This document shows positions 1-34,814 of a DNA stretch of 34,814 nt, in pieces. Where the stretch lies: assembly GCA_028700425.1 (NCBI GenBank), contig JAQVSP010000006.1:1-34814 (forward strand). Reading direction: 5' to 3'. Origin of the DNA: Sphaerochaetaceae bacterium (GTDB taxonomy: Bacteria > Spirochaetota > Spirochaetia > Sphaerochaetales > Sphaerochaetaceae). Both the position numbers and the translations under genes were made by a program. The notes beneath the pieces were generated by a model that saw only the letters and a program-made list of their open reading frames with translations, was not told where the DNA came from and made no database searches. Position 1 is the stretch's first letter. The number at the start of each line of letters is the position of its first letter.

Positions 1-1053
<1,053 letters not shown>

Positions 1054-1058
1054 CTTCT

Positions 1059-3047
1059 TTAAACCAGCTTTGTTACGCTCTGCAGAGGCTCAAATCCAAG
1101 AAGCTCCCGGACCTCAGCATCATCCATGGTCTCCTTTTCAACCAGCGTCTTGGCAAGCAGGTCAAGCTGGTCGCGATGGGCGCTGATGATCTCATTGGAC
1201 TTTTCAAGGCATGAGGAGAGTATCTTCTCCACTTCGTTGTCAATGGCTGCGGCTGTGGACTCGGAATAGGACTTGTGCTGGGCGATTGAGCGGCCAAGGA
1301 AGAGAGGCTCGTCCTCTGCTCCAAGGCTGATGAAGCCCAGATTGCTCATGCCCCACTCAGTGACCATGCGGCGAGCTATGTTGGTGGCTTGCTTAATATC
1401 CTGGGCTGTGCCTGTTGTGGTCTGGCCGTAGACAAGCTTTTCAGCTACATAGCCTCCCATGCTCATCTTGATCATATCCTCTAGGCTTGAGCGGTTGTGA
1501 CTGTATGAATCCTTCTCAGGAAGGCTGATAGTGACTCCAAGAGCCTGTCCATGAGGTATGATCGTGACCTTGTGAAGAGGATCAAGGTGGTCCAGGTAGT
1601 AGAAGAGCAATGTATGTCCGCCCTCATGATAGGCTGTCGCCAGCTTCTCCTCAGCTGTCATGACCTTGCTCTTGCGAGCAACGCCAAGAAGGATCTTGTC
1701 GTGAGCCTGCTCAAAGTCAGCCAGGTTGACTGTCTTTCTCTTCTCCCTGGCAGCAAAAAGAGCGGCTTCGTTTACAAGGTTGGCAAGGTCTGCTCCGCTT
1801 GTTCCGCTTGTAGCCCTTGCAATGCGCTCCAGGTCCACATCCGGGTCAAGCTTGACCTTTGCAGCATGTATCTTGAGAATCTCCTCTCTTTCCTTCACAT
1901 CAGGAAGGTCCACGACGACCTGTCGATCGAAGCGGCCTGGCCTGAGAAGGGCTGGGTCAAGGACATCGGGGCGGTTCGTGGCGGCTATCACTATGACGCC
2001 GCTTGAGGTATCGAATCCATCCATCTCCACCAGCATCTGGTTGAGTGTCTGCTCTCGCTCATCATGGCCTCCGCCAAGCCCAGATCCTCTGGATCTGCCC
2101 ACAGCATCAAGCTCATCTATGAAGAGTATGCAGGGAGCATGAGCTCTGCCCTGGTTGAACAGGTCCCTTACGCGAGCTGCGCCCATTCCAACAAACATCT
2201 CTACAAAGTCTGAGCCGCTTGTGTGGAAGAACGACACTCCTGCCTCCCCTGCTATGGCTCGCGCCAGAAGGGTCTTTCCAGTTCCTGGAGGCCCTACAAG
2301 AAGCACTCCTCTAGGAATCTTGGCTCCTATCTCCTTGAACTTCTCTGGGTTCTTCAGGAAATCCACTATCTCCTGCACCTCATACTTGGCTTCCTTCTGT
2401 CCGGCGACATCCTTGAAGGTCACCTTGGGATCATTGGAGGTGTATTCCTTGGAGAGATTCTTGCCATAGTTCATCATCATGCCATTTCCGCTGGTCTGGC
2501 GCATGAGCATCACTGCAAAGGCTATGAATATGACCCAAGGCAGGAAGTTCAGCAGAACTGCCAGCGCGGATACATCCTCGGCAGCTCCCTGTATGGCCAC
2601 GCCCTTCGCAACGAGCTTTTCCATGAGAGTCGAGTCATAGTATGGAATCCGGGTCTTGGCTGCAGGGAAGTTGAGGCTTGAGAACTCTATCTTGGTCTCA
2701 GCCTTGATCACTGCGCTCTTTACGTTGCCGCTTTCCAGCTCGCTGAGAAACACGTCATAGCGGACCTCCTGGTACTGGGATCCGCTGAAGAAAGTCATTG
2801 CAAATGCCACGATAAGCAAGGCAAAGGCAACCAAGGCCGCAATGTTCTTGCGCTTGGCTGGGCCTGTGAAGGCGGACTTTGAGCCGCCTTGCTTATTGCT
2901 ATAGCTAGGCCTCCAGTAGCCATTGCTGTCTCTCTTTGGCTCTGTATTGGGCTTCTGATTGTCCTGGCCCTCTTTTGAGCCCTGGCTTTCGTTCTGAGGA
3001 GTATCCTGAGGCTTCTCATCCTTCAGGTCTTTATCGTCTTGATTCAC
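1059..3047 (-). CDS. ftsH: ATP-dependent membrane zinc metalloprotease FtsH, GTG start
   Basis: Membrane-bound AAA+ protease that degrades unassembled membrane proteins and regulatory proteins. I choose a GTG start at 3047 (first residues [10 protein letters not shown], 662 aa). It has AGGA 8 nt upstream and begins 16 bp after the tilS stop, whereas the upstream ATG at 3113 would overlap tilS by 50 bp. A hydrophilic Gln/Asp/Lys-rich tail of about 65 residues precedes TM1 (69-88); an extracytoplasmic segment follows, then TM2 (about 161-184). Walker A GPPGTGKT is at 252-259, Walker B ILFIDE at 307-312, the second region of homology ([19 protein letters not shown]) at about 357-374, and the zinc site HEGGH at 474-478, with a likely third ligand Asp at about 550. 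Every catalytic motif is intact. HEGGH instead of the commoner HEAGH is a conservative variant. The gene sits between tilS and lepA. Confidence 0.96.
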
Positions 3048-3063
3048 TGTCTTTTCCTGTTGT

Positions 3064-4389
3064 TTATGTATAGACAATACTATACAAAGTAATCTTGCTT
3101 GGGGCAAGGGCAAGCTTGAAATCTACACAAAGCCTATCGGCCCCGCCAAAGGATCTTGCAAATACGGCCTTGACCTCTCCCTTGTCCAGCAGCACTGGAA
3201 CCTGCGCCTTCAAGGCAAGAGGCACCTTCTGGTCGCCAAGCAGGCTGAAGACCGTCTTCGTGCCGCCAGAGAGCTTGATTGTCATTCCAGGCCTTGCGTT
3301 CTGCAAGGATGCATTCTCTGACAGGAAGGTCCTGTCCCAGAACAGCGTCTTGCTGTCAGAATCGATGTCTGGGCCCCAGGCAAACGCTCTGCCTCCTCCA
3401 AGATCAAGAAGACCTCTCTCGCCCTGGACTGGATATTCGAAATCCTGGCTTGCGATTGGAAAAAGCGCCAGGCAGCCCTTGTTGATAGAGAACTGCCACC
3501 CAGCAGCCTGGGCTCTGCCGGAGCCTTTCTCAATTAAGCGAAGAACCTGGGAGCAGAAGGATAAGGAAAGCTCCTTGCCTGATGAGCATTGCCGATCCCA
3601 AAGAGCGTAGATGGCCTGAAGCCTTCCATTTTCATCGGCTTTCTGCAATTTCTCCAGTGGAATTGGCCTTGAATAGTCCAGTTCCAGGCCCTTTAGCAGG
3701 GCTATGGATGCATCAAGGCGGCACAGAGCCTCCCTATAGCTGGGAAAGGCTTTCTCTATGGCTGGGATTATGCCCAGCCTGACCTTGTTGCGAAGGCAGA
3801 ATGGCTCAACATTGGTCGAGTCCTCAGACCATGAAAGGCCCTTGTGGACAAGATAGGCTCGAAGCTGGTCCTTTGTCACACCTAGAAGCGGCCTGACCAG
3901 AAGGCCGTTGATAGGCCTGGGACCTCGAATGCTATAAAGAGGAGAGCCTCTGAGGATTCTCATCAGCATGGTTTCGCTTACATCGTCTGCAGTATGCGCT
4001 GTGGCTATATAGTCCATGCCAAGCTCAAGGCGCTTGGTCTCAAGGGCCTCATAGCGAAGCGTCCTGCAGGCTTCCTCGAGCCCCTTGCCGCGCTGCTGTG
4101 CAAGAGCCTCGGCTTTTCCGCGGCCAAGATGAACCTGGTCATAGGGCACCCCAAGAGCCTCGCAATTGCGCCTGTTGGCTTCCATCTCGCTGTCAAGCTC
4201 ATCAACAGGTCGGATTCCATGATCCACATAGACTGCATGGACATAGGTCATCTGGGAAAGAAGAGCAAGAAGGCCAAGGGAGTCGGAGCCTCCTGAGAAT
4301 GCAACAAGAATCCTGGAATCCTGAAGGTTGTTTGCCCTCAGAAATCCCCTTACGGTGTCTTCCAATGCCTTAAATTCTCCTGCACTCAT
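3064..4389 (-). CDS. tilS: tRNA(Ile)-lysidine synthetase TilS
   Basis: Adds lysine to C34 of the tRNA-Ile CAU anticodon so that it reads AUA. The N-terminal PP-loop SGGSDS (residues 32-37, in VAFSGGSDSLGLL) binds ATP. It is followed by family-typical segments such as VDHGIRP and TAHTADD. The product is 441 aa, in the normal 430-470 range, with a divergent C-terminal substrate-binding half. The ATG overlaps the pth stop as ATGA, and the stop lies 16 bp before the ftsH GTG. The pth-tilS-ftsH order is a common bacterial arrangement and supports the call. Confidence 0.93.
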   Translation of the reverse strand: MSAGEFKALEDTVRGFLRANNLQDSRILVAFSGGSDSLGLLALLSQMTYVHAVYVDHGIRPVDELDSEMEANRRNCEALGVPYDQVHLGRGKAEALAQQRGKGLEEACRTLRYEALETKRLELGMDYIATAHTADDVSETMLMRILRGSPLYSIRGPRPINGLLVRPLLGVTKDQLRAYLVHKGLSWSEDSTNVEPFCLRNKVRLGIIPAIEKAFPSYREALCRLDASIALLKGLELDYSRPIPLEKLQKADENGRLQAIYALWDRQCSSGKELSLSFCSQVLRLIEKGSGRAQAAGWQFSINKGCLALFPIASQDFEYPVQGERGLLDLGGGRAFAWGPDIDSDSKTLFWDRTFLSENASLQNARPGMTIKLSGGTKTVFSLLGDQKVPLALKAQVPVLLDKGEVKAVFARSFGGADRLCVDFKLALAPSKITLYSIVYT

Positions 4390-4931
4390 TCCTTTCTGGT
4401 ATTGTATTGCTGCTGAACAGCTTCAAGCCGCTTACCCTCAGCCAAGTCCATTATGGCCCTGGCGCCCTGCTCTGCGGCTTTCTCGAACAAAGGGAACAGG
4501 TCATCTGGAATCCTGGAGAGAACATGATCGGGAACGCTTACTCCCTCATCAGGCCTTCCTACGCCCAGATACACCCTTATGGTATCAGGGCCAAGAAACC
4601 TTGTCACGTCTGTGAGCCCCTTGTGCCCTGCAGTGTGGCCGCCGAACTTGATTCTAAGAGAGCCTATAGGCAGGTCCATATTGTCGCAGACAATCAGCTT
4701 GACCTCGCTCTTGCTGGCATAGGGCTTGGCTGCTGTTCCGCTTCGGTTCATGAAGGTCAACGGCTTGACAATCGTAAGGCCAGGCTTTCTGGCCTGCATG
4801 ATCAAACGAAAGCAGCGCTTTCGGAATGTCACTTCCTCAAGCGCCGCCAGCTTGTCGACGACCATGAAACCTGCGTTATGGCGCGTCCTTTCATACTGGG
4901 ACCCGGGATTCCCAAGTCCAAATACAATCAT
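4386..4931 (-). CDS. pth: Peptidyl-tRNA hydrolase
   Basis: Releases the peptide from peptidyl-tRNA dropped by ribosomes and so recycles tRNA. It is 181 aa, a standard bacterial Pth length. The N-terminal signature FGLGNPGSQYERTRHNAG contains Asn8 and the catalytic His18. FMNRSG supplies the second substrate-contact Asn, and DNMDLPIGSLRIKFGG followed by HTAGHKGL matches the Asp93-containing region of E. coli Pth. The gene begins directly after the rplY stop, using an AAGGAG site embedded in the last codons of rplY, and its stop overlaps the tilS start. The coupling of bL25 to Pth is typical. Confidence 0.95.
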   Translation of the reverse strand: MIVFGLGNPGSQYERTRHNAGFMVVDKLAALEEVTFRKRCFRLIMQARKPGLTIVKPLTFMNRSGTAAKPYASKSEVKLIVCDNMDLPIGSLRIKFGGHTAGHKGLTDVTRFLGPDTIRVYLGVGRPDEGVSVPDHVLSRIPDDLFPLFEKAAEQGARAIMDLAEGKRLEAVQQQYNTRKE

Positions 4932-5213
4932 CTAGATCTCCTTGAAATCTGCACTATTGAAGATGCCCTTGAAGAGGTTCTCCTGATAAGCCTGGAAGAT
5001 GACCTGCATTGGCTTGCCATCGATGACCAGTGTGACTTCATCCTTGAGAAGCAGATCACGCATTGTGATGCTGAAATCCTTCTGGTTGAGGACAATGTAG
5101 ATATTCTTCATGTCCTTTCCATAGACCACTCCTGGGAAGAAGCCTTTCTTGATAAGGCGCCTGGATCCGGCTGTTCCGAAATCCTCTGTTCTGACTGTTG
5201 CTTTGATTTCCAT
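4932..5213 (-). CDS. rplY: Ribosomal protein bL25, short form
   Basis: 5S-rRNA-binding protein of the large ribosomal subunit. At 93 aa it is the single-domain form, as in E. coli, lacking the C-terminal TL5/CTC extension that many bacteria carry. The signature GSRRLIKKGFFPGVVYGK lies at about residues 16-33. The ATG has AGGAG about 8 nt upstream. It is the first gene after a good sigma-70-type promoter (5304-5333) and heads the pth-tilS-ftsH-lepA run. Confidence 0.9.
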   Translation of the reverse strand: MEIKATVRTEDFGTAGSRRLIKKGFFPGVVYGKDMKNIYIVLNQKDFSITMRDLLLKDEVTLVIDGKPMQVIFQAYQENLFKGIFNSADFKEI

Positions 5214-5233
5214 GATTCAACACTCCTACTCTC

Positions 5234-5249
5234 GTCGGCTCATGCCGAC
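5234..5249 (-). promoter_or_regulatory. Perfect hairpin in the rplY leader
   Basis: GTCGGC and GCCGAC form a perfect 6-bp stem with a 4-nt loop about 20 nt upstream of the rplY ATG and just upstream of its AGGAG site. There is no U tract, so it is not a terminator. It could be an autoregulatory leader element of a ribosomal-protein operon, but that is inference. Confidence 0.4.
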
Positions 5250-5303
5250 TACCATCGTTATGGGTTCGATCCAAGATCGCTGGCCCTTAATCGTTGCCTT
5301 GTC

Positions 5304-5333
5304 TTTATAAGGTAAAAGCCATGCCCATGTCAA
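5304..5333 (-). promoter_or_regulatory. Sigma-70-type promoter of the rplY operon
   Basis: On the minus strand a perfect -35 TTGACA (5333 to 5328) and a -10 TATAAA (5309 to 5304) are separated by 18 bp. The rplY start codon lies about 90 bp downstream, leaving a leader of roughly 85 nt. This is the best promoter match upstream of any operon in the window. Confidence 0.75.
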
Positions 5334-5352
5334 CCATTGGCACAAGAGTTGA

Positions 5353-7002
5353 CTATAAAGGATGCTCCTCAAGCAGGCGCATGATGGAAGCCTGGTCGCC
5401 AGATTCCAGCACCCCTTGCCCAAGAGCCTTGAGCTCCTCATAGCTGGAGGACCTCAAGGCAGCCTTGACCCCTGCCACCTGAGATTCGGACATGGACAGC
5501 ACATCTATGCCAAGTCCAACGAGAATCCTGGCAGCATCAGGGTCTCCGGCCATCTCCCCGCAGACGCTGATGCTCTTCCCCCTAGCCTTGAAGGCAGAGG
5601 CTGCATGGCTGATCAGGCGGAATACTGCAGGGCTGAATGACTGGTAATAGGAGAAAACAGAAGCGTTCTGCCTGTCGGCAGCATGGGTGTACTGAATAAG
5701 GTCGTTGGTTCCTATGGAGGCAAAGTCGGCTTCCTCAGCCAGCTCGCTTGCCATGATGGCCGCAGAAGGCACTTCTATCATGACCCCAAGCTCATATTCA
5801 TAGCTTCCTCCAAGCCTGCTCTCAACTGACTTGATCAAGGCCTTGGCAGCTCGGAAGTCCTCCAGGGAGCCTATCATTGGCAGAAGGATTCGCAGATGGC
5901 CACTTGAGCTTGCCAGCAGAAGGGCTTCGACCTGAGGCTCGAAGATCTGGGGCCTGGCAAGGCACAGCCTGATCGCTCTCTGTCCAAGAAAGGGATTGGG
6001 CTCGGCAGGCATCTGTATGCAGTCCACCTTCTTATCAGCTCCTGCGTCAATTGTCCTTACGGTCACAGGACGAGGTGCATAATCCCCAATAACCTTGGCA
6101 TAGGCTGCGGCCTGGATGCCTGCACTTGGTATTGATACCGACTTCATGAACAGGAACTCGGAACGAAGAAGCCCAACTCCATCGCAGTAAGGATTGGCCT
6201 TTTGATCTGCTGAGCTGAGATTGATCTCTATCAAGACAGAGTGTCCATCGATTGTCTCAGCCTTCTTGTCCAGATTCATTTCAAGCTCCAGAGCCTGGCG
6301 GGCAAGATCCTTGCGCCTTTGCAGCAAGGCCTTGCATGTATCTTCATCTGGGTCTATGTAGAGCCTTCCCTTGTCTGCATCCACTCCAAGGCGCATCCCC
6401 TTGGACAGCTGGCTTATGTCGATGCCGGCCAGGCATGGGATGCCAAGAGACCTGGCAATAATTGCACAATGGCTGGTCAAGCCGCCTAGTGTGGTTACGA
6501 TTGCAGCCGTGAGCCTTGCATCCAGGCAAGCTGTCTGGGAGGGAAGAAGGTCATAGGCGCAAAGAACAACAGGGCCTTCTGCATGCACAGCATTGTCATC
6601 GGCGCTGTTGTCAAGGCACCTGAGCAGGCGCATCTTGACGTCTCTGACATCTATGCTTCGCTCACGAGTGAGAGGATTTTGCGATGAGGCCAGCGTCCTC
6701 TCATAATTCTCGTATACAAGAGCCACGGCGGCCTTGGGACCGCAGCTATCCATGGCAGTCTTGATCTGGCTGTCCACCTCTGGGTCAAGGAGCATGGCGA
6801 TGTGCGCTTCAAGGATCCTGCTTGGCTCCCTAGAACCATGGCAAAGGGCCCTAAGCTCTGATTCAGCTCTGGCACGGGCCCTGGCATAGCACTGCTCTGG
6901 ATCGCCCTTGGGCTCTTTCATGCTGGGCTTGTGAGCTTCAAGGATCAAGGCTGTTCCCAGCCCTGCACCATGGCAGACCGTGTTTCCCTCAAGCTCCCTC
7001 AT
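5353..7002 (-). CDS. ptsI: Phosphoenolpyruvate-protein phosphotransferase (PTS Enzyme I)
   Basis: First enzyme of the sugar phosphotransferase system: it takes phosphate from PEP and passes it to HPr. The phospho-accepting histidine is His178 in GGLTSHCAIIARSLGIP, in the swivelling N-terminal domain. The PEP-binding barrel shows LLRSEFLFM, VRTIDAGADKK, FLGQRAIR, GVMIEVPSAAI, SIGTNDLIQYTHAADR and VCGEMAGDP near the C-terminus with the catalytic Cys. It is 549 aa against about 570-575 usually, a slightly short N-terminal domain, and has no fused GAF or PTS domain (so not PtsP). The ATG has a strong AGGAGG. No HPr or permease gene is adjacent. Its leader is unusually rich in dyads (7020-7139). 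Confidence 0.94.
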   Translation of the reverse strand: MRELEGNTVCHGAGLGTALILEAHKPSMKEPKGDPEQCYARARARAESELRALCHGSREPSRILEAHIAMLLDPEVDSQIKTAMDSCGPKAAVALVYENYERTLASSQNPLTRERSIDVRDVKMRLLRCLDNSADDNAVHAEGPVVLCAYDLLPSQTACLDARLTAAIVTTLGGLTSHCAIIARSLGIPCLAGIDISQLSKGMRLGVDADKGRLYIDPDEDTCKALLQRRKDLARQALELEMNLDKKAETIDGHSVLIEINLSSADQKANPYCDGVGLLRSEFLFMKSVSIPSAGIQAAAYAKVIGDYAPRPVTVRTIDAGADKKVDCIQMPAEPNPFLGQRAIRLCLARPQIFEPQVEALLLASSSGHLRILLPMIGSLEDFRAAKALIKSVESRLGGSYEYELGVMIEVPSAAIMASELAEEADFASIGTNDLIQYTHAADRQNASVFSYYQSFSPAVFRLISHAASAFKARGKSISVCGEMAGDPDAARILVGLGIDVLSMSESQVAGVKAALRSSSYEELKALGQGVLESGDQASIMRLLEEHPL

Positions 7003-7019
7003 CCTTCCTCCTTAGGCAT

Positions 7020-7053
7020 TCAAGGCTCCATGTTCTTCAAGGCATAGCCTTGA
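7020..7053 (-). promoter_or_regulatory. Hairpin with alternative partner in the ptsI leader
   Basis: In the minus-strand transcript TCAAGGC, a 3-nt loop and GCCTTGA form a perfect 7-bp hairpin (7037-7053). A second identical GCCTTGA lies at 7020-7026, about 10 nt before the ptsI Shine-Dalgarno, and a GCCTTG lies upstream at 7104-7109. The single CAAGGC strand could therefore pair with any of three partners. CAAGGC is frequent in this genome, so chance is a real alternative. Confidence 0.35.
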
Positions 7054-7086
7054 TTGCGGAGTATTCCTATCAGGACAATTATCCTT

Positions 7087-7115
7087 CCTTTGCTGGCAGT
7101 TAGCAAGGCTTTTTT
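7087..7115 (+). terminator. Terminator-like hairpin, plus-strand orientation
   Basis: CCTTTGCT pairs with AGCAAGG (one bulged T) around a 7-nt loop, followed by six T. It is oriented to stop plus-strand transcription although both flanking genes are on the minus strand, so it may block antisense transcription into the hydrolase gene or be fortuitous. Confidence 0.35.
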
Positions 7116-7121
7116 GTCTTA

Positions 7122-7139
7122 ATAGGAATATTTTCCTAT
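7122..7139 (-). promoter_or_regulatory. Operator-like palindrome upstream of ptsI
   Basis: ATAGGAA and TTCCTAT form a perfect 7-bp inverted repeat around a 4-nt AT centre. It lies 16 bp downstream, on the minus strand, of a TTGACA (7161 to 7156), so it would cover the -10 position of that possible promoter, which otherwise matches the consensus poorly. A further ATAGGAAT half-site sits at 7063-7070. This is consistent with a regulated promoter, but no regulator is identified. Confidence 0.35.
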
Positions 7140-7201
7140 GATATGCAACCCTAGTTGTCAAGTAGATGCGATGATTGTGGATTGCCTGGGATGCAAGCAA
7201 G

Positions 7202-7900
7202 CTATATGGAGGCAAGACACTCCAGTGTCCAGGAATCCAGGGCGCGCAGCTGCTGAGGGGTGTGAAACCAATGCTCGCAGCTCTCCTCTACAGTCAGCCT
7301 GCATCCAAGGCGCCTGGCAAAGCTCTCTACGTCAAGGCGCCTGACCATTGAATCCTGTCCTCCATAAAGAATGAAAGAGGGACTTTGGCAGCTGTCCAGC
7401 GGATGGGCTAAGGCATATTGCAAATACTCCCAATCAAGGGCTGGTCCAGTTGAAGCCTGGATCCTTTTCTCTCTTCTAAGGTCCTCCTCATCCACCCCCT
7501 GGGCTTTCATCATCGACTCGATCATGCCGACCATGTTGACCACAGGGCTCACAAGAAGGCTGGCAAAGAGGCTTTGTCTCTTGAAGGCTAGAAGGCTGAA
7601 GTATGCTCCAATGCTGTTTGCCCTTAGGCCGATTCTGTCATAGCGCTGTCTGGCCCACACCATGATGCCCTCAAGCTCAGGCACAGCGTGCATTGGATCA
7701 AGGCTTCCCTTTTCCATCGCCCGCTCCCCATGGCAGGGAAGATCAATGGCAAGCACCTTGGCCTTGGTCAGCTTGGCAAAGGCTCTTGCCTCTTCCTTGC
7801 AGCCATATTGGCCATGGACGAACAGGAAAAGGTCAGAAGAATCCGGCCCGATAAGAAGGGCTGGTATATTGTTGATCATCATTGCAGTCTCACAAGACAA
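7202..7900 (-). CDS. Alpha/beta hydrolase, cytoplasmic, TTG start
   Basis: Serine hydrolase of the alpha/beta fold, substrate unknown. The oxyanion segment FVHGQYG is at 27-33; the nucleophile elbow reads RANSIGAY with Ser96, where Ala replaces the usual first Gly of GxSxG; the acid is probably Asp183 (YGGQDS) and the base His210 or His213 (CEHWFH). It is 232 aa with no signal peptide or membrane segment. The best start is a TTG at 7900 with GGAGG 6 nt upstream; two internal ATGs (residues 7 and 8) lack such a site. It follows tRNA-Gln by 27 bp on the same strand. It could be an esterase, a peptidase or a small-molecule hydrolase. Confidence 0.75.
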   Translation of the reverse strand: MSCETAMMINNIPALLIGPDSSDLFLFVHGQYGCKEEARAFAKLTKAKVLAIDLPCHGERAMEKGSLDPMHAVPELEGIMVWARQRYDRIGLRANSIGAYFSLLAFKRQSLFASLLVSPVVNMVGMIESMMKAQGVDEEDLRREKRIQASTGPALDWEYLQYALAHPLDSCQSPSFILYGGQDSMVRRLDVESFARRLGCRLTVEESCEHWFHTPQQLRALDSWTLECLASI

Positions 7901-7927
7901 GAGAAGCCTCCAGAAGGAGGCCTCAAG

Positions 7928-7999
7928 CAGGGAAGGCAGGATTCGAACCTACGGTGCCGGCACCAAAAACCAGAGCCTTAACCACTTGGCGACTTCCCT
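7928..7999 (-). tRNA. tRNA-Gln (anticodon TTG)
   Basis: A complete 72-nt cloverleaf on the minus strand. The acceptor AGGGAAG pairs with CTTCCCT; T8 is followed by a D-arm GCCAAGTGGTTAAGGC; the anticodon arm is CTGGT, loop TTTTGGT, GCCGG, giving anticodon TTG; then a 4-nt variable region and the T-arm GTAGG, TTCGAAT, CCTGC. The discriminator is G and CCA is not encoded. The 1-72 pair is A-U, where many bacterial tRNA-Gln have U-A. It lies 13 bp after the ispE stop and 27 bp before the hydrolase start, so it may be excised from a longer transcript. Confidence 0.93.
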
Positions 8000-8012
8000 A
8001 AGCGATGACAAG

Positions 8013-8753
8013 TTATACCAAATCCAGGCTTTTGTCTAGAAGAAGCAAGGAGGGGCCGCTTCCATTAAGAAAGGCATTCTTGCTTTTCAGGTCCTCCATT
8101 GGATAAAGAAGGGAAAAATCATTGAAGAAGGGCCAGGCCTCAGGCTCAAGGGAATAATATGCGTTGAGTATCTCAGATACCGGGAGGACCTTGTGCCTGT
8201 CCAGGCTATCCAGCCTTTCATAGGCCTGTCTCGTTGAGGTCTTTGTCCAGGGTGGGAAAAGCAGCCGTCCTCTCAGCCTTCTTGGCCTGATGGGCATGAT
8301 GGACTCCCCTGCCCCCTGGACAATTGCAGCCTGAGCCCCGCTTACGAAGAAGGGCACATCGCAGCCCACGCTGAAGCCCAGGCTGATGAGGGCCTGCAGG
8401 CTGTCATGGCTGTAGCCTCTGTCAAGATGAAGAAGAAGGGCAGCGGCATCGCTTGAAGGGCCTCCCAGTCCAGAGGGGCTTGGTATGAGCTTGGTCACCT
8501 TCACCTTTACGCTCAGCTTGATGCCATAGGCCCTGGACCATGCGTCAAAGGCCTTGGTGATTGAATTAGGGCTTGCTATGCCCTTGACCTCTATGGAAGG
8601 GCTGTCTGAGAGACCAGATTCAATCTCAATCTCATCCCATAGGCTTGTAAGCACTTGCATGAGGCTGATGATCTCATGCAGTCCATCAGGCCTTCTCTGA
8701 AGCACCTGAAGGTGCAGGTTTGTCTTGGCATATGCCCTTATGGTCTCTATCAT
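8013..8753 (-). CDS. ispE: 4-diphosphocytidyl-2-C-methyl-D-erythritol kinase (IspE), short C-terminus
   Basis: GHMP-family kinase of the MEP isoprenoid pathway; it phosphorylates the 2-hydroxyl of CDP-ME. Family motifs are in order: AYAKTNLHL at 7-15 with the substrate Lys10, RRPDGLHEI at 20-28, the ATP-binding loop PSPSGLGGPSSDAA at 91-104, GCDVPFF at 130-136 with the catalytic Asp132, and the third GHMP motif LNGSGPSLLLL. It is 246 aa against about 280-290 usually: the protein ends roughly 10 residues after the third motif, so the usual C-terminal helix is missing. The stop lies 13 bp from tRNA-Gln. The start overlaps the stop of the upstream glycosylase gene as ATGA. No other MEP gene is in view. 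Confidence 0.9.
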   Translation of the reverse strand: MIETIRAYAKTNLHLQVLQRRPDGLHEIISLMQVLTSLWDEIEIESGLSDSPSIEVKGIASPNSITKAFDAWSRAYGIKLSVKVKVTKLIPSPSGLGGPSSDAAALLLHLDRGYSHDSLQALISLGFSVGCDVPFFVSGAQAAIVQGAGESIMPIRPRRLRGRLLFPPWTKTSTRQAYERLDSLDRHKVLPVSEILNAYYSLEPEAWPFFNDFSLLYPMEDLKSKNAFLNGSGPSLLLLDKSLDLV

Positions 8754-9472
8754 ATCACCTTCGCTTCCCTAAGGGCCCTTTCAGCAAGGCTTGCCCAGTC
8801 GCCCGCCTTTATGTTTCGGTTAAGAGGGCTTGGATGCTCCATTCTGTAGGCAGGCAAGCCCGTCTCAAGCCTAATGAGCCTATTGTAGGCAAAGCTGCCC
8901 AGCCCAATGAGAACAGAGGGCTGAACCAGGGCTATCACCCTGCCTAGGCTCTGGTCGCATATTTCAAGCAGCCTGCTTCTGATTATACTCGGAATCTTGT
9001 CCAAGGGAATGTTTGTACCCTTCTGCTTGTCAAGAAAGCCAAGCGGACAGTAGTTGAAAAGCGCGAAGTCTCTTGCAAAGTCCTCGGCTACAGGGTAGAG
9101 GGTGCGAAAGTATGACCAGAAGCGAGTTCCGCTTACCTCCTGGCGCCTAAATCCTAGGCCCTCTATCCTGAACCCAGGAGGCTGGATGCCTGGCTCCCTT
9201 ATAGGAAGGTCAAGGCCAAGGTAGGACCTGACCATGTCGGTCGAGCCAAATGGGATGCCATCCTGGAGCATGCCATAGGGGCCGGGGTTCATTCCCAGCA
9301 GAATAGCCTTTGGCCTAAAGGCAATGAACCTTCGCAGGAAGGCAAGATGAAGATCCTTGGCATAATCAAGAGGGTTGAAGACAAGGGCAAAGGAAGAGCA
9401 ATCCAGGCTATTGACCCTGGCGCCTAGGTCCATGACCTCCTCCTCAAGCATGCTGATAAACCGATTATCCAT
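8750..9472 (-). CDS. SMUG1-type single-strand-selective uracil-DNA glycosylase
   Basis: Excises uracil (and probably 5-hydroxymethyluracil) from DNA to start base-excision repair. The active-site motif GMNPGPYGMLQDGIPFG (60-76) has the Asn of the SMUG1 motif GMNPGP, and the minor-groove loop HPSPLN begins at His213, as in SMUG1. FNPLDYA near residue 32 matches the family N-terminus. It is 240 aa, the expected size. The ATG at 9472 has no clear ribosome-binding site; an ATG at residue 14 (position 9433) follows GAGGAGGAGGTC and may be the real start, still before all motifs. It is the first gene of the run that continues with ispE. I use no symbol because bacterial members carry no settled one. 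Confidence 0.87.
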   Translation of the reverse strand: MDNRFISMLEEEVMDLGARVNSLDCSSFALVFNPLDYAKDLHLAFLRRFIAFRPKAILLGMNPGPYGMLQDGIPFGSTDMVRSYLGLDLPIREPGIQPPGFRIEGLGFRRQEVSGTRFWSYFRTLYPVAEDFARDFALFNYCPLGFLDKQKGTNIPLDKIPSIIRSRLLEICDQSLGRVIALVQPSVLIGLGSFAYNRLIRLETGLPAYRMEHPSPLNRNIKAGDWASLAERALREAKVI

Positions 9473-9672
9473 TGTGCAACCAGCTTAATTCTACTCTGGA
9501 ACTGACAAATTTGGGGAGTGTTTTTCCAAAGACAACAATAATTTCCTAAACATTTTGTTTTTTACGCAATTTTTACTATAAATGCTTCATTATTTCATGT
9601 TTTTTGGTTTGGATATTTACTTTTAGATAAACATATGCCATCATTGTTATGATTTACACGGAGGTAATTTCA
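9473..9672. promoter_or_regulatory. AT-rich divergent intergenic region
   Basis: About 200 bp between the glycosylase (minus) and the PLP-enzyme gene (plus), clearly more AT-rich than the flanks. On the plus strand a TATAAA (9577-9582) and a TATGAT (9645-9650) are possible -10 boxes without good -35 partners. GGAGG at 9660-9664 is the ribosome-binding site of the downstream gene. No stable hairpin was found. Confidence 0.4.
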
Positions 9673-11139
9673 ATGTTAATCAACCTAAAGATGCATAAGG
9701 ACGTAAGAGCTCGCAACGTCGAACGCTGCAAAGAGAAGAGCATAGTAATGCCGACATTTGCCCAGATGGCAAATCCGGCTCTCATCCCTGGCAATATAAA
9801 GGACAGCCTTAAGGATGTAGGACTTTGGGATGTAAATCCCCTGAACCTGTTCAGGATCAACTGGCATAATGAGCCCGTTGAGAAGGGCGGCACATTCGGA
9901 CCGGTGAACTACATTGAGATCCCAAGGCAGATCACAGGCACCAAGGCAAGGATCCTGGCCCTTGCAGGCAAGTGGTTCCCATGCGGAGTTCACAAGGTAG
10001 GAGCTACCTACGGCTGTCTCGCCCCAGCTCTTGTCACCGGAAACTTCGATGCACAGAACCAGCAGGCTGTATGGCCTTCAACGGGCAACTACTGCCGCGG
10101 CGGAGCCTACAACAGCGCACTGCTCAACTGCAAGTCAATCGCAATCCTCCCAGCTGAGATGAGCAAGGAGAGATTCGAATGGCTCAAGACAGTCGCTGGC
10201 GAGATCATTGCAACCCCAGGCTGCGAGTCAAACGTCAAGGAGATCTTCGACAAGTGCCACGAGCTCAACGAGACCCGTGGAGCCAACATTGTCATATTCA
10301 ACCAGTTCGAGCAATTCGAGAACTACCTCTGGCATTACAAGGTGACCGGATCGGCAATGCTTGAGGTTCTCAAGTCCCTCAATATAAAGCCGGAGAACGT
10401 AAGAGGATACGCCTCCTCCACAGGAAGCGGCGGAACGCTGGCTGCCGGAGACCATCTCAAGGATGTCTTCCCCAACATCAAGATTGCAGCCGGCGAGGCT
10501 CTTCAGTGCCCAACCCTTCTTCGCAATGGCTTTGGCGGCCACCGAATCGAGGGAATCGGAGACAAGCATGTTCCATGGATCCACAACGTCAAGAACACAG
10601 ACATGATCTGCGCCATCGACGACCAGGACTGCATGGATGTCTACCGCCTCTTCAATGAGCCCGATGGAAAGGCCTATCTCAAGAGCATAGGACTTACAGA
10701 CCAGCAGCTCAAGGACCTTGAGCTTTTCGGGATCAGCGGAATCGGCAACATGCTCTCCGCCATCAAGATGGCCAAGTACTATGAGATGGATGAGAACGAT
10801 GTGGTATTCACAATCCTTACAGACTCCACTGTCATGTACACAAGCCGCCTTGCAGAGCTTGATGCCAAGCAGGGCAAGTTCAGCCTCACTGAGGCAGCCA
10901 GGGTCCATAGCGGAGCCTTGCTCCACCAGAGCATCGCAAACGCCCTTGAGCTCGGCTACTATGACAGGCTTAGAATCCATAACCTCAAGTACTACACCTG
11001 GGTTGAGCAGCAGGGCAAGACCTATGCCGAGATCCAGGCTCAGTGGTATGACCGAGACTATTGGAAGCAGATTCCAGCCATGGCCGACAAGATCGACAAG
11101 CTGATCACTGCCTTCAATGCCGAAGTCAGCGGCAAATAG
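9673..11139 (+). CDS. PLP-dependent fold-type II enzyme, cysteine/threonine-synthase-like, substrate unassigned
   Basis: I set the start at the ATG at 9673, which has GGAGG 8 nt upstream; an in-frame ATG at 9649 precedes that site and cannot use it. The product is 488 aa. Fold-type II features are visible: Lys108 in CGVHKVGATYG as the probable Schiff-base lysine, STGNYCRGGAYN (136-147) as the Asn-containing substrate loop, and STGSGGTLAAGD (249-260) as the PLP phosphate-binding loop. It is longer than CysK (about 310 aa) and ThrC, with extra N- and C-terminal regions. The neighbour is a threonine synthase on the same strand. Related proteins are usually annotated only as PLP-dependent beta-subunit or lyase/thiolase-like; OrtB-type 2-amino-4-oxopentanoate thiolase is a possibility, but no OrtA partner gene is present. 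Confidence 0.75.
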   Translation: MLINLKMHKDVRARNVERCKEKSIVMPTFAQMANPALIPGNIKDSLKDVGLWDVNPLNLFRINWHNEPVEKGGTFGPVNYIEIPRQITGTKARILALAGKWFPCGVHKVGATYGCLAPALVTGNFDAQNQQAVWPSTGNYCRGGAYNSALLNCKSIAILPAEMSKERFEWLKTVAGEIIATPGCESNVKEIFDKCHELNETRGANIVIFNQFEQFENYLWHYKVTGSAMLEVLKSLNIKPENVRGYASSTGSGGTLAAGDHLKDVFPNIKIAAGEALQCPTLLRNGFGGHRIEGIGDKHVPWIHNVKNTDMICAIDDQDCMDVYRLFNEPDGKAYLKSIGLTDQQLKDLELFGISGIGNMLSAIKMAKYYEMDENDVVFTILTDSTVMYTSRLAELDAKQGKFSLTEAARVHSGALLHQSIANALELGYYDRLRIHNLKYYTWVEQQGKTYAEIQAQWYDRDYWKQIPAMADKIDKLITAFNAEVSGK

Positions 11140-11154
11140 CCGACAAGAGTCAGG

Positions 11155-11185
11155 AGCGAGGGCCGTTGGTCCTCGCTTTTCTTTT
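11155..11185 (+). terminator. Intrinsic terminator between the two PLP-enzyme genes
   Basis: AGCGAGG and CCTCGCT form a perfect 7-bp stem (11155-11177), extendable by CC/GG inside the loop, followed by TTTCTTTT. It lies 16 bp after the upstream stop and just before the next gene's AGGAG, so it probably reduces rather than fully stops read-through into the threonine synthase gene. Confidence 0.8.
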
Positions 11186-11202
11186 ATGATAAAGGAGCTA
11201 TT

Positions 11203-12429
11203 ATGAAATTCTCATACGTATGCAATGACTGCGGCAGGGAGTATAGGACTGATGATATCATGTACCAGTGCCCTCACTGTTCAAAGGAGAATGATGGAAC
11301 GCACTTTCCAAAGGGCAACCTGAGAGTCATCTATGACAAGCAGGATCTGGAGAGGCTGAAGGAGAAGGAGCATGTCACATGCTACGACTTCTTCCCCTAC
11401 GAGATACCAAACCATGATGCCTATCCTGTAGGAAACACTCCGCTGGCCAGGCCAGTCAGGCTCAATAGGGAAAGCGGCTTGAAGAACACATACTGCAAGC
11501 TTGACAGCGCCCTGCCCTCTGGGTCCTTCAAGGACCGAGCAAGCCAGCTGATAGTGGGACAGGCGCTTGCTCATGGCCAGACCCGCATAGCACTGGCCTC
11601 AACAGGCAACGCCGGAGCGGCCATGTCATGTGCAGGAGCTGCCTACGGCCTGGAGATTGTTCTCTTCGTGCCGAAGACCGCCCCAATCAACAAGCTCATG
11701 CAGAGCGTGCTCTACAATGCAACTGTAGTGCCAGTCGACGGCACCTATGATGATGCTTTTGAAAGGTCGATTGAGTATACGGAGGCCTTTGGAGGAATCA
11801 ACCGCAACACTGCCTACAATCCAATGACCATAGAGGGGAAGAAGAGCGTTTCCATCGAGCTATTCGAGCAGCTTGGACGCAAGGCCCCTGATGCTGTCTA
11901 TGTAGCAGTGGGCGATGGATGCATATACGCAGGAGTCTGCAAGGGCTTCTACGACCTGCTGCAGGCTGGCTTGATAAGCAAGATGCCCAAGGTCATATGC
12001 GCCCAGAGCACAGGGTCCAATGCTATAAGCCAGGCCTTCCTCACATCACGCAAGGTGCCTATGGAGAACCCGACTACCAGAGCCGATTCCATCAGCGTAG
12101 GCCTTCCTGCCAACGGAAGCATGGCTGTTGACTACATTCGCGAGACAGAGGCCTGGGCAACAGAGGTCACCGACCAGGAGATTCTTGATGCACAGCTTCA
12201 GCTTACCTCAAAGGCTGGAATCTTTGTTGAGCCTGCTGCTGCATGTGCCTGGGCTGCCTACGCAAAGGACCTGGACAAGATCAAGAAAGAGCTTGGCGAG
12301 GATGCATGTGTGGTCGTTCTTCTAACCGGCACGGGCTTCAAGGACATGGCCGCCTTCGATGGGCGTGTCAGCATTCCCCCTGCAATTGAGAACAGCAAGG
12401 CCGCTGTGCTCAGGCGCTTTGGGCGATGA
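11203..12429 (+). CDS. thrC: Threonine synthase with N-terminal zinc ribbon
   Basis: PLP enzyme converting O-phosphohomoserine to threonine. Residues 7-26 carry two CxxC knuckles (C7, C10, C23, C26), a zinc ribbon seen in many archaeal and bacterial threonine synthases. Lys110 in SGSFKDRAS is the PLP lysine; STGNAGAAMSCAGAAYG is the substrate loop, VAVGDGCIYAG the phosphate-binding loop, and LLTGTGFKD the C-terminal motif typical of ThrC. It is 408 aa, a normal length. The ATG has AGGAG about 7 nt upstream. No homoserine kinase or dehydrogenase gene is adjacent. A threonine-synthase-like enzyme of other specificity cannot be excluded, given the unassigned PLP enzyme upstream. Confidence 0.8.
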   Translation: MKFSYVCNDCGREYRTDDIMYQCPHCSKENDGTHFPKGNLRVIYDKQDLERLKEKEHVTCYDFFPYEIPNHDAYPVGNTPLARPVRLNRESGLKNTYCKLDSALPSGSFKDRASQLIVGQALAHGQTRIALASTGNAGAAMSCAGAAYGLEIVLFVPKTAPINKLMQSVLYNATVVPVDGTYDDAFERSIEYTEAFGGINRNTAYNPMTIEGKKSVSIELFEQLGRKAPDAVYVAVGDGCIYAGVCKGFYDLLQAGLISKMPKVICAQSTGSNAISQAFLTSRKVPMENPTTRADSISVGLPANGSMAVDYIRETEAWATEVTDQEILDAQLQLTSKAGIFVEPAAACAWAAYAKDLDKIKKELGEDACVVVLLTGTGFKDMAAFDGRVSIPPAIENSKAAVLRRFGR

Positions 12430-12478
12430 CTATGGACTTGCTAGGCGTTTTGGAGTAATTTAGGGCTTGGAGTATTAT

Positions 12479-12934
12479 ATGACAGAGGTGCTAATAGGAT
12501 TAGGTATCGGGCTTGCAGTCGCTCTTGTAGTGTTTATTGCAATGTATGCAAGCAACAAGCGTGATAAGGAGATAAGCAGGACTGAAAGCGAGAAGCTTCG
12601 CAAGATGCTTTCAGACCGCATGGACCTAGAAAGCTCTGGATTGTCGAAGCTGAAGGAGGAGAACGAGACCCTCAGGAAGGAGAATGAGAACCTTCGAATT
12701 ACAGTCTCGACTCTCAGCCAGAAGCCAGGCAGAAAGGAAGTCGAGCGACTCCAGGTCTACCAGCAGGCCATCGACAGGCTTGTTGTCGTCAGCCCAGGCT
12801 TTGGAGCTGCATGGCAGAGCGCACTGGCAGAGGCTGAATCAAATCACAAGCTGATCTACAATGGAACCATTGGGTTCGTCAAGCGCCTGATACCAGGCAG
12901 GGTGGACACAAAGGCCATTGAGGAGCAGAAGTGA
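12479..12934 (+). CDS. Membrane-anchored coiled-coil protein, function unknown
   Basis: A 151-aa protein (start MTEVLIGLGIG) with one N-terminal transmembrane helix of about 20 residues (LIGLGIGLAVALVVFIAMYA) and then a highly charged heptad-like region (EKLRKMLSDRM to about residue 90, including KLKEENETLRKEN) predicted to form a coiled coil. A short globular tail ends in KRLIPGRVDTKAIEEQK. The ATG at 12479 has GGAG 6 nt upstream; a TTG at 12467 is an alternative. The topology resembles small envelope spacer or RmuC/YhcB-like proteins, but I do not recognise a family. It follows thrC by 49 bp and is closed by a strong terminator. Confidence 0.7.
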   Translation: MTEVLIGLGIGLAVALVVFIAMYASNKRDKEISRTESEKLRKMLSDRMDLESSGLSKLKEENETLRKENENLRITVSTLSQKPGRKEVERLQVYQQAIDRLVVVSPGFGAAWQSALAEAESNHKLIYNGTIGFVKRLIPGRVDTKAIEEQK

Positions 12935-12952
12935 ACTGACCGCTTATAAAGC

Positions 12953-12981
12953 AAAGAGGAAGCGTCGCTTCCTCTTTTTTT
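12953..12981 (+). terminator. Strong intrinsic terminator
   Basis: AAAGAGGAAGC and GCTTCCTCTTT form a perfect 11-bp stem with a 3-nt loop, running into an eight-T tract. It ends the plus-strand PLP enzyme-thrC-coiled-coil unit. It has A-rich 5' flanks and sits before the convergent flavodiiron gene, so it may also work in the reverse direction. Confidence 0.92.
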
Positions 12982-13003
12982 ATGCTTTGCCTGAGTTCTT
13001 CTT

Positions 13004-14200
13004 TTAGGGCAAAACGCTTTGGGCAAGGCTGTCAGCCATTGCCTCAAGCTCCTCCATCTGGCATTCCTTGAGACTTGACCTTATGCTAAGCATAGGACAG
13101 ACGTAGGTCATGGACTTCATGCTGTCAAGGATCTCCTTCATGCATCTGCCGCTAGAGGGAGCCCATGAGCCATTCTCGATGAGCGCTATTGTCTTGTTCT
13201 GAAGGTTATGAGCCTTGAGATCAAGAAGAAGGGTCTCCATGCTTGTGAAAAGCCCCGCATTGTATGAGGACGATGCAAATGCAATTGCCTTGAAGGAGAA
13301 GCACTTGGAAAGGAGCACCGACAGGTCGGTCTTGGATGAGTCATAGATCTCTATGCCCTTGACATTGCGCTTGGCCAGCAGAGCCGCAAGAGCAAGGGCG
13401 GCCTGCTCGGTGTTTCCATAGATCGATCCATAGACTATCAGGACAGAGTCCTTCTCGCTCTGATAGCTGGACCAGATGCTGTACTTTTCCACATAGCTTG
13501 CTATGTTCTCTCTCCAGATGGGTCCATGAAGGGGGCAAAGCATCCTTATGTCCAGGCCCGAGGCCTTCTTTAGAAGGCTCTGGACCTGCACGCCATACTT
13601 GCCGACTATATTGAAGTAGTATCTTCTGGCTTCATCCATGTCAAAGTCAGACTCATCGGCAAACAGGTTGCCGCTGCTGGCTCCGAAGGTGCCGAATGCA
13701 TCTGCGCTGAAAAGCGTGCCTGTGCATTTATCATAGGTGACCATGACCTCTGGCCAATGGACCATTGGAGCTGCGATAAAGCAGAGCTCATGTCTGGCGG
13801 TCTTAAGAACGTCGCCTTCCTTGATGGCTCGCACATTAGCAAGCTTGATGTCATTGAAGGCGACCAGCATGTCCAGGGCTCTCTGGCTGGCAACTACACA
13901 GGCATTGGGATAGAGCTCAAGCACCTGCTTTGCAGTGGCGCTGTGGTCTGGCTCCATATGCTGTATGACAATGTAGTCCAGGCTCCTAGTTCCAAGCACT
14001 CTTTTTAGGCTTTCAAGAAAAGCCTTGCTCACGGACTTGTCGACAGCGTCCATGAGAACCGTTGCATCAGTGTCGCAGATCAGGTAGGAGTTGTATGACA
14101 TTCCATCTGGAACTGGATAGGCATTCTCAAACCTTTCAAGGCGCCTGTCGCTAGAGCCTACATAGTACAGGTCTTCTGCAATATTAATATCAGTGAACAT
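13004..14200 (-). CDS. Flavodiiron protein (oxygen/nitric-oxide reductase, FprA type)
   Basis: Cytoplasmic enzyme that reduces O2 to water and/or NO to N2O, protecting anaerobes. The N-terminal metallo-beta-lactamase-like domain carries the full diiron ligand set: His81, Glu83, Asp85 and His86 (HMEPDH), His148 (APMVHWPE), Asp167 (SADAFG) and His225 (CPLHGP). The flavodoxin domain begins at about residue 252 with the FMN phosphate loop VYGSIYGNTEQAA. It is 398 aa, the two-domain class A form without a fused rubredoxin. The ATG has GGAGG 5 nt upstream. No rubredoxin or NADH-rubredoxin oxidoreductase gene is adjacent, so the electron donor is encoded elsewhere. Confidence 0.93.
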   Translation of the reverse strand: MFTDINIAEDLYYVGSSDRRLERFENAYPVPDGMSYNSYLICDTDATVLMDAVDKSVSKAFLESLKRVLGTRSLDYIVIQHMEPDHSATAKQVLELYPNACVVASQRALDMLVAFNDIKLANVRAIKEGDVLKTARHELCFIAAPMVHWPEVMVTYDKCTGTLFSADAFGTFGASSGNLFADESDFDMDEARRYYFNIVGKYGVQVQSLLKKASGLDIRMLCPLHGPIWRENIASYVEKYSIWSSYQSEKDSVLIVYGSIYGNTEQAALALAALLAKRNVKGIEIYDSSKTDLSVLLSKCFSFKAIAFASSSYNAGLFTSMETLLLDLKAHNLQNKTIALIENGSWAPSSGRCMKEILDSMKSMTYVCPMLSIRSSLKECQMEELEAMADSLAQSVLP

Positions 14201-14244
14201 AAAGCCTCCGAATCAAATATATCCGAACTTTATGGAAAAGAGAA

Positions 14245-14274
14245 CAGCTTCCAGGCTTCAAAGCACGGAAGCTG
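14245..14274. promoter_or_regulatory. Perfect 8-bp inverted repeat upstream of the flavodiiron gene
   Basis: CAGCTTCC and GGAAGCTG flank a 14-nt loop. Read on the minus strand it is followed by TTCTCTTTT, so it may end transcripts coming from the mscL-hydrolase side before they reach the flavodiiron gene, whose possible -10 TATATT lies at 14216-14221. Terminator or operator cannot be told apart from sequence. Confidence 0.4.
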
Positions 14275-14286
14275 ACTTTTACTTTC

Positions 14287-14316
14287 TTGACTATCGGCCG
14301 ATATGAAGAGTAGTAT
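14287..14316 (+). promoter_or_regulatory. tRNA-Leu promoter with internal 12-bp palindrome
   Basis: -35 TTGACT (14287-14292) and -10 TAGTAT (14311-14316) are spaced 18 bp, placing the start of transcription about 3 nt before the mature tRNA-Leu 5' end. The spacer contains the perfect palindrome TATCGGCCGATA (14292-14303). Confidence 0.65.
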
Positions 14317-14324
14317 TGCCATGC

Positions 14325-14409
14325 GTCGGCGTGGTGGAATAGGTAGACACAAGGGACTTAAAATCCCTCGACCTAAACAGTCGTACGGGTTCAATTCCCG
14401 TCGCCGGCA
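14325..14409 (+). tRNA. tRNA-Leu (anticodon TAA)
   Basis: An 85-nt class II tRNA. The acceptor GTCGGCG pairs with CGCCGGC (one T-G wobble). The D-arm contains GTGGAATAGGTAGACAC; the anticodon stem AGGGA/TCCCT holds loop CTTAAAA with anticodon TAA. A long variable arm follows, then the T-arm ACGGG, TTCAATT, CCCGT; the discriminator is A. CCA is not encoded. It has its own promoter and terminator. Confidence 0.95.
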
Positions 14410-14420
14410 ACGTGCAGAAC

Positions 14421-14447
14421 AGGCCTCATGGAGGCCTTTCTTCATTT
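14421..14447 (+). terminator. Intrinsic terminator of tRNA-Leu
   Basis: AGGCCTC and GAGGCCT form a 7-bp stem with a 3-nt loop (14421-14437), followed by the T-rich TTCTTCATTTTT. It lies 11 bp after the tRNA and runs slightly into the 3' end of the convergent hydrolase gene. Confidence 0.8.
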
Positions 14448-15341
14448 TTCAATGCGCTGCAAGAAGCCTTTAAGCGCCTCTGCATAGCGCTTTGGGTCGC
14501 TCATAAGGCTCTGGGCATGCTCGGCTTCCGGAAAGATCTCAATCTGCCTGTAGCCGAGGGTCTTGGCATCATAGAGATCATAGGCGTTCTGGCAAAGAAC
14601 ATAGCTGTCTGCTTCTCCGTGAATGAAAAGCATTGGCTTTTCATAGAAGCGAACGCTGTCTATGGCATTGCTTGTCTTCCAGCGAAAGCCATAGCGCAGC
14701 TTCACATAGGCATAGCCAAAAAGCAGGATGAAAGATGGAAACTGAGCAGTATGATGAATCTGGTAGCTCATGAGCTCAAGAAGGTCAGCAAACCCACAGT
14801 CCTCGATGCAGAAATCAGGGGTGCAGTACTTCAGGCTCACCATGCTTGATGCAGCTCCAAGACTCTCGCCAAGAAGGCCGATTATGGCCTTCTCCCCTCT
14901 CTTGGCCCTGAACCACTCATACAGGCTTGCTATGTCCTTGGCTTCAAGGTAGCCCATCGAGCACTCACAGCGCTTGTTGGCTCCATGATGCCTGAGGTCA
15001 TAAATATAGCAGTCATAGCCATATTCATGCAGGATGCCTGCGTACTTGATTCCGCCCAGCCTGTTGTATGTGTGGCCATGGGTTATGATGACAAGCTTGT
15101 TGCTTGGCTGAGAGGCCGGGAGGTATGTTCCATGAAGCACATAGCCATCCCAGCTTGCCAGGTCAAGCTCCTGCTTCTCCATAGCATCATAGGCATCCCA
15201 GTAACCGTTTCTTTTCTCTTGATCAACAATGAACGCACTATCTTTCAGATGCGGATGTATAGCCATTTCCGCCGCAGTGGCTCCCATGGCAAAGCAGATG
15301 GCTATTACAGCTAGAAAGACGGCTGCCGCGGCCCAAAGCAT
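14442..15341 (-). CDS. Membrane-anchored alpha/beta hydrolase
   Basis: A 299-aa serine hydrolase with an N-terminal membrane segment (residues 1-23) and therefore a probably extracytoplasmic, membrane-tethered catalytic domain. The oxyanion motif is THGH (87-90); the nucleophile elbow is LLGESLGAA with Ser160; acid Asp245 (FIHGEADSYV); base His275 (EAEHAQ). The pattern resembles the YqkD/Bem46-like group of hydrolases with an N-terminal anchor; the substrate is unknown. The ATG sits immediately downstream of the mscL stop, so the two are probably co-transcribed. Its 3' end abuts the tRNA-Leu terminator on the opposite strand. Confidence 0.8.
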   Translation of the reverse strand: MLWAAAAVFLAVIAICFAMGATAAEMAIHPHLKDSAFIVDQEKRNGYWDAYDAMEKQELDLASWDGYVLHGTYLPASQPSNKLVIITHGHTYNRLGGIKYAGILHEYGYDCYIYDLRHHGANKRCECSMGYLEAKDIASLYEWFRAKRGEKAIIGLLGESLGAASSMVSLKYCTPDFCIEDCGFADLLELMSYQIHHTAQFPSFILLFGYAYVKLRYGFRWKTSNAIDSVRFYEKPMLFIHGEADSYVLCQNAYDLYDAKTLGYRQIEIFPEAEHAQSLMSDPKRYAEALKGFLQRIEK

Positions 15342-15342
15342 C

Positions 15343-15795
15343 TCAGTGCTTTTTCAGAAGGTCGCGGATCTCGGTCAGCAAGGCTATGTCTGGAGGAGTG
15401 ACTGGCTTAGGAGGCTCAACTGGAGCCTTTGCGGCTTCCTGCTTGGCCTTGGCTGCCTCATCGAGGGCCTTGATCTTGTTGAAGCCCTTTATGACAAGGA
15501 ACAGCACCAAGGCAGTAAGAATGAACTGGACAATCTTCTGGATAAGCATGCCATAGCGAATGGCAACCTCTCCAGTTGTCGCTGTTGCTGCGCTTAGCAC
15601 GACCTTGAGATCTGAGAAGTCCACCTTTCCTACGATCAAGCCGATGACTGGATTGAGTATATCACCGACGAAGGACTGGACTATTGCCGTGAATGCTCCG
15701 CCAATGACGATGCCGACTGCCATGTCTATGACACTGCCGCGCATGATGAAAGCCTTGAATTCAGTCAAGAACGCACTTTTCTTGCCTTTTGCCAT
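15343..15795 (-). CDS. mscL: Large-conductance mechanosensitive channel MscL
   Basis: Pentameric channel that releases solutes on hypo-osmotic shock. I choose the ATG at 15795 (MAKGKKSAFLTEFK), which has AGGAGG 7 nt upstream, over an in-frame ATG at 15828 that lacks a ribosome-binding site. The product is 150 aa. The MscL signature FIMRGSVIDMAVGIVIGGAF forms the pore helix TM1; the periplasmic loop follows, then TM2 (IVQFILTALVLFLVIKGFNKI). The C-terminal helix ends in TEIRDLLKKH, as in the family, preceded by a Pro/Ala-rich linker. It is co-directional with and adjacent to the membrane-anchored hydrolase. Confidence 0.96.
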   Translation of the reverse strand: MAKGKKSAFLTEFKAFIMRGSVIDMAVGIVIGGAFTAIVQSFVGDILNPVIGLIVGKVDFSDLKVVLSAATATTGEVAIRYGMLIQKIVQFILTALVLFLVIKGFNKIKALDEAAKAKQEAAKAPVEPPKPVTPPDIALLTEIRDLLKKH

Positions 15796-15969
15796 AAGAT
15801 TCCTCCTGAAACAGAAATATACCTGCATTTTAGTTCATCCCAATTCAAAAGGCTAGATGACATCCCCCTTCCTGGACGATGTTTACTGCATGCCTGGCTG
15901 AGGTCGCCACAAAAAAAATAAGATAAGACCCACTACTCAAGATACAGCCTTTTTTGATAGAGTTAAGCC

Positions 15970-17685
15970 ATGACCGCAATATTGACCTTGATTTTTGTAG
16001 CGGGAAGCCTTGGGCTTTTCCTTTTCGGCATGAAGATTCTCTCAGAAGGCCTTCAGAAGATGGCTGGAACAAGGATGAAATCTGTTCTGCGGATGATGAC
16101 CAAGAACCGCTTCATGGCAGTGCTTACCGGAGTAGGAATCACTGCCTTGATCCAGAGCTCATCAGCTACAACGGTCATGGTGGTCAGCTTTGTCAACGCA
16201 GGCCTTATGACCCTCTCCCAGAGCATAGGAGTCATTCTCGGTGCGAACATCGGCACAACCATCACTGCATGGATAGTCGCCTTGATAGGCTTCACCGTTG
16301 ACATCTCCTCCCTTTCCCTTCTTGCAATAGCCATTGCCCTTCCGCTGCAGTTCTCAAAGAAGACATACATCAAGAATGCAGGCGAGCTCTTGATGGGGCT
16401 GGGCCTTCTCTTTCTGGGCCTGCATTACCTGCAGGCTTCAATGCCGGACCTCTCAAGCCATATAGAGGTCTTGGCCTTCCTGCAGAAGCTCAACAGCGGA
16501 AGCCCCGTTTCCCTGATACTATGCGTTCTCATAGGCATGGTCATAACCATGATCATCCAGTCTTCTGCAGCCGCCATGACGCTGACCATAACAATGGCCT
16601 ATCAAGGCTATGTAGGCGTGAATGCAGCAGCAGCCCTCTGCCTTGGCCAGAACATAGGCACCACCATAACAGCCTGGCTGGCTTCGCTAAGGACAAGCAC
16701 TGCCGCCAAGCAAAGCGCCTGGGCCCACATTCTCTTCAATATCATAGGCTCTGTTCTTGCCTTGATCTTATTCAAGCCTTTCATGAACCTGGTCAACAGC
16801 ATAACCCCAGGTGATGTCTACAGCATGACAGGCACCAGCCTCACAAGCACCTTGCCGACCTTCCTGGCTACCTTCCACACCACCTTCAATGTCGTCAACA
16901 CCTTGCTCTTTTTGCCCTTTGTCAAGCAATTCGCCAAGCTCATCGAGAGGCTCATACCAACAAGGGATGATTACGAGGGCGGAACCTATCACTTCACCTA
17001 CATAGGCAATCCCTTCATTGATTCGCCTGAAATCTATCTTCCTGTCATAAAGGATGAGGTCAAGAAGCTGGCTGAAGTGGCTAAGGGCATGCTTGCCGAC
17101 TATAGGGCATTCTTCAACAAGGATCATAAGGAACTGGATGCCTTCATTGAGAGCGAGAAAAAAGCAGAGGAATATGCAGACCAGATGCAGGAACAGCTGA
17201 TAGGCTTCTGCGTTCACATGGTGCAGAAAGCCCAGGTTCCAACAAATGCAGAGGACCTTAACGCCTGCATAAGGGTCATCGACGAGCTGGAGTCTGTGAC
17301 AGACAGCATATACAACCTAGCCTGCATTGCCCGCGACCGCTGCCAGCAAGGCTGGCGCTTCAACAAGGAGACAGAGGATGCCATTCTTCAGTACGAAGCC
17401 CTGGTGAATGACTACCTGAACTTCATCTCAAGCCATATAGGCAAGACTTTTGACAAGGCTGACCTTGCACAGGCCTACAGGTTTGAGGAAGTCATAAACA
17501 ATGAGCGAAACCGCAACTCAAGCCTCGTCGAGACAAGGCTTGCCCAAAGCACCTCTGCTGTGAAGCAGGAGCTTCTCACCCTTGAGATAATTCGCCACCT
17601 AGAGCACATCGGAGATTTCTGCACAAACATTGCAGAGACCATGGCCAAGGCAGCAAAGCACGAGCCTGTGCTCAGGAAAAGCTGA
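15970..17685 (+). CDS. Na+/phosphate cotransporter family protein with PhoU-like C-terminal domain
   Basis: Inner-membrane transporter of the NptA/YjbB type, likely exchanging phosphate with Na+. Two inverted-topology repeats are visible: QSSSATTVMVVSFVNAG with GANIGTTITAW (about residues 62-100), and IQSSAAAMTLTITMAYQG with LGQNIGTTITAW (about 196-238). These QSSS/QSSA motifs are the family hallmark. Roughly eight hydrophobic segments span residues 1-325. From about 355 to the end the protein is soluble and helical, matching the PhoU-like domain often fused to bacterial members. It is 571 aa. The ribosome-binding site is weak. It is convergent with the DHH phosphoesterase gene, with only 6 bp between stops and no terminator. 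Confidence 0.9.
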   Translation: MTAILTLIFVAGSLGLFLFGMKILSEGLQKMAGTRMKSVLRMMTKNRFMAVLTGVGITALIQSSSATTVMVVSFVNAGLMTLSQSIGVILGANIGTTITAWIVALIGFTVDISSLSLLAIAIALPLQFSKKTYIKNAGELLMGLGLLFLGLHYLQASMPDLSSHIEVLAFLQKLNSGSPVSLILCVLIGMVITMIIQSSAAAMTLTITMAYQGYVGVNAAAALCLGQNIGTTITAWLASLRTSTAAKQSAWAHILFNIIGSVLALILFKPFMNLVNSITPGDVYSMTGTSLTSTLPTFLATFHTTFNVVNTLLFLPFVKQFAKLIERLIPTRDDYEGGTYHFTYIGNPFIDSPEIYLPVIKDEVKKLAEVAKGMLADYRAFFNKDHKELDAFIESEKKAEEYADQMQEQLIGFCVHMVQKAQVPTNAEDLNACIRVIDELESVTDSIYNLACIARDRCQQGWRFNKETEDAILQYEALVNDYLNFISSHIGKTFDKADLAQAYRFEEVINNERNRNSSLVETRLAQSTSAVKQELLTLEIIRHLEHIGDFCTNIAETMAKAAKHEPVLRKS

Positions 17686-17691
17686 CAGCCT

Positions 17692-18690
17692 CTACTTGAA
17701 ATACTTTGAATACTCCCCTTTTACAAGGGAGATGACATCCTCCAGGCTCTTGGCAAAGCAGCTTGCGCCCGAGGCATGGAAATGACCACCTCCACCGAAG
17801 GTCGAGGCTATGGCCCCTACATCAATGCCGCTGTCATGGCTGCTTCTGAAGCCTAGGACAAACTTGCCAGGTTCCTCGCCTGTCTTAATGAAGGCAATGC
17901 TCTTCACAGTGGCTACGCTCAGGAACTCCTGGTAGAACATATCGCTTGGCCTGTCGCTGTCAGCAAAGCGCTGCATGTCCTCTTCGGTTTCCCAGGAAAT
18001 GACAAGCCTGTCATCAAAGTGCCAGCTGGCTCTCTTGCATATCTCGAACAGGAACTCCTGGGAAGCTCTTGTGTTCTGCTGGAAGAACCTTGAATAAAGC
18101 CTGTCCAGTCCAAGGGCATAATGATCGACCAGGTCTGCAATTGCCGTGAGGCAGCCCTTCTGGTCGCCTCTGAGGAAGCGAAAGAAGCCAGTGTCTGTAA
18201 GAAAGCCCTGGACGATGTAGAGGGCAGCCTGCTTGGAGGGATAAAGGCCAAAGGCCTTGTATAGGCCATTGACCAGTATTGTTGTGGAAGGCGATGCAGG
18301 ATCGACATAGCTGGACTGGAAGGTCATCGGGCCTCTTGTGCCATGATGATCGATGACGATGCGAGGCAGCTTGGCTTCCTTAAGGCTGTCTGCGAATGCA
18401 GAACCTATTCGGAAGGTGTCGGCGCAATCGAGTATGCACACCAAGGGCTCCTGTGACAGGAACTCCTGAGGCAGGTGGCTGATGAAATTGTGCTCAAGCT
18501 CAGATATCTCAGGCTTTATGAAAGGTCCTTGATTGGCTAGAACGATGGACTTGGAATCCTTGCCCAAGGCAAGAAGCATCTCCCTGAAGGCAAGGCAAGA
18601 GAAGATGCAGTCTCCATCAGGCTTTTCATGACCTATGATCAGGAAGCTTCTGGACGTCCTGATAAGCTCAAGAAGCTCTTCGTTAACCAT
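17692..18690 (-). CDS. DHH/DHHA1 phosphoesterase, NrnA-like (oligoribonuclease / pAp phosphatase)
   Basis: Degrades short oligoribonucleotides and dephosphorylates 3'-phosphoadenosine 5'-phosphate in NrnA homologues. Motif I HEKPDGDCIFS starts at His21 with Asp25 and Asp27 as metal ligands; motif II is LDCAD (87-91); motif III is DHH (114-116); DTGFFRF follows; the DHHA1 substrate loop is GGGHFHASGAS close to the C-terminus. It is 332 aa, the normal NrnA length. It starts 5 bp after the clpX stop with AGGG as a modest ribosome-binding site, so it is probably the last gene of the clpP-clpX unit. A cyclic-dinucleotide-degrading relative is possible but less likely without extra domains. Confidence 0.87.
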   Translation of the reverse strand: MVNEELLELIRTSRSFLIIGHEKPDGDCIFSCLAFREMLLALGKDSKSIVLANQGPFIKPEISELEHNFISHLPQEFLSQEPLVCILDCADTFRIGSAFADSLKEAKLPRIVIDHHGTRGPMTFQSSYVDPASPSTTILVNGLYKAFGLYPSKQAALYIVQGFLTDTGFFRFLRGDQKGCLTAIADLVDHYALGLDRLYSRFFQQNTRASQEFLFEICKRASWHFDDRLVISWETEEDMQRFADSDRPSDMFYQEFLSVATVKSIAFIKTGEEPGKFVLGFRSSHDSGIDVGAIASTFGGGGHFHASGASCFAKSLEDVISLVKGEYSKYFK

Positions 18691-18695
18691 GGACC

Positions 18696-19952
18696 CTACC
18701 TTTCCGGCAAGCTCAGGACAAGGCCTTCCTGGCTTAGCAGCTGAGGAGAGCCTGTTCCGAGTATGGCGTCCTTGGTGATGACCACCTTCTTGACGTTCTT
18801 CATGCTTGGCAGCTCATACATGATCTCGAGCATCGCTTTCTCGATTATGCTCCTGATTCCTCTGGCTCCTGTCTTCTGCTCATAGGCCGTGGTCGCAACT
18901 GCGTCGATGGCTGAATCATCAAAGACAAGCTCCACGCCATCCATGGCCATTGAGGCCTGGTACTGGCGAACGATTGAGTTGCGAGGCTCAGTGACTATGC
19001 GCTTGAGATCCTCGATGCCAAGGTTATTCAGGCCCACATGTATAGGTAGCCTTCCTATGAACTCAGGTATGAGGCCGAACTTGATCAGGTCATCTGGAAG
19101 CATCTGCTTGTAGATCTGGTCAAGACCGATCTGGGATTGCTTGACAGAAGCCGATCCAAAGCCCATGGAGGATGTGGCTATGCGCTTCTCTATGACCTTG
19201 TCCAGGCCAACAAAGGCGCCTCCGCAGATGAACAGGATGTTCGCTGTGTTGATGCGCAGCATCTCCTGGTTTGGGTGCTTTCTTCCACCCTGCGGCGGAA
19301 CGCTGGCAACTGAGCCCTCGATGATCTTCAAAAGAGCCTGCTGGACTCCCTCGCCTGATACATCACGGGTTATGGAGACATTCTCGCCCTTCTTGGCGAT
19401 CTTGTCGATCTCGTCGATGAAGACGATTCCAACCTCGGCAGTGGTGATATCCTCGTCAGCAGCCTGGATCAGCTTGAGAAGGATGTTCTCAACATCCTCT
19501 CCAACGTAGCCTGCCTCTGTAAGGGTGGTTGCATCCGCAATGGCAAAGGGAACCTGAAGCTTGCGAGCAAGGGTGCGTGCAAGCAGCGTCTTTCCTGTGC
19601 CTGTCGGGCCGACGATGAGGATGTTGGACTTGTCGATATCAGGGCTTGAGCTGTCGCTAGGATGCTCATTCTGATACTTGATCCTCTTATAATGGTTGTA
19701 GACAGCCACCGAGAGAACTCTCTTGGCTTCATCCTGGCCGATGACATACTGGTCAAGGAACTCCTTGAGCTCATGAGGGGTGGGAATCGGGCCTGTGAGC
19801 GGATTGGAATTGACGCTGCCCTGCTCTGCATCGCCGCCCTTGAAAAGGCGGTTGAGCTCATGGGCGCAATCCTCGCAGATAGACACCCCGTTGGCGGTTA
19901 TCAAGCGGCTATAGGCGCTGCCGCAAAGCGAACATACACGAGCTCTTCCCAT
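18696..19952 (-). CDS. clpX: ATP-dependent Clp protease ATP-binding subunit ClpX
   Basis: AAA+ unfoldase that feeds substrates to ClpP. The N-terminal zinc-binding domain has C7, C10, C26 and C29 (CSLC, CEDC). Walker A GPTGTGKT is at 115-122, Walker B IVFIDE at 176-181, followed by the ClpX-typical [13 protein letters not shown], an IGF-type loop region (MGFGS), RLPIHVGL, and the sensor-2 [10 protein letters not shown]. It is 418 aa, full length. The start ATG shares one base with the clpP stop (TGATG), indicating translational coupling in a tig-clpP-clpX operon, a common bacterial order. Confidence 0.97.
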
Positions 19953-20560
19953 CAGCGTTTCTCCAGGATCCTGTCAGCGATGCCATAGGCGATGGCTGAC
20001 TTTGCATCCAGATAGAAGTCTCTCTCGATATCCTTGGCCAGGACCTCGGCAGGCTTGCCGCAATCTCGGGCCAGGTAGTCGATGGTCAGCTTCTTCAGCC
20101 TAAGGATCTCTGCCGCTTGTATTGAGACATCGGTCTGCTGGCCTTCGACTCCACCCCAGGGCTGATGAATCATGATCCTGCTGGATGGCAGGATGATCCT
20201 CTTGCCCTTGGCTCCGCCTGCAAAGATGATGGCAGCCATTGAGCATGCCTGACCCATGCATATGGTATTCACATCTGCATGGAGGTAGGACATTGTGTCG
20301 TAGACGGCCAAGCCGGCGGTTATGACGCCGCCGGGGCTGTTGATGTAAAGGTTTATGTCCTTATCCGGATCCACGGAATCAAGGAAAAGAAGCTGAGCGA
20401 TGACCAAGTCTGCCGTGGCGTCGTTTATCTCGCCATCAAGGAAGACGATCCGCTCCTTCAGAAGGCGGCTGTAGATATCGTAGGATCTCTCCCCGATGCC
20501 TGTGCTTTCAACCACCATCGGAATAAGGCTCTGGTTTCTCTCGTTTCTACTGTCTTTCAA
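19952..20560 (-). CDS. clpP: ATP-dependent Clp protease proteolytic subunit ClpP, TTG start
   Basis: Serine protease that forms the tetradecameric chamber used with ClpX. The catalytic triad is Ser107 (GQACSMAA), His132 (MIHQPWGG) and Asp181 (ERDFYL). The first residues ([19 protein letters not shown]) match the family N-terminal axial-loop region. The start is a TTG directly following the tig stop (TAATTG), with AAGGA about 8 nt upstream; there is no better ATG before the conserved LIPM. It is 202 aa, normal. The sequence around the nucleophile reads ACSMAA rather than the usual AASMGA, a mild variation that keeps the triad. Confidence 0.96.
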
Positions 20561-21838
20561 TTAATTTTCCTTTTTCTCAGTGAAGGTATTGGCTGCCAGC
20601 AGCAAGTCCTGGCAAAGGTCGTTGCAGATATCCTCTGTGACAAGGGTCTTGAAGTAGTCATTGTACTCAGGATGGTCCTTTGTTGTCTCGGCATACTTGG
20701 CCATGGATTGCTCAATCTGCTGATCGGTTGGCTTGATGCCTTCTGCCTTGATGATGGCTCCGAGAATCAAGGATCCCTTGACCTGCTTCAGAAGATTGTC
20801 CTTATTGGCCTCGATGTACTTGTCCTTTGTCATTCCCTGGGCTTCGAAGAACTTCTCGACCTGGTCAACAGGAGCATTGTACTGGGAGAGCATCTGGGCC
20901 CAGGCATTGTTTCCAGCCTCGTCTATGGCGCTGTCTGGAACATCGATCTGGGTCTGGGCGATGAGCTTGTCCACAAGGGCGTCGAACTTGGCGTTCTTGT
21001 TCTTCTCCTCGGCCTTGGCCTCAAGGTCTGCCTTTGTGGCTGCGATGAGGTCTTCCTTTGTCTTGTACTTTTCGCTCACATCCTGGGCAAGGTCATCATC
21101 CAGCTCAGGGATGCTGAGGTAGCGTACCTTGGAGACCTCGATGGCATACTGCTTGTGGTCCTGCTTGCCCTCAAGGGTCTTGGCATCGCCGACCTTCACG
21201 CCAAGCAAGGCCTCTCCGAACTTCTTGCCATCCTCTGGCCCGATGATCTCAAGAAAATCCTCGTTGGCAGTGTCTGCCTTCTTCTCGCCATTCTCATCAA
21301 GCTCCCATGTGTTCATTGTCACATAGTCGCCGGCAACGGCTTCGCCGTCCCTGTTGACCAGGCTGGAATTGCGCTTCTTGATTTCCTCAATGGCTTCATC
21401 GACTTCCTTGTCAGTGACCTTGGCCACCGCAGCCTCAACCTCATTGCCCTTGTAGCTTGCAAGCTCAAAGGTTGGCTTGATGTCATACTTGATGCTGAAA
21501 ACCAGGTCTCCGGACTTGTATGGGAAAAGGGACTCCTCGTCAATAAGCGACGGAGAGTTGTTCCAATAAGGCTTGAGATCCTCCTCAAGGCCTTCCACGA
21601 CTGAGCCAACAGCAGCATCAAGCTTGTCAGCTGCAACCTCGTTTAGAATCTGATCGCCATACTTGGAATCGATGATGGAGGTAGGAACATGGCCCTTGCG
21701 GAATCCAGGAACCACTAGCTTCTTTGCATAATCGCTGAGCTTTGTGGCATACTCATCCTTTATTTCCTGCTCACCTACGGTGATTGTCAGCTTCAGAGCG
21801 GATTTCTCCAGCTTCTCTGTCTTGTACTCGTAACTCAT
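20561..21838 (-). CDS. tig: Trigger factor (ribosome-associated chaperone)
   Basis: Chaperone that binds nascent chains at the ribosomal exit tunnel. The N-terminal domain carries the ribosome-docking loop PGFRKGHVP (about 44-52, canonical GFRxGKxP). A divergent FKBP-type PPIase domain follows (GDYVTMNTWELDENGEKKADT), then a long charged helical C-terminal domain. It is 425 aa, the normal length. The ATG has AGAGGAA about 6 nt upstream. It heads the tig-clpP-clpX-phosphoesterase unit; the 85-bp gap from pepF is AT-rich, with a possible -10 (TATACT) but no clear -35. Confidence 0.95.
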   Translation of the reverse strand: MSYEYKTEKLEKSALKLTITVGEQEIKDEYATKLSDYAKKLVVPGFRKGHVPTSIIDSKYGDQILNEVAADKLDAAVGSVVEGLEEDLKPYWNNSPSLIDEESLFPYKSGDLVFSIKYDIKPTFELASYKGNEVEAAVAKVTDKEVDEAIEEIKKRNSSLVNRDGEAVAGDYVTMNTWELDENGEKKADTANEDFLEIIGPEDGKKFGEALLGVKVGDAKTLEGKQDHKQYAIEVSKVRYLSIPELDDDLAQDVSEKYKTKEDLIAATKADLEAKAEEKNKNAKFDALVDKLIAQTQIDVPDSAIDEAGNNAWAQMLSQYNAPVDQVEKFFEAQGMTKDKYIEANKDNLLKQVKGSLILGAIIKAEGIKPTDQQIEQSMAKYAETTKDHPEYNDYFKTLVTEDICNDLCQDLLLAANTFTEKKEN

Positions 21839-21923
21839 TTATTTCCTCTTTATAAGTTAATTCAATCACGCTAGTATAATAAAAACGCTTGCGTTCATCC
21901 ATACCAGCGCACTTGTTTTTTGT

Positions 21924-23708
21924 TTATTTTCCTGTCAGTCTCTCATACTCATCCAGAAGGCCTGCAAAGCGCTCGATAGCTGTCTTCACCGGCTCAGGTG
22001 TGCTCATGTCGACTCCAGCTGCCTTCAGGCTCTCTATTGGATACCTGGAGCCGCCGCTTCTAAGGAATCCAAGGTAGTCAGCAAGCTCGCTGGCTCCGCC
22101 CTCCATGACGCGCTTGGAAAGAGCGATGGAGGCTGAAAGCCCTGTTGAGTACTTGTAGACGTAGAAGGCCCTGTAGAAATGAGGGATCCTCAAGGCTTCC
22201 AGCGAGCTTTCCTCCGGCAGATAGACTTCATCGCCGAAGTACATCTTCAAAAGCTCGCCGTAGATCTCGCGGATTGAGTCAAGGGTCAAGGGGACTCCCG
22301 ACTCTGCAAGCCTGTGGGCCTTCAGCTCGAACTCTGCAAACATGGTCTGGCGGAACAGGGTTCCGATTATGTCATCAAGCTGGCTGCTGATGATCGAGGC
22401 CTTGGCAGTATCGCTAGGGGTGTGGGCCAGAAGATAGCGTGCAAGCATCTGCTCATTGAAGGTCGATGCAACCTCTGCCTCAAAGATGGTGTAGTTCGCG
22501 CATGAGACCGGATTGCTCCTGTTGCTGTAGTAGCTGTGCATGGAGTGTCCGCCCTCGTGAGCCAAGGTAAAGAGGCTCTTGTTGGTGTCTCCACGATAGC
22601 TGATAAGTATGAAGGGATTTCCCACAAGAGCGCCTGCGCTGAAAGCTCCGCTTCTCTTGCCCTTGTTCTCATAGCGATCGACCCAGCGGTCTTCTGTCAG
22701 GCCCTTGCAAAGCACTCCAACATAATCCTGTCCCAGCGGCAGCAATGCATCATGGATGATTGAGACAGCCTGGTCATAGGAGATGTCGGTCTTCTCTTCG
22801 CTTACCATCGGGGTGTAAACATCCCAGTGTGAGAGCTTTTTCAGCCCGAGGGCCCTGCGCTTGACATCGTAGAAGCGATGAAGCACCTCAAGGCCGCCAT
22901 GTACAGTCTCAATAAGGTTCTCGTAGACGCTGGAGGGAACCTTGTCCTGGAAGAGGGGCGCCTCAAGGCAGCTGGAGAATCCGCGTGCTCTTGATATGAA
23001 GATATCCTGCTTGACAGCGGAGCCATAAAGGCTGGCTATTGTCTGCTTTACTGAGTCAAAGCCCTTGTAGTACTGCTTGTAGGCTTTCTTCCTGAGCTTT
23101 GGATCCTCAGAATGCAGGAAGGATGAGAGGGAGGAGTTGGTAAGCGGCTTTCCGTCGATCTTGCCAAAATCCAGGTCCACGTTCGTCAAGGCTGCAAAGG
23201 CTGCCTGAGGGGCTGAGGATACGCTTCCCTGCATTGCAAGGATGTTCTCCTCCTTCTCGCTGAGGATGTGATCCTTGAGCCTGAGAGTCTTGTGCAAGGC
23301 AACGCGGTAGTCGGCAAAGTCAGGCTCGTCTGCCCATTTATCAGCATCCTTGATGCTCATGAGCTGAGGCTCAAAGTAGCTGAATGCAGACTCAAAGTCC
23401 GTCTCAAGCTGGCTTGCCATCCCAAGCCTTTTCTGGTTGGCACCATCAGAGCCATCGGCTGCATGCTTTAAGAAGGCGTAGTTTCCTATGCGGTCAAGCT
23501 CCTTTATGGCTGTCCATCTCCAGCCAAGAGTCTCGAGAAGGCCTTCACGGCCCTCCATCATCCTCTTCTGGAACCCAGAGACCTTTGCAATCTCTGCCTT
23601 GAATGCCTCATAGGCCTTCTCCCACTGCTGGTCATCTGCAAAAAGGGAGCTCAGGTCCCACTTGTCCGATTCCGCAATCTCGCTTCTTTTCTTCAGCTCT
23701 TCGCTCAT
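21924..23708 (-). CDS. pepF: Oligoendopeptidase F, M3 family zinc peptidase
   Basis: Cytoplasmic metallopeptidase that cleaves short oligopeptides. The zinc motif HEGGH is at 384-388 (TLAHEGGHSMHSYYS), with the third-ligand Glu about 25 residues downstream in YTIFEAEVASTFNE. Flanking PepF-typical stretches are FSAGALVGNPFILISYRG and YKYSTGLSASIALS. It is 594 aa, the usual size of the PepF/M3B clade. The start overlaps the rdgB stop as ATGA. It was probably co-transcribed with rdgB; a weak 4-bp hairpin plus T run follows at about 21885-21897. Confidence 0.94.
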   Translation of the reverse strand: MSEELKKRSEIAESDKWDLSSLFADDQQWEKAYEAFKAEIAKVSGFQKRMMEGREGLLETLGWRWTAIKELDRIGNYAFLKHAADGSDGANQKRLGMASQLETDFESAFSYFEPQLMSIKDADKWADEPDFADYRVALHKTLRLKDHILSEKEENILAMQGSVSSAPQAAFAALTNVDLDFGKIDGKPLTNSSLSSFLHSEDPKLRKKAYKQYYKGFDSVKQTIASLYGSAVKQDIFISRARGFSSCLEAPLFQDKVPSSVYENLIETVHGGLEVLHRFYDVKRRALGLKKLSHWDVYTPMVSEEKTDISYDQAVSIIHDALLPLGQDYVGVLCKGLTEDRWVDRYENKGKRSGAFSAGALVGNPFILISYRGDTNKSLFTLAHEGGHSMHSYYSNRSNPVSCANYTIFEAEVASTFNEQMLARYLLAHTPSDTAKASIISSQLDDIIGTLFRQTMFAEFELKAHRLAESGVPLTLDSIREIYGELLKMYFGDEVYLPEESSLEALRIPHFYRAFYVYKYSTGLSASIALSKRVMEGGASELADYLGFLRSGGSRYPIESLKAAGVDMSTPEPVKTAIERFAGLLDEYERLTGK

Positions 23709-24319
23709 GCTCTATCTCCTCCATCTTTCTCTATCTCATTGATCACTGCAAGCATCGCCCTGGATGCCAGGGCCCTGTGTCCGATTCGGTTCTTGACTTC
23801 AGTGCCAAGAGTCGCCATTGTCACATTATAGCCATCGATCACAAACACTGGATCATAGCCAAAGCCTCCAGATCCTTCAAGGTGGGTGCTTATCGACCCA
23901 TTGACGGCCCTTTGGATTGTATATATCTCGTTTTCGCTGACCATCAGCGTCAGGCAGCAGACGAAATGGGCCCTTCTGTCCAGGCCCTCAAGGCGCTTGA
24001 TCAAGAGCCTGTTCTTCTGCTCTGCGGTGAGGAGCTGGATGCCATCAGGGGATCCAAAGCGCGCAGTGTGAATGCCAAGCTCACCAGGAAGGCTGTCAAC
24101 CAGAAGGCCTGAGTCATCCGCAAGCACCGCATGCCTGCCGCCGACCAGGTAAAAAAGGCTCCTGGCCTTGAGCATGGAGTTCTCAAGGAATGTTGTTCCT
24201 GTTTCATCGCAGTCGAAGTCTATGCCTAGATCCGAGGGAAGTTCCAGCTCAACGCCCTTTAAAAGGGCTGCAAGCTCCTCTCTCTTATGGCCATTGTTGC
24301 TTGCCAATAGAATATGCAT
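23705..24319 (-). CDS. rdgB: Non-canonical purine NTP pyrophosphatase (RdgB/HAM1)
   Basis: Hydrolyses ITP, dITP and XTP to keep deaminated purines out of nucleic acids. Family motifs: SNNGHKREE at 7-15 (the S/T-x-N-x-x-K phosphate site), ADDSGLLVDSLPGELGIHTARF in the middle (catalytic Asp pair), GGFGYDPVF and KNRIGHRALA towards the C-terminus. It is 204 aa, typical. No Shine-Dalgarno is visible; a TATTAT about 11 nt before the ATG could be a -10, which would make the transcript nearly leaderless, though no good -35 is seen. It overlaps pepF. Confidence 0.94.
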   Translation of the reverse strand: MHILLASNNGHKREELAALLKGVELELPSDLGIDFDCDETGTTFLENSMLKARSLFYLVGGRHAVLADDSGLLVDSLPGELGIHTARFGSPDGIQLLTAEQKNRLLIKRLEGLDRRAHFVCCLTLMVSENEIYTIQRAVNGSISTHLEGSGGFGYDPVFVIDGYNVTMATLGTEVKNRIGHRALASRAMLAVINEIEKDGGDRA

Positions 24320-24375
24320 AGGCCAAGTCTATAATAAAAACATAAATAAAAAAAGAGCAAATGGAAAAGCGCCTG

Positions 24376-25509
24376 TCATTTAGGATCCAGGCTTACCAAT
24401 CCATAGCGCTGAGCATTGTCACGGATCAGGCTTCTCAGCTGAAGGCAGGTGAAGCCGACATCCTCGAGCAATGAGAAGCGAGCATCCAGCATGAGCCTGC
24501 GCTGCCTCTCATCAAGGCCTTCAAGGCGAAGATGCCTGGAATAAGCCTTTTTCTCATCAAGGCACTGGCCTCTGGAGGCTCGAAGTGCATCCTGGATCAT
24601 CTGGCGTCCAAGCGTTACAGTGCTGGAGACCGATCCGCGAGGCTTGTTCTGCAGGTCGATGAGAATCTTCAGTGGAAAACGGATTCTTTCTCTCTCCTGG
24701 ATTCTCTTTCCTGCCATCTTCTTGCGGCATCGTGCAAGCTTCTCCCCCAGGACTTCAGCCTCAGCAACAGATGCGCTGCCCATCTTCTGCTCAAGCTCCA
24801 TGGAATGAAGCAGGTAGATGTTGTGCAGCTGCTTATCGTGCTCCCTGTTCACCTGTACCTGGAACTGATAGCCCTCAAAGACCTCCTTTATCCTCTTCAT
24901 CTCCAGCTTGTCGTAGCCGAGGAGCTCTGCGATGACCTCCATCTCCAGTAGGCTTGCCTCAGGCAGCAGGCAGAAGATCACTGTTGAAGCTCTCTTTCGG
25001 CAGACAGCAGAATGATACATGGCATTCTTGAGCCTATACATGGCATCCTGGTAAAGGCTCTTGAGAAGGTTGTCGCCATCTTCGCGCAAGGCAAGATGGT
25101 AGGCAGCTGGCTCTGCATCACCCTCTTCGTCAGTGAATGATGCTCTCTCACCCATGGCCCATGTCCGCTCCGCAATGGAAGCCTTCAGGCCTGCTGCAAA
25201 GCTTGAATGGCTGTAGCATGACATGCGAAAGCGGATCACAGCCTTGAGATAGGATTCGAAAGACACTCCCCTATAGGTGAAATCAAGAATCAGGGACTTC
25301 ACAGAAGGCATTACGTAAAGAAGGAAGCCAGAGGCATCCTCGCCATCAATCCTCCTTATGGCCTGCGGATAAAAATATATGAACTCCATACAGCCTTGGC
25401 AAAGCTCTATATAGCCCGGATCGCTTTGAAGGGCTCTATCATCAGCTGTCTTTCCCATCCGAGACTGCAGCTCCAGAACCATCTTGGTCATCCTTGTCAT
25501 CTCAGCCAT
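24376..25509 (-). CDS. Unassigned 377-aa protein; N-terminal part faintly resembles sigma region 2
   Basis: I do not recognise this protein with confidence. It has no signal peptide or membrane segment and is rich in Arg, Lys, Leu and Met with mostly helical character. Residues about 40-105 (MEFIYFYPQAIRR, DASGFLLYVMPSVK, VSFESYLKAVIRFRM) recall the aromatic, helical pattern of sigma-70 region 2, as in a group of poorly described spirochaete proteins; this is my pattern recognition, not a domain match. The middle (LEMEVIAELLGYDKLEMKRIKEVFEGYQ) and a later stretch (TLGRQMIQDALRAS) could be helix-turn-helix-like. The ATG has GGAGG 9 nt upstream. It is co-directional with rdgB, 56 bp away. Confidence 0.6.
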   Translation of the reverse strand: MAEMTRMTKMVLELQSRMGKTADDRALQSDPGYIELCQGCMEFIYFYPQAIRRIDGEDASGFLLYVMPSVKSLILDFTYRGVSFESYLKAVIRFRMSCYSHSSFAAGLKASIAERTWAMGERASFTDEEGDAEPAAYHLALREDGDNLLKSLYQDAMYRLKNAMYHSAVCRKRASTVIFCLLPEASLLEMEVIAELLGYDKLEMKRIKEVFEGYQFQVQVNREHDKQLHNIYLLHSMELEQKMGSASVAEAEVLGEKLARCRKKMAGKRIQERERIRFPLKILIDLQNKPRGSVSSTVTLGRQMIQDALRASRGQCLDEKKAYSRHLRLEGLDERQRRLMLDARFSLLEDVGFTCLQLRSLIRDNAQRYGLVSLDPK

Positions 25510-25597
25510 GCGCTCATACCTCCATCATAGAAACAGGTGCAATGCCGACAGCTAAGCTAGCTAGACTTCTCATAACTTCCTTCCCAAACAACGCTTG

Positions 25598-25622
25598 TGT
25601 TACTTTTTTCTAAATAGTAACA
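25598..25622. repeat. Perfect 7-bp inverted repeat
   Basis: TGTTACT and AGTAACA flank an 11-nt AT-rich centre. The repeat overlaps the end of the possible 79-aa ORF and lies about 90 bp upstream of the 377-aa gene on the minus strand. There is no T tract beyond the stem, so an operator is as likely as a terminator. Confidence 0.4.
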
Positions 25623-25839
25623 TAGGGTTGTATAGTTGACAATATTTAGCAACACTAGCTGTCAAGAAATCAAAATATTCTTGACTGCAAGGAGCTTCAA
25701 GCTCTTGCCTCAACTGAGATAGGGCAAAAAACCTTCCGGCCGGCTTTCTGGATCCTGTTGGCAAGGCATGGCTGCTTGTGTTGAAGCGCTCCACATTACT
25801 TCTCTGTGTGTGAAAGAATGTAGATGCTTCAATCTTCAT
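25600..25839 (-). CDS. Possible small ORF, 79 aa, unknown
   Basis: A lone small ORF in an otherwise empty 411-bp gap. Its ATG has GGAGA about 5 nt upstream, a good site for this genome. The product begins MKIEASTFFHTQRSNVERF and ends in a Tyr/Phe/Leu-rich tail; there is no signal peptide, membrane helix or familiar motif. The stop codon is embedded in an inverted repeat (25598-25622). Codon use is not clearly like that of the neighbours. It may be a real small protein, a decayed gene end, or part of a dispersed intergenic repeat. Confidence 0.35.
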   Translation of the reverse strand: MKIEASTFFHTQRSNVERFNTSSHALPTGSRKPAGRFFALSQLRQELEAPCSQEYFDFLTASVAKYCQLYNPMLLFRKK

Positions 25840-25873
25840 ATTATCTCCACATTTGGCATTTAGGTTGGCTTAT

Positions 25874-25895
25874 GTCGAAGGAAAGAAGCCTCGAC
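25874..25895 (+). promoter_or_regulatory. Leader hairpin upstream of the first secreted-protein gene
   Basis: GTCGA and TCGAC form a 5-bp stem, extendable by GG/CC after a bulge, about 25 nt upstream of the ATG and just upstream of the Shine-Dalgarno. No T tract follows. Confidence 0.3.
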
Positions 25896-25920
25896 GCAAT
25901 TCAGTTTCAAGGAGAAAGAA

Positions 25921-26427
25921 ATGAAAGCAAGGAAACTAGTGGTGACAATTATGATGCTGGCAATAGCCAGTGCGGCGGCCTTTGCAGGTACTACCTACAT
26001 AGGAACAAACGAGAGGATCCTGATTGTTCACGATGATGGAACATGGGAGAATCTTCAGAGCATAGAGGAGGATGGAACCTCCTATGAGGTCTGGAACAAT
26101 GTTCGCTTTGAGAACTACAAGTGGGACAGCACCAATGTTGTGAAGGTCGGCAAGTTCCTTCAGGAAGGCTTCTCGCTGACAATGACCATGGGGTGCTATT
26201 ACCGCCTTGAGATGAGCACATCCCAGTCCAAGTCCAAGTCAGCCTTAAGCTGGGAGGATCCTGTTCTCATGCTCAGCGATGGATCCATCATAGAGGGCTT
26301 TTCAGAGAAGCTGTCTGACCAGTCCTACAGCATTGTCTTCGATGTTCCTGATGGACTGGAGCCAATAAATGTAGGCTTTACGACCTCCAACAGCCAGGAT
26401 TGGCAGTTCTGCTACATCTCGTACTGA
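25921..26427 (+). CDS. Secreted protein with HDDGTW motif (paralogue 1)
   Basis: A 168-aa protein with a clear Sec signal peptide (KARKLVV, hydrophobic core, cleavage after AAAFA at about residue 22) and no lipobox Cys. The mature protein opens with RILIVHDDGTW, followed by a beta-rich domain containing FENYKWDSTNVVKVGKFL, YRLEM, LMLSDGSIIEGFSEKL and IVFDVPDGLEP. The downstream gene encodes the same series of motifs and is a tandem paralogue. The x-H-x-DGTW start resembles small periplasmic DUF families annotated from a DDGTWEY motif, function unknown. The ATG has AAGGAGA upstream, and a 5-bp hairpin (25874-25895) sits in the leader. Confidence 0.75.
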   Translation: MKARKLVVTIMMLAIASAAAFAGTTYIGTNERILIVHDDGTWENLQSIEEDGTSYEVWNNVRFENYKWDSTNVVKVGKFLQEGFSLTMTMGCYYRLEMSTSQSKSKSALSWEDPVLMLSDGSIIEGFSEKLSDQSYSIVFDVPDGLEPINVGFTTSNSQDWQFCYISY

Positions 26428-26542
26428 GAATGTGGAAAAAGATGTAGTTTGACGACAAAGGCTTAACGGCTTGGAAAACCGTGATTATCATTAGCATAGA
26501 ACCAGCGAGAACTGGAAACCTTTTGCTTAGGAGAGTGTAAAG

Positions 26543-27118
26543 ATGAGAAAGAAAGCATTATTGACAATCGCCTTGATTGCATTGGTGACTGCTGTGGCTA
26601 TGGCTGCAGACATGACCGCTGTGACAACCAGCGATTCCAAGGTCGTGATCCTTCATGAGGATGGGACATGGCAGTACTTTGAGAGAAGGTCCTATGACCA
26701 GGAGACAGGATACCTTTTGTCCGGAGTCCCTGAGTTCAAGAACCTCCAGTGGAGCGAAGCTAAGCTTGTGAAGCTTGGCAACTGGCTTGCAGGAGGGCGG
26801 ACGGGCTTATACACAAGCGGTGAGTTCTACCTGCTGGAGCTGAACGCTGACAGTGCAAAGGCAAGCTCCTCAGACAAGTGGAATGCTCCGTATCTTGTGC
26901 TCAGCGACGGAACAAAGGTGGAGGGTTTCTCCGCTTCCCTGTCTCAGAGCCGCTACAGCTCAACCTACAAGAGCCTCACAGGCCAAAGCTCAGTGACAGT
27001 CAAGTACACCATGATCTTCGAGATCCCTTCTGCAGCTGAAGTAAGCTCAGTTGAGTTCATCAAGGATGGCTCAGAGGCCGTAGAGTCGGCAACTTTGTCG
27101 GAGCTAAGGGTGTTTTAG
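26543..27118 (+). CDS. Secreted protein with HEDGTW motif (paralogue 2)
   Basis: A 191-aa protein with a Sec signal peptide (RKKALL, hydrophobic core, cleavage near AVAMA at residue 21). The mature start KVVILHEDGTWQYFE matches RILIVHDDGTW of the upstream gene. Colinear matches follow: FKNLQWSEAKLVKLGNWL, FYLLEL, LVLSDGTKVEGFSASL and MIFEIPSAAEV. Relative to paralogue 1 it has insertions in the middle and a longer C-terminus ending SATLSELRVF. The ATG has AGGAG 8 nt upstream. The 115-bp gap between the two genes has a weak hairpin but no obvious terminator, so they may be co-expressed. A terminator follows. Confidence 0.75.
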   Translation: MRKKALLTIALIALVTAVAMAADMTAVTTSDSKVVILHEDGTWQYFERRSYDQETGYLLSGVPEFKNLQWSEAKLVKLGNWLAGGRTGLYTSGEFYLLELNADSAKASSSDKWNAPYLVLSDGTKVEGFSASLSQSRYSSTYKSLTGQSSVTVKYTMIFEIPSAAEVSSVEFIKDGSEAVESATLSELRVF

Positions 27119-27137
27119 CTGAAGATGCAGCCTTAAT

Positions 27138-27168
27138 AGCCACTGGAGCAATCTGGTGGCTTTTTTGT
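27138..27168 (+). terminator. Intrinsic terminator after the secreted-protein pair
   Basis: AGCCAC and GTGGCT pair across a 12-nt loop (27138-27161) and run into six T. It separates the secreted pair from the tetR promoter, whose -35 TTGACA begins right after the T tract. Confidence 0.75.
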
Positions 27169-27196
27169 TGACAACGTAAACAATTTTCTGTAACTT
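27168..27196 (+). promoter_or_regulatory. Possible promoter of the TetR-family gene
   Basis: A perfect -35 TTGACA is followed after 17 bp by a poor -10 TAACTT, about 25 bp before the start codon. The -35 sits inside GTTGACAAC, a 9-bp odd palindrome that could be an autoregulatory half-site. The weak -10 lowers confidence. Confidence 0.4.
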
Positions 27197-27219
27197 TAAG
27201 CTATCCACGGGAGGGTTTT

Positions 27220-27741
27220 ATGGATCTCAGGATTATAAAGACGAAGAAAGCAATCAAGGAAGCCTTTCTTGAGCTCAGAGCCAAGGAAAGCCTGGAAAAA
27301 ATCAAGATAAAGGACTTATGCCAGCTCGCCTTGATCAACAAGACCACATTCTACAAGCATTATAAGGATATCTTCGATCTGTCTGACCAGCTTGAGAACG
27401 AAACCCTGAAGTCCGTGATTGAGGCCTTCGCAGACAAGGACAAGATCCTGAGCGATCCAAGAGCCTTCATGGAGGGCATTCCGCTTGCCTTCAAGAGCCA
27501 GGACCATGAGCTTTCAATCCTGTTTGACGGCAGATCCGAGACTCTTACAAACAAGTTCGAGAAGATTCTCCGAGATGCATATAGCACTGAGGATGCCACA
27601 GTCTCCGATGACGTTCGCAATACCTTCCTCATCGGTGGATGCGTACACACCTTCCAGGTGCTCTCCAAGGAGAAGAACTACCAGCTCAAGGAGATTCTTG
27701 ATTGCCTGGTCACCGTCCTCTCCAGCTTCAAGGCCTTATAG
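27220..27741 (+). CDS. TetR/AcrR-family transcriptional regulator
   Basis: DNA-binding repressor-type protein of 173 aa. The N-terminal helix-turn-helix shows the TetR pattern: RIIKTKKAIKEAFLELRAK, IKIKDLCQLALINKTTFYKHYKD (residues about 25-50). The C-terminal ligand/dimer domain is divergent and resembles the short TetR_C forms of DhaS-like regulators. The ATG has GGGAGG 7 nt upstream. It lies 32 bp upstream of glf on the same strand, with a strong hairpin between. No efflux pump is adjacent, so the targets are unknown. Confidence 0.88.
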   Translation: MDLRIIKTKKAIKEAFLELRAKESLEKIKIKDLCQLALINKTTFYKHYKDIFDLSDQLENETLKSVIEAFADKDKILSDPRAFMEGIPLAFKSQDHELSILFDGRSETLTNKFEKILRDAYSTEDATVSDDVRNTFLIGGCVHTFQVLSKEKNYQLKEILDCLVTVLSSFKAL

Positions 27742-27772
27742 CCCAAGTCCATCTTATGTGATAAGCTTGGGC
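27741..27772 (+). promoter_or_regulatory. Hairpin abutting the glf start codon
   Basis: GCCCAAG and CTTGGGC form a perfect 7-bp stem around an 18-nt loop. The stem begins at the last base of the tetR stop codon and ends one base before the glf ATG, where a Shine-Dalgarno would be expected. No T tract follows, so a translational control element is more likely than a terminator. Confidence 0.5.
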
Positions 27773-27773
27773 C

Positions 27774-28886
27774 ATGAACAAGCAGCATTATGATTTCCTC
27801 ATTGTAGGCTCAGGCCTCTATGGTTCAGTTTTTGCACATGAAGCCATGAAAAGGGGCAAGAGCGTTCTTGTAGTCGAGAAGCGCCCCCACAAGGGAGGCA
27901 ATCTTTATTGCCTTGAGCGTGATGGCATCCAGATCCACTATTACGGCGCTCATATCTTCCATACCAAGAGCAAGGCCATATGGGATTACTGCAATGAGCT
28001 CTCTGAGTTCGCATTCTACATAAACAGCCCAGTGGCAAATTTCAACGGCAGGCTTTACAATCTTCCGTTCAACATGAACACCTTCTATCAGCTCTGGGGA
28101 ACAGTGACGCCAGCCCAGGCAATGGAGAAGATCGAGTCTCAGCGCCTTAAGCTGAACCGCGATCCAGAGAACCTTGAGGAGCAGGGCCTATGCCTTGCTG
28201 GCAAGGACATCTTCGATACGCTGATCAAGGGCTATACTGAAAAGCAATGGGGACGGCCTTGCAGCGCCCTTCCTCCTTCCATACTCAAGAGGGTCCCCTT
28301 CCGCTTCCGCTATGACAACAACTACTTCAACGATCCCTACCAGGGCATTCCCAAGGGAGGCTACAACACCCTCATAGATGCTCTTCTAGATGGCGCCGAG
28401 GTTCTTCTGAACACAGACTTCAATGAGAACAGGCAGCTTGCCGACCTGGCTGACAAGGTTCTCTACACTGGAACCATCGACTCCTACTTCGACTTCAGCG
28501 AAGGCGAGCTCAACTATCGCAGCGAACGCTTTGAGCTGGTCAGGTACGATGAGGAGAACCACCAGGGAGTGGCAGTGATGAACTACACTGATACCAAGAC
28601 CCCATACACAAGGGCTATCGAGCACAAGCACTTCGAGCCCAAGGATGGCATAAATGCCACCTGGGTGAGCTATGAGTATCCTATGGAGTACAGCAAGAGC
28701 GCAGAGCCTTACTATCCAGTCAATGACCAGAGAAACACAAGGCTCTACGAGACCTACAAGGCCATGGCTCAGAAGGAGGAGAAGCTTCTTCTCGGAGGAA
28801 GGCTTGCCCAGTACAGCTACTTTGATATGGACAAGACTGTCGAGGCAGCTCTCAAGCTCGTGCAGCAGGTCATGCCAGAAGCCTAG
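27774..28886 (+). CDS. glf: UDP-galactopyranose mutase
   Basis: Flavoenzyme interconverting UDP-galactopyranose and UDP-galactofuranose, the donor for Galf-containing surface glycans. The N-terminal FAD-binding Rossmann motif is FLIVGSGLYGSVFAHE with KSVLVVEKRPHKGGN. UGM-typical segments follow: YYGAHIFHT, NLPFNMNTFYQLWG, YTEKQWGRP, PFRFRYDNNYFNDPYQGIP and RLAQYSYFDMD at the C-terminus. It is 370 aa, the bacterial length. It has only a weak ribosome-binding site, which lies within a hairpin. Its TAG stop shares a CTAG with the stop of the convergent glycosyltransferase gene. Together with that gene it points to a small surface-glycan locus. Confidence 0.95.
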   Translation: MNKQHYDFLIVGSGLYGSVFAHEAMKRGKSVLVVEKRPHKGGNLYCLERDGIQIHYYGAHIFHTKSKAIWDYCNELSEFAFYINSPVANFNGRLYNLPFNMNTFYQLWGTVTPAQAMEKIESQRLKLNRDPENLEEQGLCLAGKDIFDTLIKGYTEKQWGRPCSALPPSILKRVPFRFRYDNNYFNDPYQGIPKGGYNTLIDALLDGAEVLLNTDFNENRQLADLADKVLYTGTIDSYFDFSEGELNYRSERFELVRYDEENHQGVAVMNYTDTKTPYTRAIEHKHFEPKDGINATWVSYEYPMEYSKSAEPYYPVNDQRNTRLYETYKAMAQKEEKLLLGGRLAQYSYFDMDKTVEAALKLVQQVMPEA

Positions 28887-29920
28887 TTGAAGCGCATCCT
28901 CCTCTGGGTTGCATGATACAGCTGGGCTGTAAGCCTGGAGCCCCAGGAGCCCTCGAGGTTGCTGGCAATTCCAAGGTAATGGTAGCGGAAGTACCTGTAG
29001 CTTTCAGGACGGGTATCTTTCACAAAGCGCCAGATCTCCTTGTGCTTCTCCTCGTTCTCGGGGCTTGGGTTCATTCTCAAGAACACTGATGGTATCATGA
29101 TCATGAACATAAGATGCTTGCGCATGTACGCATAGAGCCTCTTGCTCTTCTTGTAGTTTTCTGGGTTATAATAGCCGAGGAGCGTCTTGGTCACCTTTAT
29201 CTGCTGGTCGATTCTCTTAAGGTAGGTTGCCTCGTTGACGCTCTGGTCCTCTCGTCCAATGAAGTAGCGATAGAAGTTCACTGAAAGATAGAACATGCTT
29301 TTCACGTGAGGCAGCGGATAGAATATGAAAACGTTGTCTACGAAGAAGCAATGCCGCGGGAGCTCAAGGCCGATGGCCTTGACAAAGTCCGTCCTGTAGA
29401 ACATTGAATGCATGGCCAGGAACTGGCTGGGCTTGAAAGGCCTTGTGTCAGCCCACGTGAAGCAGCAGCCTTCGGGAAAGACGCTATGAAGGTCTACGGT
29501 ATATTGGGTATTGTCGCTCACATGCTCATAGACAAAGTTGCATAGCAGCAGGTCAATGTCCTGGCCGCTCCTTACTAAGCCCCTTATGGCATCCAGGATC
29601 TTCATGTAGCTGTCCCTGTCCACCCAGTCGTCAGAGTCGACAACCTTGAAGTAATGGCCTGTTGCATGGGCAAGTCCATTGTTCACTCCGGCTCCATGGC
29701 CGCCGTTCTCCTGGTGAATTGCGTGACAGATTCCAGGATGCCTGGACTCATACTCCTGGGCAATGGCCAGGGTGTCATCCTTGGTCGACCCATCATCTAT
29801 GATGAAGATCTCCACCTCATCCCCGCCCTCTAGAAGCGAGTCTATGGCCTTTCTCATATAGGCAGCGCTGTTATAGCATGGCACAGTAAAGGAAATAAGC
29901 TTCCTCTTGTCTTCGTTCAT
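28883..29920 (-). CDS. Family 2 glycosyltransferase
   Basis: Inverting GT-A glycosyltransferase, probably adding sugars to a surface glycan. I choose the ATG at 29920 (MNEDKRKLIS, 345 aa), which has GGAGAGG 5-8 nt upstream; an in-frame ATG at 30022 would add 34 residues with no ribosome-binding site. GT2 motifs: FTVPCYNSAAYM (11-22), IIDDGSTKDDT (40-50), ENGGHGAGVNNGL (71-83) and the metal-binding DxD region VVDSDDWVD (93-101). The C-terminal half is divergent with no membrane helix. The acceptor and donor are unknown. It is convergent with glf, sharing a 4-bp overlap at the stops. Confidence 0.88.
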   Translation of the reverse strand: MNEDKRKLISFTVPCYNSAAYMRKAIDSLLEGGDEVEIFIIDDGSTKDDTLAIAQEYESRHPGICHAIHQENGGHGAGVNNGLAHATGHYFKVVDSDDWVDRDSYMKILDAIRGLVRSGQDIDLLLCNFVYEHVSDNTQYTVDLHSVFPEGCCFTWADTRPFKPSQFLAMHSMFYRTDFVKAIGLELPRHCFFVDNVFIFYPLPHVKSMFYLSVNFYRYFIGREDQSVNEATYLKRIDQQIKVTKTLLGYYNPENYKKSKRLYAYMRKHLMFMIMIPSVFLRMNPSPENEEKHKEIWRFVKDTRPESYRYFRYHYLGIASNLEGSWGSRLTAQLYHATQRRMRFN

Positions 29921-30047
29921 GACCTCTCCAAGATGGATGAAACCATCATTATTTATTTTTCTTGATAATTCTGCAAAAGCATCGCAAAAGCCATAGCTTT
30001 CCGAATCCGCATACAATAACAATCAAGATCCTAAGAGATTACTGAGA

Positions 30048-30085
30048 ATCAGCTGAGGATTTCGACAATCACACCTACAGCTGAT
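30048..30085. repeat. Perfect 8-bp inverted repeat between two minus-strand genes
   Basis: ATCAGCTG and CAGCTGAT are separated by 22 nt, in the gap between the regulator (upstream) and the glycosyltransferase (downstream). No T tract follows on either strand. A perfect 12-bp palindrome AAGCTTAAGCTT lies nearby at 30106-30117, just beyond the regulator's stop codon. Either may be regulatory. Confidence 0.4.
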
Positions 30086-30127
30086 CCAGCATATGAAAGA
30101 TGACTAAGCTTAAGCTTCATGAAAGCC

Positions 30128-30781
30128 CTATTTTCTTGAAGACCTTATGTGCAGGTACACAGTGTTCTTGGAAATTCCAAGAATCTCGGCAACCTGGGCT
30201 ACAGAGTCCTTGAGATTGAAGATCCCCTTGTCATAGAGCATGAGCACAATCTCCTTGTTGCGATTGCTGCTCTGGATCGAAGGATTGTTGGAGACCTGGG
30301 CCTTGGCTTCGCTGACAGCTGAGACTATGACCTGGTCGACATTGCTTGCAAAGATCTCAGAGGATTCAGAGAGCTGTGGCGGAGACTCAGGGTTCAGGCT
30401 CTCGATAACAGCATCGACGGGTGTGTTCATATAGAAGTTGATGCAAAGCATTCCAAGAAGCTTCTTGCCTTCCCCGCGAATAGGTATGGTAGTGGACTTG
30501 AGCAGGACGCCCTGTGAGTTTCGAGAAAAGTATGGCGGGCAGCTGACGACCTCGCTGTCTGCCTCGGTTATCTTCTTGAGCATGCCAAGAGCGACATTTG
30601 TCATAGGAGCACCTTCCTTGCGGTTGGAGTAGTGCCCATTGACTATCTTTACAACCGAATGGTTTATATCCTCGAGGCTGTGAATGACAAACTCATGGCC
30701 TGGCCCCATGTAGGCAGCAAGGCCTTCAACCATATTGCTGTAGGATTCCAGAATCGCCTTATCATTTTTAGTAAGCTTCAT
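30128..30781 (-). CDS. YheO/DauR-like transcriptional regulator (PAS-like sensor plus HTH)
   Basis: A 217-aa regulator. The N-terminal half (ESYSNMVEGLAAYMGPGHEFVIHSLEDINHSVVKIVNGHYSNR in family pattern) matches the PAS-like YheO domain, and the C-terminal 45 residues (KEIVLMLYDKGIFNLKDS, VAQVAEILGISKNTVYLHI) form the helix-turn-helix. I place the start at the ATG at 30781, with GGAG about 10 nt upstream, rather than at 30808. Homologues such as DauR act on D-amino-acid catabolic genes; the ligand here is unknown. It is isolated by about 100 bp downstream and a 0.6-kb noncoding stretch upstream. Confidence 0.82.
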   Translation of the reverse strand: MKLTKNDKAILESYSNMVEGLAAYMGPGHEFVIHSLEDINHSVVKIVNGHYSNRKEGAPMTNVALGMLKKITEADSEVVSCPPYFSRNSQGVLLKSTTIPIRGEGKKLLGMLCINFYMNTPVDAVIESLNPESPPQLSESSEIFASNVDQVIVSAVSEAKAQVSNNPSIQSSNRNKEIVLMLYDKGIFNLKDSVAQVAEILGISKNTVYLHIRSSRK

Positions 30782-31367
30782 TTTTAATTCTCCAGATATT
30801 ATTACCAATAAACTTTTTACGATAAAATTTCAACCGAATTTTTTGTTTTTTTTCATCATTGCTGAAAGTTTTTTGACTTTATGAAATCATTGTGCAGAAA
30901 ATATCTGCCTAAAATGGAATAAGTTAAGGGTAAAAGAGCCTGAAAAAAGCAAATATTGTCACCTTTAGTGGCTAAAATGAACAACTACTTACCCATTCAG
31001 ATGAACATAAGAAGGTCTATGCTGATTGACATAAGCCTTCTTTGTCTCTTGACAACAGAATTAATGCTCCATTAGCTTCTACGATTTAGTAACATATGGG
31101 GAAAAACTTAAAAACATTGATAAACAATCACCGAGTGTACATTTTAAAATGTCATCTTTCAATAGTATTTTGGAAAATTGATATACATTTTCGCAAGATC
31201 GGAACTGAAGACAATAAACAAGAGGAACTGCAAGAGAAAAAACAACAGAAGATACTGCAGCCTTGCATGCTAGATCAAAACCAGATTAAGCAAGAAGTCT
31301 CTTGTAATACCCGATGTAATTACAGAAGCAGGACTTGATTGCAGGTTCAGCCCCCATGCCACTGTAT
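30782..31367. other. AT-rich noncoding stretch with several dyads
   Basis: About 590 bp with no convincing gene; the one longer frame (31096-31338, plus) has no ribosome-binding site and an unlikely composition. Contents: TTTAG/CTAAA with a 3-nt loop (30964-30976); AAGAAGG/CCTTCTT with a 20-nt partly paired loop (31009-31042); the perfect 14-bp palindrome ACATTTTAAAATGT (31139-31152) with a further TACATTTT about 30 bp downstream; and a distant TCTGCCTAA (30904-30912) matching the repeated motif of the fic promoter. No clear sigma-70 promoter was found. Confidence 0.5.
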
Positions 31368-32417
31368 CTATTCATTTCTGACATACCTTGCACTTCTCGT
31401 AGATCCTATTTTGGCAATACGTCCTTCTTTGAGCATTCTTGACAGAACGCTTTCGATTGTGGGGATGCTGATGTCAGGCAGAATATCATGAAGCTCCTGC
31501 TTGGAGATTGGTGTCAGGCTTCCTAGTACTGCAGCCTCAACCCGATTTTGCTTGTTGAACTTGTGGTCCTTGATAACTGCGAAACGTTTATCCAGTTCCT
31601 TATAGCACATGTATAGTGTGGACAGAAAGTTCTCGATGAATGGGAAATAATCGTTTTCGCTTGAATGCCATCCGGTAGAGGACTTCTGCAAGGAATCATA
31701 GTAATAGGCCTTGTACATGTTGATCTGCTCTTCGAACGAGACGTATTTGATAATATCAAAGTTCTCCTTGTACAGTAGCAGGAGGCTGAGAAGACGTGAC
31801 ATCCTGCCGTTGCCGTCACGAAACGGATGTATGCAGAGGAAATCAAGTATCACGCAGGGAATCAGAAGCAGCTGATTTATACTGGAGTCGCTTCTTGCAG
31901 AGTAATAGGCAAGGCAAAGCTGTTCCATGGCTTTTGGGGTATCTTCAGCGGACACAGGCGAGAATCTGATCCTTCTGTTTTTCATGGAGTCTATTTCAAT
32001 GATGGCGTTGTCATGCGTCTTGTATTCTCCTGCATAATCCATGCCTGTATGTGAGAGAAGGATGGAATGAAGGTCAAGGATGTCCTTTTCCGAAAAATCG
32101 AGATGCTCATAATTAAGATGAATCTTGTTCAGCGCATCGCGATATCCGGCAATCTCCTGCTCGTCATGGCTGATTGGTGCAGTGTTCTGGTTGACTATCG
32201 CTTCGATGCGCTTGTCACTGGAGACGATCCCTTCTATGGCATTGGAACCTTTAACGGACTGGACCTTTGCAATCTTCTCCAGTTCGCTGAACATTCCTAT
32301 GTGCTCGTCCTTGCGGATATCTGACATTGTCCTAAGCGAATATATGGCGCTGATGGTGTTTATCAACCTTGCAGGCAGCATGCCGTCTCTCAAAAATGAA
32401 TAATCGAATCTTCTCAT
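31368..32417 (-). CDS. Fic-family protein with N-terminal autoinhibitory motif and C-terminal winged helix
   Basis: Probable AMP- or nucleotidyl-transferase. The Fic motif is HPFRDGNGRMSR with catalytic His187 (numbered from the chosen start) and is fully canonical. An inhibitory-helix motif SNAIEG (58-63) precedes it, marking a class II Fic protein that keeps itself inactive. The last 70 residues (PISKQELHDILPDISIPTIESVLSRMLKEGRIAKIG) look like a winged helix, so it may bind DNA. I choose the ATG at 32417, 349 aa, with AGGAG 10 nt upstream and a TATAAT 31 bp upstream; earlier in-frame ATGs overlap the promoter. There is no small antitoxin gene beside it. Confidence 0.88.
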   Translation of the reverse strand: MRRFDYSFLRDGMLPARLINTISAIYSLRTMSDIRKDEHIGMFSELEKIAKVQSVKGSNAIEGIVSSDKRIEAIVNQNTAPISHDEQEIAGYRDALNKIHLNYEHLDFSEKDILDLHSILLSHTGMDYAGEYKTHDNAIIEIDSMKNRRIRFSPVSAEDTPKAMEQLCLAYYSARSDSSINQLLLIPCVILDFLCIHPFRDGNGRMSRLLSLLLLYKENFDIIKYVSFEEQINMYKAYYYDSLQKSSTGWHSSENDYFPFIENFLSTLYMCYKELDKRFAVIKDHKFNKQNRVEAAVLGSLTPISKQELHDILPDISIPTIESVLSRMLKEGRIAKIGSTRSARYVRNE

Positions 32418-32523
32418 TCTGCCTAATCTCCTCATCAATTTGCCTATATTATAGTACATTTTAGGCAGAATATCAGCAGAAACAGGAGATAATCTCTATA
32501 AATATTCAATTATATTAGGCAGA
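32418..32523. repeat. Four TTAGGCAGA-type motifs around the fic promoter
   Basis: TTAGGCAGA occurs exactly at 32461-32469 and 32515-32523 (plus) and at 32418-32426 (minus), with a partial TAGGCA on the minus strand at 32441-32446. The inner pair forms a TGCCTA/TAGGCA dyad flanking the -10 TATAAT (32448-32453, minus). The arrangement looks like an operator array; the fic protein itself, with its C-terminal winged helix, is a candidate binder. Confidence 0.6.
32448..32453 (-). promoter_or_regulatory. -10 element of the fic promoter
   Basis: A perfect TATAAT on the minus strand, 31 bp before the chosen fic ATG. The -35 position (CTGATA at 17 bp spacing) matches poorly, so activation or repression by a bound regulator would fit. 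Confidence 0.55.
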
Positions 32524-32560
32524 TTGAAATGCTCAAGCCTTCACTATGCTGTTTCTGATA
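32471..32560. repeat. Imperfect inverted repeat between fic and the GH127 gene
   Basis: The left arm (32471-32485) reads TATCAG, CAG, AAACAG and the right arm (32549-32560) is the reverse complement of TATCAGAAACAG, so 12 of 12 positions match apart from a 3-nt insertion. It encloses 63 bp that contain the 11-bp palindrome GAGATAATCTC (32486-32496) and one TTAGGCAGA copy. It could be a regulatory region or a small element remnant; no target duplication was found. Confidence 0.4.
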
Positions 32561-32653
32561 ATACCTCATAGAGAACCTTGTAATCTTATCCATTTCCGTG
32601 TTAAACCCTCTATGGATCTTGTCTTGAGTCGCCGCAAAACGGAGGAACGAATT

Positions 32654-34555
32654 ATGAGTGCTTTAGTGAATGCGTTTATTTCGGAAGGCAGTGCGAATTC
32701 CCCCCGGATGAAGACGGATGTCTTTTTCCCGCTGCCCGCCAAAAGCAATGTCTTTACGGGCGCATTGATGGACTGTATTCGATTCATCGAGAGAATCCAA
32801 CTCATGGATGCCGATCTGTGGAAGCTGTTTGTCCATCAATTTCAGCTGAGGAATACGGACGATGCCGATCTCGGTTGGCGGTGTGAATACTGGGGAAAGA
32901 TGATGCGCGGAGGCTGCTTTGTCTGGCAAGTTACGCACGATGCGCAACTGTACGCCGTTTTAGAGCATTCTGTATGCAGCATGCTTTCCGCGCAGGACAG
33001 CCTGGGGCGGTTCTCTACCTATTCTGTTGAAAATGAATTTCGCGGCTGGGACATCTGGGGACGAAAGTATATCCTGCTGGGAATGCAGTATTTCATGGAG
33101 ATTTGCGAGAACAGGGAACTCAACGCGCGCATTCTTTCTGCGCTCTGCCGGCATGCCGACTATATGCTCGAAAAGCTTGGACCGGAGGACGAGGGAAAAC
33201 TGGAAATCAATCAGGCAACCAGCCACTGGCATGGCTTGAATTCCAGCTCCATCCTCGAGCCAATAGTCCGCCTTTACAACTTGACGGGAGAAGAAAGGTA
33301 TCTTGATTTTGCCGCCTATATTGTCAATCGCGGCGGCACGAGCATTGCCAATCTCTTTGAGCTCGCGTATGAGGACAAGCTCGATCCCTGCCAATATCCA
33401 GTTACCAAGGCGTATGAAATGATGAGCTGCTTTGAGGGCTTGCTGGAGTATTACCGCGCGACAGGCATCGAGAAATGGCGCGATGCCGTGCTGCGCTTCG
33501 CAAAACGCGTTGCTCATTCCGACATCACGATAATCGGCAGTGCAGGATGCACCCATGAACTGTTCGATCATTCGTCGACACGGCAGCTGGACGCGTCGAA
33601 CACGATGGTCATGCAGGAAACCTGCGTCACTGTCACATGGATGAAGCTCTGCTTTCAAGTGCTCTGTCTGACGGGCGACGTTTTTTTCGCCGATGCAATC
33701 GAACAGTCCGCTTATAACGCGCTGCTTGGCGCGGTAAATCACGATCAGGTCAAGGAAAACCACGGCTATCCCTTTGACAGCTACTCTCCGCTTCTTCCTG
33801 GCAGGCGGGGACGTGCGACCGGGGGCTATAAAGAGATGGAGAATGGAACAGGCTACGGTTGCTGCGCGTGCATCGGATCGGCAGGCTTAGGGCTTGCGGG
33901 TCTATTCGCCGTTGTCGCAGCAAGGGACGGATTGGCAATCAATACATTCTTAAACGGTTCAGTGACCACAGTAACACCATCCGGGAAGCCGCTTGGCATA
34001 AAGACCGAGACGGGTTATCCGAAAGACCACAATATCAGAATGACGATTAGCCTTCTGCAGGCAGAGAAGTTTTCGCTTTTGATCCGGATTCCGGGCTGGA
34101 GCGAAAGAAACGCTCTGTCCGTCAACGGCGAAACAGTGCCGTGCGAACGCGGGACTTACGCACTGCTGCACCGCGAATGGATCGACGGCGACTGCGTCGC
34201 GCTGACGCTTGATTCCCGCGTCATGGTTGTCCGCCCGGAGGATTATGGCGTCTTGTCGTCGGATGCGCCCTATCTTGCGCTCAAGTACGGTCCACTTGTG
34301 CTCGCGCGTGATGCGCGGCTGCTGGGCGATATTGAGGAGCGCGTAGCCATTGCGTGCCTAAGCGACGGATCTGCGCTTGCGACGCGTGCGCAGAACTCGC
34401 CCTATCCGTGCCAGATTGCCTTTGAGATTATGCTTTCAAACCGAACGAGCATCTGTATGACAGACTACGCATCTGCAGGGAAAACATGGAAAGAGGATTC
34501 GCGCATGGCTGCGTGGTTTCCCGCATCGACTAAAGCCGACATACCAGACTTATAA
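32654..34555 (+). CDS. Beta-L-arabinofuranosidase, GH127 (DUF1680) family, likely acquired
   Basis: Glycoside hydrolase removing beta-L-arabinofuranosyl residues from plant arabinans and hydroxyproline glycans. I choose the ATG at 32654, with GGAGG 8 nt upstream (633 aa, normal for the family); an in-frame ATG at 32546 lacks a site. The GH127 active-site set is present: Glu322 and Cys324 in QETCVTVTW and the Cys403-Cys404 pair in GCCACIGS, matching the Glu/Cys/Cys/Cys zinc cluster with catalytic Cys known from HypBA1. ATSHWHG and YRATG are further family-like stretches. There is no signal peptide, so it probably acts on imported sugars. Codon use is rich in GCG, CGC and CCG, unlike every other gene here. 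The upstream neighbour is fic; no transporter is visible. Confidence 0.88.
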   Translation: MSALVNAFISEGSANSPRMKTDVFFPLPAKSNVFTGALMDCIRFIERIQLMDADLWKLFVHQFQLRNTDDADLGWRCEYWGKMMRGGCFVWQVTHDAQLYAVLEHSVCSMLSAQDSLGRFSTYSVENEFRGWDIWGRKYILLGMQYFMEICENRELNARILSALCRHADYMLEKLGPEDEGKLEINQATSHWHGLNSSSILEPIVRLYNLTGEERYLDFAAYIVNRGGTSIANLFELAYEDKLDPCQYPVTKAYEMMSCFEGLLEYYRATGIEKWRDAVLRFAKRVAHSDITIIGSAGCTHELFDHSSTRQLDASNTMVMQETCVTVTWMKLCFQVLCLTGDVFFADAIEQSAYNALLGAVNHDQVKENHGYPFDSYSPLLPGRRGRATGGYKEMENGTGYGCCACIGSAGLGLAGLFAVVAARDGLAINTFLNGSVTTVTPSGKPLGIKTETGYPKDHNIRMTISLLQAEKFSLLIRIPGWSERNALSVNGETVPCERGTYALLHREWIDGDCVALTLDSRVMVVRPEDYGVLSSDAPYLALKYGPLVLARDARLLGDIEERVAIACLSDGSALATRAQNSPYPCQIAFEIMLSNRTSICMTDYASAGKTWKEDSRMAAWFPASTKADIPDL

Positions 34556-34814
34556 GAAAGTTTGCCAAGCTTCGATTCAGAGACTCTCTCCAGCCTTTGA
34601 CTCATGCGCCGTCTCCATAAACCTAACGCTCCACCACGGCTGATTATCAGGCCGAGCCATGCCCGAAGGAATTTGAGCAGTATTTCAAGGCTCTTGCACG
34701 AAAATGGTGGAATGGGCCTGAAGAGCAATATCCGCAAACATAGTGAATTCTCCAAAAGTGTAGCTTAAACAGAAGGGACGCATCCTGCCATGCTGAATTC
34801 ACCACAAATCCCAA
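34556..34814. other. Tail of the window without a recognised gene
   Basis: About 260 bp after the GH127 stop. Short open frames exist on both strands but none has a ribosome-binding site or a recognisable product. Two GAATTC-containing stretches near the end (GTGAATTC at about 34742 and GAATTCAC at about 34795) form an 8-bp inverted repeat, partly because GAATTC is itself palindromic. No terminator for the GH127 gene was identified. Confidence 0.4.

Follow-up and report, generated by a model that had tools for sequence, protein, structure and literature searches.

Small exported proteins folded as an immunoglobulin (Ig)-like beta-sandwich are known in the DUF4352 family (PF11611; for example 4les and 5bxg), and the same organization is predicted for two adjacent genes, here named A and B, of an uncultured Sphaerochaetaceae spirochaete. 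The two groups are colinear in a hydrophobic F/Y strand, an L-x-L-x-DG turn and an F-x-V-P strand; however, A and B have no significant HMM match to DUF4352 and carry a DGTW entry module that was found in none of the DUF4352 members examined. MPT63 (1lmi), a secreted mycobacterial protein, is likewise an exported Ig-like sandwich similar in size to A and B, but its identity to them is 13% and 9%, and no sequence relation was found. DUF3157 proteins begin like A and B, with a signal peptide followed by a DGTW hairpin, whereas their C-terminal part is unlike that of the pair. The same N-terminal entry module is also present in other exported spirochaete proteins with a DGT[WYF] motif (L017-L023, L054, L065, L068 and L072-L079), whose C-terminal regions differ from those of A and B.

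Layout and divergence of the gene pair

The pair lies in a window of 34,814 nucleotides, the whole stretch of DNA analysed, with these features:

23705-24319: rdgB
25921-26427, + strand: gene A, 168 aa, exported, with a DGTW hairpin module at about residues 25-47 and a predicted C-terminal Ig-like beta-sandwich
26428-26542, + strand: gap between A and B, 115 nt, without a terminator-like site
26543-27118, + strand: gene B, 191 aa, exported paralogue with the DGTW module, a predicted C-terminal Ig-like beta-sandwich and an additional loop of 18 residues
27138-27161, + strand: terminator-like hairpin 3' of gene B, 10 pairs, loop of 4, tail TTTTTGTT

Both genes have good ribosome sites (AAGGAGAAAGAA-ATG for A and AGGAGAGTGTAAAG-ATG for B), and their third-position GC is 0.63. 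As had been described from the letters alone, both products start with a signal peptide: by eye it is of type I, with the cut approximately between AFA and GT in A and between AMA and AD in B, and neither has a lipobox. The mature part of A contains two cysteines, C92 and C164, each in a predicted strand and with no counterpart in B or in the mature parts of the orthologues, which could form a disulphide. A single terminator closes the pair, as stated in the preliminary description: a hairpin scan, whose sites were no more numerous than in shuffled DNA, found a strong and well-placed hairpin after B and none in the gap between the genes. With no such site between them, the two genes probably share one transcript.

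The paralogy of the two genes and the likeness of their mature parts were confirmed by BLASTP, with 50 of 154 positions identical (32%, E 5e-28), and by a Smith-Waterman score of 207 for the mature parts, 30 SD above that of shuffled sequences (32.7 ± 5.8, maximum 62 in 2000 shuffles). The motif pairs quoted earlier are indeed colinear, all being in register in multiple alignments, FDVPDG/FEIPSA after room is made for the 18 residues inserted ahead of this strand in B; BLASTP and Smith-Waterman, which align the two sequences alone, put this last pair out of register. Over the aligned codons the DNA is 51% identical, and where both proteins have the same highly degenerate amino acid, the third base is shared in only 14 of 31 cases, which indicates that the duplication is old. 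Judged by these alignments, A and B are true, long-diverged paralogues. In a tree of the six family proteins A groups with B with weak support (74/79) and on a long branch, and B is closer than A to the single-copy orthologues. They are the sole two copies found in their own genome, as searched in a 94%-complete assembly of 210 contigs.

Distribution and genomic neighbourhood

The family consists of A, B and the proteins of G025, G023, G027 and G079, these being the full-length relatives found, in one copy each, in 4 of the 138 other Sphaerochaetales genomes; with the source genome, 5 of 139 genomes of the order carry it. The relatives are homologous over both the DGTW module and the C-terminal domain, with E from 2e-19 to 2e-40 when B is the query, and a profile of the C-terminal domain alone recovers exactly the same five genomes and sets them apart from the rest of the order. 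The copy of G023 is incomplete, cut by the end of its contig, and the duplication is seen in the source genome alone. A collection of genome contigs gave no match to gene B alone, while a search with the family alignment returned three MAG contigs, which are the loci of G025, G023 and G027. A class-wide search with the C-terminal profile gave no credible further member; short matches in G432, G451 and G593 (E 0.008-0.05) were taken as chance, and a match in G063 was rejected for its two internal stops in a prophage-like terminase/portal region. The family is rare and, as far as these genomes indicate, largely lineage-specific, as previously suggested.

The four orthologues have no neighbouring gene in common, three of their four contigs being short. 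From translations named by eye, the G025 copy adjoins a MarR-type regulator and a ketopantoate-reductase-like gene, and those of G023, G027 and G079 adjoin a homoserine-dehydrogenase-like, an Hsp20-like and an NYN-domain-like gene, respectively. On the G025 contig, a run of N lies within a transporter-binding-protein-like ORF (L010:4306-4911, − strand).

Around the pair itself, a 79-codon ORF and then a 377-aa protein without a Pfam match are found upstream on the opposite strand, and a TetR-like regulator followed by glf (UDP-galactopyranose mutase) is found downstream on the same strand. The earlier remark that the pair has no enzyme neighbours is therefore only loosely true, glf being encoded just past the regulator. 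None of the neighbourhood genes points to a binding partner of A and B. The 79-codon ORF (25600-25839, − strand) is divergent from gene A and has a good ribosome site; it has no match in the genomes searched within its own family and a single weak one in another family of the class (E 0.005, 43% over 59 aa). The gene of the 377-aa protein (24376-25509, − strand) has distant relatives in three other genomes and occurs in 4 of 138 genomes of the order overall, and since it is as patchy as the pair, the stretch from rdgB to the TetR-like regulator and glf looks lineage-variable. Elsewhere in the window, a Fic/DOC-domain protein (31368-32459, − strand) is flanked by a YheO-like PAS regulator on one side and a GH127 beta-L-arabinofuranosidase on the other, and two adjoining PALP (pyridoxal-phosphate) enzymes form a tandem at 9649-12429 (+ strand).

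The DGTW module and the C-terminal domain

The preliminary description named H(D/E)DGTW as the entry motif shared by the pair; as a hallmark of A and B it is not supported. In spirochaetes a signal peptide and a D-G-T-[WYF] hairpin also precede other C-terminal regions, of at least five kinds, named here by eye:

PsbP-like: L017-L020, L038
FxLYD-like: L022, L054
F-R-Q-T-I-W-G-M-T-K: L023
V-G-K-Q-Y: L068, L072, L075, L076, L078, L079
P-Y-N-G: L065, L069

In Pfam, which names none of these C-termini, the N-terminus of DUF3157 comes closest to the module. Beyond the family, a phylum-wide search with a full-length profile gave only weak matches restricted to the N-terminus, some of them mere signal peptides; in a further profile search (alignment A8) most matches covered the signal-peptide half only and were left out of the DGTW set. 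By these comparisons, DGTW is a generic module placed after signal peptides and not a signature of A and B. Because it recurs before unrelated domains, the motif is unfit for grouping exported proteins, and the family is defined by its C-terminal region of about 130 residues. In G012, two DGT[WYF] profile matches lie near each other (contig C5, 88195 and 88774; part in L079).

Structure models of both proteins are all-beta (pTM 0.71 for B and 0.67 for A), with five sequences behind each model and the signal peptide and hairpin of A modelled poorly. Foldseek found no match to either model at E <= 0.001, while VIA-align places both among Ig-like sandwiches, namely NEAT domains, 4les, MPT63, adaptin ears and beta-2-microglobulin. 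For A, the values are Z up to 7.0 against NEAT domains (3.8 Å, 96 aligned), 6.6 against 4les (4.0 Å, 111 aligned; level with unrelated sandwiches) and 6.0 against 1lmi (3.5 Å, 99 aligned); for B, they are 5.4 against NEAT (4.0 Å, 104 aligned), 4.9 against 1lmi (4.7 Å, 102 aligned) and 4.7 against 5bxg (4.2 Å, 103 aligned; level with unrelated sandwiches). With all Z values below 8 and no Foldseek match, the fold class is clear in outline only, and the C-terminal region is predicted to be an Ig-like beta-sandwich of the broad DUF4352/MPT63 type.

By sequence, no relative of the pair was found in the PDB, and neither A nor B matches DUF4352 in Pfam at E <= 1 (gathering score 25.9 bits); the source genome has no DUF4352 match either. 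A profile of spirochaete DUF4352 members does match 4les (2.9e-12) and 5bxg (3.7e-5). When the C-terminal domain was compared with DUF4352 profile to profile, the score was 19.6, in a sensible register, as strand order predicts; of 200 column-shuffled controls (mean 9.9, SD 2.0), one scored as high, while hhalign gave a probability of 2.3% and an E of 0.02. A remote kinship of the two domains is possible. The six family sequences have 16 invariant columns, mostly Gly, Pro, Trp, Tyr and Leu, and no invariant Cys, His, Glu, Lys, Arg or Ser; invariant residues of this mostly structural kind argue against an enzyme.

Probable role of the pair and competing readings

The best explanation, with a probability of about 0.6, is an old tandem duplication in a small, exported, non-enzymatic Sphaerochaetaceae family, whose products would be soluble Ig-like sandwiches with a binding role in the periplasm (or outside). 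According to this model, signal peptidase I would cut A and B and release soluble proteins, each made of a short beta-hairpin entry module of the widespread DGTW type followed by the sandwich, which would serve binding or scaffolding rather than catalysis, with an envelope protein, peptidoglycan or polysaccharide, or a small ligand as partner. After the duplication, the copies would have diverged at surface residues and in the loop that leads into the last strands, a pattern in keeping with a separate partner for each copy or with both acting as a hetero-pair. The preliminary description proposed a periplasmic or surface role: the signal peptides without a lipobox fit the periplasm better, and no match to an anchor or wall domain speaks for the surface. 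We infer both this location and the binding role. As was also anticipated, no family of known function matches A or B, and the pair has no confident match in Pfam, NCBIfam, PHROGs or PADLOC; nothing about it points to an unusual system.

It is scarcely credible that A and B are divergent DUF3157 (PF11355) members with the DGTW N-terminus as their defining trait. The Pfam search advised as a check gave B 21.4 bits, close to the gathering score of 21.7, and the G025 orthologue 15.2 bits, but the match of B covers only profile positions 6-44 of 199, that is, the 39 positions of signal peptide and hairpin, and leaves the C-terminal 150 positions unmatched; A has no DUF3157 match at all, and similar scores over the same stretch are reached by spirochaete proteins whose C-termini are quite unlike those of the pair (L023 21.7, L054 21.6 and L020 18.1 bits). 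Also improbable, if somewhat less so, is a NEAT-like sandwich that would act in the periplasm by binding haem or some other small ligand, an idea that arises from NEAT domains being the top VIA-align match for both models. They are, however, nearly tied with adaptin ears, beta-2-microglobulin and others, as for any generic sandwich, and Pfam NEAT gives no match. Moreover, A, G025, G023 and G027 lack the YxxxY haem motif, and in B it occupies residues 138-142, in a low-confidence loop, whereas NEAT domains have it in a strand towards the C-terminus of the sandwich; no haem-uptake genes lie alongside the pair.

An obligate heterodimer, with A and B as the duplicated subunit of one envelope complex, would agree with their tandem and probably co-transcribed arrangement, their common predicted fold and their strong divergence; four genomes with single-copy orthologues indicate that a one-gene form works alone there, and this reading is unlikely. 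The patchy distribution of the family and the similar rarity of the flanking gene at 24376-25509 could recall a cargo pair of a mobile element or of a defence or toxin system, which is nonetheless extremely improbable: neither PHROGs nor PADLOC gives a match, phage, plasmid and viral-contig collections hold no relative of gene B, no direct repeats surround the pair and no integrase is present among the scanned genes.

The duplicated sandwich protein proposed here defines, with its orthologues, a small family outside the existing Pfam and NCBIfam models. A bolder and very improbable idea is that the DGT[WYF] hairpin is an exchangeable address or assembly tag, recognized by one common spirochaete (or wider bacterial) envelope factor and fused to many unrelated periplasmic folds, of which A and B would be one instance. 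If such a tag were functional, the pair would bear on the question of sorting in spirochaete envelopes; otherwise, A and B would represent an ordinary lineage-specific duplication.
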